The notes under the pieces are model-generated. The model did no database searches, was not told where the DNA came from, and saw only the letters and a program-made list of their open reading frames with translations. This document shows, piece by piece, positions 1 through 64,000 of a DNA stretch of 64,000 nucleotides. Made by a program: the position numbers and the translations under genes. Numbering within the stretch: position 1 is the first letter of the stretch; every line of letters starts with the position of its first letter. Source of the stretch: Candidatus Scalindua japonica (GTDB taxonomy: Bacteria; Planctomycetota; Brocadiia; Brocadiales; Scalinduaceae). The stretch covers positions 124,001 to 188,000 of the forward strand of contig NZ_BAOS01000010.1 of NCBI RefSeq assembly GCF_002443295.1, written 5' to 3'.

Positions 1-87
1 TCCAAAGTTAAAGAGCGAATCTATATGTTCAAGGGCTTCTGCTTCAAACTCGCTAATTTTACTTTCCTGATTGACAAAGTCTTCCAT
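1..87 (-). CDS. ECF-like RNA polymerase sigma factor, N-terminal fragment
   Basis: The left edge cuts this minus-strand gene after 29 codons. The readable N-terminus is MEDFVNQESKISEF followed by EAEALEHIDSLFNFG. The stretch EALEHIDSLFN resembles the start of sigma-70 region 2 in extracytoplasmic-function sigma factors of planctomycetes, which would recruit RNA polymerase to a stress or envelope regulon. The ATG at 85-87 is preceded by a good ribosome site (AAGGTGA at about 94-100). The helix-turn-helix region lies outside the window, so the family call rests only on this short N-terminal resemblance. Confidence 0.55.
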   Translation of the reverse strand, partial: MEDFVNQESKISEFEAEALEHIDSLFNFG

Positions 88-281
88 TCATCACCTTATA
101 TAACAGCTTATTAAGGAAAAAGGTTCCTGTTTAAATATTTTAAAATAATTTTTGTCCATGTTATTAAACACAGGAAAAAAGGCAAGAAAATTATTAATAG
201 AATGATATAAAGGTGTGAAATAACGGCTACATAGCTAAAATCTTATTTACTTTTTCAACTAAATACATTATAGTTATGCGT

Positions 282-432
282 TTGTAACTATTCGCGGAGT
301 ATCATTAATAAACTAAACCCTATTGCATCAAGAGCCACAATTACCTTAATCCAATTTTATAAGGAAAACGGTATTCATTGACAAATAAGGCTTGACACTT
401 GTATACATATGATACCCCGTGAATAGTTACAA
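282..432. repeat. 22-bp imperfect inverted repeat flanking the nifJ promoter
   Basis: Bases 282-303 (TTGTAACTATTC, then CGCGGAGTATC less the shared C) and the reverse complement of 411-432 match at 20 of 22 positions. They are separated by 107 bases. The right arm lies at and just downstream of the predicted -10 element for nifJ. It could be a pair of operators for one regulator, or the ends of a short MITE-like element. No clear target-site duplication was seen. Confidence 0.55.
378..407 (+). promoter_or_regulatory. Candidate sigma-70 promoter for nifJ
   Basis: TTGACA at 378-383 is followed after 18 bases by TATACA at 402-407. This implies a leader of about 100 bases before the NifJ start. 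A second TTGACA at 392 has no well-placed partner. Confidence 0.4.
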
Positions 433-518
433 TCGTATTTTTAAAGACTTTATTGTAATTAATTTATCAAAATAGAGCAATTAGCTTTCCAGGTTTTAGC
501 TAGTTCAAGGAGATACTT

Positions 519-3500
519 ATGAGTAGAAAAACGGTTATAGTTGATGGTTGTACCGCATGCGCACATGTGGTACACGCTACTAATGAAATTATTACAATTT
601 ATCCAATAACGCCTTCTTCTCCTATTGCGGAAATCTGTGATGCAAAGTCCGCTAAAGGGCAGAAGAATATTTGGGAATCAGTGCCAAAAGTCAGCCAGAT
701 GCAATCTGAAGCAGGTGTTGCGGGTGCTGTGCATGGTTCTCTTACTACCGGAGCAATGGCTACAACTATTTCTGCTTCTCAGGGACTTCTCTTAATTATA
801 CCTAATATGTACAAAATTGCCGGTGAGTTGACACCTACAGTGTTTCATATAACCGCCCGTTCTCTTGCGGCGCAGGGGTTATCTATTTTTGGAGACCATT
901 CAGACGTAATGGCGGCACGTTCTACCGGTTTTGCCATGTTGTGCTCTCAAAACGTCCAGGAATCAATGGACTTTGCGCTTATCGCCCAGGCCGCCACACT
1001 TGAATCCAGAATTCCGTTTATGCACTTCTTTGACGGATTCAGGACTTCACATGAAGTACAGAAGATCGAAGAGGTCAGTTTCGACGATATGCGCGCCGTA
1101 ATAGATAATGATCTTGTAATTGCCCACCGCAAAAGAGGCCTTACCCCTGATCGTCCCAATATTCGTGGTACATCACAGAACCCTGATGTTTACTTCCAGG
1201 GAAGAGAGACTGTTAACAAGTACTATGACGCGACCCCTGCCATCGTCCAGAAGGCAATGGACAAATTTGCCGAAGTCGTCGGACGTCAGTATAAACTATT
1301 TGATTATCTGGGTGACCCGGATGCGGAACATATAATTGTCATCATGGGTTCAGCAAGCGAAGTTACACTTAATACCGTAAACGCGCTAAATGCCAAAGGT
1401 GAAAAACTTGGAGTTGTACTGGTAAGGCTTTATAGACCGTTTGATATAGAGGCTTTTGACGCAAGCCTGCCATCAAGCGTAAAATCAATAGCTGTGCTTG
1501 ACCGTACAAAGGAACCAGGCGCAATTGGTGAACCTTTATATCTTGATGTCAGGACGGCCATTGGAGAGATGATGGACAGAGGCACATCAAAACTAAAGTC
1601 TTATCCAAAAATAATTGGAGGACGCTATGGCCTTGGCTCAAAAGACTTTACACCAGCGATGGTAAAGGCAGTATATGACAACCTTTCATCAGAAAAACCC
1701 AAAAACCATTTCACCATAGGAATTAAAGATGATGTTTGCGGCACCAGCCTTGATTTTGATGACTCTTTTGACATTGGAGAAAAAGGTGAATTCAGATCAC
1801 TGTTTTACGGTTTAGGAGCAGACGGTACTGTAGGTGCAAATAAAAACACTATTAAAATAATTGGAAATGAGACAGATAATTACTCACAGGCATATTTTGT
1901 CTATGATTCGAAAAAATCAGGCGCGACTACCGTATCGCATCTTCGTTTCGGAAAGGATAGAATACAGAAACCATATCTCATTAAAAAGGCAAATTTCATT
2001 GCATGTCACAATCCTTCGTTCCCGGATAAGATAGATATGCTTTCAAACGCTGAAGATGGTGCGACATTCCTCCTTACCACATCTCACAATAAAGACGATG
2101 TTTGGGACACATTGCCGGCTGAGGTACAGGAACATCTTATATCCAAGAAGATGAAATTCTACATTATTGATGCCATTGCGCTTGCCGAAGAGATTGGCCT
2201 CGGCGCAAGAATCAACATGATCATGCAGACCGCATTTTTTGTTATTTCAGGGATTATTCCTAAAGAGGATGCTGTAAAATCAATAAAAACAGAAATCAAA
2301 AAGACATACATGAAGAAGGGTGAAGATATTGTCAATCTAAATTATAAAGCGGTAGATTCCGCATTACAGAATATTGTTGAGGTACCTGTCCCTGTTGAGG
2401 CTACCAGCTGTAAATGCATGCGTCCTCCGGTGCCTGATCACGCACCTGCTTTTGTTAAGGACGTAACAGCAACATTGCTGGCTGACAAAGGAGACTCCCT
2501 TCCTGTGTCTAAAATGCCTGATGATGGAACATGGCCAACGGCAACCACTCAGTATGAAAAGCGAAATATCGGTGTCAATATTCCTGTCTGGGAACCTGAC
2601 GCCTGTATTCAATGTGCTCAATGTTCGTTTGTCTGTCCGCATGCCAGCATCAGGGTAAAGGCATATGACCCTTCACTGCTTAATGGCGCGCCTTCCACAT
2701 ATAAATCCATAGACGCAACGGGTAAAGATATGCAGGGTCTTAAGTTTACCGTACAGGTTGCCCCAGAGGATTGTACCGGTTGCGGTTCATGTGTTTTTAA
2801 CTGTCCGGGACAGAAAAAAGATGCTGATGGAAACAAGATTGAAGGTGTTAAAGCGATCAATATGAAGTTCCAGGAACCATTGCGTGAGACGGAAGCCGAA
2901 TGTTACGATTTCTTTCTCAAACTTCCTGAAACAGACAGGTCAAGATTCAAGGTTAACAGTGTTAAAGGCAGTCAGTTCGTGAAGCCTCTTTTTGAATATA
3001 GCGGTGCATGTTTAGGTTGCGGAGAAACTCCTTATATCAAATTAATGACACAGATGTTTGGAGATCGCCTGATGATTGCGAACGCGACAGGTTGTAGCTC
3101 CATTTATGGCGGAAACCTGCCTACAACACCGTACACAACAAGGGACGATGGCAGAGGGCCTGCCTGGTCAAATTCTCTATTCGAAGACACGGCAGAGTTT
3201 GGACTCGGCATGAGACAGACAATGGACAAGTTCCACGCACAGGCGATGGAATTGATAGATCGTCTTGCCGCGGACTCCTCTTATGCGGATTTAAAGGATC
3301 TGTTTAGTGCAATCAAACAAAATGCAGGCGTATCAACACAAGAAGATATTGAGGTGCAGAGAGGCCGCATTGATGAACTGAAGAAAAAACTCTCCGGATG
3401 CGATTCTCCTGAAGCAAAGAGCTTACTATCCCAGGCTGACTATATAATCAAAAAGAGCGTATGGTCCGTCGGAGGAGACGGCTGGGGTTATGATATCGGT

Positions 3501-4106
3501 TATGGAGGAGTAGACCACGTACTGGCAACAGGTGAGAACATAAAGTTATTGATCATGGATACTGAAGTGTATTCAAATACCGGCGGTCAGATGTCAAAAG
3601 CAACACCCCTTGGTGCAGTTGCACAGTTTGCGGCCGGTGGCAAGACAACTCCCAAGAAGAACATCGGCATGATAATGTCAACGTACGGTAATGTTTATGT
3701 GGCCCAGGTGAACTTTGGTGCAAATCCGGCCCAGACAATCAAGGCATTTGCAGAAGCAGAGGCATATGACGGTCCGGCGTTGATAATTGCATATTCAGTT
3801 TGTATTGCACATGGCATGGATATGAGTAAGGGTATCGATGCGATGAAGAAAGCGGTGACAAGTGGTTACTGGCCGCTCTATAGATATAATCCTGAACTCG
3901 AAGCGCAGGGTAAAAACCCGCTTCTTATCAACAGCAAAGAGCCTTCAACTCCATTTGAAGAGTATGCGTATCGTGAGAACCGCTACAAGGCGCTAAGGGC
4001 AGCCAATCCGGAAGCCGCAGCAGATCTTATGGAACAGGCAAAAGCAGACATCAAGAGAAGGTGGAATCTGCTTAAACACATGGCGGCGTGGGATCCTTCT
4101 GCGTGA
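519..4106 (+). CDS. nifJ: Pyruvate:ferredoxin (flavodoxin) oxidoreductase
   Basis: This 1195-residue single-chain enzyme interconverts pyruvate plus CoA with acetyl-CoA plus CO2, passing electrons to ferredoxin or flavodoxin in the cytoplasm. In an autotroph it would carboxylate acetyl-CoA made by the Wood-Ljungdahl pathway. All expected parts are present in order. They are an N-terminal thiamine-enzyme domain with YPITPSSP near residue 30, the CoA-binding and EKR-type linker in the middle, and two [4Fe-4S] motifs, CIQCAQCSFVCP near 697 and CTGCGSCVFNCP near 752. A further cluster ligand pair, CLGCGETP, lies near 830. The C-terminal thiamine-diphosphate motif GDGWGYDIG starts near 986 and continues to NTGGQ. 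Length is normal for NifJ. The ATG has a good site (AAGGAG at 508-513). It stands alone, with no adjacent ferredoxin. Confidence 0.97.
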   Translation: MSRKTVIVDGCTACAHVVHATNEIITIYPITPSSPIAEICDAKSAKGQKNIWESVPKVSQMQSEAGVAGAVHGSLTTGAMATTISASQGLLLIIPNMYKIAGELTPTVFHITARSLAAQGLSIFGDHSDVMAARSTGFAMLCSQNVQESMDFALIAQAATLESRIPFMHFFDGFRTSHEVQKIEEVSFDDMRAVIDNDLVIAHRKRGLTPDRPNIRGTSQNPDVYFQGRETVNKYYDATPAIVQKAMDKFAEVVGRQYKLFDYLGDPDAEHIIVIMGSASEVTLNTVNALNAKGEKLGVVLVRLYRPFDIEAFDASLPSSVKSIAVLDRTKEPGAIGEPLYLDVRTAIGEMMDRGTSKLKSYPKIIGGRYGLGSKDFTPAMVKAVYDNLSSEKPKNHFTIGIKDDVCGTSLDFDDSFDIGEKGEFRSLFYGLGADGTVGANKNTIKIIGNETDNYSQAYFVYDSKKSGATTVSHLRFGKDRIQKPYLIKKANFIACHNPSFPDKIDMLSNAEDGATFLLTTSHNKDDVWDTLPAEVQEHLISKKMKFYIIDAIALAEEIGLGARINMIMQTAFFVISGIIPKEDAVKSIKTEIKKTYMKKGEDIVNLNYKAVDSALQNIVEVPVPVEATSCKCMRPPVPDHAPAFVKDVTATLLADKGDSLPVSKMPDDGTWPTATTQYEKRNIGVNIPVWEPDACIQCAQCSFVCPHASIRVKAYDPSLLNGAPSTYKSIDATGKDMQGLKFTVQVAPEDCTGCGSCVFNCPGQKKDADGNKIEGVKAINMKFQEPLRETEAECYDFFLKLPETDRSRFKVNSVKGSQFVKPLFEYSGACLGCGETPYIKLMTQMFGDRLMIANATGCSSIYGGNLPTTPYTTRDDGRGPAWSNSLFEDTAEFGLGMRQTMDKFHAQAMELIDRLAADSSYADLKDLFSAIKQNAGVSTQEDIEVQRGRIDELKKKLSGCDSPEAKSLLSQADYIIKKSVWSVGGDGWGYDIGYGGVDHVLATGENIKLLIMDTEVYSNTGGQMSKATPLGAVAQFAAGGKTTPKKNIGMIMSTYGNVYVAQVNFGANPAQTIKAFAEAEAYDGPALIIAYSVCIAHGMDMSKGIDAMKKAVTSGYWPLYRYNPELEAQGKNPLLINSKEPSTPFEEYAYRENRYKALRAANPEAAADLMEQAKADIKRRWNLLKHMAAWDPSA

Positions 4107-4215
4107 GATATATTTATTGAATCTAATTCTGATTTTGTGTTAAGACGAGCTGAGTTTTAAGAATTTTTTACGTAAACTGTATAGCCTTATTTTATAAAGA
4201 AACCACCACACGGTT

Positions 4216-4302
4216 AAGTTTTGGCTACATACCCTTGCCGTAGCTATGCAAGCGCCCATCTGTCAAGGATGCTGATAGAATGGTGCCTAAATGCCGAAAG
4301 TT
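4216..4302 (+). ncRNA. Candidate structured RNA, unrecognised
   Basis: Bases 4216-4225 pair with 4293-4302 (one mismatch, one G-U) as a closing stem. Inside, CTTGC at 4234-4238 pairs with GCAAG at 4248-4252. Bases 4252-4264 pair with 4274-4286 in a long hairpin with one bulge and a 9-base loop. The result is a three-way-junction shape about 87 bases long. It matches no riboswitch consensus I know. The structure was drawn by eye and not scored. Confidence 0.25.
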
Positions 4303-4816
4303 AAATCCACTAATAAGGATAGTTAGTCGTGTATAGCCAATATTTTATGCTGCCGCCAACAGAAACATTTGTTCAGGCGCTACAACCTCTGTTTTATGGT
4401 AATTTCACATGATTCTAAATGACTTATGACAGATTTAAGCAAATTTTTCTTAATTCATCTGTACAGGAAACCACCAGCTATCAGGCTGTGTCACAACCAG
4501 TTTCTTTAAGTACAATCTTGACCGTGGATAGACGATTGATTGGGTTGGAGACTGAAGAACTCCGTTTACACCGGATGAACCTGAATCAGTGTGACTCAAC
4601 AAGACAGACAGTGAGTTGGGTCATTTAAACTATAGGGGATGTAAAGAGAGATAACACCAAAAAGAATTATTTTTAGATAAGAAATTTCAGCAAGGAGCAT
4701 TGGTTAGCGGATTGTCAAAAAGTATAACTCCAGTTGCCATACTGACCCTCTTCCGTTACAATTTTTCTCTTGCACTGATTATTAACTAATGCATCTAAAA
4801 ATAGTAGAAAATAGTC

Positions 4817-4845
4817 TTGACAAATCAAGCCATTTTACGTTAGAT
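4817..4845 (+). promoter_or_regulatory. Candidate sigma-70 promoter for the PEP-CTERM gene
   Basis: TTGACA at 4817-4822 is followed after 17 bases by TTAGAT at 4840-4845, upstream of the gene at 5002. The -35 is perfect, the spacing is ideal and the -10 is moderate. Confidence 0.4.
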
Positions 4846-5001
4846 TATAAAACAATTACATTATAAAACACCATATTTTCTTGAGTTGCTGTTAGTAGTT
4901 TAATGATTGTTGTATAATTTTGAGATACATTAGTAATCAATACGAAGCTTAAACGTTAATATACTTTTACATTATATGATTAAATTAAAGGAGGGAAACT
5001 C

Positions 5002-5682
5002 ATGAAAACTTTTCAGAAGTTACCTTGTATATGTAAACGGGTTACCATGCCGAGTGACGGACAAAATAAAGGAATGAGACGATCGATTTATTTTTCGGTT
5101 GCATTGGTGTTTTTATTACTGGTGGCCGTATCTGCTAATGCTACGCAGATAACGTATGATGTTTCTTTCAGTGCCAATACTTTCCAGATTGGGGCGGGAC
5201 CAGATCCAGCGCCTACAGATCCTGTCTCAGGTAATTTTACGGTCACACTCGATCCAACAGTGGCAGTGACGAACAATACAGCCGACATCGCTTTGAATAG
5301 TCTGAATATTGCGTTGGGTTCGATGATTTCCTTCTCTTATGACCCAGTGGCCGGAACATTTCCTGCTGGTAGTTTAAGGGTGGGTGGTCTCTCGTCTGGT
5401 TCGGATGTTATCCAATTCAGCCCTTCGACCGATGATTTCTGGCTCTATATCAATGATTTTGCGACCACTCCGACATTCGAGCAGTTTGGGTACACACAAA
5501 CATCTGTCAGCAACGCAAACTTGTTCTTTACACTAAATCAAACTGGTTCTGTTAATGTTGCTGCTGTTGAATCGGTACCCGAGCCGGCAACAAATGCCTT
5601 ATTAGGAATAGGACTTGCCGGGATAGTAGGTTATGGCGTAAGAAGAAGGTGGAAAAAGGAGTGGTTAATAAAAGCCAGATAG
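5002..5682 (+). CDS. PEP-CTERM sorting-domain protein
   Basis: This 226-residue protein is predicted to be exported and then processed at the cell envelope by an exosortase. Its C-terminus has the tripartite signal: VPEPAT near residue 193, a hydrophobic stretch (ALLGIGLAGIVGYG), then the basic tail RRRWKK. The N-terminus has a long n-region before the hydrophobic segment SVALVFLLLVAVSANA, with likely cleavage after ANA. The mature part is rich in Thr, Ser, Asn and Pro and has no enzymatic motif, as is usual for PEP-CTERM cargo linked to exopolysaccharide. The first ATG is preferred because AAAGGAGGG precedes it. The internal ATG at 5074 has GGA directly abutting. No exosortase gene lies in the window. 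Confidence 0.88.
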   Translation: MKTFQKLPCICKRVTMPSDGQNKGMRRSIYFSVALVFLLLVAVSANATQITYDVSFSANTFQIGAGPDPAPTDPVSGNFTVTLDPTVAVTNNTADIALNSLNIALGSMISFSYDPVAGTFPAGSLRVGGLSSGSDVIQFSPSTDDFWLYINDFATTPTFEQFGYTQTSVSNANLFFTLNQTGSVNVAAVESVPEPATNALLGIGLAGIVGYGVRRRWKKEWLIKAR

Positions 5683-5794
5683 TTGATTGCCGATCATTGC
5701 CAAATTAGTTCGAGAAGGTTTGTTTGTATAATTTGTAAAAAAAGTACCAGCCGTCTAAAAACCATAGGCTTTCATTTCACTGCTTTGATTCTAT

Positions 5795-5816
5795 TGTTAA
5801 CTCCGTCGAGTTAACA
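5795..5816. repeat. Perfect short hairpin
   Basis: TGTTAACTC at 5795-5803 pairs perfectly with GAGTTAACA at 5808-5816 around a 4-base loop. There is no T-run after it, so it may be a protein-binding site or an mRNA 3'-end stem rather than an intrinsic terminator. Confidence 0.5.
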
Positions 5817-5923
5817 GACATGGATATGATAATCACAATTACCCTGCGTGCCTATAAAAGCTGGACATTTTACTTGTAATGTTTATCTAACCAATTATTT
5901 ACCAATATTGATTCATTATACAG

Positions 5924-5967
5924 ACACCTACATTTTTCATTAGCTGATGGATGTAGGTGTTTTTTTA
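5924..5967 (+). terminator. Rho-independent terminator of the PEP-CTERM gene
   Basis: ACACCTACAT at 5924-5933 pairs perfectly with ATGTAGGTGT at 5951-5960 and runs into a T-tract. It lies about 240 bases past the stop codon. Confidence 0.75.
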
Positions 5968-6303
5968 TTGATTGTCCATCCTAAACTAAATTTCAACAGA
6001 GTGAGTTTGCCGTACTGGGAATTTTACTTAACGAAATTACGTATGAAGCCAAAAATCAGATTCCTTGCGATTTAATATATTAAAGTGCTTAAAGTAAAGA
6101 TAACGCTATTGAATATGAAGTAAACTCGACTTACAACTAACAATATAATCAAGAAAGGACTTTTGAACTATTAGGAATGAGTAATTTACAAAGCATGATA
6201 AAGTATTTGATTTATAGATGATATATCGATTTGTGCCATCTATAAATATATCAATTATTTGTTGGGTAACTTACTGATTGTTAGTATATAATAAGTTTAT
6301 ATT

Positions 6304-7053
6304 ATGAATCGATTAAGTTGGTATATTATGCTGGGTGCAATGCTGATTGCGTTGTCTGCTTTTTTCTATGTTTTGCATTACTTCATTTTCAAGGATTCTC
6401 ATCATATATTTATATTCTTGATTGGAGACATCGCCTTTGTATTCATTGAAGTTCTTATGGTATCTTTGATCATCCATCGTGTACTTGAAGACCGAGAAAA
6501 AAAGGCTCGGCAGAAACACATGAACATTATCATAGGGGCATTTTTCAGCGAAGTCGGAATGAAGCTTTTGGAAATTCTGTCCAAGTGGGATCCTCAAATA
6601 GAAAGAATACAACGAGAGTTGGCCTTCAAGGGAGACACTGCTGAAATAAGATTCGCAAGGGTCTGTAAGTATTTGAGGAAACATGATTTTAGCATTGAGC
6701 AGGAGATGCCCGATTGGGAGGCTTTAAAGGTATTTCTTGTAGCGAAGAGGGATTATCTCTTGAGATTGTTGGAGAATCCAAATCTACTAGAACACGAATT
6801 TTTTACAGACTTGTTATGGGCTGTGTTTCATATGGCTGAGGAATTCGAGGCTCGTATGGATGTAGATTGTTTGCCTAGTGAAGACCAAGATCACCTCCAT
6901 GGTGACACGAAAAGAGTATATGGACAGCTTGCCCTGCTGTGGCTGAAGCACATGGAGCACTTAATAGTCAGTTATCCATTTCTGTTTTCTATCTCAATGA
7001 GATTAAACCCGTTTGATCCTAACCCAACCCCCATTGTGCAGAAGTCACAATAA
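6304..7053 (+). CDS. Hypothetical two-TM membrane protein with cytoplasmic helical domain
   Basis: I do not recognise this 249-residue protein. Two hydrophobic segments near the N-terminus (about residues 7-30 and 34-60, the second ending LIIHRVLEDREKK) place it in the inner membrane. The remaining 185 residues are charged and mostly helical and probably cytoplasmic. No catalytic motif is visible. No Shine-Dalgarno sequence precedes the ATG, and a TATAAT-like element 11 bases upstream suggests near-leaderless expression. It stands alone between two intergenic regions. Confidence 0.7.
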   Translation: MNRLSWYIMLGAMLIALSAFFYVLHYFIFKDSHHIFIFLIGDIAFVFIEVLMVSLIIHRVLEDREKKARQKHMNIIIGAFFSEVGMKLLEILSKWDPQIERIQRELAFKGDTAEIRFARVCKYLRKHDFSIEQEMPDWEALKVFLVAKRDYLLRLLENPNLLEHEFFTDLLWAVFHMAEEFEARMDVDCLPSEDQDHLHGDTKRVYGQLALLWLKHMEHLIVSYPFLFSISMRLNPFDPNPTPIVQKSQ

Positions 7054-7379
7054 TGCTGATTACTACCCAAGAGTTATGCTAAAGCCTATCAAATGAATAG
7101 TCGATAAATGGACTATTCTGAGCTTCTTGAATTTGTAATAGAAGAATATCGTAAAATGATTGAGTATCTTGCTCAAGGGAACTTAGGCATCAGGATTGTG
7201 CTGGTAAGATGTGGTTTGAGGTGGGCAAACTCTAACTTTGAAGTTGGTACAATGAACGCGGGCAGGTGAGATTACAAAACATTCCCATCATAAGTTAAAG
7301 TACTATCAATAACGATGAAAATAGTTTAACTATCAGAAACTGTATAAATGTGTTTTTTTCTGCGAAAGGATATAATACT
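7054..7379. other. Intergenic region with a doubtful small open frame
   Basis: A 53-codon plus-strand frame at 7108-7269 (MDYSELLEFVIEEYRKMIEY at its start) has protein-like composition. It lacks a clear ribosome site and any recognised homology, and may be a gene remnant. Nothing else was seen. Confidence 0.35.
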
Positions 7380-8810
7380 ATGCGTTTTAACTTAAGGATT
7401 ATAACAGGCTGCTTGTTTGCCACATTTTTCTTATTTACAAAAGTTTCTCTGGGAAGCAACCCCAGTGATTGGGCACCGACATGGAAACTTCCACCAGAAA
7501 CGAGACCTGAAAATATTGTTGATGAACCCATAACGATACCGGGAGACGTCAAGAAAAGCCAGTTCTTCAGTCCAACTGCCTGCGGAGCCTGTCATCCTGA
7601 AATCTTTAAGATGTGGAGTGGTTCAACTCATGCGAATGCCTGGAAAAACCCATTATTTCAGGCGGTTTATAATCTGGGTAAAGAAACAGCCAAAGGAGAG
7701 TCACAAAAACAAACCATAGAATCATGTGTCCGCTGCCACCATCCTATTGGACACAGTGCAGGAGAAACAGACCTTCCTCTGGATGATGAAAAGGGAGGTG
7801 TTGTATGTGATTTCTGCCATTCTGTAAGAGCAACAACAGGAATCGGTAACGCGCCGTACATTTTAAGTCCCGGTAATGCGGTTGCAATGGAGGGAGGCAC
7901 CAAGTATGGGCCGTTTGATGACTGTCCTGATACGATACACAAAAGTCAATTTTCCGAGTTACACACACGCTCAGAATTCTGTGGAGGTTGCCACGATGTA
8001 TCACATGCGGGAAATGATCTTCCTATAGAACAAACTTACACCGAATGGAGACAAGGTCCGTATAATACCGGTGATCCAGAGACCTCTGTACATTGCCAGG
8101 ACTGCCACATGAGACAGCGTCCCGGCTTTCCCTCCACAGGAAGTACTGAACGTCCTGATAACCCTGGGTTTGCTTCTCCGGAAATAATGGGAGGCAAAGA
8201 GAGGCCACATATATGGACTCACTATTTTGTAGGCGGAAGCGCTGCCCACATCTCTCTGCCACCAAACTCAGAGGTGCAGCCTCAGATGGCTATTGATAGG
8301 TTAAAGAATGCAGCAACACTTGAAGTTCATGTAAATCCAGATGTCAAAAAAGGCGGCTTACTACAATTTCAGGTAGACATTAAAAATACTGGAGCAGGAC
8401 ATTATCTGCCTACCGGTCTGACAGAGTTACGGCAAATGTGGTTAGAGGTTTCTATAACTGATTCTGCCGGAAGCCTTCTGTTTAAGCGTGGTGGAGTGGA
8501 TAGCAAAGGAAATATTGATTCAGTGGCGACGATATATCACACAGTATTTGGAAATGAACATGGAGAACCGACCGTACATGTCTGGGAGGCGACACACATC
8601 ATCTCAGACAATCGAGTTCCTCCAAAAGGAAAGAAGGAAGAACAATTCTCTTTATTAATCCCGGAAGATATTAAGCTTCCATTAAAGATAAAGGCTGTTT
8701 TGAATTATCGTAGTGCTCCGCAGTATCTTGTGAATGATCTTTTGGGTGAAAAGTCAATTGAACTCCCCATAATTAATATGACGGAATTGACAAAGGAACT
8801 CAGCCTGTGA
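7380..8810 (+). CDS. Five-heme c-type cytochrome (cytochrome c554-like)
   Basis: This secreted 476-residue multiheme cytochrome probably shuttles electrons in the periplasm or its anammoxosome equivalent. A signal peptide (LRIITGCLFATFFLFTKVSLG) is followed by five CxxCH heme sites: CGACH at 68, CVRCH at 116, CDFCH at 143, CGGCH at 201 and CQDCH at 239. The pattern CGACHPEIFKMWSGSTHA is typical of the cytochrome c554/c' family. The C-terminal 190 residues lack hemes and look like a beta-rich domain. I chose the ATG at 7380 because AAAGGA lies 9 bases upstream. An in-frame ATG at 7350 would add ten residues before the signal. Its partner is unknown. It precedes rubrerythrin, rubredoxin and a diheme peroxidase, suggesting a link to peroxide stress. 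Confidence 0.88.
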   Translation: MRFNLRIITGCLFATFFLFTKVSLGSNPSDWAPTWKLPPETRPENIVDEPITIPGDVKKSQFFSPTACGACHPEIFKMWSGSTHANAWKNPLFQAVYNLGKETAKGESQKQTIESCVRCHHPIGHSAGETDLPLDDEKGGVVCDFCHSVRATTGIGNAPYILSPGNAVAMEGGTKYGPFDDCPDTIHKSQFSELHTRSEFCGGCHDVSHAGNDLPIEQTYTEWRQGPYNTGDPETSVHCQDCHMRQRPGFPSTGSTERPDNPGFASPEIMGGKERPHIWTHYFVGGSAAHISLPPNSEVQPQMAIDRLKNAATLEVHVNPDVKKGGLLQFQVDIKNTGAGHYLPTGLTELRQMWLEVSITDSAGSLLFKRGGVDSKGNIDSVATIYHTVFGNEHGEPTVHVWEATHIISDNRVPPKGKKEEQFSLLIPEDIKLPLKIKAVLNYRSAPQYLVNDLLGEKSIELPIINMTELTKELSL

Positions 8811-8954
8811 GGCTTGCCGGTCATTCCTCAAATAAGAAAGTATTTGTTTCATAGTGTTTTTTAGAATTAATAATTAAAAGATGTAAAAGCATGGTTCATA
8901 TAATTTTTTTTAGTGATAATTTTTTTAATTAAATAAAAGTCAGGGAGAAACAGC

Positions 8955-9446
8955 ATGTCAACAATGGATAATTTAGAAGACGCTTTTGCCGGTGAGTCAC
9001 AAGCAAACAGAAAATACCTGGCCTTTGCCAAAAAGGCAGAAGATGAGGGATTTGGTCAAGTGGCAAAACTTTTTCGTGCCGCAGCCGAGGCGGAAACGGT
9101 ACATGCACATAAACATTTGCGAGTAATGGGAGGTATCAAAAGTACTAAAGATAATCTTCAGGAGGCAATAGGCGGTGAAACACACGAGTTTACAAAAATG
9201 TATCCTGAAATGATTGAAGAGGCAAAGAAAGAGGGAGATAATAAAGCCCTGCAGAGTTTTGAATTTGCCAATAAGGTTGAGAGTATCCATGCAGATCTTT
9301 ATCAAAAAGCTCTTGATAATCTTGGAAAGAATGAAAACGTTGATTATTATGTCTGTCCAATCTGTGGAAATACAGTGGAAAACAGCGCACCCGACAAATG
9401 CCCCATTTGTGGAGCATCAGGTACACAGTTTATGAAAATCAGTTAA
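8955..9446 (+). CDS. Rubrerythrin
   Basis: This 163-residue cytoplasmic peroxidase reduces hydrogen peroxide with electrons from rubredoxin, protecting anaerobes from oxidative damage. The N-terminal 130 residues are a ferritin-like diiron domain, with EDAFAGESQANRKYLAFA carrying the first Glu ligand and further Glu ligands in AAAEAETVHAHKH and NKVESIHADLY. The C-terminus is a rubredoxin-type [Fe(SCys)4] domain with CPICG near 136 and CPICG near 151. A weak GGGAG site precedes the ATG. A separate rubredoxin gene follows 125 bases downstream. Confidence 0.96.
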   Translation: MSTMDNLEDAFAGESQANRKYLAFAKKAEDEGFGQVAKLFRAAAEAETVHAHKHLRVMGGIKSTKDNLQEAIGGETHEFTKMYPEMIEEAKKEGDNKALQSFEFANKVESIHADLYQKALDNLGKNENVDYYVCPICGNTVENSAPDKCPICGASGTQFMKIS

Positions 9447-9571
9447 TTTATTATATTAACCGGGCAATTAAATACGTAATATTATTGTCAGATTATCTGA
9501 TTGTGAAATAATGTGTTATGCCTTTATAGGTAGCATCTAAATAATTGCCGAGTTAACAAGGAGATCGAAAA

Positions 9572-9733
9572 ATGATAAAATATGTTTGTAAAATGTGTGG
9601 CCATGTTTATGATCCTGAAGAAGGTGATCCTAATGCAGGAATAGCGGCCGGTACTAAATTTGAGGATCTGCCTGATGATTGGGTATGCCCTGAATGTGGT
9701 GCAAAAAAAAGTCTATTTAAGAAAGCAGATTAA
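9572..9733 (+). CDS. Rubredoxin
   Basis: This 53-residue electron carrier has the two canonical Cys pairs, CKMCG at residues 6-10 and CPECG at 39-43, with [12 protein letters not shown] and PDDWVCP between them. It very likely donates electrons to the adjacent rubrerythrin. AAGGAGA lies 7 bases before the ATG. Length and motif spacing are exactly those of the family. Confidence 0.97.
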
Positions 9734-9738
9734 TCATA

Positions 9739-10812
9739 ATGAATATAAATAAATTTAATGCGATTAGCTGTTTATTTGCTCTTGTCTTTGTGAATGTTGC
9801 GATACAATCATTTACTACTGCCGGGGGCAGGGTTGATATGACTTACGGTAGAGGCAGAAGTATGCTCGTGGAATCTGATTCAGAACGTTCAAAAGAACTT
9901 ATCAAACCAATTCCAATAAACTATTACTACGATAAGGCAAAAGTCGAATTAGGAAAGAAATTATTTTTTGAACCCAGATTGTCCAAATCTGGCGGGATAA
10001 CCTGCAACTCCTGTCATAACCTCTCAACTGGTGGTGCAGATAATTTGCCAAGCTCTATCGGACATAAATGGTTTTTTGGTCCGATAAATTCACCTACCGT
10101 ACTGAATGCAAAGTTCAATCTGGCACAATTCTGGGATGGCCGTGCGAAAGACTTAAAAGAACAGGCAGGTGGTCCCATAGCCAATCCTATTGAAATGGGT
10201 TCAAACCATGAGTTAGCAGTAAACGTATTGCAGTCTATACCGGAGTATGTGCAATGGTTTAAACAAGTATACGGTGGAGAAGAAATTAATGTTGACCGTG
10301 TTACTGATGCTCTAGCAGCATTTGAAGAGACCTTAACCACACCGAACTCAAGATTTGATCATTGGCTGAATGGCTATGAAGAAACCATTTCTGAATTTGA
10401 GAAGGAAGGATATGATCTATTTAAGAACAAAGGTTGCATATTCTGTCATAATGGTGTTGGTGTAGGGGGAAACTCTTATCGCAAATTTGGCAATATAAAA
10501 CCGTATGACAAAGATACTCATACTCTTGGCAGATACAATGTGACAAAAAAAGAGGAAGATAAATACGTATTCAAGGTTCCCCTGCTGAGAAATATAGAGC
10601 TGACGGCTCCCTATTTCCACGATGCAAGCACATGGGATCTGGATGAAGCGGTTAAAATTATGGCCGAATATCAACTGGGAGCAATACTTACTGATAATGA
10701 AACAAGCAAAATAGTTGCGTTCCTGAGAACCTTAACGGGTGAGCAGCCATCAATAGCTCTTCCTATTCTACCACCCTCAACAGCAACTACTCCGCAACCA
10801 AACCGCAATTGA
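9739..10812 (+). CDS. Diheme cytochrome c peroxidase (CcpA/MauG family)
   Basis: This exported 357-residue protein should reduce hydrogen peroxide to water in the periplasmic space using c-type cytochromes as donor. A signal peptide (residues 1-29, ending near FTTAGG) is followed by two heme motifs, CNSCH at 89 and CIFCH at 233, each opening one of the two cytochrome-like halves. Family features such as DGRAKDLKEQAGGPI with IANPIEMG, and FKVPLLRNIELTAPYFHD in the second half, are intact. It starts 5 bases after the rubredoxin stop, so translation is probably coupled. The C-terminus ends in a Pro/Thr-rich tail. Confidence 0.93.
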   Translation: MNINKFNAISCLFALVFVNVAIQSFTTAGGRVDMTYGRGRSMLVESDSERSKELIKPIPINYYYDKAKVELGKKLFFEPRLSKSGGITCNSCHNLSTGGADNLPSSIGHKWFFGPINSPTVLNAKFNLAQFWDGRAKDLKEQAGGPIANPIEMGSNHELAVNVLQSIPEYVQWFKQVYGGEEINVDRVTDALAAFEETLTTPNSRFDHWLNGYEETISEFEKEGYDLFKNKGCIFCHNGVGVGGNSYRKFGNIKPYDKDTHTLGRYNVTKKEEDKYVFKVPLLRNIELTAPYFHDASTWDLDEAVKIMAEYQLGAILTDNETSKIVAFLRTLTGEQPSIALPILPPSTATTPQPNRN

Positions 10813-10987
10813 TTTCGTGCTTTTGATAAACAGGGTTATAATGCATGGGACTGGTGTTTCTCCTACTTTTCATACCAGATAAAGTTAGAATTTTTGTTCT
10901 CTTTCCACGCCATTTCAAAAGATCTATAGATTCAATCTCACTATCACAGGGGAGATTCTCAGGATAACGCGGTCACATATATAAATA

Positions 10988-11644
10988 TTAAAACTTGATA
11001 AGACCATGTCTAATGGAATATTTTACGAGACCTGCTGTGTCTCGTATTTGGAGTTTTTCTTTTATGTGAGCTCTATGAATATCAACTGTCTTTATACTTA
11101 ATTTTAGAAGACGAGCGACCTCTTTATTTGTGTATCCTTCCGCAATTAACTGTAGTACCTCACGTTCACGACTAGTAAGCATATTCAGGCTATCAAATGC
11201 TTTTGATTCTCTCTCGGTGTGTTTTATATAATCTTTAACAACTACTTTAGATATTTTAGGGCTTAAAAAAATATCTCCTTTTTTTACTGCATTTATGGCT
11301 GAAACCAGATCTGATACTGCTGACTCTTTGAGTAAATATCCTGAAGCACCTGCCTGGAGGAGCTGATATACATACTCTTCATTATCATGCATAGTTAGAA
11401 CTATAACTTTAATTTCTGGATTTAGTTTCTTAATCTTACGTGTTGCCTCAATTCCATTAAGATTTGGCATGGTGATGTCAAGCACTACTATATCCGGAAT
11501 CATTTGTTTCGTCTTTTCAAAAGCCTGCCTGCCATTTTCCGCCTCTCCTACTATCTCGATATCTTCGTGAGAATCCAGAAGAGCTATTAAGCCCTGCCTT
11601 ACTATCGTATGATCATCAGCAAGTAATACTCTAATTTTAGACAT
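10988..11644 (-). CDS. NarL/FixJ-type response regulator
   Basis: This 218-residue DNA-binding regulator has a receiver domain (acid pair in LLADDH, phospho-Asp in VVLDITMP near residue 54, Lys in YLLKES near 104) followed by a LuxR-type helix-turn-helix (LTSREREVLQLIAEG to NKEVARLLKLSIKTVDIHRA). It is the output partner of the histidine kinase directly upstream, whose stop overlaps its start by 8 bases. I chose the ATG at 11642-11644 because a repeated GGGAGGGAGG precedes it. An ATG 21 bases further up would add seven residues inside the kinase frame. The pair may control the divergent respiratory operon, though that is positional inference. Confidence 0.93.
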   Translation of the reverse strand: MSKIRVLLADDHTIVRQGLIALLDSHEDIEIVGEAENGRQAFEKTKQMIPDIVVLDITMPNLNGIEATRKIKKLNPEIKVIVLTMHDNEEYVYQLLQAGASGYLLKESAVSDLVSAINAVKKGDIFLSPKISKVVVKDYIKHTERESKAFDSLNMLTSREREVLQLIAEGYTNKEVARLLKLSIKTVDIHRAHIKEKLQIRDTAGLVKYSIRHGLIKF

Positions 11645-13454
11645 CCCTCCCTCCCTCAAAAACACTATTTTCTTTATTAGTTTTAAAAGGTATAAGTATA
11701 GCTAATTCTGTGCCTTTCTTTCTTTCCGAATATATTTTTAAACTTCCATTCAAAAGTGCTACTCTTTCCTTCATACCGAATAAACCGATGCTTGTGCTTT
11801 TTTTATTTTCCTCCAAAACTTCTTTTACATCAAAACCATAACCGTTATCTTTAACCCTCATATGGATTTCTTCCTTATCCGCTATTATTTCTATTGTCAC
11901 TTTTGTTGCCTTAGAATGTTTTACCACGTTGTTCAAAGCTTCCTGTACACAACGATATAAGAGTATGTCTATCTCAGAAGGAAATCTTTTAACAATTTTT
12001 TTGCCTAAAACCTGTACATCTATCTTAGTTCTCTCAGAATATCCTTTTGTATATTCTTTTATTGCAGACTGGACACCAAAATCGTCTAGTAAAGAGGGTC
12101 TGAGTTCAAATGCAAGTGTTCGGATTTCCTGCAAAGTATGTGATAAAAGTTGTTTTGTATCAGCAAGTCTTCTCCTGACACTTACGTTACTATCAGGAAT
12201 TTCCTTCTCCATCATCTCAACATTAATTTTCATGGCCGTAAGCGCCTGTCCCGCGTCATCATGCAATTCTCGGGATAGATTTTTACGTTCTTCTTCCTGA
12301 ACTATTACAATTCTTTTGGAAAGTTGCTGAAGTTCTTTCTTGTGTCTTTCAATATTTGTAAATGACCTACTAAGCGCAACACGCATTTTGTTAAATGAAT
12401 CAGCCAGATAGGCAATTTCATCTTTACTGTTGACATTTATTTTTTTAGATAAATCGCCTTTACCAATATCCTGAGCCATTAAGGCAAGGGAAAGAATAGG
12501 CTTACTAATTCTATTAGCTAAGTAGTATGAAATAATGATTAAAAATACTATAGTAGTTGGTAATATATATAAAATCGGCTTCTCCAGGGAGTAAACTGGC
12601 TCAAAGACACGCTCAGAGTCTTGGTAGAGAATTAAACGCCAATTTACGAGTGGCATCTCATTATATTTCTTCATATAAGTATAAGTGGAGAATGAAGAAA
12701 GACCATGTTCAGAAGTTTCAACAATTGAGCCTTCCTTGTGTTCTTGTGCGTTTTTCGCTGATTTTAGCCCTATGCTGATCAGATTAGTTGCAAACATTTG
12801 TTTATTATCAAAACAAGATATTACAAGCCCGTCTTCATTAGTAAGCATGAAATGATTAGCTAAATCTTGTTTTTTCCCCTTTATCTCCAAAGAAGCAATC
12901 ATTTTATTTACTTTATTCCATCTCAGCGCAGCCGAAATTACACCGACGATCCTGGTTTGTTCGTCAGTATCTCTGATTGGGACTGAAATGACAACGGCAT
13001 ATCCTCCTGCCATTTTATTGAATGATACATCCTGAATAATCAGTTTTCCATTTAGCAACTTCTGGATTTCCATGCCAGGCTCAATGTCCATATTCATCAA
13101 CTCAACATCACTTGACGCTACAATCCTTCCTTCTTTATTCAGGCAGATGATATAATGATATTCATCATAACTTTCTACTAGTTTCTTTAAATAGTTAGAG
13201 ATACTGGCATCGTCATCACCTGCAGAGATGCCCTCTTGATTTATATTATTTACCCACTTTTGAACATCTACATATTTGAAATATAGATATTCATTTATCC
13301 TCATCATTGCTAAACGAGTAAATTCGAGTGAACTTACACCAATTTGCTTCTCCAAAGTTTCCTGGTCCCTTTTTATTTCAAATATTAAAAGGGTAGTAAC
13401 TGGAATAATCGAGAACATGAGCAATACAATGATTAACTTATTTCTTATCTTCAT
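11637..13454 (-). CDS. NarX/DegS-type membrane sensor histidine kinase
   Basis: This 605-residue inner-membrane kinase has an N-terminal TM segment (KLIIVLLMFSIIPVTTLLIF) and a periplasmic sensor of about 250 residues with dCache-like character. A second TM near residues 294-315 is followed by a HAMP domain (NRISKPILSLA). The HisKA_3 dimerisation helix carries the phospho-acceptor His in SRELHDDAGQALTA near residue 397. The C-terminal ATPase domain contains the N-box QEALNNVVKHSKA and a G-box VKDNGYGFD. It would phosphorylate the overlapping response regulator. The ligand is unknown. A Cache sensor suggests a small molecule, not nitrate specifically. Confidence 0.93.
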   Translation of the reverse strand: MKIRNKLIIVLLMFSIIPVTTLLIFEIKRDQETLEKQIGVSSLEFTRLAMMRINEYLYFKYVDVQKWVNNINQEGISAGDDDASISNYLKKLVESYDEYHYIICLNKEGRIVASSDVELMNMDIEPGMEIQKLLNGKLIIQDVSFNKMAGGYAVVISVPIRDTDEQTRIVGVISAALRWNKVNKMIASLEIKGKKQDLANHFMLTNEDGLVISCFDNKQMFATNLISIGLKSAKNAQEHKEGSIVETSEHGLSSFSTYTYMKKYNEMPLVNWRLILYQDSERVFEPVYSLEKPILYILPTTIVFLIIISYYLANRISKPILSLALMAQDIGKGDLSKKINVNSKDEIAYLADSFNKMRVALSRSFTNIERHKKELQQLSKRIVIVQEEERKNLSRELHDDAGQALTAMKINVEMMEKEIPDSNVSVRRRLADTKQLLSHTLQEIRTLAFELRPSLLDDFGVQSAIKEYTKGYSERTKIDVQVLGKKIVKRFPSEIDILLYRCVQEALNNVVKHSKATKVTIEIIADKEEIHMRVKDNGYGFDVKEVLEENKKSTSIGLFGMKERVALLNGSLKIYSERKKGTELAILIPFKTNKENSVFEGGRDV

Positions 13455-13738
13455 AGCCGCGAATTAATAGTATCTTTCATATTTAAATTACTTACACTAA
13501 TATAATTTATTATTTATATGTAGGTATATTACCTTATTTCCCCCCTAAAACAATAAATTCAGGCTTGTTTCTTACTACCGCCAATATGTATAGCGATACA
13601 ATTTACGACTATTTTCATTTCTTTTTCTTAGATTCGTAAGTTTTTCATATTGCCAAAATAAACAATACGATTTTCACTTTGATAAAGACAGTGCATTCAT
13701 AATGCTAACATTATGATCATTAAAAACTTAGCAGCTAT

Positions 13739-13760
13739 AAATAAGAGATCTCTCTTATTT
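13739..13760. repeat. 10-bp perfect hairpin
   Basis: AAATAAGAGA at 13739-13748 pairs perfectly with TCTCTTATTT at 13751-13760 around two bases. Short T and A runs follow. It may be an operator for the divergent genes. Confidence 0.45.
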
Positions 13761-13811
13761 TTACAAAAAAAAATCTTACGAATAATATTCGTTTATTTAA
13801 TTTTTAATTCA

Positions 13812-13859
13812 AAATACCCTTGATAAATTATTTATAAAAATAATTTATCAAGGGTATTT
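13812..13859. repeat. Perfect 21-bp inverted repeat
   Basis: Bases 13812-13832 and 13839-13859 are perfect reverse complements around a 6-base loop (TATAAA). The stem is stronger than most intrinsic terminators but is not followed by a T-run on either strand. Confidence 0.8.
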
Positions 13860-13893
13860 GTTTATAACATATTAGAAAAAAATAACCATTATT

Positions 13894-14007
13894 ATGAGAA
13901 ATAGAATGAGGGCCGTATTGGTCAAAAGTGTTTTATTGAGTATATTGCTCCTCTTTGTTACTACTACTACCACAACAGCATATGCTGGCACAAGTTGTAT
14001 GAAATAA
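13894..14007 (+). CDS. 37-residue signal-peptide-like small protein
   Basis: The peptide has a basic start (MRNRMRAVLVK), a hydrophobic core (VLLSILLLFV), six threonines and the cleavage-like AYA, then only GTSCMK. If processed it would release a seven-residue peptide with one Cys. No good ribosome site is visible. It could be a real small secreted peptide or the surviving 5' end of a lost exported protein. Confidence 0.35.
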   Translation: MRNRMRAVLVKSVLLSILLLFVTTTTTTAYAGTSCMK

Positions 14008-14162
14008 TCTACAAATAACATAGCATTTAAAAGACGTTAGGCATCTGTGAATCTTGTATATCATTTTATACTGTATGGAAAACCCTTCAAAATAATTTCT
14101 TTAAATACCATACAATATTCTAAACCCGTTTGAATCTGATGGATAACTCGATAGGTCATCTT

Positions 14163-14177
14163 TGGCATATATATTGC
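14163..14177 (+). promoter_or_regulatory. Sigma-54 (RpoN) promoter of the molybdoenzyme operon
   Basis: TGGCAT at 14163-14168, five bases, then TTGC at 14174-14177 reproduces the -24/-12 consensus with exact spacing. The next base is G, as in the second sigma-54 site at 39701. Transcription would start near 14189, upstream of the leader peptide and the cytochrome gene. Confidence 0.7.
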
Positions 14178-14231
14178 GATCCTATTACTTTAGTAGTGTG
14201 AGATTAGAACGGTTAGGAGGTAATTAGAGTG

Positions 14232-14306
14232 ATGAATGTAAGTAAATACTTTAGTAAGTTAATTGCTGGACTTGCTCTTATGAGTCTATATTTATTACCC
14301 ATTTAA
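14232..14306 (+). CDS. 24-residue hydrophobic leader peptide
   Basis: The frame encodes MNVSKYFSKLIAG followed by a hydrophobic LALMSLYLLPI and then stops. TAGGAGG lies about 11 bases upstream. It would be the first translated frame of the sigma-54 transcript and looks like an export signal with no cargo. It may be a leader peptide or the remnant of a truncated gene. Confidence 0.35.
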   Translation: MNVSKYFSKLIAGLALMSLYLLPI

Positions 14307-14404
14307 AGAAACAAAAGTTTAGCATGCTTTTTTAGTAATACTTAAGAAGAAAAGCAGGAACAATATTTTAACTTAGCCAATTTCAGATATTGGAGGAGAA
14401 AAAC

Positions 14405-15349
14405 ATGGATACTGTGTTGAAGTTGTTATTTTTTGAAAGTTGTAAATTACGACTTATTTTAACAAGTATTATTACATTATCTATTATTTTAGTTTCAAAT
14501 ATTGTATTTGCTATCGAATCAGTAAAGATTGAAAAAGCAGAATACAAATCTGAAGATAATGAGCTTCAAGTTGAGGTTAAGATAATAGAGGAGAGAAGAT
14601 GGAGAAGGCATACAGTTAGTTTATTTGATGATATAACAGGTGAATTCCTTGCAGAAAAAAGAGGTAGGGATGAAACAATTAAGTTTAAGTTTAGTCCTAT
14701 TTCCGAACCGGATGTTCCATGCAAGGTACTTGCAGAAGTGGAGGGTATGAAAGTTTCAAAAGATGTTAAAAATGCACCGATAACTTGTAGTGATGGTGGA
14801 GGTAATGATGGTGGTAACGGTGATGATAAAAATCTCATATCCTTACATGACAGGAATTCCCCGCAGTATGATAAAAACTGTACTAGCTGCCATGTTGCAA
14901 TCCTCGTTGAGGAGAGCCTGGTTCCTTCAATACTGACTGCTCACACATCCATGCTTTTAGAAACTCCAGGGGAAAAGGATAATGAAAAATGTGGGTGGTG
15001 TCACCGTAATGTAGATTTAGTCCAAGGGTCTGCAGGGAACCTGAGAAAACAGGTCAAAGCCGATCTTTGTGCTGTGTGTCATGGTGATGATTTTGGTGAG
15101 GCGAAGAGGTATTATCAGACATCTATAACCGATGGTGAGATACTTTATGAACTAACCTGCGCATTTTGTCATAATGATCTGTCAAACTCTGAAGTTAAAG
15201 GTAAGAAATCAAAGGAAATTCGGGAAAAAATAAGAGAAGACAAGGGAGGGATGAAACCTCTTGATGAACTCTCGCCATCACAGGTCAGAGCAATAGCTAA
15301 CGCACTCGCAAATGTTGAAGGTGGCGATAATGACAGTAGTGATGATTAA
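14405..15349 (+). CDS. Exported tetraheme cytochrome c with Ig-like N-terminal domain
   Basis: This 314-residue protein is likely the electron-transfer partner of the molybdoenzyme encoded next. After a signal peptide ending near VFA, residues 33-130 look like a beta-sandwich without cysteine motifs, then a Gly/Asp-rich linker (GGGNDGGNGDD). Four CxxCH sites follow: CTSCH at 159, CGWCH at 196, CAVCH at 222 and CAFCH at 252. The last begins a class I cytochrome c fold with a plausible Met ligand in DKGGMKPLDELS. GGAGGAG lies 6 bases before the chosen ATG. An in-frame TTG at 14390 overlaps that site and is rejected. Confidence 0.87.
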   Translation: MDTVLKLLFFESCKLRLILTSIITLSIILVSNIVFAIESVKIEKAEYKSEDNELQVEVKIIEERRWRRHTVSLFDDITGEFLAEKRGRDETIKFKFSPISEPDVPCKVLAEVEGMKVSKDVKNAPITCSDGGGNDGGNGDDKNLISLHDRNSPQYDKNCTSCHVAILVEESLVPSILTAHTSMLLETPGEKDNEKCGWCHRNVDLVQGSAGNLRKQVKADLCAVCHGDDFGEAKRYYQTSITDGEILYELTCAFCHNDLSNSEVKGKKSKEIREKIREDKGGMKPLDELSPSQVRAIANALANVEGGDNDSSDD

Positions 15350-15406
15350 TATTGAAGCTAAGCATTACAAGAACTAATAACTTATCGAAAAGGAGGCAAA
15401 TTGAAT

Positions 15407-18391
15407 ATGAAGAAAGAGAGAGAAGATAATTTGCTCAATTCATCCGTAAACCGTCGTACTTTCATAAAGGTTAGCGGAGCACTGGCATCAGCAACGGTGG
15501 CTAACCAGGTTTTCTCAAAATCCAGGGCTAAAGCTGAATGCGTAAACATAAACCAACCGTTTGAGACTGGAGAAAACTGTCCAGATGATCTCGAAACTGC
15601 TGATGATATCATTTACAGCGTCTGCCAGATGTGTCACAGCCGATGTGGTATCAGGGCCAAGGTAAAGGAAGGCGTTTTAGTAAAGATTGATGGTAATCCT
15701 TATCACCCTAACAATCGAGATGTTGACGAAAATAATAATCCGGATAGATTACCGTACAATACATCTACTGATAATGCAGTAAATCATCTGGGACGCGTTT
15801 GTCTTAAGGGGCAGGCTGGAATACAGACGGTTTATGATCCATTCAGGATCCAAAAACCATTAAGGAGAGTTGGGCCCAGGAATTCCGGGCAGTGGGAGAC
15901 TATTAGTTGGGAACAAGCCTTTTCTGAGATAGCGGGAAGAATTAATGAGCTTATCCCTCCTGAAGAAAGAGATGATCCTATTGATCAGACCATCCCTGAA
16001 TTGGGCAAAAAAAGGAATCAACTCGCATTTTCACCAGGTCGAAGCGTAGAAAAAGAGATGAGTGAAAGGATCTGGAAGCACGGCTGGGGCACGATCAATT
16101 ACGGTCTCAGCCATACCTCAGTTTGTGAATCGACTCGACATGTAGCAAATGAGTTGATTACGTGGGATCCCAATGGAAGCAAAAATAGTATGGGTGCAGG
16201 AAGAACTGAAGGTTGGCAGGCAGATATCCTGGGGGCAGAATACATCATCTACTTTGGATCAAATGCTCTAGAGGCTGGCTTCCCCATGGTCGGTATGGCG
16301 AGAAACCTGATGCAATTTAAAAGAAACGGAGGAAAATATGTCGTGGTGGACCCACGATATAACAATACAGCTGCCAAGGCCGACCAGTGGGTGCCAATTA
16401 AACCGGGTACTGACGCTGCCCTTGCTATGGGAATAATGAGATCGATTATTGATTTACAAAGATATGATATTCTTTATCTGAAAAATACCAATAGCGATGC
16501 GGCAGCAGAAGATGGTATTCCAACTTGGACGGATTCAACATACCTTGTGGGGTACTTTACAGATGATAATGGCAAACCGTTCCAACGTTATATTAATGCA
16601 AAGGAAGCAGGAATTTCGAATGGAACAACAGTCTTAGACAATGATTACGTAGTCTGGTCTGAAGGTATATTAAGGGGTTTTAATGATATCAAACACGGAG
16701 AATTAGATGTTGAAGATACCATGTCTCTAGACGGAGTCGAAGTAGTAGTGAAATCTGCTTTCAGACTTCTAAAAGAATCAGCAATGAGTAAGGGAATCAG
16801 TGAATACGAAAGCATCTGTGGGGTACAACCCGGTACCATTTCAAACCTTGCAATGGAGTTTGTCAGTCATGGGAAAAAAGCGGTGGCAATGACTTACCGT
16901 GGCCCAATAAAGCACACTAACGGTCTCTATAACCAACTAGCTATTCAACATTTGAACACCCTGATAGGAAACTATGATTTTAAGGGAGGATGCACAGCAG
17001 GAGCCGGAGGATGGAGCCATAAATCAGGAGTTGTAAACCTGAGCAAGGTTGCAGGAGATCCCGGACATGAAGGAATACGGATCGACAGGGCTAAAACATT
17101 TTATAATCAGAGCGAAACCGGAAACCTCTTTACTGGATACCCAGCTGCGCGACCCTGGTTCCCATTCGGAACGCATGGTAATTACCAGGAGGTAATCCCC
17201 AGCATACAAGATCAATATCCTTACGCGATTAAGGTGTTGATCACATACTGGAATGCTATGCCATACTCTGTTCCGGCTCTTAGAAAGGTATGGGAGGAAA
17301 CCATGGCAGATGAAACTAAGCTCCCTCTGCTAGTATCCATCAGTCCCGTAATGGGTGAGGTAGCAGCATGGGCTGATTATGTCCTTCCTGATAGTACATA
17401 TTTGGAAAAATTCTCAGTGCCTGGTATACCATGGAGAGTGAACAAAGGAACCTCCTTTCAAAGGCCTGTTGTTGGAAAGTTTGATGGTTCACCAATAGGT
17501 GATAGTGGTGGTATTGGAAACACAATCCCACTTGGTTCTGATTATACACCGGTATTACCCGAAACCAAATCAGTTTTGGATATTCAGATCGGCTTGGCCA
17601 AAGAACTTGGGCTCCCAGGTGTAGGTGCGGATGCTCTTCTAAACGATAATGGAGATCCTGTCGGAAACCTTAATAACAGTTTGGATTGGGCAAAGGCTCT
17701 CCTGCAGAACATGGAATTTAATACTGGAGTATCAACTGAAGAAATTATCTCTAAAGGTGGTGTCTTCGACAATCCTGGAGATGAATACACTGGCGATAAA
17801 TTAACGTATCAGTATGGCAATATCATTCGGACCTTTAATGATCCCATTGCACGTACAATTGATTCGGTTAAAGGAGTTTATTATTCTGGAGTACCTCAAT
17901 ATCTTCCGATTACACACTCTAACGGGAACGCTGTTAGTGATCCCAACTATCCCTACAATCTCATTACATACAAAACTGTGCATCACGGACAAGCCAGGAC
18001 AAATGTTAACCCCTGGCTTATGCTTATGGCACCAGAAAATTTCGTAGAGATTAATGCAGAAGATGCTGACGCACTAGGCATTGAAACAGGAGATATGGTG
18101 AACGTTTCCTCTGCTTCTAATCCTAATGGTATTGAAGGAAAGGCAAAGGTAACACAGGGATTGATGCCTGGAGTAGTTGGTATCTCACATCATTACGGTC
18201 ACTGGGAGCAATCTTCCCGTTCAATGGTAATCGATGGTGAGCCTACGGGACACGATCCAAGTCGAGGAGCGGGTATTCAACCTACACAGATAATGAGAAC
18301 AGACAATCAATATCCTAACGTAAGCCTTCAAGAACCTATTGGGGCTAGCTGTTCGTTTTTTAATACATCAGTTACTATAATAAAAGTTTAA
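15407..18391 (+). CDS. Tat-exported molybdopterin oxidoreductase, catalytic subunit (Ttr/Psr/Arr-like)
   Basis: This 994-residue catalytic subunit of the DMSO-reductase superfamily binds a bis-pyranopterin cofactor and one [4Fe-4S] cluster. A twin-arginine signal (NRRTFIK, Arg 17-18) sends it out folded. The cluster ligands are C73, C76 and C80 (CQMCHSRC) and C132 (GRVCLKG). The expected Mo-ligand position is Cys 240 in SHTSVCESTRH. This places it with the Cys-ligand tetrathionate, polysulfide or arsenate reductases and excludes the Asp-ligand NarG/NxrA type. Cofactor-binding stretches KYVVVDPRYNNTAAKAD and WADYVLPDSTYLEK are intact. AGGAGG lies 10 bases before the ATG, and a TTG at 15401 is an alternative. 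The substrate cannot be deduced from sequence. Confidence 0.92.
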   Translation: MKKEREDNLLNSSVNRRTFIKVSGALASATVANQVFSKSRAKAECVNINQPFETGENCPDDLETADDIIYSVCQMCHSRCGIRAKVKEGVLVKIDGNPYHPNNRDVDENNNPDRLPYNTSTDNAVNHLGRVCLKGQAGIQTVYDPFRIQKPLRRVGPRNSGQWETISWEQAFSEIAGRINELIPPEERDDPIDQTIPELGKKRNQLAFSPGRSVEKEMSERIWKHGWGTINYGLSHTSVCESTRHVANELITWDPNGSKNSMGAGRTEGWQADILGAEYIIYFGSNALEAGFPMVGMARNLMQFKRNGGKYVVVDPRYNNTAAKADQWVPIKPGTDAALAMGIMRSIIDLQRYDILYLKNTNSDAAAEDGIPTWTDSTYLVGYFTDDNGKPFQRYINAKEAGISNGTTVLDNDYVVWSEGILRGFNDIKHGELDVEDTMSLDGVEVVVKSAFRLLKESAMSKGISEYESICGVQPGTISNLAMEFVSHGKKAVAMTYRGPIKHTNGLYNQLAIQHLNTLIGNYDFKGGCTAGAGGWSHKSGVVNLSKVAGDPGHEGIRIDRAKTFYNQSETGNLFTGYPAARPWFPFGTHGNYQEVIPSIQDQYPYAIKVLITYWNAMPYSVPALRKVWEETMADETKLPLLVSISPVMGEVAAWADYVLPDSTYLEKFSVPGIPWRVNKGTSFQRPVVGKFDGSPIGDSGGIGNTIPLGSDYTPVLPETKSVLDIQIGLAKELGLPGVGADALLNDNGDPVGNLNNSLDWAKALLQNMEFNTGVSTEEIISKGGVFDNPGDEYTGDKLTYQYGNIIRTFNDPIARTIDSVKGVYYSGVPQYLPITHSNGNAVSDPNYPYNLITYKTVHHGQARTNVNPWLMLMAPENFVEINAEDADALGIETGDMVNVSSASNPNGIEGKAKVTQGLMPGVVGISHHYGHWEQSSRSMVIDGEPTGHDPSRGAGIQPTQIMRTDNQYPNVSLQEPIGASCSFFNTSVTIIKV

Positions 18392-18411
18392 TAAATCAGG
18401 AGGAGACGAAA

Positions 18412-19044
18412 ATGTCACAACTAGGTTGGTTAATAGATTTGGATAAATGTACGGGGTGTGATACATGCACCATTGCATGTAAGTCAGAAAATAATACGAC
18501 TCCATTAGAATCACCGATGCCCTTTAAAAACGGGAATGGTGTCCTTCCAGACCACGTGAGTTACCGTTGGGTTGTCAAGAAGGAGAGTGGGGTCTATCCC
18601 AATCCCAAACTGGAATTCATTACGAGTGCCTGTAATCACTGCCAACACCCGGGTTGTCTCACTTCATGCCCAAAATCAGATCCTGACAACTTCGAGGACC
18701 CTGGTAATGCTATCATCAAGAGAAACGAAGACGGCATTGTGCTGATTAACCAGGACTTTTGTATAGGTTGCAAGAACTGTACACAATCTTGTCCTTATGG
18801 TGCACCACAATTCAACTCGAATTCCTTAAAGGTAGAGAAATGCACCTTCTGTTTTCACCGTTTGTATGATCAAAACGGTGATCGCACAGGGTTTGAGCCA
18901 GCGTGTGTAACTTCCTGCGTGGGAAACGCGCTTCATCTTGTGGAAGATTTTGATCCTAATGAGTCGGGGATGAATGCACCTGATGGTTTTGCCGATCCTT
19001 CACTTACAACTCCCCATGTAAAGTTCGAGACCGGACAACGATAA
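18412..19044 (+). CDS. Four-cluster Fe-S electron-transfer subunit of the molybdoenzyme
   Basis: This 210-residue protein of the DmsB/PhsB/TtrB family carries electrons between the molybdenum subunit and a quinone or cytochrome partner. The 16 ligand cysteines form four [4Fe-4S] motifs: CTGCDTCTIAC near residue 13, CNHCQHPGCLTSC near 75, CIGCKNCTQSC near 118 and CTFC with CVTSC near 145-170. It has no signal of its own, so it should be exported by piggy-backing on the Tat signal of the catalytic subunit 20 bases upstream. AGGAGG precedes the ATG. Confidence 0.95.
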   Translation: MSQLGWLIDLDKCTGCDTCTIACKSENNTTPLESPMPFKNGNGVLPDHVSYRWVVKKESGVYPNPKLEFITSACNHCQHPGCLTSCPKSDPDNFEDPGNAIIKRNEDGIVLINQDFCIGCKNCTQSCPYGAPQFNSNSLKVEKCTFCFHRLYDQNGDRTGFEPACVTSCVGNALHLVEDFDPNESGMNAPDGFADPSLTTPHVKFETGQR

Positions 19045-19072
19045 GAAAGAAACAATGGTTAAGATAATACCT

Positions 19073-19089
19073 TTCGTTACGATAACGAA
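19073..19089. repeat. Short palindrome in the operon
   Basis: TTCGTTA at 19073-19079 and TAACGAA at 19083-19089 form a perfect 7-bp dyad in the 126-base gap before the chaperone gene. It may be an operator or an mRNA processing stem. Confidence 0.35.
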
Positions 19090-19170
19090 TTTTATCATAA
19101 TTATCAACATACAGAAAAATTTGTTTCATAAATCCAGGAAGTTTCGTTTACCAATAAAGGAGTTGATGGT

Positions 19171-19917
19171 ATGAAAATGAATACGAGTGTTGCAACTCAG
19201 GACGCTAAGGCGAGAAGGGATATGTATAGATTTCTCTCTTCTGTTTACTTGCTTCCTCCCAGTAAAGACTTTCTGCTTTACATCGTGTCAAAAGAGACTA
19301 TAGATGAACTTTCTGTATTATTTGGTGGAAATGCTGTAGAGGTTTTAAGGGAATTTGCTGCTACCGTGGATATCGATAAAGATCTTTTATCTATCAAACA
19401 GGAATATTTGGATCTCTTTGCAGTGCCTACAGGTCGATATGTCGCCCCGTTTGAGGACGTTTATCGTGGAAAAATGGGCAAAGACCAGCAAGCAAGAGGT
19501 CCTCTACTAGGAGAATATGCCATTGCAGTAAAAAAGATATACCGGTCATCAGGAGCGAAGATGGAAAGGACGTGCAAGGAATTGCCTACACACATTGGAG
19601 TTGAGTTATCATTTATGTGTTTCTTGTGTGAAATGGAAGTTGAGGTGATTGCCAATCAGGAAGGGGAAACATTTTATGATCAAGCAAAAAGAGAAGTAAC
19701 GGATATTATCAGATATCGTAAAATCGAGATTAAGTTTCTACAAGAACATCTAAATGAATGGTTTCCTCAACTCAGCAAATCTATCCAGATAAACTCAAGA
19801 AGCCAACTTTATTGTGGCCTCACCATAATTATCGAAAAATTTCTTAGTCAAGATACAGCTTTTCTTTTAGCAATTGCAAATTCAGAAATTTGTAAACCGG
19901 AAATGAAAACTCCATAA
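19171..19917 (+). CDS. TorD/DmsD-type molybdoenzyme maturation chaperone
   Basis: This 248-residue cytoplasmic chaperone should bind the Tat signal of the molybdenum subunit and hold it until cofactor insertion is complete. The hallmark region EYLDLFAVPTGRYVAPFEDVY lies near residues 72-92 (the YxxLF and PFE elements) and is followed by a helical domain with HIGVELSFMCFLCEMEVE. Length fits the family. AAAGGAG precedes the ATG. It is part of the same transcription unit as the molybdoenzyme. Confidence 0.88.
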   Translation: MKMNTSVATQDAKARRDMYRFLSSVYLLPPSKDFLLYIVSKETIDELSVLFGGNAVEVLREFAATVDIDKDLLSIKQEYLDLFAVPTGRYVAPFEDVYRGKMGKDQQARGPLLGEYAIAVKKIYRSSGAKMERTCKELPTHIGVELSFMCFLCEMEVEVIANQEGETFYDQAKREVTDIIRYRKIEIKFLQEHLNEWFPQLSKSIQINSRSQLYCGLTIIIEKFLSQDTAFLLAIANSEICKPEMKTP

Positions 19918-19942
19918 AATATCGAACAGTTCAGGGGAAAGA

Positions 19943-21082
19943 ATGAGTACAGGAATAATCTTAAAGGAAGTACTGGCTGATGACCACAAGACATCTGCCT
20001 TACAGGATTTATGTAAACGTGTCCTTTACAAAAAAAGCACCTGCAGCAGATGCGTAAATATCTGCCCTCAGGATGCCATATCTTTAAACCCGGGCCCAAA
20101 CATAAAGGACGGCTGTACTGACTGCGGCCTATGCCAGGCCGTTTGTCCTACAGAGGTATTTCAGAATGAACTTTCTTCCGATCGTAACCTGTTAAGTAAG
20201 GCGGAAGCCATTTACAAAAAAAATAGGATTCTATATCCAGGAGGCAGGAAACTCCTGTTTTTTCACTGTCACCGTGCAGACAAGCAGGACAGAAATTCTC
20301 TTTTTCTTCATTGTCTGGGAAGAATAACGCCAAACATTATTCTTGGTACTGCTCTTATGGGATTTGATAAAATCGTTTTAACAAAGGGTAATTGTTCTCA
20401 GTGCCATTATCACCTGGGAGAAAAATTGATTAAAAACGTTCTTACCACTTCTCAGATGTTGCTGGAGAGTAAAGGGGTTACACGATTTGCAATAAAAATA
20501 GAGGAAAAAGAAAAGTGTAAGCAAGCGGTCTTAAGTAGAAGAGATCTTTTTTCAATGCTTTCCGATAAGATAAAAAACGGTACTGCATCCTTTGTCCACC
20601 GCACTGAAACTACGATTAAGGAAAAGTTGAATAACTCTATTGTGAGTAAGGGGAGGAAACGGCCTTCACCTCAAATGAAATTACTCAAGATGATCCTCAG
20701 ACAAAATAGTTATGAAAACAAGACGGTCATTAAATACAAGCCAGAGTTATCATTTGGAAAGATAAAAGTTGACGAAAAAGGATGTTCTGCATGCGGCGCC
20801 TGCATTTCTCTCTGCCCAACAGGAGCAATCACTAAAAAAAGGGAAAATGACTTCCTATCCTTATATGTAAATACTTCATTATGTAACAACTGTACACTCT
20901 GCAAGGAAGCATGTCCCCAAAATGCTATCGATTTTGAAACAAATATTGACATTGAAGATATTCTTGGAGAAAAAAGTGAGGTGATTGCCAGAATCAAACT
21001 GGTCTCCTGTACTATTTGTGGAGAAAAAATAGCTAATGAGCAAAGAACACGATGTTCAACGTGTAGGAAACGATATGGGTAA
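19943..21082 (+). CDS. Polyferredoxin-like Fe-S protein with C-terminal zinc-ribbon motif
   Basis: This 379-residue protein ends the molybdoenzyme operon. It has two ferredoxin-like [4Fe-4S] pairs. The first is near residues 34-70 (CSRCVNICPQDA, then CTDCGLCQAVCP) and the second is near 279-325 (CSACGACISLCPTGA, then CNNCTLCKEACPQ). Between them are scattered Cys/His sites such as FFHCHRAD and CSQCHYHLGE. The last 25 residues contain CTICGE and CSTCRKRYG, a probable metal-binding ribbon. There is no signal or TM, so it is likely cytoplasmic. It may deliver electrons or assist cofactor maturation, as in other oxidoreductase operons with such proteins. AGGGGAAAG precedes the ATG. Confidence 0.82.
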   Translation: MSTGIILKEVLADDHKTSALQDLCKRVLYKKSTCSRCVNICPQDAISLNPGPNIKDGCTDCGLCQAVCPTEVFQNELSSDRNLLSKAEAIYKKNRILYPGGRKLLFFHCHRADKQDRNSLFLHCLGRITPNIILGTALMGFDKIVLTKGNCSQCHYHLGEKLIKNVLTTSQMLLESKGVTRFAIKIEEKEKCKQAVLSRRDLFSMLSDKIKNGTASFVHRTETTIKEKLNNSIVSKGRKRPSPQMKLLKMILRQNSYENKTVIKYKPELSFGKIKVDEKGCSACGACISLCPTGAITKKRENDFLSLYVNTSLCNNCTLCKEACPQNAIDFETNIDIEDILGEKSEVIARIKLVSCTICGEKIANEQRTRCSTCRKRYG

Positions 21083-21346
21083 CTATATCAAATATAAACA
21101 GGTATCTCTCGAAAATATTCATCTTATAATAATTTCTCAGCAGGGGGATGTTTTGCCTAATTTTTATTGGATTTTCAGAGACGAATTTTATTGATCTATA
21201 ATAAGATTGAGTATGTGCCTTGTTCTCTGTGTGATATATATATTATAGAACACTCACTCGCACGTTTTATGGAAAACTGAGCCGAACATCGTTGTAAGCA
21301 AGATGCAGCTCCTGCATAGTGTGATCATGGACTGCCAAGTTCAGAT

Positions 21347-21889
21347 TTACGGCATCTCCAGGTCTTCTACTTTGGGAAGGTCTTTAGTTGATTTCAGACC
21401 AAAATGGTTCAGGAACTTTGTAGTTGTCCCATAGAGGAGTGGACGTCCGAGTACTTCATCACGCCCGGTAATCTTTACAAGGCCTCTTTCAATCAGTGTC
21501 CTAATCATCTGACCGGATTGAACACCCCGAATTGCTTCAATATCGGCCCGTATAATAGGTTGTTTGTAAGCGATGATTGACAGGGTTTCCAGGGCTTGTT
21601 GTGAAAGTTTGCTTTCGCTACTCTTTTTACGTATCTTTGATATCCATTCATGGTATTCAGGTCGGGAGAGCAGTTGAAACCCGTTAGCAATCTCTTCAAT
21701 TTGAAACACTCTATCATGAGCGTCATATTCCTCGCGTAATTGTCGAATTACTTCCTGAATTTCCCTGGTATCAGTATCGCCAACAATATCACTCAGTTTG
21801 CGTGCGGAAATAGGTTCTTGAACAGCAAATAAAACGGCCTCAACTATTCTCTTAACATCATCAGGAGATTTCTTTTCCAGTGGTTCCAT
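21347..21889 (-). CDS. scpB: Segregation and condensation protein B
   Basis: This 180-residue winged-helix protein is a subunit of the SMC-ScpA-ScpB complex, which compacts and separates chromosomes. The core KRIVEAVLFAVQEPISARKL and the conserved LSIIAYKQPIIRADIEAIRG (residues about 106-125) are diagnostic. VLGRPLLYGTTTKFLNHFGL follows in the second winged helix. The ATG at 21887-21889 is preferred over the TTG one codon upstream. No scpA or smc gene is nearby. Confidence 0.96.
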   Translation of the reverse strand: MEPLEKKSPDDVKRIVEAVLFAVQEPISARKLSDIVGDTDTREIQEVIRQLREEYDAHDRVFQIEEIANGFQLLSRPEYHEWISKIRKKSSESKLSQQALETLSIIAYKQPIIRADIEAIRGVQSGQMIRTLIERGLVKITGRDEVLGRPLLYGTTTKFLNHFGLKSTKDLPKVEDLEMP

Positions 21890-22040
21890 CAATTATGATT
21901 ATAAATGAATTGTGTAAACGATGTATTGTTTATTGCTACAGTGGACATCTATCATCACCACTATGTATATAATTAAACGCTGATGGGTAACACCAACCCT
22001 ACGCTAATATCAGAAAAATCTGGCAAGTGACTGATTTAAA

Positions 22041-23411
22041 TCAAACACCTTTCTTCTGCTTCAGGACAATAAATTTGGATGCTTTGTCCGGACGTTTAAT
22101 GAACAATAATATATCCTCTTCGTTCCTGATCTTCAAAATTGCCTGATAAAGCTCTTCGCTACTTGTAACAGGTTTATGTTGGACTTCAACAATAAGATCA
22201 CCTTTTGTTAATCCCGCCTTAAATGCGGGACTTCCCCGCTGTACGTTAGTGATAACAATACCTTCTTCGCCCTCATATCCTAATGTGATAGATAGTTTGC
22301 TGGTAAGGTTTTGCACATTCACCCCCAGATTACTGAATAAATCCTTCTTATTTTCTGTTTCTGTTTTTGATGACTCAAGCATAGTGGTAGTAAATTCCAG
22401 TTCCACACCGTCTCTTATTACGGTCATTCTAACCTCTTTGTTGATTTCTGTCCCTTTAACGAGGCTTCTGAGGTGTAGAATATTTTTTAGCTTTTTGCCA
22501 TCATACTTGATTATCACATCACCACTTTTTATTCCGGCATTCGCGGCAGCAGAACCTGGTTCTATATCGCTTACGAGGGCGCCCAGATTTTTTTTAAGCC
22601 CGAGAGCTTTTTGTAATTCTCTGGTAACGGGTTGAGCAGTAACACCTAACCAACCTCTGGTAATCTTTCCATATTGAATCAGATCTTCCGTTACTTTTTT
22701 AACCACATTTATTGGAATGGCAAGGCTTATTCCAAAATAACCGACTGTCTGTTTTGGTGGAAGGGTATTTATTCCAACGACTTCTCCATTCAGGTTTACA
22801 AGCGGCCCGCCATAGCTATTCGGATTAATGGTAGCATCTGTCTGAATAAAGTCCTCAAAACCCGTTAGCTGCAAATTTGATGTCCCCTCCGCACTTATTA
22901 TTCCGCTTGTAACCGTCTGCCCAAGCCCAAAAGAGTTACCAATCGACAAAACAATCTCTCCTAATTCCAGCGAGTCTGAATTCCCAAAACCTGCAGGTGT
23001 CAAGTTCTCAGCATCTATCCTTAACACCACAATGTCAGACCTTTCATCCGTACCAACAATTTCTGCTTTATACTCACTCTCATCGTGCAATCTAATAATA
23101 ATTTCACCGGCATTTTTTACAACATGTTTGTTGGTAATGATGAAACCTTTCTTGTCATAGATTACACCTGTCCCCTGTCCTTTAATTCTAAAGCCTCTGT
23201 TTAGTGTATTATCCTCAGATATTTTAGTAGTATGGATAGTAACAACAGATTTTTTTGTATCTTTTACTATGGACACAAAAGTATCGGAAAGGGTTTTTTC
23301 TGCGAGACTTTCACGGGAAAATGAATTTGTAAGCAGGAGTACACCTATTACCACGAAACAAGAGAGGCTACCGCTAAACAAAGACCGAATATCAGTTAAC
23401 GTTAGTTTCAT
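22041..23411 (-). CDS. HtrA/Deg-family protein with two PDZ domains and altered catalytic serine
   Basis: This 456-residue envelope protein has a TM or signal segment (SLSCFVVIGVLLLTNSF), a trypsin-like domain and two PDZ domains (from about RGWLGVTAQPV and from NLGVNVQNLTS). The catalytic His in ITNKHVV and Asp in DERSDIVVLR are present. The canonical GNSGG box instead reads INPNSYGGPLVN, so the serine position before GGP is Tyr 200 (codon at 22812-22814) and the nearest Ser is one residue early. It may therefore be a chaperone or binding protein rather than an active protease, or use a shifted serine. I chose the ATG at 23411, with AGAGGG upstream. A GTG seven codons earlier is the alternative. 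It overlaps the end of ftsH by 20 bases. Confidence 0.9.
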   Translation of the reverse strand: MKLTLTDIRSLFSGSLSCFVVIGVLLLTNSFSRESLAEKTLSDTFVSIVKDTKKSVVTIHTTKISEDNTLNRGFRIKGQGTGVIYDKKGFIITNKHVVKNAGEIIIRLHDESEYKAEIVGTDERSDIVVLRIDAENLTPAGFGNSDSLELGEIVLSIGNSFGLGQTVTSGIISAEGTSNLQLTGFEDFIQTDATINPNSYGGPLVNLNGEVVGINTLPPKQTVGYFGISLAIPINVVKKVTEDLIQYGKITRGWLGVTAQPVTRELQKALGLKKNLGALVSDIEPGSAAANAGIKSGDVIIKYDGKKLKNILHLRSLVKGTEINKEVRMTVIRDGVELEFTTTMLESSKTETENKKDLFSNLGVNVQNLTSKLSITLGYEGEEGIVITNVQRGSPAFKAGLTKGDLIVEVQHKPVTSSEELYQAILKIRNEEDILLFIKRPDKASKFIVLKQKKGV

Positions 23412-25254
23412 CAGTCTTTCCCTCTTTTTCACTATCGAGAAACTTCTTTAGCTCATCCTCTTCTATGACCTCATTTTCAATAAGTATTTTTGCCAGTCTA
23501 ATTAGCATTGGCTTCTTGTTCTCAAGGATTTTTTTTGTTTTTACATAAGTATCATCAATAATCCTCTTAACCTCTATATCTATGTCTCTAGCAGTTTCTT
23601 CACTATATTCCTTATTGCCTCCCATACCAAAACCGAGGTAAGCAGATTTATTTTCTGGTTCAAAAGTAACAATGCCAATTTTATCACTCATGCCGTAATA
23701 TTTCACCATCCTCCTTGCTATCTCTGATGCCTTCTCAAGATCATTCTGCGCCCCTGTTGAAACCTCGTTAAAGATTATTTCCTCTGCAATTCTACCCCCG
23801 AGAAAGACACAGATCCGTTCTGTCAGTTCGGATTTTGTCATCATATATCTGTCTTCAGTGGGAAGCTGAAGGGTATAGCCTAACGCGGCAACACCTCTTG
23901 GAATTATCGATATTTTCTTTACCTTATCCGTAGTGGTTAAGCATGACGCTACCAGCGCGTGTCCGCATTCATGATAAGCAACAATTTCTTTCTCCTGCTT
24001 GTTTATCACTCTTTTTTTCTTTTCAAGCCCAGCCATGACCCTCTCAATAGCTTCTTCAATGTCACTCATACCAACCTTTTCCTTACTGCGCCTAGCTGCC
24101 AGCAATGCTGCTTCATTTATTATATTCGCCAGATCAGCACCGACAAACCCAGGCGTCATCGCAGCAATTGATTTAAGGTTCACATTTTTGTCAAGTTTTA
24201 CACCTTTTGAGTGAATAATTAATATTGCTTCTCTACCATGTAAGTCCGGCCTGTCAACAACAACCTGTCTATCAAACCGCCCGGGCCTGAGTAGTGCCGG
24301 GTCAAGTGTTTCAGGTCGGTTGGTAGCGCTCATAATTATCACACCGGTATTAGCGCCAAAACCATCCATCTCTACAAGCAGCTGGTTCAGAGTCTGCTCT
24401 CGTTCATCATGTCCGCCAACAGGATTCGCACCTCTTGTCTTTCCTATCGCGTCAAGCTCGTCGATAAAGATTATACACGGCGCCTTTTGAGATGCCTGCC
24501 CGAACATATCTCTTACTCTGGATGCCCCAACACCAACAAACATCTCAACAAACTCGGAACCACTGATACTGAAGAACGGTACCTTCGCCTCGCCGGCAAC
24601 AGCCTTTGCCAGAAGCGTTTTACCTGTCCCCGGAGCACCAACCAGGAGTACACCTTTGGGAATTCTCCCTCCCAGGTTTGTAAATTTATGGGGTGTTTTA
24701 AGGAATTCAACCACCTCCTGCAATTCCTCCTTTGCTTCATCTATACCCGCAACATCGTCAAATGAAAATTTCAAATCTTCCTGAGCGTATACTCTCCCTT
24801 TGCTCTTTCCGAATGACATTATACTGCCAGTTGCCCCCCCCATTTTCTTGAAGATAAAGCGCCAAATGAGAAAGAAAATACCAATAGGTAATATCCATGT
24901 AAACAGAAACTGCTGCAACCATGTATTTTCATAGTTTCCTGCATATTGAACACCCTGAGCTTCAAGCTCTTTAACAAGATCAGGATCATCAACTCTTGCG
25001 GTAACAAAGGTTTGCTTTTTATCAGACCTCAAGTCTTCCGCCCTGAGGGTCCCCTTAATAACACTGGATGCAATCTGACATGATTCAACTTTTCCATCTC
25101 TAACCAGACTCTTAAAATCGCTATAGGATATGTTTCCACCTACAGGGTTAAACATATATGAAGAGAGGCTCATAAAGAGAAAAGCCGCAATGAGAATATA
25201 CCATATTGGTAAGTTGAGTTGCTTCTTTGTAGGTTCTTTTTTTTGTTGGTCCAT
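23392..25254 (-). CDS. ftsH: ATP-dependent zinc metalloprotease FtsH
   Basis: This 620-residue membrane AAA+ protease extracts and degrades misfolded membrane proteins and short-lived regulators. Two TM segments flank a small periplasmic domain (about residues 17-34 and 110-135). The AAA module follows with Walker A GAPGTGKT near 207-214, Walker [11 protein letters not shown], and the arginine-finger region [19 protein letters not shown]. The zinc site is HECGH (family HEXXH, usually HEAGH). The tail is charged. It lies directly upstream of the HtrA-like gene in one operon, forming a membrane quality-control pair. Confidence 0.97.
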
Positions 25255-25497
25255 GGTTACGTCTTAACCTTTCTGTCGACCAAAGGTTTTAATATTCCTC
25301 CTAAGGTTTGAAAAGGAGTTATTATACACTATTCGCACATCAGTACATATCAAATTTTTAACAGCGCCCTGACTACGCTAACAGAAAAATTATTTATACC
25401 AAACAAATGTGCAGGGCGTGATCACCCTGTTTCAGTACAACTGATCTTTATCCAACACTAATGTAAGGAGCCTTTTGTTTTTGTACCGACATTAAAC

Positions 25498-28179
25498 CTA
25501 CTTAACATTCTTCTGTTTTCCAGCTTCTTCCGTATTATCATTAGTATGTACCAGCACATCAACAATTCTTTTGACGGAATCAGTAAATGGTTTGAACCCA
25601 ATCATTTTAGTAACTGGATTTGAGAGTGTTCCCGTAATTTGCACCTTTGTCAATTTTTTTCTGACACCACCAACTACAAAATCCATTAAATTACCAATAA
25701 AAGGTATCTGAGAAAAAGTCTCTCTGTTTAAACCTGCTACTACAGTCAAATCAATTGTACCGTCAAACTTCACCGTTCCAATACAACCCAACTCTATTGA
25801 GTCACTAAATATCTCCAACTCTTCAATATTTACGATTTTGTTTTTAACTGAATATTTTAAATCTGCTGTTTGAAATGACTCTTTTTTCGGTACGGACAGG
25901 TTCAAAATCTTTAGAATGCTCAACAAGACCGGTATTTCAGCAAGATGACCATCTCGTAATTTAGCGCTACCCTGGGCAGTAAAACTCATCAAGTTATTAT
26001 TTATACCCTCAAACTCAACACCTCCTTCACAAACCCCTGTCCACTCCTGTTGTTCTTTTACAAAACTTTCCATCAATTTTGGCAAGGATACTTTGTCAAA
26101 ATGGAATTCCCCTGAATACTCTCCTTCCGGCGAGGAAATATCTGCTTCGATCGCACCCTGTATGCTGCCTCCACAGTATGATCCATTTATTTTCCTGCTA
26201 GCCAGTTGCCCATCTACAATGCTTATCCTGCCATCTACATCAGATGCGATAAGAGGAAAATTGATAAGTCTAAATTTGCATCCCTTGGCATCAATGATAA
26301 TAGATTGTCTCTCCTTACCTTCCTTAATAATGATCTCATCGTCAAGAACGACACTTACCCATCCCTCAGGCTCAATCTTAAACCAATCTCTTTTAACTTG
26401 CTTAGTAAACTTATCCAGAAACTCTTGAGTCACCCTTAAGTCGAATACATTATATAATACTTTCTTGTCTTTGCTTCTGAGTATATATAAACCATCGCAG
26501 ACAGTACGGGCAAGTTGATCACCATTAATAATATAGCCTCGCATGTTTTTTAACTGAACATCATTTTTACTGACTACCACTCTACCAATAACATCAGTCA
26601 TTTTAATCGACAAATCAGCGTATTCAATTTCATTACCTTTACCATCAACGGTAATAATATACTCATCCTTACTACTATCTTCAAATCCCTTATAATCAAG
26701 CATAAAATCAACCTGACCCGTGGGTTTATATCTAAACCATATTGCTTCCCCTTTTTTTGGAATACTCTTAACCAGATTTTCTGTCATATCCAGATTCGGT
26801 ATTGAAACCGTAAATCTCTTCTCTTTACTTTTCAGATTTATAACTCCGTCGATCGTGGAATGATTAATCTTTGGCCCGTTTAAAAGATAACCACTCATAT
26901 TCTTGAGATAGATATTTTTACCGTCCATTTCCATTAATCCAATAATATTGGATAGATCGTAAGGAAGGAAGGGATTTTTCGCCTCAATCCCTTTGCATGA
27001 TGCTTTAACCGAATAATCTGATATAGAGTTGTCCTCATTACTTCTATAATTTATTGTTAAGTCAATATTGCCACTTGGATGATAATCGTTCCAAACCTTT
27101 TCTCCCACATCAGGCACCATTTTCAAAAGTGTTTCCGTAATATTAAAATCCGGTATGTTCAGTTTTATGTTTTTTCGCGCATTACCAGCATCAAAGAATG
27201 CATCAATTTCTCCATTAGTCTGTTGTCCCTCATTCTGAATGTCCCCTTTAATACTCCTTAAAAATACTCCTTCTCTTGAATATTCTAACTTACCGTTAAC
27301 GTGCTTTATATGAAACGGCCATTTAACGTATGTTGCCTCACCATCAATCATATCAAGTTCAAATAAGTAGTCCAGTTTCCTCTTGTCGTCCTTGTTATTA
27401 AAATTGAGAGTACAATCCATATCAAACTTCCCTAGAGGTGAATATTCATACCAGAACCTCTCTCCAATCACAGGTATTTTTTTCATAAGTTCCTCAGTCA
27501 TTATCTTGTCTTTAAACCGGGCCTCTAACCGTAGTTCAGGATTAGCAAGTTTTGTATCAATATTAAACTCCAGCCCCTTCCAGAATCCATCATTAACAGC
27601 ACCTCTAATGTTTATATTTCTTAATGAACCGCCAAGCTGCTGCCCAAAGAAATCGACGTTTTCTATATTTAAAACGCCATCCTTGAATACTGCCTTGTCA
27701 GTCACGTGAATATCAGCAGACTTGACAATAACCCCACCTCTTAAATGATCTGTTGGATACTTGATATTAGCGTGATCCAGATATGCTTTAACACCATGAA
27801 GAAATCTCCATATTGCACCCTTTTGTCTAAGTAGAAATAGCTCCGGAGAAACTATCATGATACTATTTATTAAAATCTCTCCTCTTAATAATGCCAATGG
27901 CTCATATCTGACAACAATCTTTTCGACTTCAATACGTAATTTTTCCGGTTCTTTCCCCTCATAATTAATACTATCTAAGGTGATTCCTTTGGTAAAGTCA
28001 AAATGCGCACTCTCAATGTTTAACTTACCACCAGTATAATCTTCTAACGCACTAGTTACCCTCGATTTAATTGCCTTATCTGAGGTAAGGGCTTTAAGTT
28101 TCACATATCCACCTACAAGGACACATCCGAAAACAGCTAATACAATAATTAATATCAGTAGAGCTTTAGACTTTACCAA
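25498..28179 (-). CDS. AsmA-like envelope protein with internal repeats
   Basis: This 893-residue protein has one N-terminal TM (LLILIIVLAVFGCVLVGGYV) and a long beta-rich part of the AsmA/YhdP type, a family now linked to phospholipid transport between membranes. AsmA features include NIESAHFDFTKGITLDSINY near the start and a C-terminal domain with DGTIDLTVVAGLN. About four diverged copies of a unit of 120-130 residues are visible. Their markers are MTEELMKKIPVIGERFW (near 226), TETLLKMVPDVGEKVWNDY (near 358), TENLVKSIPKKGEAIWFRY (near 477) and TQEFLDKFTKQVKRDWFKI (near 596). The start is TTG, supported by GGAG six bases upstream. Confidence 0.85.
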   Translation of the reverse strand: MVKSKALLILIIVLAVFGCVLVGGYVKLKALTSDKAIKSRVTSALEDYTGGKLNIESAHFDFTKGITLDSINYEGKEPEKLRIEVEKIVVRYEPLALLRGEILINSIMIVSPELFLLRQKGAIWRFLHGVKAYLDHANIKYPTDHLRGGVIVKSADIHVTDKAVFKDGVLNIENVDFFGQQLGGSLRNINIRGAVNDGFWKGLEFNIDTKLANPELRLEARFKDKIMTEELMKKIPVIGERFWYEYSPLGKFDMDCTLNFNNKDDKRKLDYLFELDMIDGEATYVKWPFHIKHVNGKLEYSREGVFLRSIKGDIQNEGQQTNGEIDAFFDAGNARKNIKLNIPDFNITETLLKMVPDVGEKVWNDYHPSGNIDLTINYRSNEDNSISDYSVKASCKGIEAKNPFLPYDLSNIIGLMEMDGKNIYLKNMSGYLLNGPKINHSTIDGVINLKSKEKRFTVSIPNLDMTENLVKSIPKKGEAIWFRYKPTGQVDFMLDYKGFEDSSKDEYIITVDGKGNEIEYADLSIKMTDVIGRVVVSKNDVQLKNMRGYIINGDQLARTVCDGLYILRSKDKKVLYNVFDLRVTQEFLDKFTKQVKRDWFKIEPEGWVSVVLDDEIIIKEGKERQSIIIDAKGCKFRLINFPLIASDVDGRISIVDGQLASRKINGSYCGGSIQGAIEADISSPEGEYSGEFHFDKVSLPKLMESFVKEQQEWTGVCEGGVEFEGINNNLMSFTAQGSAKLRDGHLAEIPVLLSILKILNLSVPKKESFQTADLKYSVKNKIVNIEELEIFSDSIELGCIGTVKFDGTIDLTVVAGLNRETFSQIPFIGNLMDFVVGGVRKKLTKVQITGTLSNPVTKMIGFKPFTDSVKRIVDVLVHTNDNTEEAGKQKNVK

Positions 28180-28664
28180 AAATCACTCCAATATATAAAT
28201 TCGTTAAATTCCTATAAAATAAAAAGATACATTCATTTAATACCTATTTCAAGTATAAATTAACTGTTAATTACAACATTATAGATTTTGCGGTTTGTTA
28301 GAAAGTGACAGGTTGGACATAACTAAAGAATGTTTGCAGTCATTCAAACGTTAAATATGTGATAATGGAATATTGATTTCGTCTAAACGTTGTAAGCTGT
28401 CATTCCAACAAATAGCACAAGTTGTATACCTTGCAATACAAGTCGAATTTTCCCAAATTGTACCGATGTAGTGAAACGTTGAACGTGTTCTGTGCTCTGT
28501 TCTTTAGCTTTACATCACTTCTGGGTATTATAATTGGCAAGGAGGCACAAATATCGTACCCCCGCTTGCAGGGTAACAGAAACCATTGAATCAGCAACAT
28601 TGACCACGGTGAACAGGTGAGTGAGGTTTAAGGAAGTTTTTGTTGTGATAGCGATTTAATCTTA
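28180..28664. other. Intergenic region upstream of the AsmA-like gene
   Basis: No gene, clear hairpin or element was recognised in these 485 bases. The open frame at 28400-28600 has no ribosome site or protein-like pattern. Confidence 0.5.
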
Positions 28665-28880
28665 CTAATCTTCAAAGAATATATCGTCTACCATTCTTGG
28701 ATTACATTGTTGGTAAAACTGCTGCATATTATCAGTAATTTCTGCATCTGATATTAGTCGCAAAAGCTTTTCCTGTTCTTCATGGAGAATTTCTGTAAAC
28801 GACTTTTCATATTTCTGAGTTATCTCCCCATCACAAATATCAGTGGTGAAGAAATGAGGAAAAATTCTATTTATTTTCAT
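28665..28880 (-). CDS. Small hypothetical protein (71 residues)
   Basis: I do not recognise this protein. It is soluble, acidic and mostly helical (EKSFTEILHEEQEKLLRLIS) with no signal or TM, and ends in DDIFFED. The start is convincing because AGGAGG lies 7 bases before the ATG. Its neighbours are a broken PilZ gene upstream and an intergenic region downstream. Confidence 0.6.
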   Translation of the reverse strand: MKINRIFPHFFTTDICDGEITQKYEKSFTEILHEEQEKLLRLISDAEITDNMQQFYQQCNPRMVDDIFFED

Positions 28881-28937
28881 GCTTTGACCTCCTATTGTCT
28901 GAGAAATAATGCTATTAAGATGCTTGAGATAAGACTC

Positions 28938-29309
28938 CTAAAGTGTGTGTTTACAATCCATTTCTACAACCTTGTTTATCGTTTCTCTATCATATTCATC
29001 AATTTGAGTAAAAATTATTACAATACCAAAAAAAGAGGTTTTGGATAATTTATAACACGAGCAACTACCCCATCACATTCTATTGAAGGTACGGTTGTTG
29101 AAAGTCCAATTTTTAAATTTAAAATTGTACCAACCTCCAAATTATTACTGAAATTTAAAAAAAACAGCTCTGGCTCCCAGGTTGTTTACGGCAACCATGT
29201 CCCAACCTGCAGGGATTGCACCCGGGTTTACGCCCGGTTTCATTCTAAACCTTACCATAAATGGCTTTTCAAACCTGATATATTTTCTTTGTTCTAAATA
29301 ATCATACAT
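28938..29309 (-). pseudogene. PilZ-domain c-di-GMP receptor, broken by two single-base frame changes
   Basis: In three successive frames the minus strand reads one PilZ protein of about 124 residues. The first part is MYDYLEQRKYIRFEKPFMVR, later GWDMVAVNNLGARAVF. The second is SNNLEVGTILNLKIGLS, later IECDGVVARV. The last is GIVIIFTQIDEYDRETINK. The RK..RFEKP basic box and WD..VNNL..A..F core fit PilZ proteins, which bind cyclic di-GMP. The first shift needs one base removed from an A8 run near 29160. The second needs one base added to an A7 run near 29030. The two shifts compensate each other. Both sit in homopolymers, so a sequencing error is possible. No single frame covers the domain. Confidence 0.7.
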
Positions 29310-29707
29310 ATAAATTTCCGGTAGTGTCAGGTAGGGTTTTGCCTACACATCTTCTTGTCATACCAGAGCACCTCTACCTGTTATCTATTGGACAGTACAT
29401 TAGATTCTCCGCAAATAGAACACACACGACAAACTGACGGAACAACATTAAGAAAACTCCAGAGCAATGAACGCTTCATTTATTATCGACACATTTACAA
29501 TAGTCTTTAACTAAATATTTCGAAATATCCATGAATTTTATCTATATTATTGACAAGATGGGATACACAGAGAATACAACACCAGAAATATTTATATGAT
29601 TTGTAAAAAACATCTATTTCAGGTGATTTTGTGGATGGGATTCTCGGTAAATAATTACTCGTTGTTTATTAAAGATAATAAAATTTTTTTATGAATCACA
29701 CTGGATA
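29310..29707. other. Intergenic region
   Basis: About 400 bases between the PilZ remnant and the low-complexity protein show no gene or recognisable element. Confidence 0.5.
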
Positions 29708-31321
29708 TCAGTCAGCTTTTTTTATTTTATCTCTTAAACGAGTGATATCGTCTTTAATTTTTGCGGTACGTTCATCTATATCATTTATGAACACATCAAT
29801 AATTCTCTTTACTTCTAACTCGTCAGAATTGGCACGCTCCAATTCCAATCCATTTCGTGTTATTAATAGTGAATCAATTACCAACTCTCGACTCTCTATT
29901 TGTGAATAGACAACCTGTTCTCTACCCTTTAACGTTTCTTCCTGCATCTGTTTTATGGATTCAGCTACCTTGTTGGTCTGTACAAGTGCATTTTTGGCAG
30001 ACCTTCTTTCGACAGATGCAAATATGAATATTATTACTGCAGCAGTCACTATGAAAATGGATATAACAATCCCGGTCTTTTTAGTACGATTTTGTTTATT
30101 TTTACAATAAACCGCCGTTGAAGCCTCATCATTTTCAATATTGGCTTCTACCAAAGAAATCACATGGCTGTCTGTTTGTGTGTCGTCTGCTTTCCCGGTA
30201 TGGTTTGTTAATGTTTCAGCACTTTCATCAACTTCATCCTCTACGCCACTCTCTTGCTGATCAGTCAGCATATCGTCTACTCCTTCAGGCGGACCATCAT
30301 CCTTAGTACCATCTTTTTTCTCTTTTGAATCCCAGCCAGCAACAGAGTTCTCAGCAACATATTCAGACACATCCTCTGATCTATCTATTAGTACGCCTTC
30401 TCCATCCTGACCAGAACTTTCTGCTGTATCAATGCCTTCCGTTCCAACTACAACACTCTTTTGTTCGCCTTCAGTCTGGACACTTTTAACTTCATTTGGA
30501 AAGCTTTCTGTTGTATATTGAGCAGCAACGGAGTCTTCAATAGTGGATTCAGACATGCCATCCACAGGAATGTCCTCTTGAGAGTCCTCCTTCCCCTGAC
30601 CTGTTCTCTCTGCCACTTTTGCAAGTCTTTCAGACTCTGCAGCCGCTTCGAGTATTGCATCAGTAATTTCTTCTGTCTGTGAGACATCCACTTCACCTAC
30701 TTCGATTTCCGTATCGGAACTTCTGGCATTCAACTCAGTTGGCTCATCAGTCTGGTCATCCGATCGTATATCATCTAGCTTCTCTTTTGTACTTTCAGTT
30801 GTCCCTGGACCTTCAACTATAGATCCATGTACCTCACCCGAATGCTCGTCTGTTTGAGTACCTCCTGGTTTTTCAATAGGATTCAAATTTGCGTCGGGAT
30901 CTACAGTAGCCTCCCCTATCATGCTGTCGGATTTTTCTTCAGCCTGTAAACCTTCAATTTCAGTAGTTTCGAGAATTGCCTCTGTTGCCCCACCTGTCTG
31001 GTCGTCTTTGTGTAAATGTTCCACCTTCTCTGAGGAAATCTCAGTATCGGACTTTCCAGCATTTACCTTGTTTAAATTATCTGCCGGTTTATCGGTTTGA
31101 GTTTTATCTATTTGTGCCAAATACTTTTCAGTGTCAGAAGATGTTTCTATTTCAGGTTCTGTTATTGGCTTTGGTCTGGGCTTTGGTCTTGATTTTGGTT
31201 TGGGTTTATCGTCTGTTAGTTTTCGTGTTGTTGATTCCTTTGAGGCTGACTTTACCGTACCCTTAGATCTTGTCTTTTTTTTAACCTCTTTTTCTTCTTT
31301 ATTACTCTTTTGTTTTGCCAT
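29708..31321 (-). CDS. Low-complexity acidic membrane-anchored protein with C-terminal coiled coil
   Basis: I do not recognise this 537-residue protein. The first 60 residues are very basic with a Lys/Pro/Arg-rich stretch (KPKPKSRPKPRPKPITEPE). Residues about 60-400 are a Glu/Asp/Ser/Thr-rich disordered region made of degenerate motifs such as SDTEISSEKVEH and SDTEIEVGEVD, with TQTDE-like units repeated throughout. A single TM follows near 410-433 (GIVISIFIVTAAVIIFIFA), then about 100 residues of predicted coiled coil (ESIKQMQEETLKGREQVVY onward). There is no signal peptide. The basic end could contact nucleic acid or membrane. This is speculation. Confidence 0.7.
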   Translation of the reverse strand: MAKQKSNKEEKEVKKKTRSKGTVKSASKESTTRKLTDDKPKPKSRPKPRPKPITEPEIETSSDTEKYLAQIDKTQTDKPADNLNKVNAGKSDTEISSEKVEHLHKDDQTGGATEAILETTEIEGLQAEEKSDSMIGEATVDPDANLNPIEKPGGTQTDEHSGEVHGSIVEGPGTTESTKEKLDDIRSDDQTDEPTELNARSSDTEIEVGEVDVSQTEEITDAILEAAAESERLAKVAERTGQGKEDSQEDIPVDGMSESTIEDSVAAQYTTESFPNEVKSVQTEGEQKSVVVGTEGIDTAESSGQDGEGVLIDRSEDVSEYVAENSVAGWDSKEKKDGTKDDGPPEGVDDMLTDQQESGVEDEVDESAETLTNHTGKADDTQTDSHVISLVEANIENDEASTAVYCKNKQNRTKKTGIVISIFIVTAAVIIFIFASVERRSAKNALVQTNKVAESIKQMQEETLKGREQVVYSQIESRELVIDSLLITRNGLELERANSDELEVKRIIDVFINDIDERTAKIKDDITRLRDKIKKAD

Positions 31322-31450
31322 CAGGATTCCAACATGACTTATACATTAAATAGTAATAACTAGAAATCTTATCCTTTATCATTATCTTGTCAATCAATTT
31401 ATAAAGAATGTTTGATAGTAAATCTGGTATACTACATTCTCTGTTTTCAC

Positions 31451-31478
31451 TTGACTTCAATAAACTTGCAGTTATATT
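31451..31478 (+). promoter_or_regulatory. Candidate sigma-70 promoter
   Basis: TTGACT at 31451-31456 and TATATT at 31473-31478, with 16-base spacing, lie about 110 bases upstream of the broken heme-binding-type gene. Confidence 0.35.
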
Positions 31479-31585
31479 ATTCCGATCCATTCCAATGGTA
31501 TAAAAAGTATTAAGTAACTATCTACTTATTTATCTACTTATTAGCAATTAGACCAACAATGAATTTAAAAAGGAGATAAGGCTTT

Positions 31586-31990
31586 ATGAAGAAACGCAAG
31601 TCAATCTATACTATTCCAGTATTTATGCTGGTTACTGTGGTAATTTCACTTCAATCTTTCGCGGACGGTTTACCTCAATATCCGAAAATAAAGGAAGCCC
31701 TGAAGAGTATTGTTGGAGAAGAGAATGGGGGATTTGGCCTTAATATGTGGGCAACGGTAGTTGACAGGGACGGGGTTGTAGAAACTGTAGTGTTCTCCGG
31801 TAATGACAGAGGTGATCAATAGCCAGGGAGTCGTATAATTTCAGCACAAAAGGCACATACGGCTAATGCTTTCAGCCTGCCCGGGCTTGCATTATCTACC
31901 GCCAAACTTTTTTAAATTACTCAACCGATGGGTAGCTTATTTGGCTTACAACATAGTAATCCCGTTAGTACAGAAGTCGCTTGTCGTGGA
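31586..31990 (+). pseudogene. GlcG/HbpS-type protein gene with two in-frame stops
   Basis: The start is intact: AAAAGGAGAT before the ATG and a signal peptide (IPVFMLVTVVISLQSFA). It is followed by family sequence ATVVDRDGVVETVVFSG and NDRGDQ. A TAG at 31820-31822 stands where the family usually has Trp (GDQWPGSR). The same frame continues PGSRIISAQKAHTANAFSLP, meets TAA at 31913-31915, and continues ITQPMGSLFGLQHSNPVSTE before homology fades near 31990. The lost 3' part abuts the convergent dehydrogenase gene. Such proteins bind heme or related ligands. The product here would be a 78-residue fragment. Confidence 0.75.
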
Positions 31991-32053
31991 TCATCAAAAA
32001 ACAAAAGAGTTATGCTTATCCATTTTTCTTATATGGCCTGCAATCTCTCAGGA

Positions 32054-33205
32054 TTAAAAATCTACAACCCCACCGCTGAAGCAGCTTTCGAAAATCCTTT
32101 TTATCTCTTCCAGAGTTGGTTGCCGCGGATTAGTGCCGGTACAAGGATCTTCCATGGCGTTCTGCGTTATGGCATCCAATTTTTCTTTCCAAACCTCAGG
32201 ATCGACACCATACTCTTTGAAATTACTCTTAATACCCACGCTCTGCCTTAGATTCTCTATCTCCTTGGCAAAATCCTCGGCAGTTTCCTTTCCCAGAGCT
32301 TGGGCCAACAAGCGGTATTTGTCAGTGCTGCGGCTATTAAACCGAATCACGTTTGGCATAAGGATGGCATTAGCACAACCATGGGGAACACTGAACATGC
32401 CACCAATCTGGTGTGCCATTGAGTGGATAATACCTAAAATAGCGTTGGAAAATGCCATCCCGCCCAAACAGGAAGCATCGTGCATGGCCTGACGGGCCTC
32501 AAGGTTATTTCCGTCCTTAAAAGCCCGGGGAAGGTAATCGAAAACGATGCGAACAGAATCTATGGAAAGAGCGTCTGTGTAAGGTGATGCCAGGTCGGCA
32601 ACAAAGGCTTCAACATCGTGGGATAACGCATCCATCCCTGTATTAGCGGTGATATTGGGGGGCATGCTTTGGCAAAGATTTCCGTCTACTATAGCAATAT
32701 CGGGGCAGATCTCATAGGAAACTAAGGGGTATTTGGTCCCTTTACTACGGTCAGTGATGACCGAAACGCCGGTCGCCTCGGTACCTGTCCCACTGGTGGA
32801 TGGGATAGCAACAAAGTGGGCCTTGTTGCGCAGTGGTTTTATCGTAAATGGACGAACAATCTCTTCGAAAGTTACTTCAGGGTATTCATAAAATACCCAC
32901 ATGGCCTTAGCTGCATCGATGGCAGAACACCCACCCAGACCAATAATAAGATCAGGTTTCTCATGTTTGAGAAATTCCGCCCCTTTCATCACGGTTTCAA
33001 CGGAAGGGTCAGGCTCTACCCCTTCAAAAACAGTCGAGGTAATACCGGTTTCCTTCAAAAGGTTGATAGTTTTATCGAGAAACCCGGAGCTCTTTATTGA
33101 ACCACCGCCTATAACGATAACGGCTTTATTGCCTTCTACCTCTTTCAGGTTCTCCAAAGACCCAAGCCCATGATATATTTTCCTTGGAACGATAAATGAT
33201 GACAT
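32054..33205 (-). CDS. Iron-dependent alcohol dehydrogenase
   Basis: This 383-residue cytoplasmic enzyme of the Fe-ADH family interconverts an alcohol and an aldehyde or ketone with NAD(P). Family signatures are VFEGVEPDPSVETV, the nucleotide-binding GLGGCSAIDAAKAM, PSTSGTGTEAT, and metal ligands in TGMDALSHDVEAF and in IIHSMAHQIGGMFSVPHG (the HxxxH...H set). Length is normal. AAAGGAG precedes the ATG. It stands alone between decayed genes. The substrate is unknown, and methanol or ethanol dehydrogenases are the nearest models. Confidence 0.92.
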   Translation of the reverse strand: MSSFIVPRKIYHGLGSLENLKEVEGNKAVIVIGGGSIKSSGFLDKTINLLKETGITSTVFEGVEPDPSVETVMKGAEFLKHEKPDLIIGLGGCSAIDAAKAMWVFYEYPEVTFEEIVRPFTIKPLRNKAHFVAIPSTSGTGTEATGVSVITDRSKGTKYPLVSYEICPDIAIVDGNLCQSMPPNITANTGMDALSHDVEAFVADLASPYTDALSIDSVRIVFDYLPRAFKDGNNLEARQAMHDASCLGGMAFSNAILGIIHSMAHQIGGMFSVPHGCANAILMPNVIRFNSRSTDKYRLLAQALGKETAEDFAKEIENLRQSVGIKSNFKEYGVDPEVWKEKLDAITQNAMEDPCTGTNPRQPTLEEIKRIFESCFSGGVVDF

Positions 33206-33731
33206 AAATTTTTCTCCTTTATAGATTTTAGTGCAAGGCCAGAAACACTGTGAGTCACTTAATTAATTCGTTATGTTAAGCCGTTAGTCTCACACCGTCG
33301 TATATACGTATAGCAACCAAGCATTTTGGAATAGAGGATCAACAAACGGATTTATTATATAGCTTAAATTTGCTTTTTGTCAAGAAAAGTATAGGGGAAC
33401 TAAACCACTGTGCACTTAAAGCGCATAGGTTTATACTAGCATGCTGATACAATAAACCTATATTAAAATATGTATCAGCTTAAAGCCCGACAATGCCATT
33501 CTTACAGATACCATTCGGACAGAAAACCAGAGGTTACAATAACATATAATATACAGTTGCTCAATAAAGTAGTATAGGTATAAATACTATGGTATACTCA
33601 TTCCGATGAAGAACGCCAAGACAAACCCTAATACGGCAAGGGTGTGTTATTATACTTCCCTACAGTATGAACTTGAAGTTTCTAAAGAACAGACGCATAA
33701 ACTTCATTCTGGAGAGGGGTGAAGCTATATA
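33206..33731. other. Intergenic region between dehydrogenase and transposase remnant
   Basis: No gene was recognised in these 526 bases. The interleaved inverted repeats at 33425-33479 are listed separately. Confidence 0.5.
33425..33479. ncRNA. Candidate H-type pseudoknot
   Basis: ATAGGTTTAT at 33425-33434 pairs perfectly with ATAAACCTAT at 33452-33461. GCTGATACA at 33443-33451 pairs perfectly with TGTATCAGC at 33471-33479. The arms interleave, giving a 10-bp and a 9-bp stem with loops of 8, 0 and 9 bases. That is an H-type pseudoknot with stacked stems, or two alternative hairpins. The symmetry exists on both strands, so the transcribed direction is unknown. Confidence 0.4.
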
Positions 33732-34395
33732 TTGAACCACATACTAGTAATTAAACATTATCAGTGTACTATAAATGCTACGCATATTTTATGCGAGCCG
33801 AGAGCAGCTTGGGTCTTACTAGAGTATGAAACGGCATGGCCGTGGTTTCATAGATTGCGAACCGTTATGATATGCCTTGGATGTGATCGCATTTCTGGAA
33901 CCGTAGAAGTTGATGAAGTCTACATTGGAGGCAGTTGAAAAGGTAAAAGAGAACGATGAGCAGATGGAACGCCTTTGGTTCTCTTCGCCACTGAAAAAAA
34001 AGATAAGCATATTGGTCATATCCGCCTTTTTCGTGTACCGGATGCCTCGGCTATGAGCTTGGTTCCATCCGTTGAAAAAAGGTAGAGCACGGAAGTAGAA
34101 TCTGTACAGATGGCTGGATTTCTTATGATGGATTGACATCTAAAGGTTATAAACATAATATTGTTAGAAAACCTAATGATGTTGAAAGAAATTTGTTGAC
34201 ATTGGCGCATAGAGCAATTTCACCCTTGAAAAGGTTGTTATCTGGTACTCATCAAGGAGACGTACATCAATCACCTTTAGATTACTATTTGGACGAATTG
34301 GCATTTCGTTATATTCGTAAAACTTCTAGGTCAAGAGGCAAATTGTTTTATTGTCTAGTTCAGTAAGCTGTGGACGTCGCGCCTGTAAATGATTC
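33732..34395 (+). mobile_element. IS1595 (ISXO2-like) transposase remnant
   Basis: The first frame reads YETAWPWFHRLRTVMI and SGTVEVDEVYIGG, the DDE-type core of IS1595 transposases, then hits a stop at 33936. The same frame continues with RLFRVPDASAMSLVPS between further stops. A frame change near 34095 restores GSRICTDGWISYDGLTSKGY, later SPLKRLLSGTHQGDVHQS, DYYLDELAFRYIRKTSRSRG and LFYCLVQ, a TAA, then AVDVAPV. The zinc-ribbon N-terminus is mostly missing. No terminal inverted repeats were found. It is clearly dead. Confidence 0.82.
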
Positions 34396-34482
34396 CGAAA
34401 TAAAAGGTGAACACTAAATATAGTGCCAACTTCGATCAACCGAATCGCTATAAAATCAAATTCAGAGAAGGTAGATATCTTT

Positions 34483-36642
34483 ATGAATAATACACATATT
34501 ATTGCAGATGAACTCAATCTGCCAAAACCAATAGTTATTAAGGTATTATCCCTCTTTGCCGAGGGTAACACAGTTCCATTTGTAGCAAGATACCGTAAGG
34601 AAATAACCGGTGGCCTTGATGAAGTCGCTCTTCGCAATATAGAGGAGCGTAACACCTACCTGGGTGAGCTCGTAGAGCGTAAAGAGACGGTAATAAAAAC
34701 TATTATCGATCAGGATAAGATGTCTCCGGAGCTTGAAAAAACTATCAATGATTGTCTGTCCAAGACTGAGCTGGAAGAGATATACCTACCTTACAAACCG
34801 AAGAGAAGGACCCGTGCCACAATCGCCAGGGAAAAAGGGCTGGAACCACTGGCCATGAAGATATTGGAAATAGATGATGGCTTTGATCCTGTGAACTCGG
34901 CCATAGAGGGAATGGATAGTTTTAAGAACATAGAGAGTGTTGAAGATGCACTGGCAGGAGCCGGGGATATTATTTCAGAAATTATATCGGAAAATTCTGA
35001 TTACCGAAATATTGTCTACACATACATGCATGATGCAGGCCATTATGTTTCAAAGGTGAAGAAAGAATACAAAGAGAAAAATACAAAATACAATATGTAT
35101 TATGATTACCATCATACTGTCAACTCTATCTCAAGCCATAATATGCTGGGCCTGAGACGCGCGGAAGACGAAGGTGTGATTACTTTTACAATTGAAGTAC
35201 CTGATGAAGAGATTCTCGCAAAACTGAAAAACAGTATATTAGGAGATAAAAAGAACCAGTCAGCGGAAATAGTGTCAGAGGCAATTGAAGACTCATATAG
35301 TCGGTTGATGAAAACATCAATAATTTCGAGAATCCGCCTTGAAAACAAAGACAAAGCGGATGAGGAAGCGATAGAGACCTTTGCTTCAAATCTAAACAAT
35401 TTACTTCTGGCCCCTCCTGGTGGTGGATGTCCTATTGTAGGAATCGATCCTGGCTTTCGCACAGGTTGTAAAATTGTAGCACTGGATAATACCGGAAAAC
35501 TCCTTGATGACGCCGTAATCTATCCCACTGAACCAAGAAATGATTTTAAAGGTTCTGCCAGAATACTATATGACTGGTTTAACAGATATAAAATAGAGTT
35601 AGTAGCCATTGGTAATGGTACCGGATCACGGGAAACAGGCAAATTTGTACACTGGGCGCTGGCCCAGGATGAAGCAACGGAATTTAAAGGAAAGATAAAA
35701 GTCGTAATAGTTAATGAATCAGGGGCATCTATCTATTCCGCATCTGAAGTTGCCGCAAGGGAATTTCCGGACAAAGATATTACTGTCCGTGGAGCGGTGA
35801 GTATCGCGCGCAGGCTGCAAGACCCACTGGCAGAGCTGGTAAAGATCGATCCGAAATCTATTGGTGTAGGCCAATATCAACATGATGTTCAGCAGAAAAA
35901 ACTTAAAAAAAAGCTGGATGATGTCGTCGAAGACTGTGTCAATTATGTAGGTGTAGACGTTAATACCGCTTCGAAGGAGCTACTCTCCTATGTCGCCGGT
36001 ATCAGCAGCAGTCTGGCTGAAAATATTGTGAGCTACCGCAACCAGAACGGACTTTTCTCCAGTAGGGACCAGTTTCTAAAAGTCAAAAAACTGGGTCCAA
36101 AAGCATTTGAACAGTGCGCCGGTTTCATGCGTATCCGCAACTCTGCGAATCTATTGGACAATTCGGCGGTACACCCGGAGAGTTATTATATTGTAGACAT
36201 GTTTGCTGAAAATCTTCAGGAAAAGCCGAGTAAAATAATTGGTTGTGAAGAGCTGATTGACAAACTTGATCCTCACCTGTTTGTCAGTGCAAAAGCCGGA
36301 CTTCCCACAATAACTGATATTCTGGAAGAGCTTAAAAAACCGGGACGTGATCCACGTAAACTATTTATTACTGCTGCCTTTGATGAATCAATTAATGAAA
36401 TAGAAGATCTGGAACCGGATATGATACTGGAGGGTAGTGTAACCAACGTAGCCAACTTTGGTGCCTTTGTTGATATTGGTGTACACCAGGACGGCCTTGT
36501 CCACATCTCAGAAATTTCCAATAAATTCGTAAAGGACATAAAAGGTCATGTGTCCGTTGGAGATATCGTCAAAGTCAAAGTCCTTGAAGTTGACGTTGAT
36601 AGAAAAAGGATATCTCTTTCGATGAAACATCTGTCTCGGTAA
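34483..36642 (+). CDS. tex: Tex-type S1 RNA-binding protein
   Basis: This 719-residue nucleic-acid-binding protein is a transcription accessory factor related to Spt6. It has the N-terminal helical domain with FVARYRKEITGGLDE near residue 36-50, a YqgF/RNase H-like core (GIDPGFRTGCKIVALD), paired helix-hairpin-helix motifs (NTASKELLSYVAGISSSLAE), and a C-terminal S1 domain (GSVTNVANFGAFVDIGVHQD to RISLSMK). The ATG at 34483 matches the usual Tex start. An ATG 60 bases upstream would overlap the transposase remnant tail and add unrelated residues. Confidence 0.95.
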   Translation: MNNTHIIADELNLPKPIVIKVLSLFAEGNTVPFVARYRKEITGGLDEVALRNIEERNTYLGELVERKETVIKTIIDQDKMSPELEKTINDCLSKTELEEIYLPYKPKRRTRATIAREKGLEPLAMKILEIDDGFDPVNSAIEGMDSFKNIESVEDALAGAGDIISEIISENSDYRNIVYTYMHDAGHYVSKVKKEYKEKNTKYNMYYDYHHTVNSISSHNMLGLRRAEDEGVITFTIEVPDEEILAKLKNSILGDKKNQSAEIVSEAIEDSYSRLMKTSIISRIRLENKDKADEEAIETFASNLNNLLLAPPGGGCPIVGIDPGFRTGCKIVALDNTGKLLDDAVIYPTEPRNDFKGSARILYDWFNRYKIELVAIGNGTGSRETGKFVHWALAQDEATEFKGKIKVVIVNESGASIYSASEVAAREFPDKDITVRGAVSIARRLQDPLAELVKIDPKSIGVGQYQHDVQQKKLKKKLDDVVEDCVNYVGVDVNTASKELLSYVAGISSSLAENIVSYRNQNGLFSSRDQFLKVKKLGPKAFEQCAGFMRIRNSANLLDNSAVHPESYYIVDMFAENLQEKPSKIIGCEELIDKLDPHLFVSAKAGLPTITDILEELKKPGRDPRKLFITAAFDESINEIEDLEPDMILEGSVTNVANFGAFVDIGVHQDGLVHISEISNKFVKDIKGHVSVGDIVKVKVLEVDVDRKRISLSMKHLSR

Positions 36643-36850
36643 TAACAACAGCAGAAATGACTAATTGACTAAAATAGTCATTGTCACAATTTTGAACCAT
36701 CAGCATTGATGAATTTAAAGATCTTCTATTGTATCGAGTTACTAAACAGGTTTACATTCAGTAAAAGTCTATCATAATTAACAACTTTAAAAAGAACTGC
36801 AAGTTATTACAACAATGCTGAATCAAAGTGTCAGTAAAATCTAAGATATT

Positions 36851-36949
36851 TTATTTGCAAACCCCAACTGTTACCCATATCAGGAACCCGGCACATAGCG
36901 TTAATCCGATTATAGCCCCGTATAATGTTAGCTTCTCTTTCTTGTTCAT
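36851..36949 (-). CDS. Small single-TM protein (32 residues)
   Basis: The frame encodes MNKKEKLTLYGAII followed by GLTLCAGFLIWVTVGVCK. It has a short basic start and one hydrophobic helix, the classic layout of a small inner-membrane protein. No strong ribosome site precedes the ATG. I see no partner. Confidence 0.4.
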   Translation of the reverse strand: MNKKEKLTLYGAIIGLTLCAGFLIWVTVGVCK

Positions 36950-37146
36950 AATATGTATATTCCGGTTTTTGTCCTAAAATAAAAACTAAGCCATTGGCAA
37001 ATACGTTTCTCCACGAAAATCACGATTATTATTAAAAAGCTGTTAATATCAAATTTCATGCCATCACAACCTGTAATCAATACCAATACGTATGTCATTT
37101 CCCGATTGATAGTTACCGTTTTCATCAAGAAAATCAAATATTCGTT

Positions 37147-37189
37147 TTGTTATAAAACCATAACAAAATTCGTTATGGTTTTATAACAA
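37147..37189. promoter_or_regulatory. Paired operator-like dyads, mirror arranged
   Basis: TTGTTATAAAACCATAACAA at 37147-37166 is itself a 7-6-7 dyad. A reverse-oriented near-copy occupies 37170-37189, so 37147-37164 and 37172-37189 form a perfect 18-bp inverted repeat. The same dyad recurs at 39576-39595 on the other side of the sigma-54 activator gene. It looks like a binding site for a dimeric regulator, possibly that activator. Confidence 0.6.
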
Positions 37190-37411
37190 ACAGTTACCGT
37201 TTCGGCTTGTAAATCTCCTTGTAGTTATGTAACATTACAGGAAATTTCAAATTGGGATACTGCTTTTTTCTTAAAACAATCTCAGAGAATAATCGAATAT
37301 ATAATAATATTGTAGTCTTGCAGACGGAGATAACAGGTTGATAGTTTGTCACCGCAATTGCCTGAAGTGAACCCTTTGTGTATTTAGCGACTTGGCATGA
37401 GGAAGGAATAT

Positions 37412-37822
37412 ATGGAAAATATAGAAATATTAATTCACAGGTTAAATAATGTCCTGGGGATAATAGAATCCTGTATTAATCGGTTGAAAAGTGCTGATGC
37501 AAATACATTTAATAAGAGGTGGTTTAATATGAAAGAGGTAATCATTGTTACCGGAAGAGATAGGCTCAGTAAAGAGATAGCTTTATATAATAAGCTGGAG
37601 AACACGATAGAAAACAGATTTGCGGGAATATACTACAAGATTGACAAACAGCTCTCTGAGGCAGATTTAAACTACAAGGCCATGTTCGATCTACTTGATG
37701 AACCTGGTGATTATTCAGAAGAAAACAAAGTTGTGCTATTAACCAATGGGGACAAACTGGTAAAACTTCTTAAAGATATTATATCCAGACTGTCCCGACC
37801 AGAACCAGAAAATGATAGCTGA
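37412..37822 (+). CDS. Hypothetical helical protein of the signalling cluster
   Basis: I do not recognise this 136-residue protein. It is cytoplasmic and helical. Its start, IEILIHRLNNVLGIIESCIN, resembles the H-box helix of histidine kinases (His followed by LNN), but no ATPase domain follows. It could be a phosphotransfer or dimerisation module, which is only an inference. GGAAGGA lies 5 bases before the chosen ATG, and an ATG 15 bases upstream overlaps that site. The sigma-54 activator follows 190 bases later. Confidence 0.65.
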   Translation: MENIEILIHRLNNVLGIIESCINRLKSADANTFNKRWFNMKEVIIVTGRDRLSKEIALYNKLENTIENRFAGIYYKIDKQLSEADLNYKAMFDLLDEPGDYSEENKVVLLTNGDKLVKLLKDIISRLSRPEPENDS

Positions 37823-38014
37823 TTTTTCCAAAAGGTTAGTATACCAGCCTGAATGACTCATCCGGGCGAGTAAGTCTGGTAGACGCATCCTTTAATTTTC
37901 GTTATTTACAGAAAAAAAATCTCATATACCTACCAGATAATGAGGAATATTCACCAAGGCAGAAGTGACTACTGTACATAGAGCAAAACTATTCAATCCA
38001 TGTAATAATAGATA

Positions 38015-39523
38015 ATGGAAGGAGATAAAAGATTGAATTACAGAAAAAACAGAATTTTGGTCATTGATGACGAGCCGGGTTGGTGTACATTGTTAAAATC
38101 CGGACTTCAAGAACACGACCTGGAGGTTGAGTATGAAACTGAGGCCGAAAATGCTTTAAAGGCAATCAGCTCTTTTAAACCTGACGCAGTGTTACTTGAT
38201 GTACTATTTGGTAATGTTAGCAAAGGTAAATTAGTATTTAAACATATAAAAAAGAGTTATCCGAATCTCACTATTATAATGCTCTCCAGTACAGTGGCGG
38301 ATGATGATTTCATGCTTAAAGATTACCCGGAATGTGCCTTTGCTTTTGCAAAAAACCAGCTAAACTCTGGTATAGATGGCATTTATAGAAGTTTTACTGA
38401 GAAGATCAGGCGTGCTATCAGGAATACGGAAGCAACCTCAGATTCTCTACAAAAGGAGTTTGACTTTGTTATTGGCAAGACTACGGCTATGAAAAAAGTG
38501 TGTAAAGACATTTTAAATGCTGCTGCCACAAACGCAACCATATTGATTACGGGTGAAAGTGGTGTAGGAAAGGGCTTGATTGCAAGTGCAATTAAAGACA
38601 ATAGCAATAGAAGTGATAAACAATTTGTAATAAAAAGTTGTACTGACTTTCCTAGTGATAACATTCTGATAAGTGAACTCTTCGGCCATGAAAAGGGAGC
38701 TTTTACAGGAGCAGAAGAGAGCCATCATGGAATTCTTGAAGAAGCCTGTGGAGGAACTGTATTTATTGACGAAATAGGTGACGCCTCACTGGAAGCGCAA
38801 GGACGGTTATTGAGATTCTTACAGGAAAAGACAATACGGAGAATGAAAGGAAAGAAAGATATCAAGATAGATGCCAGGGTTATTATGGCAACAAACAAAA
38901 ACCTTCAGAGCTTAATAAGAGCAGATAAGTTTAGAGAGGATCTGTTTTACCGCTTAAATCAGTATAAAATCCTGGTCCCATCCTTGAGAGAGAGAAAGGA
39001 TGACATTCCAGATTTTCTTGCTTACTTCATTAGAAAATTCAATAAGGAGGACGACAAGAATATTCTTGTTGAAACAAAAAACGGAGAAAAAGATTATTTA
39101 CGGGCTGATGTATTGGAGCTATTGAAAAGATATGATTGGCCTGGAAACATAAGAGAGTTTGAGAATACCGTACGGCGAGCAATGATAAACGCGGGTGATT
39201 CTAACATCCTGCAGACTGACTATTTTGATTTTGACGTCAAAGGAGAAATCGAAAAGCAGCCATCAGATATTGAAAAATTGATAGACGAAATTTTTAAGAA
39301 AAAATGGCGAGGAAAAGATAAATGGATGAAGTTTGCCAAAATATATACTACGAATGGTGGGCGAAAGGAGATATTACAAAAATGTGTCCAAAGGCTTAAG
39401 AGCGACCGACAAAATAGTAATATCAGATATCAAGACCTGGCCGATTTATTTGGAATTACAGAAAATAATATGAGACAACAGTTTCACGTACTTGAAATCA
39501 ATTGGAAGGATCTAAAGAAATAA
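38015..39523 (+). CDS. Sigma-54-dependent response regulator (enhancer-binding protein)
   Basis: This 502-residue activator remodels sigma-54 RNA polymerase when phosphorylated. The receiver domain (acid pair in LVIDDEPG, phospho-Asp 62 in VLLDVLFG) is followed by an AAA+ domain with Walker A GESGVGKG near 180. The sigma-54 contact loop GAFTGA lies near 228-233, Walker B is VFIDEIGD, and the arginine-finger region ends in DLFYRLNQYK. The C-terminal helix-turn-helix (IRYQDLADLFGITENNMRQQ) differs from the usual Fis type. No cognate kinase is nearby. The ATG lacks its own ribosome site. A TTG 18 bases later follows GGAAGGAG at better spacing and may be the real start. Likely targets are the sigma-54 promoters at 39701 and perhaps 14163. 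Confidence 0.93.
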   Translation: MEGDKRLNYRKNRILVIDDEPGWCTLLKSGLQEHDLEVEYETEAENALKAISSFKPDAVLLDVLFGNVSKGKLVFKHIKKSYPNLTIIMLSSTVADDDFMLKDYPECAFAFAKNQLNSGIDGIYRSFTEKIRRAIRNTEATSDSLQKEFDFVIGKTTAMKKVCKDILNAAATNATILITGESGVGKGLIASAIKDNSNRSDKQFVIKSCTDFPSDNILISELFGHEKGAFTGAEESHHGILEEACGGTVFIDEIGDASLEAQGRLLRFLQEKTIRRMKGKKDIKIDARVIMATNKNLQSLIRADKFREDLFYRLNQYKILVPSLRERKDDIPDFLAYFIRKFNKEDDKNILVETKNGEKDYLRADVLELLKRYDWPGNIREFENTVRRAMINAGDSNILQTDYFDFDVKGEIEKQPSDIEKLIDEIFKKKWRGKDKWMKFAKIYTTNGGRKEILQKCVQRLKSDRQNSNIRYQDLADLFGITENNMRQQFHVLEINWKDLKK

Positions 39524-39575
39524 AAAAATAAAATCTACCAAATTGAACGATTCCTAAACGTAATAAAGTATTATT

Positions 39576-39595
39576 TTGTTATAAAACCATAACAA
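39576..39595. promoter_or_regulatory. Third copy of the operator-like dyad
   Basis: TTGTTATAAAACCATAACAA recurs here, identical to 37147-37166. It lies about 110-130 bases upstream of the sigma-54 promoter at 39701, a typical enhancer distance. A TGTTACATAAC element near 39658-39668 also matches the reverse strand near 37223-37233. Confidence 0.6.
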
Positions 39596-39700
39596 TTCTT
39601 GTTAGGGATTTACTGTAGAAGGCAATATCCAAAACCAAATCCACAGCACTATCATATTGTTACATAACCACTTAAAGCATCACTATCCACAAAGAAACAT

Positions 39701-39715
39701 TGGCATCAATTTTGC
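39701..39715 (+). promoter_or_regulatory. Sigma-54 (RpoN) promoter of the receiver gene
   Basis: TGGCAT at 39701-39706, five bases, TTGC at 39712-39715, then G. It has the same form as the site at 14163. Transcription would start near 39727. Confidence 0.7.
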
Positions 39716-39750
39716 GAATACACTTAATTGATGTAGTAACCGCCATTCAC

Positions 39751-39812
39751 CTGCTGGTCCAAAGACATGATAGACTTCTCCATTCTAATGCATGATCTAT
39801 TTGGACCAGCAG
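39751..39812 (+). promoter_or_regulatory. 5'-leader hairpin in the receiver mRNA
   Basis: CTGCTGGTCCAAA at 39751-39763 is the perfect reverse complement of TTTGGACCAGCAG at 39800-39812. They lie between the predicted sigma-54 start and the GTG at 39866. The 36-base loop contains an in-frame ATG (39767) that would otherwise give a 33-residue extension. Confidence 0.6.
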
Positions 39813-39865
39813 AGATTTATTGTCACAAAACTTTCATTTATTGTAGATATGTGGAGTATTGGATA

Positions 39866-40231
39866 GTGAGTAAAAAAATCCTGATAGTGGAATATGACGT
39901 GTCCTTTCATACTTTGTATGAACTCATTCTAGACGATACTGATTACAGAATAATTCATGCATATGACGAAAATGATGCATTAGCTAAAGTGGAAGAAGAA
40001 AACCCGGACTTGATTATTCTTGATATATTACTGGACATGATAACAGGAGATACATTCTTCTTATTTTTGAAAAATATACCCAAATATGCTGATATACCCG
40101 TTATTATAGCCAGTAACTATCCTCGGCAAAAATACAAAAGTCTAAAGGAAATAGATCCAACACTTGTAATTCTTGATAAGACCGCTATAAATGAAACCTT
40201 GATTACCGAAATCAACGCAAAAATTGGATAG
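39866..40231 (+). CDS. Stand-alone receiver-domain protein
   Basis: This 121-residue single receiver domain has phospho-Asp 53 in LIILDILLD and a conserved Lys in VILDKTA. The usual N-terminal acid pair is degenerate (VEYD). I chose GTG 39866 because SKKILIVE is the normal start of the fold. The longer frame from ATG 39767 adds 33 unrelated residues and begins inside a stem-loop. It would relay phosphate or act by protein contact, with no DNA-binding domain. Confidence 0.82.
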   Translation: MSKKILIVEYDVSFHTLYELILDDTDYRIIHAYDENDALAKVEEENPDLIILDILLDMITGDTFFLFLKNIPKYADIPVIIASNYPRQKYKSLKEIDPTLVILDKTAINETLITEINAKIG

Positions 40232-40475
40232 AAAATTATATAGTACTGACAAGAGAAAATTAATATGTAAGGATATACTAATAGAGAATACCGGTGTACG
40301 GAGAGGGCTTCTCATAATGGAAAATAATGGAATGATTGAGATTACGATGCTGCAGTTCATTTCTCTTGAAACCACCGATAAACTATCTATACCAATTATT
40401 AATTATGTGTGTGGAAGGCAAAGAAAACGGAAGTTTCAAATGATGCGACACATAAATATCATTTCAGGAGAATGA
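40224..40475 (+). CDS. Doubtful small open frame between two receiver genes
   Basis: A TTG-started 83-codon frame fills the space between the receiver stop and the CheY-like start. It has no recognisable domain or ribosome site. It may be noise. An ATG at 40317 would give a 52-residue product. Confidence 0.18.
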   Translation: MDRKLYSTDKRKLICKDILIENTGVRRGLLIMENNGMIEITMLQFISLETTDKLSIPIINYVCGRQRKRKFQMMRHINIISGE

Positions 40476-40478
40476 GAG

Positions 40479-40859
40479 ATGGCAACGATTTTAATTGCAG
40501 ACGATGAACCCGGAATGAGAATCTTAATTGAACAAACCCTTGAACCACTTATAGACAAAGGAGTAGAGTTACTACTTGCAAATGATGGAAAACAGGCACT
40601 TGAGATTATTAAGAGAGCAAAACCAGATCTTGTACTCCTTGATGTCATGATGCCGGAAATGAGTGGTTTTGATGTGTGTAATTCGGCTAAGAATATACTT
40701 GGAATGAAAGATGTTTACATCTTGATACTTACTGCAAAGGGACAGAAGTTTGATAAACAAATGGCTAAAGATATCGGTGTTAATCATTATATAACAAAAC
40801 CTTTTGATCTTGATGAGCTCCTTGAAAAAGTGGTTAATATTCTTGGAATTGAGATGTAG
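40479..40859 (+). CDS. CheY-like response regulator
   Basis: This 126-residue receiver has a complete active site: acid pair in LIADDEPG (residues 8-9), phospho-Asp 55 in LVLLDVMMPEMSG, Thr in LILTAKG and Lys 107 in ITKPFDL. It has no output domain. AGGAGA lies 9 bases before the ATG. It ends the signalling cluster downstream of the sigma-54 activator. Confidence 0.92.
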   Translation: MATILIADDEPGMRILIEQTLEPLIDKGVELLLANDGKQALEIIKRAKPDLVLLDVMMPEMSGFDVCNSAKNILGMKDVYILILTAKGQKFDKQMAKDIGVNHYITKPFDLDELLEKVVNILGIEM

Positions 40860-40992
40860 ATAGAAACTTATTTTTTTCAATAATCTAAACACCCGTTCTT
40901 TCTAAAGACCTTTTATAGCAAAAATCATGTTGAGTTTCACATAAACACTCCTGGTAGATCAATTACAGAAATCTCTGGCTGAACGGTAATTA

Positions 40993-41934
40993 TTAATCCT
41001 TGTCTGCCAGACCTGGGTATTGTTCCATAAGGGGATTTTTGTCCAGATTAACGTGAGTCTGTTCTTTAAGTGCTTTCCTGAGATACTTCGGAAGGTTAAA
41101 GAGCGCCTGGTGGGTAATACCATCATAGAATCTCAGTTCTGAATTGACCCTCTCAGAAATCCTGCGGTCTATCTTTTCAGGGCTTATCTGGGCAGGATCC
41201 AGGTCGTTTGTGGCGAGACAGAATCCCCATAGCAGGGCGAATGATGGCACGTACGCGGCATATGGAAATACATTAGGAAATACCGCTTGAAGCGTTTTAC
41301 TGAGAACGGTATATGTTTGTAGAGCTACTGGTGAAGTTGTGCTTGCCTGGATAGACAATACACCATGAGGTGTAAGCTTCTGTTTTACAAGAGCATAGAA
41401 TTCTTTAGTAAATAGCTTGTAAGCGGGACCCTCTTCCAGTGGGCAGGTAATATCCATTATTACAGCATCAAACTCTTCATCAGAGTCCTCAATGAATTTG
41501 CGACCATCACCGAAAGTAAGCACTGTCCTTTTATCTGAAAAGCAGCCATTATGAAAGGTCGGCAGGTACTTTTCCGCACATTCCACCACTTTTTCATCAA
41601 TGTCCACCATCATAGCCTTGTTGACTGTCTTATGATGGAGGACTTCTCTCAATGTAGCACCCTCACCACCACCTATAATAGCTACTTTTTCTGGTTCAGG
41701 ATGCATTATCATAGCAGGCTGTACAAGCGCTTCGTGATAGATAAACTCATCCAGTTCAAACGATTGGAATTCATTATCAAGAATAAGGCATCTGCCAAAA
41801 TTGTGAGTTTCGGCTACTACTATCTCCTGGATATCTGAATTTCCATGGTATATTGTACCTTTAATGGCATGTTTATGAACTTCAGAAGGGCTGAAATAGT
41901 CGTAAATCCATCGTGAAGGAAGGTCTTTTTTCAG
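40993..41934 (-). CDS. speE: Spermidine synthase-like aminopropyltransferase, probable CTG start
   Basis: This protein transfers an aminopropyl group from decarboxylated AdoMet to a diamine in the cytoplasm. The Rossmann core has AIIGGGEGATLREVLHH and VDIDEKVVECAEKYLP, with the catalytic region DAVIMDITCPLEEGP. The N-terminal beta domain is also encoded (SRWIYDYFSPSEVH, later IVVAETHNFGRCLILDNEFQ). It lies upstream of the first ATG (41712), where no ATG, GTG or TTG exists in frame. The upstream codons run directly in frame from the speD TAG stop. A CTG at 41932-41934 follows AGAGAGG by 7 bases and gives 313 residues, a normal length. The alternative is translation through the TAG. Confidence 0.85.
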   Translation of the reverse strand: MKKDLPSRWIYDYFSPSEVHKHAIKGTIYHGNSDIQEIVVAETHNFGRCLILDNEFQSFELDEFIYHEALVQPAMIMHPEPEKVAIIGGGEGATLREVLHHKTVNKAMMVDIDEKVVECAEKYLPTFHNGCFSDKRTVLTFGDGRKFIEDSDEEFDAVIMDITCPLEEGPAYKLFTKEFYALVKQKLTPHGVLSIQASTTSPVALQTYTVLSKTLQAVFPNVFPYAAYVPSFALLWGFCLATNDLDPAQISPEKIDRRISERVNSELRFYDGITHQALFNLPKYLRKALKEQTHVNLDKNPLMEQYPGLADKD

Positions 41935-41946
41935 TTGTTTGCCTCT

Positions 41947-42339
41947 CTAAGTAGTTGTAGACAACGCTTTAGAAAGCATTGTCTCCTTGATAAATGGTGA
42001 ACCCCTTTTTATCTCAACGGAAGTGTGCTCTTTTGGCCCAAAACCATCCAGCAGCCTCTTAACGGCTATTTGAGGATCAGCTACAGTTCCACAAGTAAAT
42101 ATATCAGCAGCCACATAGCCTTCTATAGGCCACGTATGAATTGAAATATGTGACTCTGATAAAATAGCTACAGCAGTTATTCCCGGAGGATCAAACTCGT
42201 GGTGAATAGATTTGACTACAGTCGCGCCGGCATCATTTGCAGCATCACACATAATTTGTGTTATCTTTTCCGCATCATCAAGGATTTCCCTGTTACAATC
42301 CCACATCTCAACTAAAAGATGTCGTCCGAATGCTTCCAT
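41947..42339 (-). CDS. speD: S-adenosylmethionine decarboxylase proenzyme
   Basis: This 130-residue prokaryotic class enzyme makes decarboxylated AdoMet for the adjacent aminopropyltransferase. It self-cleaves to form a pyruvoyl cofactor at the Ser of LSESHISIHTWP. GRHLLVEMWDC at the start and YVAADIFTCG after the cleavage site are typical. A G-rich ribosome site precedes the ATG. Its stop codon is in the same frame as speE and overlaps the speE ribosome site. Confidence 0.95.
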   Translation of the reverse strand: MEAFGRHLLVEMWDCNREILDDAEKITQIMCDAANDAGATVVKSIHHEFDPPGITAVAILSESHISIHTWPIEGYVAADIFTCGTVADPQIAVKRLLDGFGPKEHTSVEIKRGSPFIKETMLSKALSTTT

Positions 42340-42698
42340 TCTCTACCCCCCCATTTCTTAAGAAGAAAGATAAAGAATAATTTGTGGCGATTGTTGACCG
42401 CCCGCCTTAACAACAAAGAAGCGAACAATCAGGTACCATGACCTTAACATTGCCTTAAATTACTCTTACAACTCTTTAACTCATACGGTTCTATACTAAA
42501 AAAAAATGAAGATGCATTTTTATCTATATACGTTGATTTGTCAAGAAAGATTTTTGTTACCTGGAGAAAGCTATGCCTGGCTATAATAAAAAAGGTACTA
42601 AATATGATAAGTGTCCGGCTAGGTTTATACGTATTGCAAGTAAACACTCCAGAGAATCACGTCAAGGTTCTTTGTCTGATAAACGGAGCCATTACAGG
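42340..42698. other. Intergenic region upstream of speD
   Basis: No gene was accepted. The minus-strand frame at 42444-42647 lacks protein-like pattern. Promoters for speD are expected here but none stands out. Confidence 0.4.
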
Positions 42699-43298
42699 TT
42701 ATGGTGATGCCTCTTCCCAGCTTTCAATTACTACTCCTTTCGATTTCAGGTTTACTTTTGTACTTTCTACAACTCCGTTTGAATATTTTTCCACTCTTGA
42801 TGCAGTCAAGTCGGTGCAAACCACTACTTGAATTTTTCCATCAGAGAGGAATTCTACAAGTTTTTCTGCAGTTACTTTAACGCAATGCTCAAGCAAGAAG
42901 CCCGCAACTACAAACTTACTAATTCCGTTCCTGATGTCATCACCTACTACGTTCCCGAATTCTTTAGAGGAAAAGGCGTTCTCCTCACACTTAGTTGTTC
43001 TCGATCTAAACTTAACATTCGACAATTCACTGATTACTCTACAGTCTTCGTTAGCATCCGGAACACATAGATTGGCGAGAGTGTCATCCATGTTTCCATC
43101 TGTAAATTGACCTGCAAAATATTCAGACCTCACAAGATGTGTTCTAGTCGAAATCGCCGCGGCCTGGGCAATTCTGGGAATTGTATTTCTGATCTCGGCG
43201 AGTTCCCTCTCTCCATACCTCTTTGCAAGAGAACCGCTTAGTCCGCAAAATCCGATCAATGGATCTATAAGAATTAGTGACTGATTATCGGTTACCAT
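42699..43298 (-). CDS. Isochorismatase-like cysteine hydrolase
   Basis: This roughly 199-residue alpha/beta hydrolase has the family triad: Asp in LILIDPLIGFC, Lys in RTTKCEENAFSS and Cys in VVAGFLLEHCV. Such enzymes cleave amides or vinyl ethers (nicotinamidase or isochorismatase type), but the substrate is not evident. I chose the ATG giving MVTDNQSLILID. A TTG 26 codons upstream adds a hydrophobic stretch (LLIIFFSLFY) that would be an odd signal peptide. No strong ribosome site precedes either. Confidence 0.75.
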   Translation of the reverse strand: MVTDNQSLILIDPLIGFCGLSGSLAKRYGERELAEIRNTIPRIAQAAAISTRTHLVRSEYFAGQFTDGNMDDTLANLCVPDANEDCRVISELSNVKFRSRTTKCEENAFSSKEFGNVVGDDIRNGISKFVVAGFLLEHCVKVTAEKLVEFLSDGKIQVVVCTDLTASRVEKYSNGVVESTKVNLKSKGVVIESWEEASP

Positions 43299-43481
43299 AA
43301 CGCTGAGGTGAGGTGTGCCGTATGGCGTATAAAATAATGAAAAAAATATAATAAGCAAAGAATCTAAAAATCGCAAGAGATAAAGACGTAAACTCCACTA
43401 ACTCGTTCGGTCTTTAATAATTACCTGTTTTTATTAGCGTTGTCAATATTTGTCAACAACAAATACTCCGCTTTTATTTAT

Positions 43482-45665
43482 TCACTCTTCAAGATGTGAG
43501 CCCGCTGCTCTCAGGTTTTCAAGTGAGTCTGTATGGGTAGGCAAGATTGAAAGTGCTTTTTGAAAAAATTTTATTGAATCTTCATATTTACCTTTACCGG
43601 CTAATAATACACCAACGTTATTATAAACATCAGGAAAATAGGGGTTCAACGCAACCGCTTTATTAAATAAGGTAATGGCTGCTTCTGTTTTATCCATGGA
43701 TAAATACAATTCGCCTAATCCATTATAACTTCTGAAGTCATTAGGATTTGAAGCAACTGCTTTTTCATATTTGTTCAGAGCGTTATCAAAATCTTCTGTT
43801 TCAACATCAAGTTCCGCCAACAGTCTGAAGAGAGATGAAATTTTCCTAGAATTGTTGCCTTCTTTAATTTTTTCATCCAGGAAATCCCTCATTCTCTTTT
43901 TGTCAACTGAATTTTCCTTCATTAAAGACAATCTTACTGAAGCCTCAAAATTATCAGGAAAAATGTCAAGAATGTATTCAAGATGCTTCCGGGTTTCATG
44001 AACATTTCCATTGATCTCTGCGTTTAAAGCACGGTCAAGTAATATTTCGCTGTATAGTTGATCGTTTCTTCGGTAAAGCGGAAAGTCAAAGCAGATGCCT
44101 TGCGGGTTACCGGCATTTTTATACCTGTGATCAGTAAGCCTGAAAGTTTTCATAAGATTGTATGGAATACCGATTTTATTCTGGAGCCTTTTGATATTCC
44201 AGTTATCTTTTACCTTATAATTGTAGAAAAGCAGCAATTCAGGAGGTTTTTCCCTCAGGGAGTTAAGTAATTCGTCTTCAATTATGATATGATCATGATG
44301 TGCATAAGGCACGAGATAGCTGATATGCGAATTGAAGGCTTCTCGTCCTGCGTAAAGATATATAGAAGGTTGATCTCCCCACACGAACAGTTTTTCCTCT
44401 TCTTTAGAATGCTTGCGAATATATTGACCGATAGTTTCGCCTAATCGAAACAGCTTTCCAAATAAAGGATCAAGATATCCGAAAGAATTAATCTCACCTT
44501 TAGAAAATGACTTAATAATTGTTATTCCAATTCTGGTACACTCAATACCGATGAATGCTATTACCGTCCATCCTAAAACACCACTATTTAAGAGGTACGG
44601 CCATATGTCAAAGGCAGTCTTTGCCGCAAGAATGCTGACAGGCGCCCAACATGGATTGAAATGTGGAGTATAATAGTTTTTCTGAACCTGCTGCATTAAC
44701 AGGAAGATGATAAAGAGTAAAACCATTGATAAACTGAACAGATCGAAATCTTTAAATAGCAGAATAATCTGAGCAGCAGCTAAGAAAAGAATCATATATA
44801 AATCTTTAATTGCGGGCAGCATAAAGTCACTGAAACATGCCCATTGAGTCTTTCTATCCTTATTATGGTGGGCTTTGACATATGTGCCTGTTGTAAGATA
44901 ATCAGATGTTTTTGAGATACGATTAATTAGCGGCTTTAATTTAAGTTTGATGATATAGACATTGAATGCTTCAATTGCGGGGTAAAATGTTCTATGTAAA
45001 TACTGATTTAAATCTCCGCCTTGCCTTTTAACATGGTATATTGGCAGTAGATTAATTCCCATAAACGCTACCATGTAATAAGAAACACCCGCTAAGAAGT
45101 GCGGTGTGAAATAAAAAATTAGCGGTAATAGCATACTGAAGATAAGCGCGGGAGTTTTTATCTGGACAGACCACGCAGACATAATACCAGAGAGAACAAA
45201 ATAAAAACTATTTCCGGTTGTCATGCCATAATATGTAAAAATAATGCAAAGATTTATGGGTAGAATAAAAAAGTGCTCAGCATACGTTAAAACAAATAAT
45301 GTGTTTGGTACAGCGGTTAACATTGCGAAAGATAGCCCGGCAACAAATGACAAGAGAGGGTCATTCCAGAAGCACAGGCTCAGCCAGTAAATAGATACTG
45401 ATGTAAGACTGTACCAGATCGATTTAAATATGTAAAAGAATGTTAATCTCTCAAAGCCGATAATATTGTAAAGCCTTGCCGATATCCATGGTACTCCAAA
45501 ATAACCGTTATTGTCGTATCCCTTGAACATTCTAACCCCTTTTTGCCAGAATACTGATAAATAATACCAGTTACCGTCATCTTCAGATAGGGGCTTTCGT
45601 AACTTAGGGATGTTTAACGTCAACGCAGTGAGAATTAATATCGTTACTGCCAATACATTTGTCAT
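43482..45665 (-). CDS. Polytopic GT-C-like membrane glycosyltransferase with C-terminal TPR repeats
   Basis: This 727-residue protein has about ten hydrophobic helices in the first 400 residues and an acidic motif in the first external loop (LSEDDGNWYY), as in dolichyl-phosphate-mannose or ArnT-type transferases. These move a lipid-linked sugar outside the membrane. The C-terminus (about 560-720) contains tetratricopeptide repeats, for example SYNGLGELYLSMDKTEAAIT and VYNNVGVLLAGKGKYEDSIK, for protein contact. It is the last gene of the glycan cluster. The acceptor is unknown. Confidence 0.75.
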   Translation of the reverse strand: MTNVLAVTILILTALTLNIPKLRKPLSEDDGNWYYLSVFWQKGVRMFKGYDNNGYFGVPWISARLYNIIGFERLTFFYIFKSIWYSLTSVSIYWLSLCFWNDPLLSFVAGLSFAMLTAVPNTLFVLTYAEHFFILPINLCIIFTYYGMTTGNSFYFVLSGIMSAWSVQIKTPALIFSMLLPLIFYFTPHFLAGVSYYMVAFMGINLLPIYHVKRQGGDLNQYLHRTFYPAIEAFNVYIIKLKLKPLINRISKTSDYLTTGTYVKAHHNKDRKTQWACFSDFMLPAIKDLYMILFLAAAQIILLFKDFDLFSLSMVLLFIIFLLMQQVQKNYYTPHFNPCWAPVSILAAKTAFDIWPYLLNSGVLGWTVIAFIGIECTRIGITIIKSFSKGEINSFGYLDPLFGKLFRLGETIGQYIRKHSKEEEKLFVWGDQPSIYLYAGREAFNSHISYLVPYAHHDHIIIEDELLNSLREKPPELLLFYNYKVKDNWNIKRLQNKIGIPYNLMKTFRLTDHRYKNAGNPQGICFDFPLYRRNDQLYSEILLDRALNAEINGNVHETRKHLEYILDIFPDNFEASVRLSLMKENSVDKKRMRDFLDEKIKEGNNSRKISSLFRLLAELDVETEDFDNALNKYEKAVASNPNDFRSYNGLGELYLSMDKTEAAITLFNKAVALNPYFPDVYNNVGVLLAGKGKYEDSIKFFQKALSILPTHTDSLENLRAAGSHLEE

Positions 45666-45756
45666 TTACAAGATACCTCAGTTTGTATTTATTCAGATGT
45701 TTCTGTAACAATGACTAAACATCTCAAATTTTAACAGTATTAAACCTCTAATTATT

Positions 45757-46848
45757 TTAGCCGGGGTGTATTTTGTTTGATTTTTTTTCAACATATTTCC
45801 AGTGAGACGGGTGGAAATATGTTTTATAGTCATCTGGGTCCCAATAGCCTGTTATATAACAACTTGCACATTTATTGTATACTGGTGTATCAGTATTGTA
45901 GGTCCTTCGTAATTCACTATATCTTTTGCCTGACCAGATGTCAGAAAATGAAGAGTGATTAAGATCTCCTAAATCGTAACGACCAATACAACAGGGAGAT
46001 ACTTTACCGCTTGGTTCAATATAGGTAGACTCGAACAGGTAATTGCAATAATTATTTGATTTGTATTTACCAAATATTTTTAGAAAATTAATCGGTGCAG
46101 AAAAATGTATGCCCAGTATTTTTGATAGAAGCAGCGATTTCGCAATAACTATTTTCGTCCTCGTTTTCTCCCAGAATATTGACCAATCCGGATTCATGTG
46201 TTCATGAATAAAACCGAATGCGACGGTTACTCCGTCAATACCTGTTCTTTTTGCCAGCCGTAATAAATCCGGCACTTGTTCCAGATTAGACTTAAACAGA
46301 GCAGCATGGAAATCAATATGTGGTTTTTTATTATTATCTGTTTTTCTCCTGGCTTTTACGATAGTTTCTGCTCCCTTAATAACATTTTCATATCCTGCAC
46401 CAGATCTCAATAATTCAAGTGTTTCCTTTACAGGGCTGTCAATTGATATCTGCATATTCTTTACTGATGAATTGCAGATAACTTCAGCATTTCTTTCGTT
46501 AAGTATCGTACCATTAGTAGATATAAATATAGGGACATTGCGTTTCGTTGCCTCCGACAGGACATGAGCGAAATGACTGGAGAGGAGATTTTCTCCGGCA
46601 GAATCAATTCTCAGCTCCCTCAGGGAATCAAATGTTTCAGTTATCAGTTTATCAATAACATCTTTACTTAAAAAAACACCTTTCGGGTATGATTTTTTAT
46701 CACCCCAGCGACAGATTATACAGTGTATATTGCAGGCACTTGTTAAATTGAGATGCATTCGTTCAGGTTTATCTAATGGAGAGGTAAGTACCTTTCCTGG
46801 TAGGCAAAATGAACTCAGAGAATGTAGTATAGATTTCATTGTAATCAT
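45757..46848 (-). CDS. Radical SAM protein with SPASM-type C-terminus
   Basis: This protein of about 363 residues has the [4Fe-4S]-SAM motif CNIHCIIC (C39, C43, C46) and SAM-binding features such as LRIDSAGENLLSSHF. It has C-terminal cysteines SPCCIGRYDLGDL and YNKCASCYITG that would bind an auxiliary cluster. It should generate a 5'-deoxyadenosyl radical to modify a peptide, lipid or sugar. I used the ATG at 46848, which follows GAGG. A GTG four codons earlier overlaps that site. It lies between a glycosyltransferase-like gene and a methyltransferase. Confidence 0.87.
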   Translation of the reverse strand: MITMKSILHSLSSFCLPGKVLTSPLDKPERMHLNLTSACNIHCIICRWGDKKSYPKGVFLSKDVIDKLITETFDSLRELRIDSAGENLLSSHFAHVLSEATKRNVPIFISTNGTILNERNAEVICNSSVKNMQISIDSPVKETLELLRSGAGYENVIKGAETIVKARRKTDNNKKPHIDFHAALFKSNLEQVPDLLRLAKRTGIDGVTVAFGFIHEHMNPDWSIFWEKTRTKIVIAKSLLLSKILGIHFSAPINFLKIFGKYKSNNYCNYLFESTYIEPSGKVSPCCIGRYDLGDLNHSSFSDIWSGKRYSELRRTYNTDTPVYNKCASCYITGYWDPDDYKTYFHPSHWKYVEKKSNKIHPG

Positions 46849-46918
46849 TGTTTTTAACACCTCATTAAAGGAAATATTAAAATTTTAAAGAAAGCACGGC
46901 AAACAGCTGAATATAATT

Positions 46919-47761
46919 TTATAACTTTTCAATAACCATAAACAGCCCAACCGCATCAACGTCCTTAGAATTGATAAATTTCTGATTTATATCATCAGGT
47001 GCCGTAAACTGATCATCAAATTGTATAGCAAACTTTAATACCCTATGTGGATATTGATTTAAAATATTCCGATAATCACAGACCCTTAATCTGTTTGTGT
47101 AAGAATCATCAGGGTGATTCTGAGTCTCCCACTCCTGATCAGACAGTCTTAAATAATCTAATGGCTTGTCAAAATCATAGTGGTTGCGCAAATCAATTTG
47201 ATGTACCATGATGCCACCAGTTTTCAAAACACGGAACATATTCTTGAAGACAGTATCAACTTTACGTACATGCTCCAGACACGCATTAGAATAAATTAAA
47301 TCGATTTCATTGGCCGCATACCCAGAATCTCCATTCTCGTTGACGAATGATTGAATGGTAGATGTTGATTTAGTAGGATAGAAAGTTGCCTCTATTCGAG
47401 TGTTATACTCCTGTTCGATATGCTTTCTGTAATACTCCATTACATAATCATATCTCAACACAAACCGCTTCCAGTCAAAACTGTCAACAACTCCAGTATT
47501 TTTAGCACCTTCAGCCAGAAAAAGGTAAGCAAGGCCAAACAGGTAGCCAGGTCCCAGTTCAAGCACATTTTTGTCTTTAAAATCATAATTTAAGAAACGA
47601 ATGCTCTCTTTAAGGTTATTGAATGTTCGAAGTTTATGTTCAATTATGTTATGTAGCTTTTTCCTACTCAACCATCGCGGCAGATGGTTATTAATTAAGC
47701 ATTGGCCTTTCAGTTTAATACTTATCGGCAATAATCGCTTCGCTAAATCCAGGACTCTCAT
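46919..47761 (-). CDS. SAM-dependent methyltransferase
   Basis: This 280-residue class I methyltransferase has motif I in KNVLELGPGYLFGLAYLF, an acidic residue after strand 2 (GVVDSFDW) and motif IV-V IDLIYSNACLEHVRKVDT with VLKTGGIMVHQIDL. A basic N-terminus (RWLSRKKLHNIIEHKLR) could touch a membrane. Its place in the cluster suggests methylation of a sugar or lipid intermediate. Confidence 0.85.
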   Translation of the reverse strand: MRVLDLAKRLLPISIKLKGQCLINNHLPRWLSRKKLHNIIEHKLRTFNNLKESIRFLNYDFKDKNVLELGPGYLFGLAYLFLAEGAKNTGVVDSFDWKRFVLRYDYVMEYYRKHIEQEYNTRIEATFYPTKSTSTIQSFVNENGDSGYAANEIDLIYSNACLEHVRKVDTVFKNMFRVLKTGGIMVHQIDLRNHYDFDKPLDYLRLSDQEWETQNHPDDSYTNRLRVCDYRNILNQYPHRVLKFAIQFDDQFTAPDDINQKFINSKDVDAVGLFMVIEKL

Positions 47762-47879
47762 TTTATATCCGTTTACAAGATAATGGTAGATTGGTTTTTT
47801 TTATAATCGGTAACTGATTCATTTATCCTTATATTTATAAACCCATGCTTATACTGCAGATATTGACACCTTTATGCCA

Positions 47880-49643
47880 TTATCGTTTTTCGTTATTGAT
47901 ACTCCTCCAGTCATCAAACATCTGCGTTACGCCATCGTTGGTGTATATATCAGCCTTTTTTATGCTGCCCTTCATTACTAACCGATTCACAAATTGTATA
48001 AAATCATCATTACAGTTGAAAATCTTACTGTTTATGGTTCTTTTTGTATTATTCTCTGTTAAGGATTTCAGCATTTCTTCGGTTGCTGTTTTTTTCCTGC
48101 TACAGTGGGTATCAACCAGACGATACAAAGGGTATATCCCATAGAAATATTTATCCAGTTTATAAAGCATTCCTGAAACTTCATTTACTTTTTTGATATT
48201 CAGAGAGCCGTAAAAGTCAATAATGAATTCGGGAGCAAACTTTTTGATATCTGACAATACGTGCTTCCTCCAGCTGGGTATTGTCGCATCATTCAATAGT
48301 GGATCAGTCATTAATGCACATGCTAATTTCCCGCTCAATGCCGCCATCCGTTGAGCTAAGACGTAAAACTCGTGATTATATCCCCATTGTAATACGTAAT
48401 CATTTTTCGCAGTATTTTGTTTTACATATTCGGCAATGCCTTCTTCTGCAATAAAGTTTAGTGTGTACTTTTGCTTAATAACCTGAGATGTTTTTATGTG
48501 AAATGTAAGCGCATCGTATTTGATATAATATCGAAATATCTGTAACAAAGCTGGTAACAACAGGAGAATAGAAATACCAGCAAAGATGACAAACCCTAAA
48601 CCAGAAAACCCGAGCATCTGTCTGAAACCATATGCCGCAACAATTGAAGCAAAAGGCAGTAGTGAGTAGAAGTGTGACATATAGAATTTATTCTGATACC
48701 AGATACCTGCCAGAGATACAAAAGGCAGTACCGACATAAAGATAATGCTGGTGTTATGGTTGATGACTGAGAAGGTGATACCAACGACAAAATAGTATAT
48801 TCCGCAAAGAAAGCAGGAAAATATGACAAAATACGCTTTCGCGTCAAATTTAAAAATATTACGTTCGGCAGGCATAGATTTCTTGTAACTGATAACGTTC
48901 TTTGGTTTATAATAATTAAAAAAATTATGAAAGGATCTGGTTTTTATGTAATAATAACAATTTGTAATTATTATTATTGAAGCGACACCAAGAAAAACAA
49001 ATAGCAAGTCCCAAGCGTTTAGCCCCCAGCATAGAGAAATACCCAGGATTGCAAATGTTTCCAGAACATAAGACATTTTCAGACAAATTGTAACTAACCC
49101 TATGAGAAAGCCACTTATCAGAAGAAAGAATATACGGTTAAAAAAAAAGTTTTGTGAAAGGTCACCATGTGCAGACAGCAAGATGGCAGTTACGGCAAGG
49201 AGTAGTGGTAATAAAGCATATTGCTCGGCATGTAGTTGGAAAGTGTCCAGAAAAGGGCTGAGTGACATAATCCAGTAAAACGAAGCGGCAATGATTCCTA
49301 TAAGAGGGGAACCGAGCAGACATGCTAAAGCGTATACTGCAAATCCAGTAAGTAAATTATAATGGGCGTAAAAGATTCTAAAACTCTTAATGGACCCTTT
49401 AAGAATAAGTATAATATTGACAAAAGCTCTTAATAAGAATTTTGGACAGAGAACATGATAGTCTCCGCTGTAACGGAGAGGTGCCAAAGAGTCGGCTCTC
49501 CATGGAGACAATTTATAGCCATTATTCATAAAGAAGGGAACATGGATGAAAAAACCACTATCCGGGTGCAGAGGTTGTTCTCTTGTTTTATAATGCAGAA
49601 CAAACGTTACTATTGCTAGTATCGTTAATAATGGAATAATCAC
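47880..49643 (-). CDS. Polytopic membrane protein, GT-C glycosyltransferase-like (paralogue 1)
   Basis: This 587-residue protein has about eleven hydrophobic helices and an early acidic loop LHPDSGFF, matching the position of the catalytic Asp in GT-C transferases. A soluble C-terminal domain of about 180 residues holds LNFIAEEGIAEYVKQNTAKN. The start is GTG. It is closely similar along its whole length to the next gene (for example LAQRMAALSGKLACALMTDP against LAQRRASLRGHLASTLMTDP), so the two arose by tandem duplication. Confidence 0.78.
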   Translation of the reverse strand: MIIPLLTILAIVTFVLHYKTREQPLHPDSGFFIHVPFFMNNGYKLSPWRADSLAPLRYSGDYHVLCPKFLLRAFVNIILILKGSIKSFRIFYAHYNLLTGFAVYALACLLGSPLIGIIAASFYWIMSLSPFLDTFQLHAEQYALLPLLLAVTAILLSAHGDLSQNFFFNRIFFLLISGFLIGLVTICLKMSYVLETFAILGISLCWGLNAWDLLFVFLGVASIIIITNCYYYIKTRSFHNFFNYYKPKNVISYKKSMPAERNIFKFDAKAYFVIFSCFLCGIYYFVVGITFSVINHNTSIIFMSVLPFVSLAGIWYQNKFYMSHFYSLLPFASIVAAYGFRQMLGFSGLGFVIFAGISILLLLPALLQIFRYYIKYDALTFHIKTSQVIKQKYTLNFIAEEGIAEYVKQNTAKNDYVLQWGYNHEFYVLAQRMAALSGKLACALMTDPLLNDATIPSWRKHVLSDIKKFAPEFIIDFYGSLNIKKVNEVSGMLYKLDKYFYGIYPLYRLVDTHCSRKKTATEEMLKSLTENNTKRTINSKIFNCNDDFIQFVNRLVMKGSIKKADIYTNDGVTQMFDDWRSINNEKR

Positions 49644-49692
49644 GATTTAATGAACCTTCCTGTTTTTAGATTAAATTTCTTTTTCCTGATCA

Positions 49693-51450
49693 TTATTGGT
49701 TATTGATACGTCTCCAGTCATCAAACATCTCTGTGATACCACCTTCAGAATAGATATCTGCTTCTTTTAATCTATCCTTCATTACCAGGTTATTTACATA
49801 TTTTATATAAACAGAATTACTGTCAAAAATCTTATTGTTTATGGTTCTCCTGGTATCATTCTCTGTTAAGGATTTCAGGATTTCTGTGGCTGTTGATCTT
49901 TTCCGGCTGGTGTGGGTATCAACCAGACGATAAAGAGGGTATATTCCGTAAACATTTTTCTCCAGTTTGTAGCGATGTCCTGAAACCTTATTTACTGTTT
50001 CTATCCTCAAGGAACCATCAAAATCTACAATGAACGCTGGAGTAAGTTTCTCTATATCCGACAATACATCCTTCTTCCAGTTGATATACATAGCATCATT
50101 CAGTTGTGGGTCAGTCATTAACGTAGAAGCTAAGTGACCCCTCAATGATGCCCTGCGTTGAGCCAGAACATAAAACTCATGATTATATCCCCATTGTAAT
50201 ACAAAATCATCCTTTGCTGAATTACGCTTAACATATTCGGCAATGCCTTCTTCTGCAATAAAGTTCAATGTGTGTTTTTGATTTATAACCTGGGATGTTT
50301 TTATGTGAAAAGTAAGTGCATCATATTTGAGATAATATTGGAATATCTGTAACAAAGCTGGTATCAAAAGCAGAAGAGAAATAACAACAAAGAAGACAAA
50401 TCCTAAACCAGTAAACCCCAGCATTTGTTTCACACCATAAGCAGCAACAATTGAGGAAAAGGGTAGTAGAGAATAGAAGTGTGACATATAGAATTTATTT
50501 TGAAACCAGATACCAGCCATAGATACAAAAGGCAGTATAGATATAATAATAATGCTGGTGTTATGATTTATGACTGAGAGGATGATGCCAGCTAAAAAAC
50601 AGCATATTCCGAAAAGGAAACAGGAAAAAATAATAAAATATGTTTTTACGTTGAATTTAAAGATATTATGCTCAGCTGGCATTGACTTCTTGTAGTAAAG
50701 GAACATTTTAGGAAAGTAGGTATAAACAAACAGATCAATAGATCTGGTTCTTATAAATGTATAAACAAGGATAAAAGAAACAAATAAAGCTATGCCGCAG
50801 ATCATAAACAGTATACCCCAAACACCGAGACCCCTCGATAGAGAAAAGCAGCAGATTATAAAAGCCTCTACAGCATATGTTATTTTCAGGCACATGATAA
50901 CCATTCCCAGCAACAAACCACTGACAAGAAGCAGCATAATACTTTGAACGGTAAAAATATGTGAAGCATTCAATGTGCCAGCCAATATTACCGCAATTAG
51001 TGCCAGAATCATTGGTAAGTACGCATATTGTTCGGCATGCAATTGAAATGAATCGTGGTATGGACTCAGTGACATAATCAGATAAATTGATGCAGCTATT
51101 AAACCCAGCAGCGGAGAACCAATCTGGCTTGCAAGCTTGTATATCGCAATTCCCGTCAGGAGATTATAAAACGCGTAGAAGATTCTAAAACTCTTGCTCT
51201 TCCCTCCAAGAAAAAAGATTATGCCGGCGAAAGAACGAAGTAGAAATTTACTGCCTAATATATTGTAGTCTCCAGTAACAATGGGAGGTGATGAAGATAT
51301 TACCTTTGAAGGCGAAAAAAAATAACCGATTCTTTTGAAGAAAGGGATGTAGAGAAAATATCCGCTGTCAGGGTGGAGAGGGAGCTTTATTGTTCTCAGA
51401 TGTAACGTAAATGCTGAAATTGACACAATTGCCAGTATCATTAAATTCAT
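49693..51450 (-). CDS. Polytopic membrane protein, GT-C glycosyltransferase-like (paralogue 2)
   Basis: This 585-residue protein shares the layout of its downstream neighbour: many hydrophobic helices, the loop LHPDSGYFLYIPFFKR, the conserved HAEQYAYLPMILALI helix, and the soluble tail beginning LNFIAEEGIAEYVKRN. Divergence is concentrated in some TM segments and in the last 100 residues, so donor or acceptor may differ. The gap between the two is 49 bases. Confidence 0.78.
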   Translation of the reverse strand: MNLMILAIVSISAFTLHLRTIKLPLHPDSGYFLYIPFFKRIGYFFSPSKVISSSPPIVTGDYNILGSKFLLRSFAGIIFFLGGKSKSFRIFYAFYNLLTGIAIYKLASQIGSPLLGLIAASIYLIMSLSPYHDSFQLHAEQYAYLPMILALIAVILAGTLNASHIFTVQSIMLLLVSGLLLGMVIMCLKITYAVEAFIICCFSLSRGLGVWGILFMICGIALFVSFILVYTFIRTRSIDLFVYTYFPKMFLYYKKSMPAEHNIFKFNVKTYFIIFSCFLFGICCFLAGIILSVINHNTSIIIISILPFVSMAGIWFQNKFYMSHFYSLLPFSSIVAAYGVKQMLGFTGLGFVFFVVISLLLLIPALLQIFQYYLKYDALTFHIKTSQVINQKHTLNFIAEEGIAEYVKRNSAKDDFVLQWGYNHEFYVLAQRRASLRGHLASTLMTDPQLNDAMYINWKKDVLSDIEKLTPAFIVDFDGSLRIETVNKVSGHRYKLEKNVYGIYPLYRLVDTHTSRKRSTATEILKSLTENDTRRTINNKIFDSNSVYIKYVNNLVMKDRLKEADIYSEGGITEMFDDWRRINNQ

Positions 51451-51507
51451 AGATTGTAAGGCCTTGTAATTAAATATGAAATAAATTTATCTGTCTGATA
51501 AGTTTAA

Positions 51508-52500
51508 TCAGCAGTGATACTTCTCCATGACTTTTTCCGGTTTCTGAACATTACGCATAAAATGACGAAGTGGTGATATATCATGGCCAATCCAATCAAC
51601 AGGATGAAGAAAAATGTTAAAATTTGCAGGTTTTTGAGGAATTTTATTTAAACAGTTTTCAACCGTATCTGGTCCCACAAACATTGATGTTCCCATGAAG
51701 ACAAAATTACCAAAATCAACTGTTGCTGGTATGTAAAATTGTCCAACATAACCCCTGATACGTGAAAAGCCGGCTGATACTACTTTATCGACAAATCCAA
51801 CTGCGTTGTAGGGAAATGCCATGCTTTTCAGTTCCAGACTATGGCGCAGGCGAACTCTTGCTGCACACTCCAGATCTCTATCTACTTCATGTTCCGATAC
51901 TGAGAAATAGTTGATATGGTTCTGTGTGTGCCATCCTATTTCAATATCTGGGTCTGCCATTATTTCATCACAAACGGGTCCCATATAACGATCCTCAAAA
52001 AGATCACCTACTACGAACCAGGTACTTTTGATCCCTGATTCCTTGAATATTGAATGAATCTGCCTGGCACGATCTGCTGATTCTTTCTGAATTAACTGAT
52101 GGTTACCAGTACTGCCTTCAGCTAACGAATAAGCCCCTTCCAAATCAACAGAGACAGTCAATTCTTTTACACAATTATCTACCCCTTGAATTATCTGGTT
52201 GTTCAGAACGAAAGTATTCTGATCAATATGTCTATCGTGTATAGAGCAATTTTCACCTATGTAACAAAAGTGCATGCCAGAAATCGTCAGGTTTTCTATA
52301 AATGCACCACTGTTCATCTGAAACCATGCAGGCTCACTGAGATTTAATTTCCCTTTTACCACTGCACTTTCATGTATAACGCTCCCAAGCGTTCTGGCTA
52401 TATACCCTGGTCGCGGCATTAATCCCATAATGTAAGGATAAGGACGAAAACGGTCAAGGAACAGCTTTGTTGCTACTTTGAACTTTCGCAGATTCTGCAT
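51508..52500 (-). CDS. Polysaccharide deacetylase-like protein
   Basis: This 330-residue protein has a NodB-type fold. The metal/catalytic Asp is in VSVDLEGAYS, His ligands are in EIGWHTQNHINYFS, and STWFVVGDLF and SMAFPYNAVG match later motifs. It should remove acetyl groups from an amino sugar in the glycan. The first 120 residues are an extra domain with MNSGAFIENLTISG-like beta repeats. No signal peptide is visible. It overlaps the next gene upstream by 47 bases, indicating tight coupling. GAAAGG precedes the ATG. Confidence 0.85.
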   Translation of the reverse strand: MQNLRKFKVATKLFLDRFRPYPYIMGLMPRPGYIARTLGSVIHESAVVKGKLNLSEPAWFQMNSGAFIENLTISGMHFCYIGENCSIHDRHIDQNTFVLNNQIIQGVDNCVKELTVSVDLEGAYSLAEGSTGNHQLIQKESADRARQIHSIFKESGIKSTWFVVGDLFEDRYMGPVCDEIMADPDIEIGWHTQNHINYFSVSEHEVDRDLECAARVRLRHSLELKSMAFPYNAVGFVDKVVSAGFSRIRGYVGQFYIPATVDFGNFVFMGTSMFVGPDTVENCLNKIPQKPANFNIFLHPVDWIGHDISPLRHFMRNVQKPEKVMEKYHC

Positions 52501-53413
52501 GTCTTTTGCCTTTCCATCTTTTTATCCAGCTTTTAAGACGAAGGGATGATACTTCTAACGGTTTCCCCTGAATAATATAAGAATATATCTCTTTTGGTCT
52601 GGCACCAAAGCGGCGTTTAAACTCATAGCTTCCATCCCAGGGAGAAGAGGGACCACAATTGACCCATCGTTTGTTACGTTGCAATGCCTCTTCAATCATC
52701 TGTACAAAGAGAACTGCAGGAAACCCTTCTATAAAAGATTCAGTCTTTGCTAATACAAAATAATTATGAATATGCGATGGCGTTACCATCAACAGGGATG
52801 ATCCCATCAGTCTGTCTTCCAGATAAAAAGAACGCAAAATGATTTCTTCTCCGAGCAGATCAATCATAGAATGAAAGTAATCAATGGTAAATGGATAGCG
52901 AATTGACTTTCTTTTAACAAGTTCATCATAGCATTTGAAGAAAGTACTCACATTTCCTTCTTTTACGATAATATTCTTTTTCACTCCTTTTCTATACTTT
53001 CTCTTTATATTTTCTGATGTATTAACACTAATATACTCATCTACTGATTTAATTTCATGTAAATCAATAACCATTTCGTAATTAACATCTCTGGCAAGTG
53101 GAAGAGCGTTGTAAGAATTAAGGTAGATTCGGTCGTCACCAAAGTGTTTGCAAAAAAGATCGGTATGGTAAGAACTACTGCTGCCACCTGGAGCATTGGC
53201 AGGTCCTGCCCATATAATGTTATCTTTTCGTATACCGGCAAACAGATCGTAGATTTTTCTTCCATCAACCAGTGCGGCAGTAATTCTCTCACCAGAGTGC
53301 CACCTGGCTTGAAAGTTTAACCAGTTATAACTAAAAGAATAGCCATGCATTTCAGGTTTGTCCTTTCTGACATTCTCCCAAGCCAAACGATCATTTATCC
53401 TGACTAATTCCAT
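52454..53413 (-). CDS. FemAB-like acyl/aminoacyl transferase (GNAT-type)
   Basis: This 319-residue protein resembles the FemAB or Acetyltransf_6 group found in PEP-CTERM/exopolysaccharide loci. Features include GYSFSYNWLNFQARWHSGE, RKYRKGVKKNIIV with a basic track, RSFYLEDRLMGSSLLMV, and NCGPSSPWDGSYEFKRRFGA near the C-terminus. It would attach an acyl or amino-acid group to a sugar or lipid-linked precursor in the cytoplasm. The donor is unknown. Confidence 0.82.
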   Translation of the reverse strand: MELVRINDRLAWENVRKDKPEMHGYSFSYNWLNFQARWHSGERITAALVDGRKIYDLFAGIRKDNIIWAGPANAPGGSSSSYHTDLFCKHFGDDRIYLNSYNALPLARDVNYEMVIDLHEIKSVDEYISVNTSENIKRKYRKGVKKNIIVKEGNVSTFFKCYDELVKRKSIRYPFTIDYFHSMIDLLGEEIILRSFYLEDRLMGSSLLMVTPSHIHNYFVLAKTESFIEGFPAVLFVQMIEEALQRNKRWVNCGPSSPWDGSYEFKRRFGARPKEIYSYIIQGKPLEVSSLRLKSWIKRWKGKRHAESAKVQSSNKAVP

Positions 53414-54732
53414 AATTGTCTCAAAAGTCTCCTGCTATATTTAGTCTGTGCTGCAAGAAATCTAACTCCTTTTGGTCCACGTCTTACCAGTGCGTTGAGC
53501 TTCCTCCATTGAGTGTTCATCTGGATTCTGGTCCGTAATCCATGCTCCAGCGTGCAGGCATCTTCAAAAGAAATAGCATCATAATTCCACTCCGGTTTTA
53601 ACGATTCTTCTTTTTCTAAAAAGGTATTCTTGTAAATGTGTTTTTCTATCCACGTGATATGTGACGGTTGAACTTCAGAGTGCATTTTACCTGTTTCAAC
53701 AAGATGTCTATGGTAATCAGTATTCGGAAAGGGTATTACAAGATCGAAAGTAGAGTTATAACTTTTAATTTCGTTCTGAAGGAATTCAAATGTTTCCATT
53801 ACGGACTGGATATTTGCATCTTTAAGCCCTACAAGAGTATATGTACGAGCTAAAATGTTGTGCTTTCTGAAAAGTCTGGCAGCCGTTCTTATCTGTTCCA
53901 GAGTGATTTCTTTTTTATTTGAGTCTAAGACTTTCTGATTGGCGCACTCTACTCCATAGCCTGTATAGATACAACCCGCTTGTGACATGAGTGAAACGAG
54001 TTCCTCGTTTAGATTAGAAACACGGGTATTGGTTTCCCAGATTATATCCAGTTTTTCCCTTATAATCGCACGCAGTAATTCTTTCGCAAAATACATATCT
54101 GATGCTAATTCATTATCGAAAATCCGAATAAACCTCATTCCATAAGATCGTAATCTCTTTAATTCTTCTACTATTGAGGAAACAGAACGGGAATTCCATG
54201 ACCGTTCTGATAATTTTCCAAAATGGCAGAAAATGCAGTGATGATTACATCCATCGGTAGCTAATAACTGCTGGTGGTTATAGAGATGCATAGGCATTAA
54301 GTCATATGCCGGTAGTGGGATATCTTTACTTAATATATTATTACCGGTTACCTTTGAAAACCAGTCACCGAAGAATACTCTGACATGAGGCGCTCTTTCC
54401 ATAACCCACTTTTCAAATGGTTCATTGATCAGATATATGAGTTCGGAATCCCATCCTATATTAAAGGAAGTAGATTTGCGGAAACTAACAGGATTTACTG
54501 TTGCAATAATAATTTCAGGAGAGAAGGCTCTTATTCTTTCTATCACCTGAGTGGAAGAAAGATCCGATGCCATCGCGTCAAGGAAAAGAACTTCGTCTCC
54601 ACGTTTTTTCATCAATGAGCTCAGGACTCCCAATGACCAGGGAAACACCTTGTCACCATGGGAACTGAAATTAGTGGTTCCATTAATTTCGACAACACTT
54701 CCATCATTTGGTTTCAGGATTAATGTTTTCAT
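53404..54732 (-). CDS. B12-binding-domain radical SAM protein
   Basis: This 442-residue protein has an N-terminal cobalamin-binding-like fold (LKPNDGSVVEINGTTNF, FLDAMASDLSS, IIIATVNPVS) followed by the radical SAM motif CNHHCIFC near residue 161. SAM-contact regions follow: FIRIFDNELASD, IIWETNTRVS and GYGVECANQKVLD. This BchE-like architecture often performs methylations or oxidative ring closures on unactivated carbons. No cobalamin His motif (DxHxxG) is visible, so cobalamin use is uncertain. It overlaps the FemAB-like gene by 10 bases. Confidence 0.87.
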   Translation of the reverse strand: MKTLILKPNDGSVVEINGTTNFSSHGDKVFPWSLGVLSSLMKKRGDEVLFLDAMASDLSSTQVIERIRAFSPEIIIATVNPVSFRKSTSFNIGWDSELIYLINEPFEKWVMERAPHVRVFFGDWFSKVTGNNILSKDIPLPAYDLMPMHLYNHQQLLATDGCNHHCIFCHFGKLSERSWNSRSVSSIVEELKRLRSYGMRFIRIFDNELASDMYFAKELLRAIIREKLDIIWETNTRVSNLNEELVSLMSQAGCIYTGYGVECANQKVLDSNKKEITLEQIRTAARLFRKHNILARTYTLVGLKDANIQSVMETFEFLQNEIKSYNSTFDLVIPFPNTDYHRHLVETGKMHSEVQPSHITWIEKHIYKNTFLEKEESLKPEWNYDAISFEDACTLEHGLRTRIQMNTQWRKLNALVRRGPKGVRFLAAQTKYSRRLLRQLWN

Positions 54733-54752
54733 AATAAAAATGCTTATTTTAG

Positions 54753-55721
54753 TCAGGAAAATACTTCCCGCGATTTATAACGATTAATTCTGTGAAATAA
54801 CTTCTCTGTTTGCTTCTCTATCTCCTCTATACTTTCAGAAGAAGGTTTCCGGAATCGGCTGCATGCAATTACATTTTCTTCAAGATGTTTTATGTTCTCC
54901 ACACCCACTACAACGGTATCTACATCCTGTGAAAGAGCATAATGAAGGAGTTGAACTCTGGTGATATCAGGAGCTAATTCTGGTAATCGTCCGCTGGCAA
55001 AAACCTGCATTCCCATCACTCCAGTCTTCTTTTCCCTTGCAAGGGGAATAATATCTTTAATGTAACTATTCTCATGAACATCTGCCGGGTTAACAGGTAT
55101 TAATACCGTGTCAAGGACTCCTTCACGTAAGGCTTTGGCCAGATATTGTGGAGAGGCATCACTGCTGGCACCAATAAAATTTATTACCCCTTCATCTTTG
55201 AGTCTGATAAGTGCCTTTATACCGGGATAATTTCCTTGAAACAATTGATGAAAATCACTTTCTGTATCCAGACAATGAATTTGCATTATATCGATTACAT
55301 CAGTACGTAACTGATTAAGTGATTTTTCGATAGACCGCAAAATATTATCATAATCCCTGGACCTTGTTTTTGAAGCCAAAACGAATTCATGCCGTCGATG
55401 AGAAATATACTTTCCTATGTATTGTTGACTTTTACCATAATTAGGTGACGTGTCTATGTAACTGACACCTAAATCGAGCGCGTGATTCAGGATCTTATCA
55501 GCCCTTTTGTTCCAATAATAGTACTCTAGTACTCCCTGGCCTCCTAACGAAAAAATCGGGACTTCAAGATTTGTTTTTCCTAATCTTCTCTTCTGCATTA
55601 CAGCACGATTTTGCATCTGGATAGAATTATTCGTGCATTTGTCTAAAACAAATCCTGTGATTGCCCCTTTAACTGCTTTTTTTAGATTGTAAAAACGATT
55701 ATCTGATATAATAATTTCCAT
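54753..55721 (-). CDS. Aldo/keto reductase
   Basis: This is an NADPH-dependent oxidoreductase of the AKR fold. RRLGKTNLEVPIFSLGG opens the barrel, and the tetrad Asp and Tyr lie in SYIDTSPNYGKS. The Lys is in FVLASKTRSRD, and the His is in IDIMQIHCLD. A QVFASGRLPEL loop follows. The core begins at MQKRRLG, 41 residues into the frame. The extension MEIIISDNRFYNLK has no recognised role and no ribosome site, so the real start may be later. It probably reduces a keto-sugar intermediate in the cluster. Confidence 0.88.
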   Translation of the reverse strand: MEIIISDNRFYNLKKAVKGAITGFVLDKCTNNSIQMQNRAVMQKRRLGKTNLEVPIFSLGGQGVLEYYYWNKRADKILNHALDLGVSYIDTSPNYGKSQQYIGKYISHRRHEFVLASKTRSRDYDNILRSIEKSLNQLRTDVIDIMQIHCLDTESDFHQLFQGNYPGIKALIRLKDEGVINFIGASSDASPQYLAKALREGVLDTVLIPVNPADVHENSYIKDIIPLAREKKTGVMGMQVFASGRLPELAPDITRVQLLHYALSQDVDTVVVGVENIKHLEENVIACSRFRKPSSESIEEIEKQTEKLFHRINRYKSREVFS

Positions 55722-55741
55722 AGTAATATGATGAGAGTTAG

Positions 55742-56866
55742 TTAAGAAAATGTAGATATCGTTTTCTCAAATGATTTTGTGAAAGCCTTGAAAGAAAAAT
55801 GTTCATTATAATAAGATTTGGCATTCCTTGAAACGGTCTTCAAAACATCAGGATTAGCCATAAGGTATTTAATTTTGTCTTTAATGGATTGACTACTTGC
55901 TTTTTCAACAAAGAAACCATTAATCCCGTCTTTGATGTGATCTGCTTGTCCACCTACTTTTGTCGATATTACAGGCAAACCCGAATACATGGCTTCTATT
56001 ACCGTCATGCTCAAGCCTTCAGTTAAGGATGGAAAGACAAGAACGTTTGCTGACTTAAAATAATTCAGCATGATCTCACGAGACTGATGCCCACAAAGGA
56101 TTATATTGTCTTCAAGGTTCAGTTCCTTTATCAGCTCTTTATATTCCGATGCAAGAGGTCCATCCCCAAAAATATATAGGTTGCACCTTTCCAGCCCCTG
56201 CATGGCTTTTATTATATGCCCAATCCCCTTGGTTTCTATGCCATTAATACGAACCAGTCTTCCTACAGCAACAATGTTAAAGAATCCATAATTTAAAGAT
56301 ACTGATTTAGTTTCAGGAATAAGATTTTCATCGAGTATGTTGGGCCATAGAATTATCTTTCTTTTCCATCTTAGAAGTAACTTTTCTTTAAACTCTGTGT
56401 TAGTGGTGGTAACAATATTATTTTTCTTTAACGCATAAAGAGTTTCTAGCTTTCGAAAAGTTGTTACCACTTCATCAACATCAGATCCCTGAGCATTCGT
56501 TATAGATTTTATTCCGAGTAAGCTTCCCATAAAAGCTGAGATAGTGCCGTAATCCAACATCATGCCTACAATGATATCCGGTTTAGTGTACCTTAGATGT
56601 AAAAGAATACGCAAATAACCAACAGTTGCCATATGTATAATTCCCAGAATGCGTGACCCGAGTATTCTATAGCGCAGAATTCTGAAAAATTTGACACCAT
56701 GGTAAACTTCGCATGCCGGATCTTCAGGTGACAGCAGGCACGTGAGCACAGAAGTTTCATACCCTGCCTGTGCGAGTGCCGCTGCGTAGGAAAGTGTGCA
56801 GTTGCCAACACCGTTAGAAACCGGATGAGTAATACCAAAGATAAAAGTTACTTTTTTTCTATACAT
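55742..56866 (-). CDS. GT4-family glycosyltransferase
   Basis: This 374-residue GT-B enzyme transfers a sugar from a nucleotide donor. The N-domain shows THPVSNGVGNCTLSYAAAL and the C-domain shows NIVAVGRLVRINGIETKGIG, LYIFGDGPLASEYKELI and the E-x7-E motif in FPSLTEGLSMTVIEAM. No signal is present, so it acts on the cytoplasmic face. It overlaps the upstream oxidoreductase by 19 bases. Confidence 0.93.
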   Translation of the reverse strand: MYRKKVTFIFGITHPVSNGVGNCTLSYAAALAQAGYETSVLTCLLSPEDPACEVYHGVKFFRILRYRILGSRILGIIHMATVGYLRILLHLRYTKPDIIVGMMLDYGTISAFMGSLLGIKSITNAQGSDVDEVVTTFRKLETLYALKKNNIVTTTNTEFKEKLLLRWKRKIILWPNILDENLIPETKSVSLNYGFFNIVAVGRLVRINGIETKGIGHIIKAMQGLERCNLYIFGDGPLASEYKELIKELNLEDNIILCGHQSREIMLNYFKSANVLVFPSLTEGLSMTVIEAMYSGLPVISTKVGGQADHIKDGINGFFVEKASSQSIKDKIKYLMANPDVLKTVSRNAKSYYNEHFSFKAFTKSFEKTISTFS

Positions 56867-58167
56867 GCCATGGCTTTCTTAATAATACAAGTTGCGTTTT
56901 CCAGTCCCCAGTTCATTGCGTCTTCCATGTTTGAATACTGCCATAATCCATTACGACCGGTCGTTTTGATCTGTAAAGGAGCTAAACAATTATTCACTTT
57001 CTTTATATCTTCATCGTATTTGTCGTGATAAATCGGATATCCGTATTGAAAGAATTTAATGTTAACATCCAAAACATGATCTTTGTCACATATACCAAGA
57101 TTTACCAGATCATCTAAACAATTTTCTTCTAATTCCTGTGGATATGAAGGTCCTGGAGGAAGAATGCATTCCAGGCATATTCCGCTTTCGCCATCAGGAA
57201 CATTATCAGGAGAAAAGTTTTCTGAAAAAGATAATCTCTGGAAGGCTATAGAAGGGTACGGATAATAAATCCAATGTACTCCATCCTTAGACAATGCTGA
57301 ACGGTGTGAAACTCTCACCATAATTATAACGACGGAAGAGTATTGCAGATTATGGGTTATAGATTCTGTGACTTCCAATTGAGGTGTTAAAATATCCAGT
57401 AATACAGGTAAAGGAATTGTTGAGATAAGATTATCATATTGTACTTCATCTCCATCTTCGAAGGTAATTGTTCTAGATATAGTGTTAATATTAATAGCAT
57501 TTTTATTATATTGGATGTTCAGGTTTTCAGCGAAGATGTCACACATCTTTCCGGCCCCACCAGTTTTTGGGTATAAAAAGTATTGATTTGGATGGAACTG
57601 GTTATCGTTATTTTGAAAGGCACCGGAGATAATTTCTTTAATATCAGGTTGTGGAAAGAAACGTTCCGGCCATTTTGTTGATACATTTTCTAGATCCATT
57701 TGCATAAGTTTTTCATTATGAGGTATCAGGAAATCATAAGAGATAACTTCTCCATATGTACTTATCAACCATTCCTTAAAATTAAAACATTTACTATGCT
57801 GCTGCCGTTGCGCTTCAAAAAGACTATAAAGAGATTCTATCCTTCTTTCCAAGGGTAATCCGTGTAGATTTGCCTGATAGGGATAATTAACGAGATTCCC
57901 ATCTAAATCTATTTTAACAGTTTTTTCCTGGCTGGTATGTTCACCATTTAAAAGAGATAAGAATAGATGGCGAATATGTTCTTTCTGAAAATAAAAAATA
58001 TGAACACCCATATCAAAAAGTGTTTTTTCCACATATAATGATGAACTAAGCCCACCATATGAATTAGATTTTTCGAAAATTTCGTATGTGCGGTCAGCTT
58101 CGTTAAGCGAATAAGCTGTTGTAAGGCCTGTGAGACCTGCCCCGAGAATAATATTTTTTGTTTTCAT
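56848..58167 (-). CDS. FAD-dependent amine-oxidase-like or UDP-galactopyranose-mutase-like oxidoreductase
   Basis: This 439-residue flavoprotein has the dinucleotide motif ILGAGLTGLTTAYSL at the N-terminus, then YEIFEKSNSYGGLSSS for the FAD ribose. It contains KMCDIFAENLNIQYNKNA and DNLISTIPLPVLLDIL in the second FAD region. The family includes protoporphyrinogen oxidases, mutases and desaturases found in glycan loci. A role in sugar ring conversion or oxidation is plausible but unproven. Confidence 0.85.
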   Translation of the reverse strand: MKTKNIILGAGLTGLTTAYSLNEADRTYEIFEKSNSYGGLSSSLYVEKTLFDMGVHIFYFQKEHIRHLFLSLLNGEHTSQEKTVKIDLDGNLVNYPYQANLHGLPLERRIESLYSLFEAQRQQHSKCFNFKEWLISTYGEVISYDFLIPHNEKLMQMDLENVSTKWPERFFPQPDIKEIISGAFQNNDNQFHPNQYFLYPKTGGAGKMCDIFAENLNIQYNKNAININTISRTITFEDGDEVQYDNLISTIPLPVLLDILTPQLEVTESITHNLQYSSVVIIMVRVSHRSALSKDGVHWIYYPYPSIAFQRLSFSENFSPDNVPDGESGICLECILPPGPSYPQELEENCLDDLVNLGICDKDHVLDVNIKFFQYGYPIYHDKYDEDIKKVNNCLAPLQIKTTGRNGLWQYSNMEDAMNWGLENATCIIKKAMACIEKK

Positions 58168-58228
58168 AATCTTTTCACGTAAAATCGATTAGTCACTTAC
58201 TTGATACAAATTCAGTTTAAAATTGTGA

Positions 58229-59278
58229 CTAGGATAAAATCCCTTTAGACAGCCTCATATGTATTCTTTTAGCTAATGAAACATACTGGAATGGCAATAA
58301 CTCCATTAGCAATGTTTTTGTATATGTTAAGGGTTTACACATCTTCCATTCCTGGCAATTCCTGCAGAATCTGGTATATATTTTATTTCTTAAATTATCC
58401 CGTAAGATCTTAAAATTATCAGATATCCATACTTCGTATAGGCTTTGTTCATTCAAATTACCTAAAGGGATATCACCATCAATATCATTCATGCAGAATG
58501 TGACAATACCGTTCCAGCAAATAAACATCGATGTCCATGGGTATGAACAGTGAGTAGTCTGGTCGCCATGGTTTTCCAAACTAAGGTTTTGATAAGAATT
58601 TCTTAACTGCCCCAGGCTTGCCATTGGGCTTATTCTCACCACATCAAAGATATTATTCCACTTTTTCTTGAACGCCTTTGCTTCGTGAACGTTAGTCTTC
58701 ATGAGTATTATCTGTGCAACGGTAACCGGGCCTTTTTTCTTCAATTGTTTCTTAGAAGCAAAATATTGAGCAATATTATTATGAATAACATGGAAATCTG
58801 ATCCGATACGAATTTTCTGGTAAGTAGACTCAGAAGCGGCATCTATTGAGAAAATCAGTGTGTCCAGTTTAGATGTTAGAATTTTTTCAATAATTGCATT
58901 ATTCAGGCTTGTAATATTCGTATTTCCAATAACCTCCCTTACTCCTTTATTTTTTGCATATTCTATCATCTCAAAAATATCTGGATGTGAGAATGGCTCT
59001 CCCCATCCACTAAGATCAAGTGTTAATACTTTATTCCCTACTTCATCCATAATTTTCTTGAAAAGATTTAAGTCCATATAGTTTACTTCCCTTTTCATCA
59101 AGGGTCGATTACAGTGAATGCAGGACAAATTGCATGCGTTGGTAGCCTCAAGGAATATATATTTCGGAAAGCGGATTCTCCCGGCAGCAACACCTTTCCT
59201 ATAATTACGAACCAGGTTTGTCTCTCTAAGTGTTCTATCTAACATATTTATTTTTTTACCCTGTGAAAAATTCAGCAT
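58229..59278 (-). CDS. Radical SAM/SPASM protein
   Basis: This 349-residue enzyme has the SAM-cluster motif ACNLSCIHC (C49, C53, C56), LDLSGWGEPFSHPDIFEM around the substrate side, and LIFSIDAASESTYQKIRIG. Auxiliary-cluster cysteines are in WNGIVTFCMNDIDGDIPLG and FCRNCQEWKMC. It starts 7 bases inside the preceding methyltransferase. It may act on the same intermediate. Confidence 0.9.
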   Translation of the reverse strand: MLNFSQGKKINMLDRTLRETNLVRNYRKGVAAGRIRFPKYIFLEATNACNLSCIHCNRPLMKREVNYMDLNLFKKIMDEVGNKVLTLDLSGWGEPFSHPDIFEMIEYAKNKGVREVIGNTNITSLNNAIIEKILTSKLDTLIFSIDAASESTYQKIRIGSDFHVIHNNIAQYFASKKQLKKKGPVTVAQIILMKTNVHEAKAFKKKWNNIFDVVRISPMASLGQLRNSYQNLSLENHGDQTTHCSYPWTSMFICWNGIVTFCMNDIDGDIPLGNLNEQSLYEVWISDNFKILRDNLRNKIYTRFCRNCQEWKMCKPLTYTKTLLMELLPFQYVSLAKRIHMRLSKGILS

Positions 59279-60033
59279 ATGATACTCTGTTTTTTGCTAC
59301 CTTCCATAAGACATTCATAATATTCAAAGCCCAGAATTGATTTAGAATAAAAATGTGGAATAACAGGTGGGTATCCCCAAAGCTTCATCCATAGGTTTAA
59401 GATTGAAGATATCCATTTAACCAGCGGTTTGAATGTATAACTTGAGGCAATGACTAATAATTTTGCATGACCTGTTAACTGTCTAATATAAGGGTCATCT
59501 TTGCTGGCGTAAATAAGATGACTTAACCACAATGAAAATGTATTCTGAAAATTTAATTTTTTGAAATTGCATTTTGTAAATAGTCTGCTCCATTCAAGAC
59601 AACTGTAAACTCTTTCATTTTCAAATGGTGAATCATTCATATTTCGTAGTGTTGTGAAACTAGAAACAAAAGTGCCTTTACATGGTTCCAATAAGATTAT
59701 CCTGCCATTGGATTTCAGGCATCCCCAAATACTTCTTAACGTTTTCTTGATGTTAAAGGAGTGATGCAGACTATGTTTGGATACAACCGTATCAATATTT
59801 TCATTTCTAAATGGGAGGTAATTAAAATCCGCAATACAGAAATATTGGTTTTTTTTTCTGTTTTTTGACCAACTGGATAAATGATTTTTATCTTTATCAA
59901 CAAGAATCAACATCTTATATTTTCCTTTGTCGACAGAAAAAATACTTTCTTTTCCGCATCCGATTTCCAAAACTTTCTTGCCTATACATAATGTATTGAC
60001 ATATTTTTGTAAATATATTGAAACAGGATCCAT
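59272..60033 (-). CDS. SAM-dependent methyltransferase
   Basis: This roughly 253-residue class I methyltransferase has motif I KKVLEIGCGKESIFSV, acidic ILVDKDKNHL, FNYLPFRNENIDTVVSKHSL and LKSNGRIILLEPCKG. The last 80 residues are helical (HAKLLVIASSYTFKPLVKW). I chose ATG 60033. A TTG at 60069 would overlap the epimerase by 13 bases and add 12 residues without a ribosome site. Confidence 0.83.
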   Translation of the reverse strand: MDPVSIYLQKYVNTLCIGKKVLEIGCGKESIFSVDKGKYKMLILVDKDKNHLSSWSKNRKKNQYFCIADFNYLPFRNENIDTVVSKHSLHHSFNIKKTLRSIWGCLKSNGRIILLEPCKGTFVSSFTTLRNMNDSPFENERVYSCLEWSRLFTKCNFKKLNFQNTFSLWLSHLIYASKDDPYIRQLTGHAKLLVIASSYTFKPLVKWISSILNLWMKLWGYPPVIPHFYSKSILGFEYYECLMEGSKKQSIIC

Positions 60034-60056
60034 AACAATTTTATTTATCTGAGTAT

Positions 60057-61145
60057 TTATAGCGTACAAACATTATTATTATTACTTTCCAGAAGAATTG
60101 CTTCTTCCCCTGGAGAGTTAACACTCTCAATAACATCCATCAGTATGTTATCAAGATGTTTTTCTGGCATCCACCCTGTAGCCGACTGTATTTTGGAAAT
60201 GTCTGGTACACGTTGATGCATGTCCTCAAATCCCGAATTATAAGCCTGTTCATACGGGATGAACTTTATCTGTTCACTGTTTTCCATAGATTCAGTGTCT
60301 CTGGTTGTATATGATGTTCTGTGCTTGTTTATTGCCGCAAGGGTTCTGTGTGCCAGATTACTTATTGTGATCTCTTCCGTGGATCCTATATTAAATACAC
60401 CGCCGATTGCCTCCGGGCACATGGTAAGTTGCAGAATTGCATTAACGGCATCATGTATATGCATAAAACATCGTGACTGTTTACCATTACCATAAACAGT
60501 TAGAGATTTACCTTGCAGAGCCTGTTGCACAAACCGCGGGATTACCATACCATAACGACCTGTCTGGCGTGGACCGACGGTATTGAACAATCTGAAAATA
60601 ACAACTGGCAGGCCTTTTTCCTTGTAGTATGCCAGCGCCAGAAATTCATCAAGCATCTTAGAGGTGGCATAGGACCATCTACTACGGGTTGTGGCTCCAA
60701 GGACTACATCATCTTCTTCATTGAAAGGAATGCCGTTCCCTTTACCGTAAACTTCAGAAGTTGAAGCTAAAAGAACTTTAACACGATAACGTTGCGCTGC
60801 TTTTAGTATGGACTCTGTACCTAATACATTAGTTTCTATAGTGTGTACCGGTTTTTCCACAATAAGTTTAACACCCACCGCAGCGGCAAGATGGAAAATT
60901 ACATCGCATTCGCTTACTAATCTATCTACTACAACATTGTTCGTGATGGAATCAATAGCAAAATTGAAGTCAGGTCGTTCTGTTAAGTGGGCAATATTTT
61001 CGAAAGATCCTGTTGAAAGATCATCTATAATTGTTACCTGGTAACCATACTCTAGTAGCCGTTCAGCCAAATGACTTCCGACAAATCCGGAACCACCGGT
61101 TACTAAAGCACGTAATTTGGAACTGGTTTTTTTATTTGAAATCAT
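60057..61145 (-). CDS. NAD-dependent nucleotide-sugar epimerase/dehydratase
   Basis: This 362-residue extended short-chain dehydrogenase converts a UDP- or GDP-sugar. It has the NAD motif VTGGSGFVGSHLAERLLE, DDLSTG, the catalytic STSEVYG and SYATSK (Tyr-x3-Lys), and PRQTGRYGMVIPRFVQQAL with sugar-binding GNGKQSRCFMHIHDAV. The pattern fits UDP-glucose 4-epimerase or UDP-glucuronate decarboxylase. AAGGA precedes the ATG at good spacing. It supplies an activated sugar to the cluster. Confidence 0.93.
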   Translation of the reverse strand: MISNKKTSSKLRALVTGGSGFVGSHLAERLLEYGYQVTIIDDLSTGSFENIAHLTERPDFNFAIDSITNNVVVDRLVSECDVIFHLAAAVGVKLIVEKPVHTIETNVLGTESILKAAQRYRVKVLLASTSEVYGKGNGIPFNEEDDVVLGATTRSRWSYATSKMLDEFLALAYYKEKGLPVVIFRLFNTVGPRQTGRYGMVIPRFVQQALQGKSLTVYGNGKQSRCFMHIHDAVNAILQLTMCPEAIGGVFNIGSTEEITISNLAHRTLAAINKHRTSYTTRDTESMENSEQIKFIPYEQAYNSGFEDMHQRVPDISKIQSATGWMPEKHLDNILMDVIESVNSPGEEAILLESNNNNVCTL

Positions 61146-61239
61146 TTTTTCCTTTCTACAAAAACATATGAGTTAACGGTAACAAATTATTACCTTTTAT
61201 ATTAATAAAGTTGTTTAATTTTCTTGTAATAGTTCTTTC

Positions 61240-62379
61240 TCATTGAGTCTGGCAGATAGAATCATAGGCTCTGGCATTTTCTGCCCACGAAAATCTTTTG
61301 GCTGTCGCTCTGCTGTTTAATTCCATTTTTTTTCTCAAATCATCATCTGTTATCAATTGTTTCAACGCGTTTGATAACGATTCCTTATTATTAACAGGAA
61401 CAATCAGGGCATTTTCCTCATTAATCAAGAAATTGTCTCCCGCCAGGTTTGAAGCTACTACAGGCAGCCCAGATGCCATTGCCTCTAAGAGTGCATTAGA
61501 CATTCCTTCGTCAAGAGAAGTAAGTACGAAGATATCAGCCGTGTTGTATCTTATTGATATCTGCTTCCTTGAAATCCACCCTGTGAAACATACAGCATTT
61601 TGCAGGTGCAAATTCCTTGATAGTTTTTCTAGCATTCTCCTGGATGGCCCGTCACCAAGTATATCGAGGGTAAATTTCCCCTGTAAACCATTCTGATTCA
61701 GTATATAACACGCCTTCAGCAGATTACTCAGACCTTTCTGCACTGAAAGCCTTCCAACAGTCAGTATTCTTATTTTTGAAATTTCAGTATGTTTTCCGCA
61801 TATTGGTTTATATTTATCAGTATCAACACCATTAGGAATAACTGATATTGTTTTATAAGGTTCAGTTTGTTTTGCCAGTTCATATAATCTGTAAGAATTT
61901 GCAATAACGTGTTCTGCCTCTTTCCAGACACTCTTAATAACAGGCTTGGTCAACAAGTGATAAAACCTGAGTTTTTGGACAAAAAATCCAGGAACATCTC
62001 CACCTCTTAATGAGATAACATATGGCAAACTGAATCTCTTCTTCATCCAGTAGGCTATTATTCCTGAGGGAATTCCAAAGAAAGCTACTACTTTCTCGGG
62101 TTTAAAATTATTAATGATGGTTTTACAGAAAAAAAGGCCACTTATTACAAAGGTGATCATTTCCAATACTGAACATCTGTCAATTTTCCTTCTGATCACA
62201 GGTGTGCGGAAAATACGAAAACCATCGTATGATTCCTCCCTCGGAAGGTTATGAAATGCAGATGTCAAAACAGCTATTTCATGACCCATCTGAGAAAGAT
62301 GCCTTGCCAGATAATACGAAGCGTTACCGGCACCGCCACCTAAAGGAGGAAATTCATAGTTTATAATCAGGATTTTCAT
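61240..62379 (-). CDS. GT4-family glycosyltransferase
   Basis: This 379-residue GT-B enzyme begins MKILIINYEFPPLGGGAGNA (the donor-side glycine loop). It contains VIPNGVDTDKYKP, IRILTVGRLSVQKGLSNLLK and LDILGDGPSRRMLEKL, with the E-x7-E motif in VLTSLDEGMSNALLEAMASG. It extends a lipid-linked glycan on the cytoplasmic face. No ribosome site is evident. Confidence 0.94.
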   Translation of the reverse strand: MKILIINYEFPPLGGGAGNASYYLARHLSQMGHEIAVLTSAFHNLPREESYDGFRIFRTPVIRRKIDRCSVLEMITFVISGLFFCKTIINNFKPEKVVAFFGIPSGIIAYWMKKRFSLPYVISLRGGDVPGFFVQKLRFYHLLTKPVIKSVWKEAEHVIANSYRLYELAKQTEPYKTISVIPNGVDTDKYKPICGKHTEISKIRILTVGRLSVQKGLSNLLKACYILNQNGLQGKFTLDILGDGPSRRMLEKLSRNLHLQNAVCFTGWISRKQISIRYNTADIFVLTSLDEGMSNALLEAMASGLPVVASNLAGDNFLINEENALIVPVNNKESLSNALKQLITDDDLRKKMELNSRATAKRFSWAENARAYDSICQTQ

Positions 62380-62398
62380 GAAAATATTTTATTAAACT

Positions 62399-63268
62399 TT
62401 ATCCATAGTATATTTCAGGACCGTATCTACTGATAAATTTATTAAACATTTCAGTATTTGATTCTTTATAGTAATTTAATATATCTTCTCTTTCGCAAAC
62501 TGTTAAATATTCGTTTGGTTTATCAATTGGCCTGGGGAATTTATCTTCTAGAAAGAATCTGAGTAATTCCTTTTCTTCATTGTTGAGTATGGGATGACAT
62601 CTTTTTACTATTTCTAATCCTTTCTCAGAAAGACCAGGCCGCGCGTATGGCAGTTTAATGTTTTTGGTAGTTATGTTTACATTTATAGACTCAAAAAAAT
62701 GTTTTATTACCTTCGTATTGTCTTTCGCTAACTCTTCATACGGGATTACGGTCATATTCTCATACCCGAACAATTGTTCATATTTTTCTAATAATGTGTA
62801 CCAGTTAAAAGCGTACCTATCAATTCTGTTCAAGTATTCATGGAAGCTATGCTGATAAAGTCCGACTTTTAAACCATGGACATAAAATGATTCTAAAAAG
62901 GTATCCTGCCTTCTGACAAAAACACATATTTTGACGTTGAAATCGCGAAAAATGTACTTAATAACATTGGCTAATAATCCTGAATCCTTATATCCGGTGC
63001 GAGTCGTGCCGGAAAGTTCTTCATTGCTAATGATTATAGTTCTTTCGTGTAGATTATTATATTTCATAGAAATTTCATTGAGTATCGCGTCTAAATCTGA
63101 TTCAGATCCATGTACTTTGCGATAAATTTCATTCACTAAACCAACGCTCTTCGTTTCATAAAAAGCAGAAGCATCTTCCTTTAATAAATTCATAATACTG
63201 AAAAGGAACCATTGAATTGCTGTTGTACCGGTTTTGTGTAAACCTATATGTAAATAAACAGTCTTCAT
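62399..63268 (-). CDS. Sulfotransferase-like protein
   Basis: This 289-residue protein has the PAPS 5'-phosphosulfate loop GLHKTGTTAIQWFLF at the N-terminus and a 3'-phosphate element in ICVFVRRQDTFLESFYVHG. It would transfer sulfate from PAPS to a sugar hydroxyl of the surface glycan. Length fits the carbohydrate sulfotransferase group. It is transcribed with the glycosyltransferase 19 bases downstream. Confidence 0.88.
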   Translation of the reverse strand: MKTVYLHIGLHKTGTTAIQWFLFSIMNLLKEDASAFYETKSVGLVNEIYRKVHGSESDLDAILNEISMKYNNLHERTIIISNEELSGTTRTGYKDSGLLANVIKYIFRDFNVKICVFVRRQDTFLESFYVHGLKVGLYQHSFHEYLNRIDRYAFNWYTLLEKYEQLFGYENMTVIPYEELAKDNTKVIKHFFESINVNITTKNIKLPYARPGLSEKGLEIVKRCHPILNNEEKELLRFFLEDKFPRPIDKPNEYLTVCEREDILNYYKESNTEMFNKFISRYGPEIYYG

Positions 63269-63356
63269 TGATATAAATTTCTACTATATGAAATAAGTTA
63301 ATGTATAAAATAATTATCCTGATGCTGAAAAAAACTATTGAAAACATTTAACACGC

Positions 63357-64000
63357 TTATGGAAGAAGAGAGTTGTTTTCAAGAGTAGTAATTTCTAATC
63401 CATATATATTTCTAATATGCAGACTTGCGTTAGACCTTTGTGCGTGATAAGCCTTGTTATTTATGGATATAATTTCAGGTTCAGAGGCCGAGACCTTATC
63501 TGACCATTTTGTACAATTATGACACTCATTTATCATATTATAGAGTCCTCTTTCCTGTGACTCAAATATATGTATTCTGTTTTCTGATAGCATAATCTCT
63601 TCAAATGATTGATCCTCTAAATTTCCTGCCACGTAATCACCGCATTGACATCCTTTTACTTTGCCATCATCTTCAATCATGAAGTATCCAGACAACCGAT
63701 TGCAGAAAGTGCGGTTCAGCGGTGTATCTGAGGTATTATGTTGAGGATTGTGAGGATCGTTATATTTCTGTATCCACACAACATCTACACGCGGTGCCCA
63801 ATATTCACAGAATTTGTTCAGATCTTTATTGTTTTGTGGTGTGTTGCAGAATGAAACGACAAATACCGGACGTTTTTTTCTACCCTTGTAACGAGACATA
63901 AATTGTTCTAAATTTTCTACTACTCTTTCGAATTGCCCATTTTGACGGATTTTTCCGTAAATCTCCGGTGTTGCCGCATCAAGACTGATATGCAGTTCGT
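63357..64000 (-). CDS. Radical SAM/SPASM protein, 3' part (cut by window edge)
   Basis: The frame runs off the right edge and begins here at ELHISLDAATPEIYGKIR, a typical mid-barrel radical SAM stretch. It continues through VFVVSFCNTPQNN to a C-terminal SPASM-like set: TFCNRLSG, KVKGCQCGDYVAGNLEDQ and NECHNCTKW. The CxxxCxxC motif lies outside the window. The ATG at 63899 is internal, not the start. Confidence 0.85.
   Translation of the reverse strand, partial: ELHISLDAATPEIYGKIRQNGQFERVVENLEQFMSRYKGRKKRPVFVVSFCNTPQNNKDLNKFCEYWAPRVDVVWIQKYNDPHNPQHNTSDTPLNRTFCNRLSGYFMIEDDGKVKGCQCGDYVAGNLEDQSFEEIMLSENRIHIFESQERGLYNMINECHNCTKWSDKVSASEPEIISINNKAYHAQRSNASLHIRNIYGLEITTLENNSLLP

Follow-up and report, generated by a model that had tools for sequence, protein, structure and literature searches.

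Candidatus Scalindua comprises marine anammox bacteria. The window, the whole 64,000-nucleotide stretch of the Candidatus Scalindua japonica genome analysed here, carries speD and speE side by side on its minus strand. The speD gene (positions 41947-42339) is an open reading frame that begins with ATG, ends with a TAG stop at 41949-41947, and encodes a 130-residue AdoMet decarboxylase proenzyme; it matches TIGR03330 with 137 bits, against a cut-off of 75.65, as well as PF02675, and the predicted protein is of the short class of AdoMet decarboxylase. The speE gene (40993-41934) encodes a polyamine aminopropyltransferase (spermidine synthase) of 313 residues when counted from a CTG codon. SpeE scores 268.1 bits against the full-length family profile NF002010 (cut-off 260) and 236 bits against TIGR00417, slightly below that profile's cut-off of 249.55, and it matches PF01564 together with the N-terminal tetramerisation domain PF17284, the latter from residue 13 of the frame. 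The same genome contains two more aminopropyltransferase-like genes, at G000:C4:245989-246633 and C44:13979-14611, in open frames of 524 and 822 codons, respectively. A literature search for Scalindua polyamine genes found no paper.

The first-pass annotation of this DNA had claimed that speE lacks a standard start codon, and this is borne out: the earliest ATG, GTG or TTG in frame is an ATG at 41712-41710, codon 75 from the CTG, which is not credible as the start of speE because it lies beyond the N-terminal domain. Following the speD TAG, the minus-strand frame reads AGA GGC AAA CAA CTG AAA AAA GAC CTT CCT TCA CGA TGG ATT TAC. The 78 codons that had been counted between the TAG and the first ATG, with no ATG, GTG or TTG among them, are present as described, and they are genuine SpeE sequence given the position of the PF17284 match and the alignment with relatives from the CTG onward. 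As the annotation had also stated, the CTG, at 41934-41932, stands 7 nt after AGAGAGG (41948-41942), which overlaps the speD stop. This AGAGAGG is a Shine-Dalgarno sequence; its duplex with the 16S tail has an energy of -6.4 kcal/mol, at a spacing of 6-7 nt. The codon preceding the CTG is CAA (41937-41935).

We searched for speE in all 13 Candidatus Scalindua genomes examined and in four other genomes of the family (G013-G016). The gene was found in 12 of the 13 genus genomes and was absent from G006, a genome that is 86% complete. CTG occupies the exactly homologous codon in 11 of these 12 (G000-G005, G007-G009, G011 and G012), that is, in 10 of 11 when the window genome, G000, is set aside. 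SpeE identity to the window protein falls to about 73% among the CTG genomes. Each of the 11 has AGGGGA, AGGGA, GGGGGA or AGAGAGG upstream of the CTG; ten of them show a spacer of 6-7 nt, and in G008 the longer duplex gives 4 nt. The codon before the CTG is AAA in the ten CTG genomes other than the window. The first ATG, GTG or TTG lies 39-95 codons inside speE in nine of the 11; the other two have a TTG at codon 14 (G002) and an ATG at codon 5 (G009), the latter at a poor distance from the Shine-Dalgarno sequence. The single exception within the genus, G010, reads ATG CTG AAA AAA, and the four family outgroups likewise bear their ATG at the preceding codon, with CTA, TTA, TCA and TTA, respectively, in the CTG column. 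Because ATG stands at this position in G010 and in G013-G016, the ancestral start was an ATG one codon upstream of the present CTG. Viral contigs were also searched for relatives, and none were found.

From this comparison we infer, with a probability of about 0.9, that translation of speE begins at the CUG at 41934-41932 and yields a protein of its own, 313 residues long. The first-pass annotation had left two outcomes side by side, initiation at the CTG or readthrough of the speD TAG to yield a SpeD-SpeE fusion protein. The conserved CTG, the spacing of its Shine-Dalgarno sequence, and the ATG of the outgroups strongly support the former outcome; the latter, which we regard as very improbable, draws what support it has from the window, where the two genes share a reading frame that no other stop interrupts, from G009, which is also in frame after a TAG, and from the report that in E. 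coli polyamines stimulate readthrough of UAG in the rpoS mRNA (PMC7177335). The in-frame arrangement that had been noted is true of the window, but it is not conserved among relatives: the speD stop is TAG or TAA, and the offset from that stop to speE in the CTG genomes is 0 in the window and G009, 1 in seven genomes, and 2 in G003 and G005. A single base inserted between stop and CTG distinguishes G005 from G002, with the Shine-Dalgarno sequence and AAA-CTG intact. Moreover, speD lies 148 nt from speE in G008 and 368 nt away in G003, and both genomes keep GGGGA, then CATAAA or GATAAA, then CTG, a unit that readthrough leaves unexplained. A search of five genus genomes for the pyrrolysyl-tRNA synthetase PylS, as a sign of pyrrolysine decoding of TAG, gave no match reaching the family cut-off. 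Judged by these arrangements, readthrough is not the conserved mechanism, and the varying frame, the detached genes of G003 and G008, and the lack of a PylS match over the cut-off mark the in-frame TAG of the window as incidental, perhaps a local accident arising from recombination at the speD/speE junction.

Two other readings would place the start elsewhere. Initiation might take place at another non-standard codon near the CTG, such as AAA, or at an ATT further down. We consider this improbable, since in all 11 genomes no NTG codon other than the CTG is usably spaced from the Shine-Dalgarno sequence. The ATT, which is codon 10, is over 30 nt away from that sequence, and G005 and G009 have ATA in its place. 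An odd start codon in a draft genome might also suggest that a normal start is masked by a mistake in sequencing or assembly, with relatives bearing ATG at the same place. The relatives instead share the CTG at the homologous codon, and the identical codon recurs in 11 separate assemblies, among which are named records from different studies; an error is therefore excluded.

The components expected for initiation at the CUG are those of ordinary translation. The window genome carries the 16S tail GGATCACCTCCTTT, for which the calculated duplex energy with the purine stretch upstream of speE ranges from -4.8 to -8.4 kcal/mol among the CTG genomes and from -3.9 to -7.6 kcal/mol among the ATG genomes. 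An initiator-like tRNA with another anticodon was considered and rejected: the initiator anticodon-stem pattern gave three matches, the sole tRNA among which is an ordinary CAT initiator. Given this tRNA, the 16S tail and the Shine-Dalgarno pairing, we expect that the Shine-Dalgarno sequence 6-7 nt upstream places the initiator tRNA (CAU anticodon) on the CUG with a first-position mismatch, and that SpeE would begin with fMet despite its CUG start. E. coli initiates poorly at CUG; structures determined using a variant initiator tRNA show CUG initiation complexes in frame 0, with lower stability than complexes on AUG, GUG or UUG (PMC11497404). Within Scalindua the ancestral ATG was lost, its place now being held by AAA or CAA, and initiation would have passed to the CTG that follows. 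Termination and reinitiation from speD may tentatively be supposed to help speE where the genes are close: with speD ending 1-15 nt before the CTG, finishing ribosomes could contribute, whereas with a detached speD the Shine-Dalgarno sequence alone would have to suffice. Also tentatively, selection might keep the weak start in order to hold SpeE synthesis low or responsive.

Is the CTG, then, kept by selection? Its C is unchanged in 11 of 11 genomes, although A, G or T at that position would give a standard start. By comparison, pairwise fourfold differences in speE reach 0.60 and, in the same 11 genomes, 44 of the 45 fourfold sites containing any C vary; among the 22 fourfold sites at which C is the majority base, one is invariant and 11 have A in some genome. 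The invariant C thereby hints at constraint, with a chance under neutrality of roughly 1 in 20 to 1 in 45 for what is a single site. Two other leucine columns in speE are also invariant CTG, and codons 6-7 (CCT, TCA) are invariant as well, so part of the invariance could stem simply from constraint close to the 5' end. That the CTG is tolerated rather than selected, with a good Shine-Dalgarno sequence making up for an ATG whose loss in an ancestor was nearly neutral, has a chance only a little short of even; it concerns why the CTG is used, not whether it is. Stronger Shine-Dalgarno sequences are reported to compensate weak starts (Belinky et al. 2017, PMC5622118), and the duplex energies of the CTG and ATG genomes show a weak tendency only, but a single substitution would suffice to bring back ATG, GTG or TTG at that codon and is seen in none of the 11 genomes, while neutral C sites nearly all vary. 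A further possibility, rather unlikely in our estimation, is that selection maintains the CUG of speE across Scalindua as a control element, a deliberately weak start used more or less according to polyamine level, such that spermidine synthase would regulate its own synthesis. In E. coli, the binding of fMet-tRNA at UUG and GUG starts is enhanced by polyamines (PMC7177335), which makes a polyamine-responsive CUG start on spermidine synthase a testable idea.

In the rpoB tree the genus forms one clade (support 100/99), both halves of which use CTG, with G010 nested in one half. In the speE tree G010 stands beside the other half, and the speE of the window falls with the first. Across positions 40993-42339 the trees therefore disagree, speE grouping with one Scalindua lineage and SpeD, in keeping with rpoB, with the other. 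This discordance suggests that the lineage of the window underwent recombination at the speD/speE junction, an event that would also explain the unusual spacer there. Parsimony requires two changes at the start codon in both the rpoB and the speE tree. The leaders of the two halves of the genus, GGGGATATAAACTG and GGGAATATAAACTG, are closely similar and share the ATG-to-AAA change, and for these reasons the CTG seems likelier to have arisen once, with regain or replacement in G010, than twice. A short repeat, TCCTCGGCGYYTTTTGTCCGGGGAAA, partly in tandem with a 27-nt period, lies in the enlarged spacers between speD and speE of G003 and G008 (L004 and L014); it occurs up to 93 times per Scalindua genome at no more than 2 mismatches (the reversed control gave none) and is also found at G010:C76:9614-9774 and G000:C4:413182-413234.

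The idea that CTG starts are commonplace in this genome was considered and rejected after codon usage had been scanned across 464 kb of it (227 predicted genes). The scan, which misses CTG starts with an early internal NTG codon, identified two genes with more than about 25 coding codons before any ATG, GTG or TTG, and speE alone stood out besides one interrupted-looking gene. The latter is a sugar nucleotidyltransferase-like reading frame (G000:C4:29934-30785, minus strand) that directly follows a TGA and has 84 coding codons before a standard start; it is probably an interrupted gene. Among close relatives, AUG-to-CUG start switches are extremely rare, numbering 2 among 61,358 ancestral AUG starts, and GUG and UUG starts revert to AUG at rates of 0.040 and 0.017, respectively (PMC5622118).

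The putative CUG start of speE is a conserved feature at the level of the genus; CUG initiation itself is already known, and what sets this case apart is the comparative support for it in a housekeeping gene. Few natural CUG starts in bacterial housekeeping genes have such support, and speE has it, with an ancestral ATG, probable takeover by the next codon, and long persistence. The gene, whose product, spermidine, itself affects initiation, offers a test case for selection on weak starts. Where automatic annotation admits ATG, GTG and TTG as its only starts, SpeE would be truncated or misplaced in Scalindua.

Fused SpeD-aminopropyltransferase proteins exist elsewhere and, like the Scalindua locus, have the two activities encoded side by side; the Scalindua locus, in contrast, has two distinct genes, in a relative frame that varies among genomes. 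In enterobacteria the AUU of infC is a non-AUG start conserved for regulation. It resembles the speE start in that a near-cognate codon is kept across species with a normal Shine-Dalgarno sequence in front, and it differs in that speE has CUG, encodes a polyamine enzyme, and has a regulatory role for its start that is only putative. The AUG-to-CUG switches described among close relatives by Belinky et al. (PMC5622118) share with speE the end state of a CUG start preceded by a Shine-Dalgarno sequence, whereas in speE the start appears to have moved to the next codon, with the CTG lasting in 11 genomes. Finally, class 2 of the polyamine modulon (cya, cra, gshA and others; PMC7177335) combines, as speE does, an inefficient start, a normally placed Shine-Dalgarno sequence, and a gene tied to polyamines; members of that class use UUG or GUG whereas Scalindua speE has CUG, and the likeness is one of start codon class and Shine-Dalgarno spacing only.
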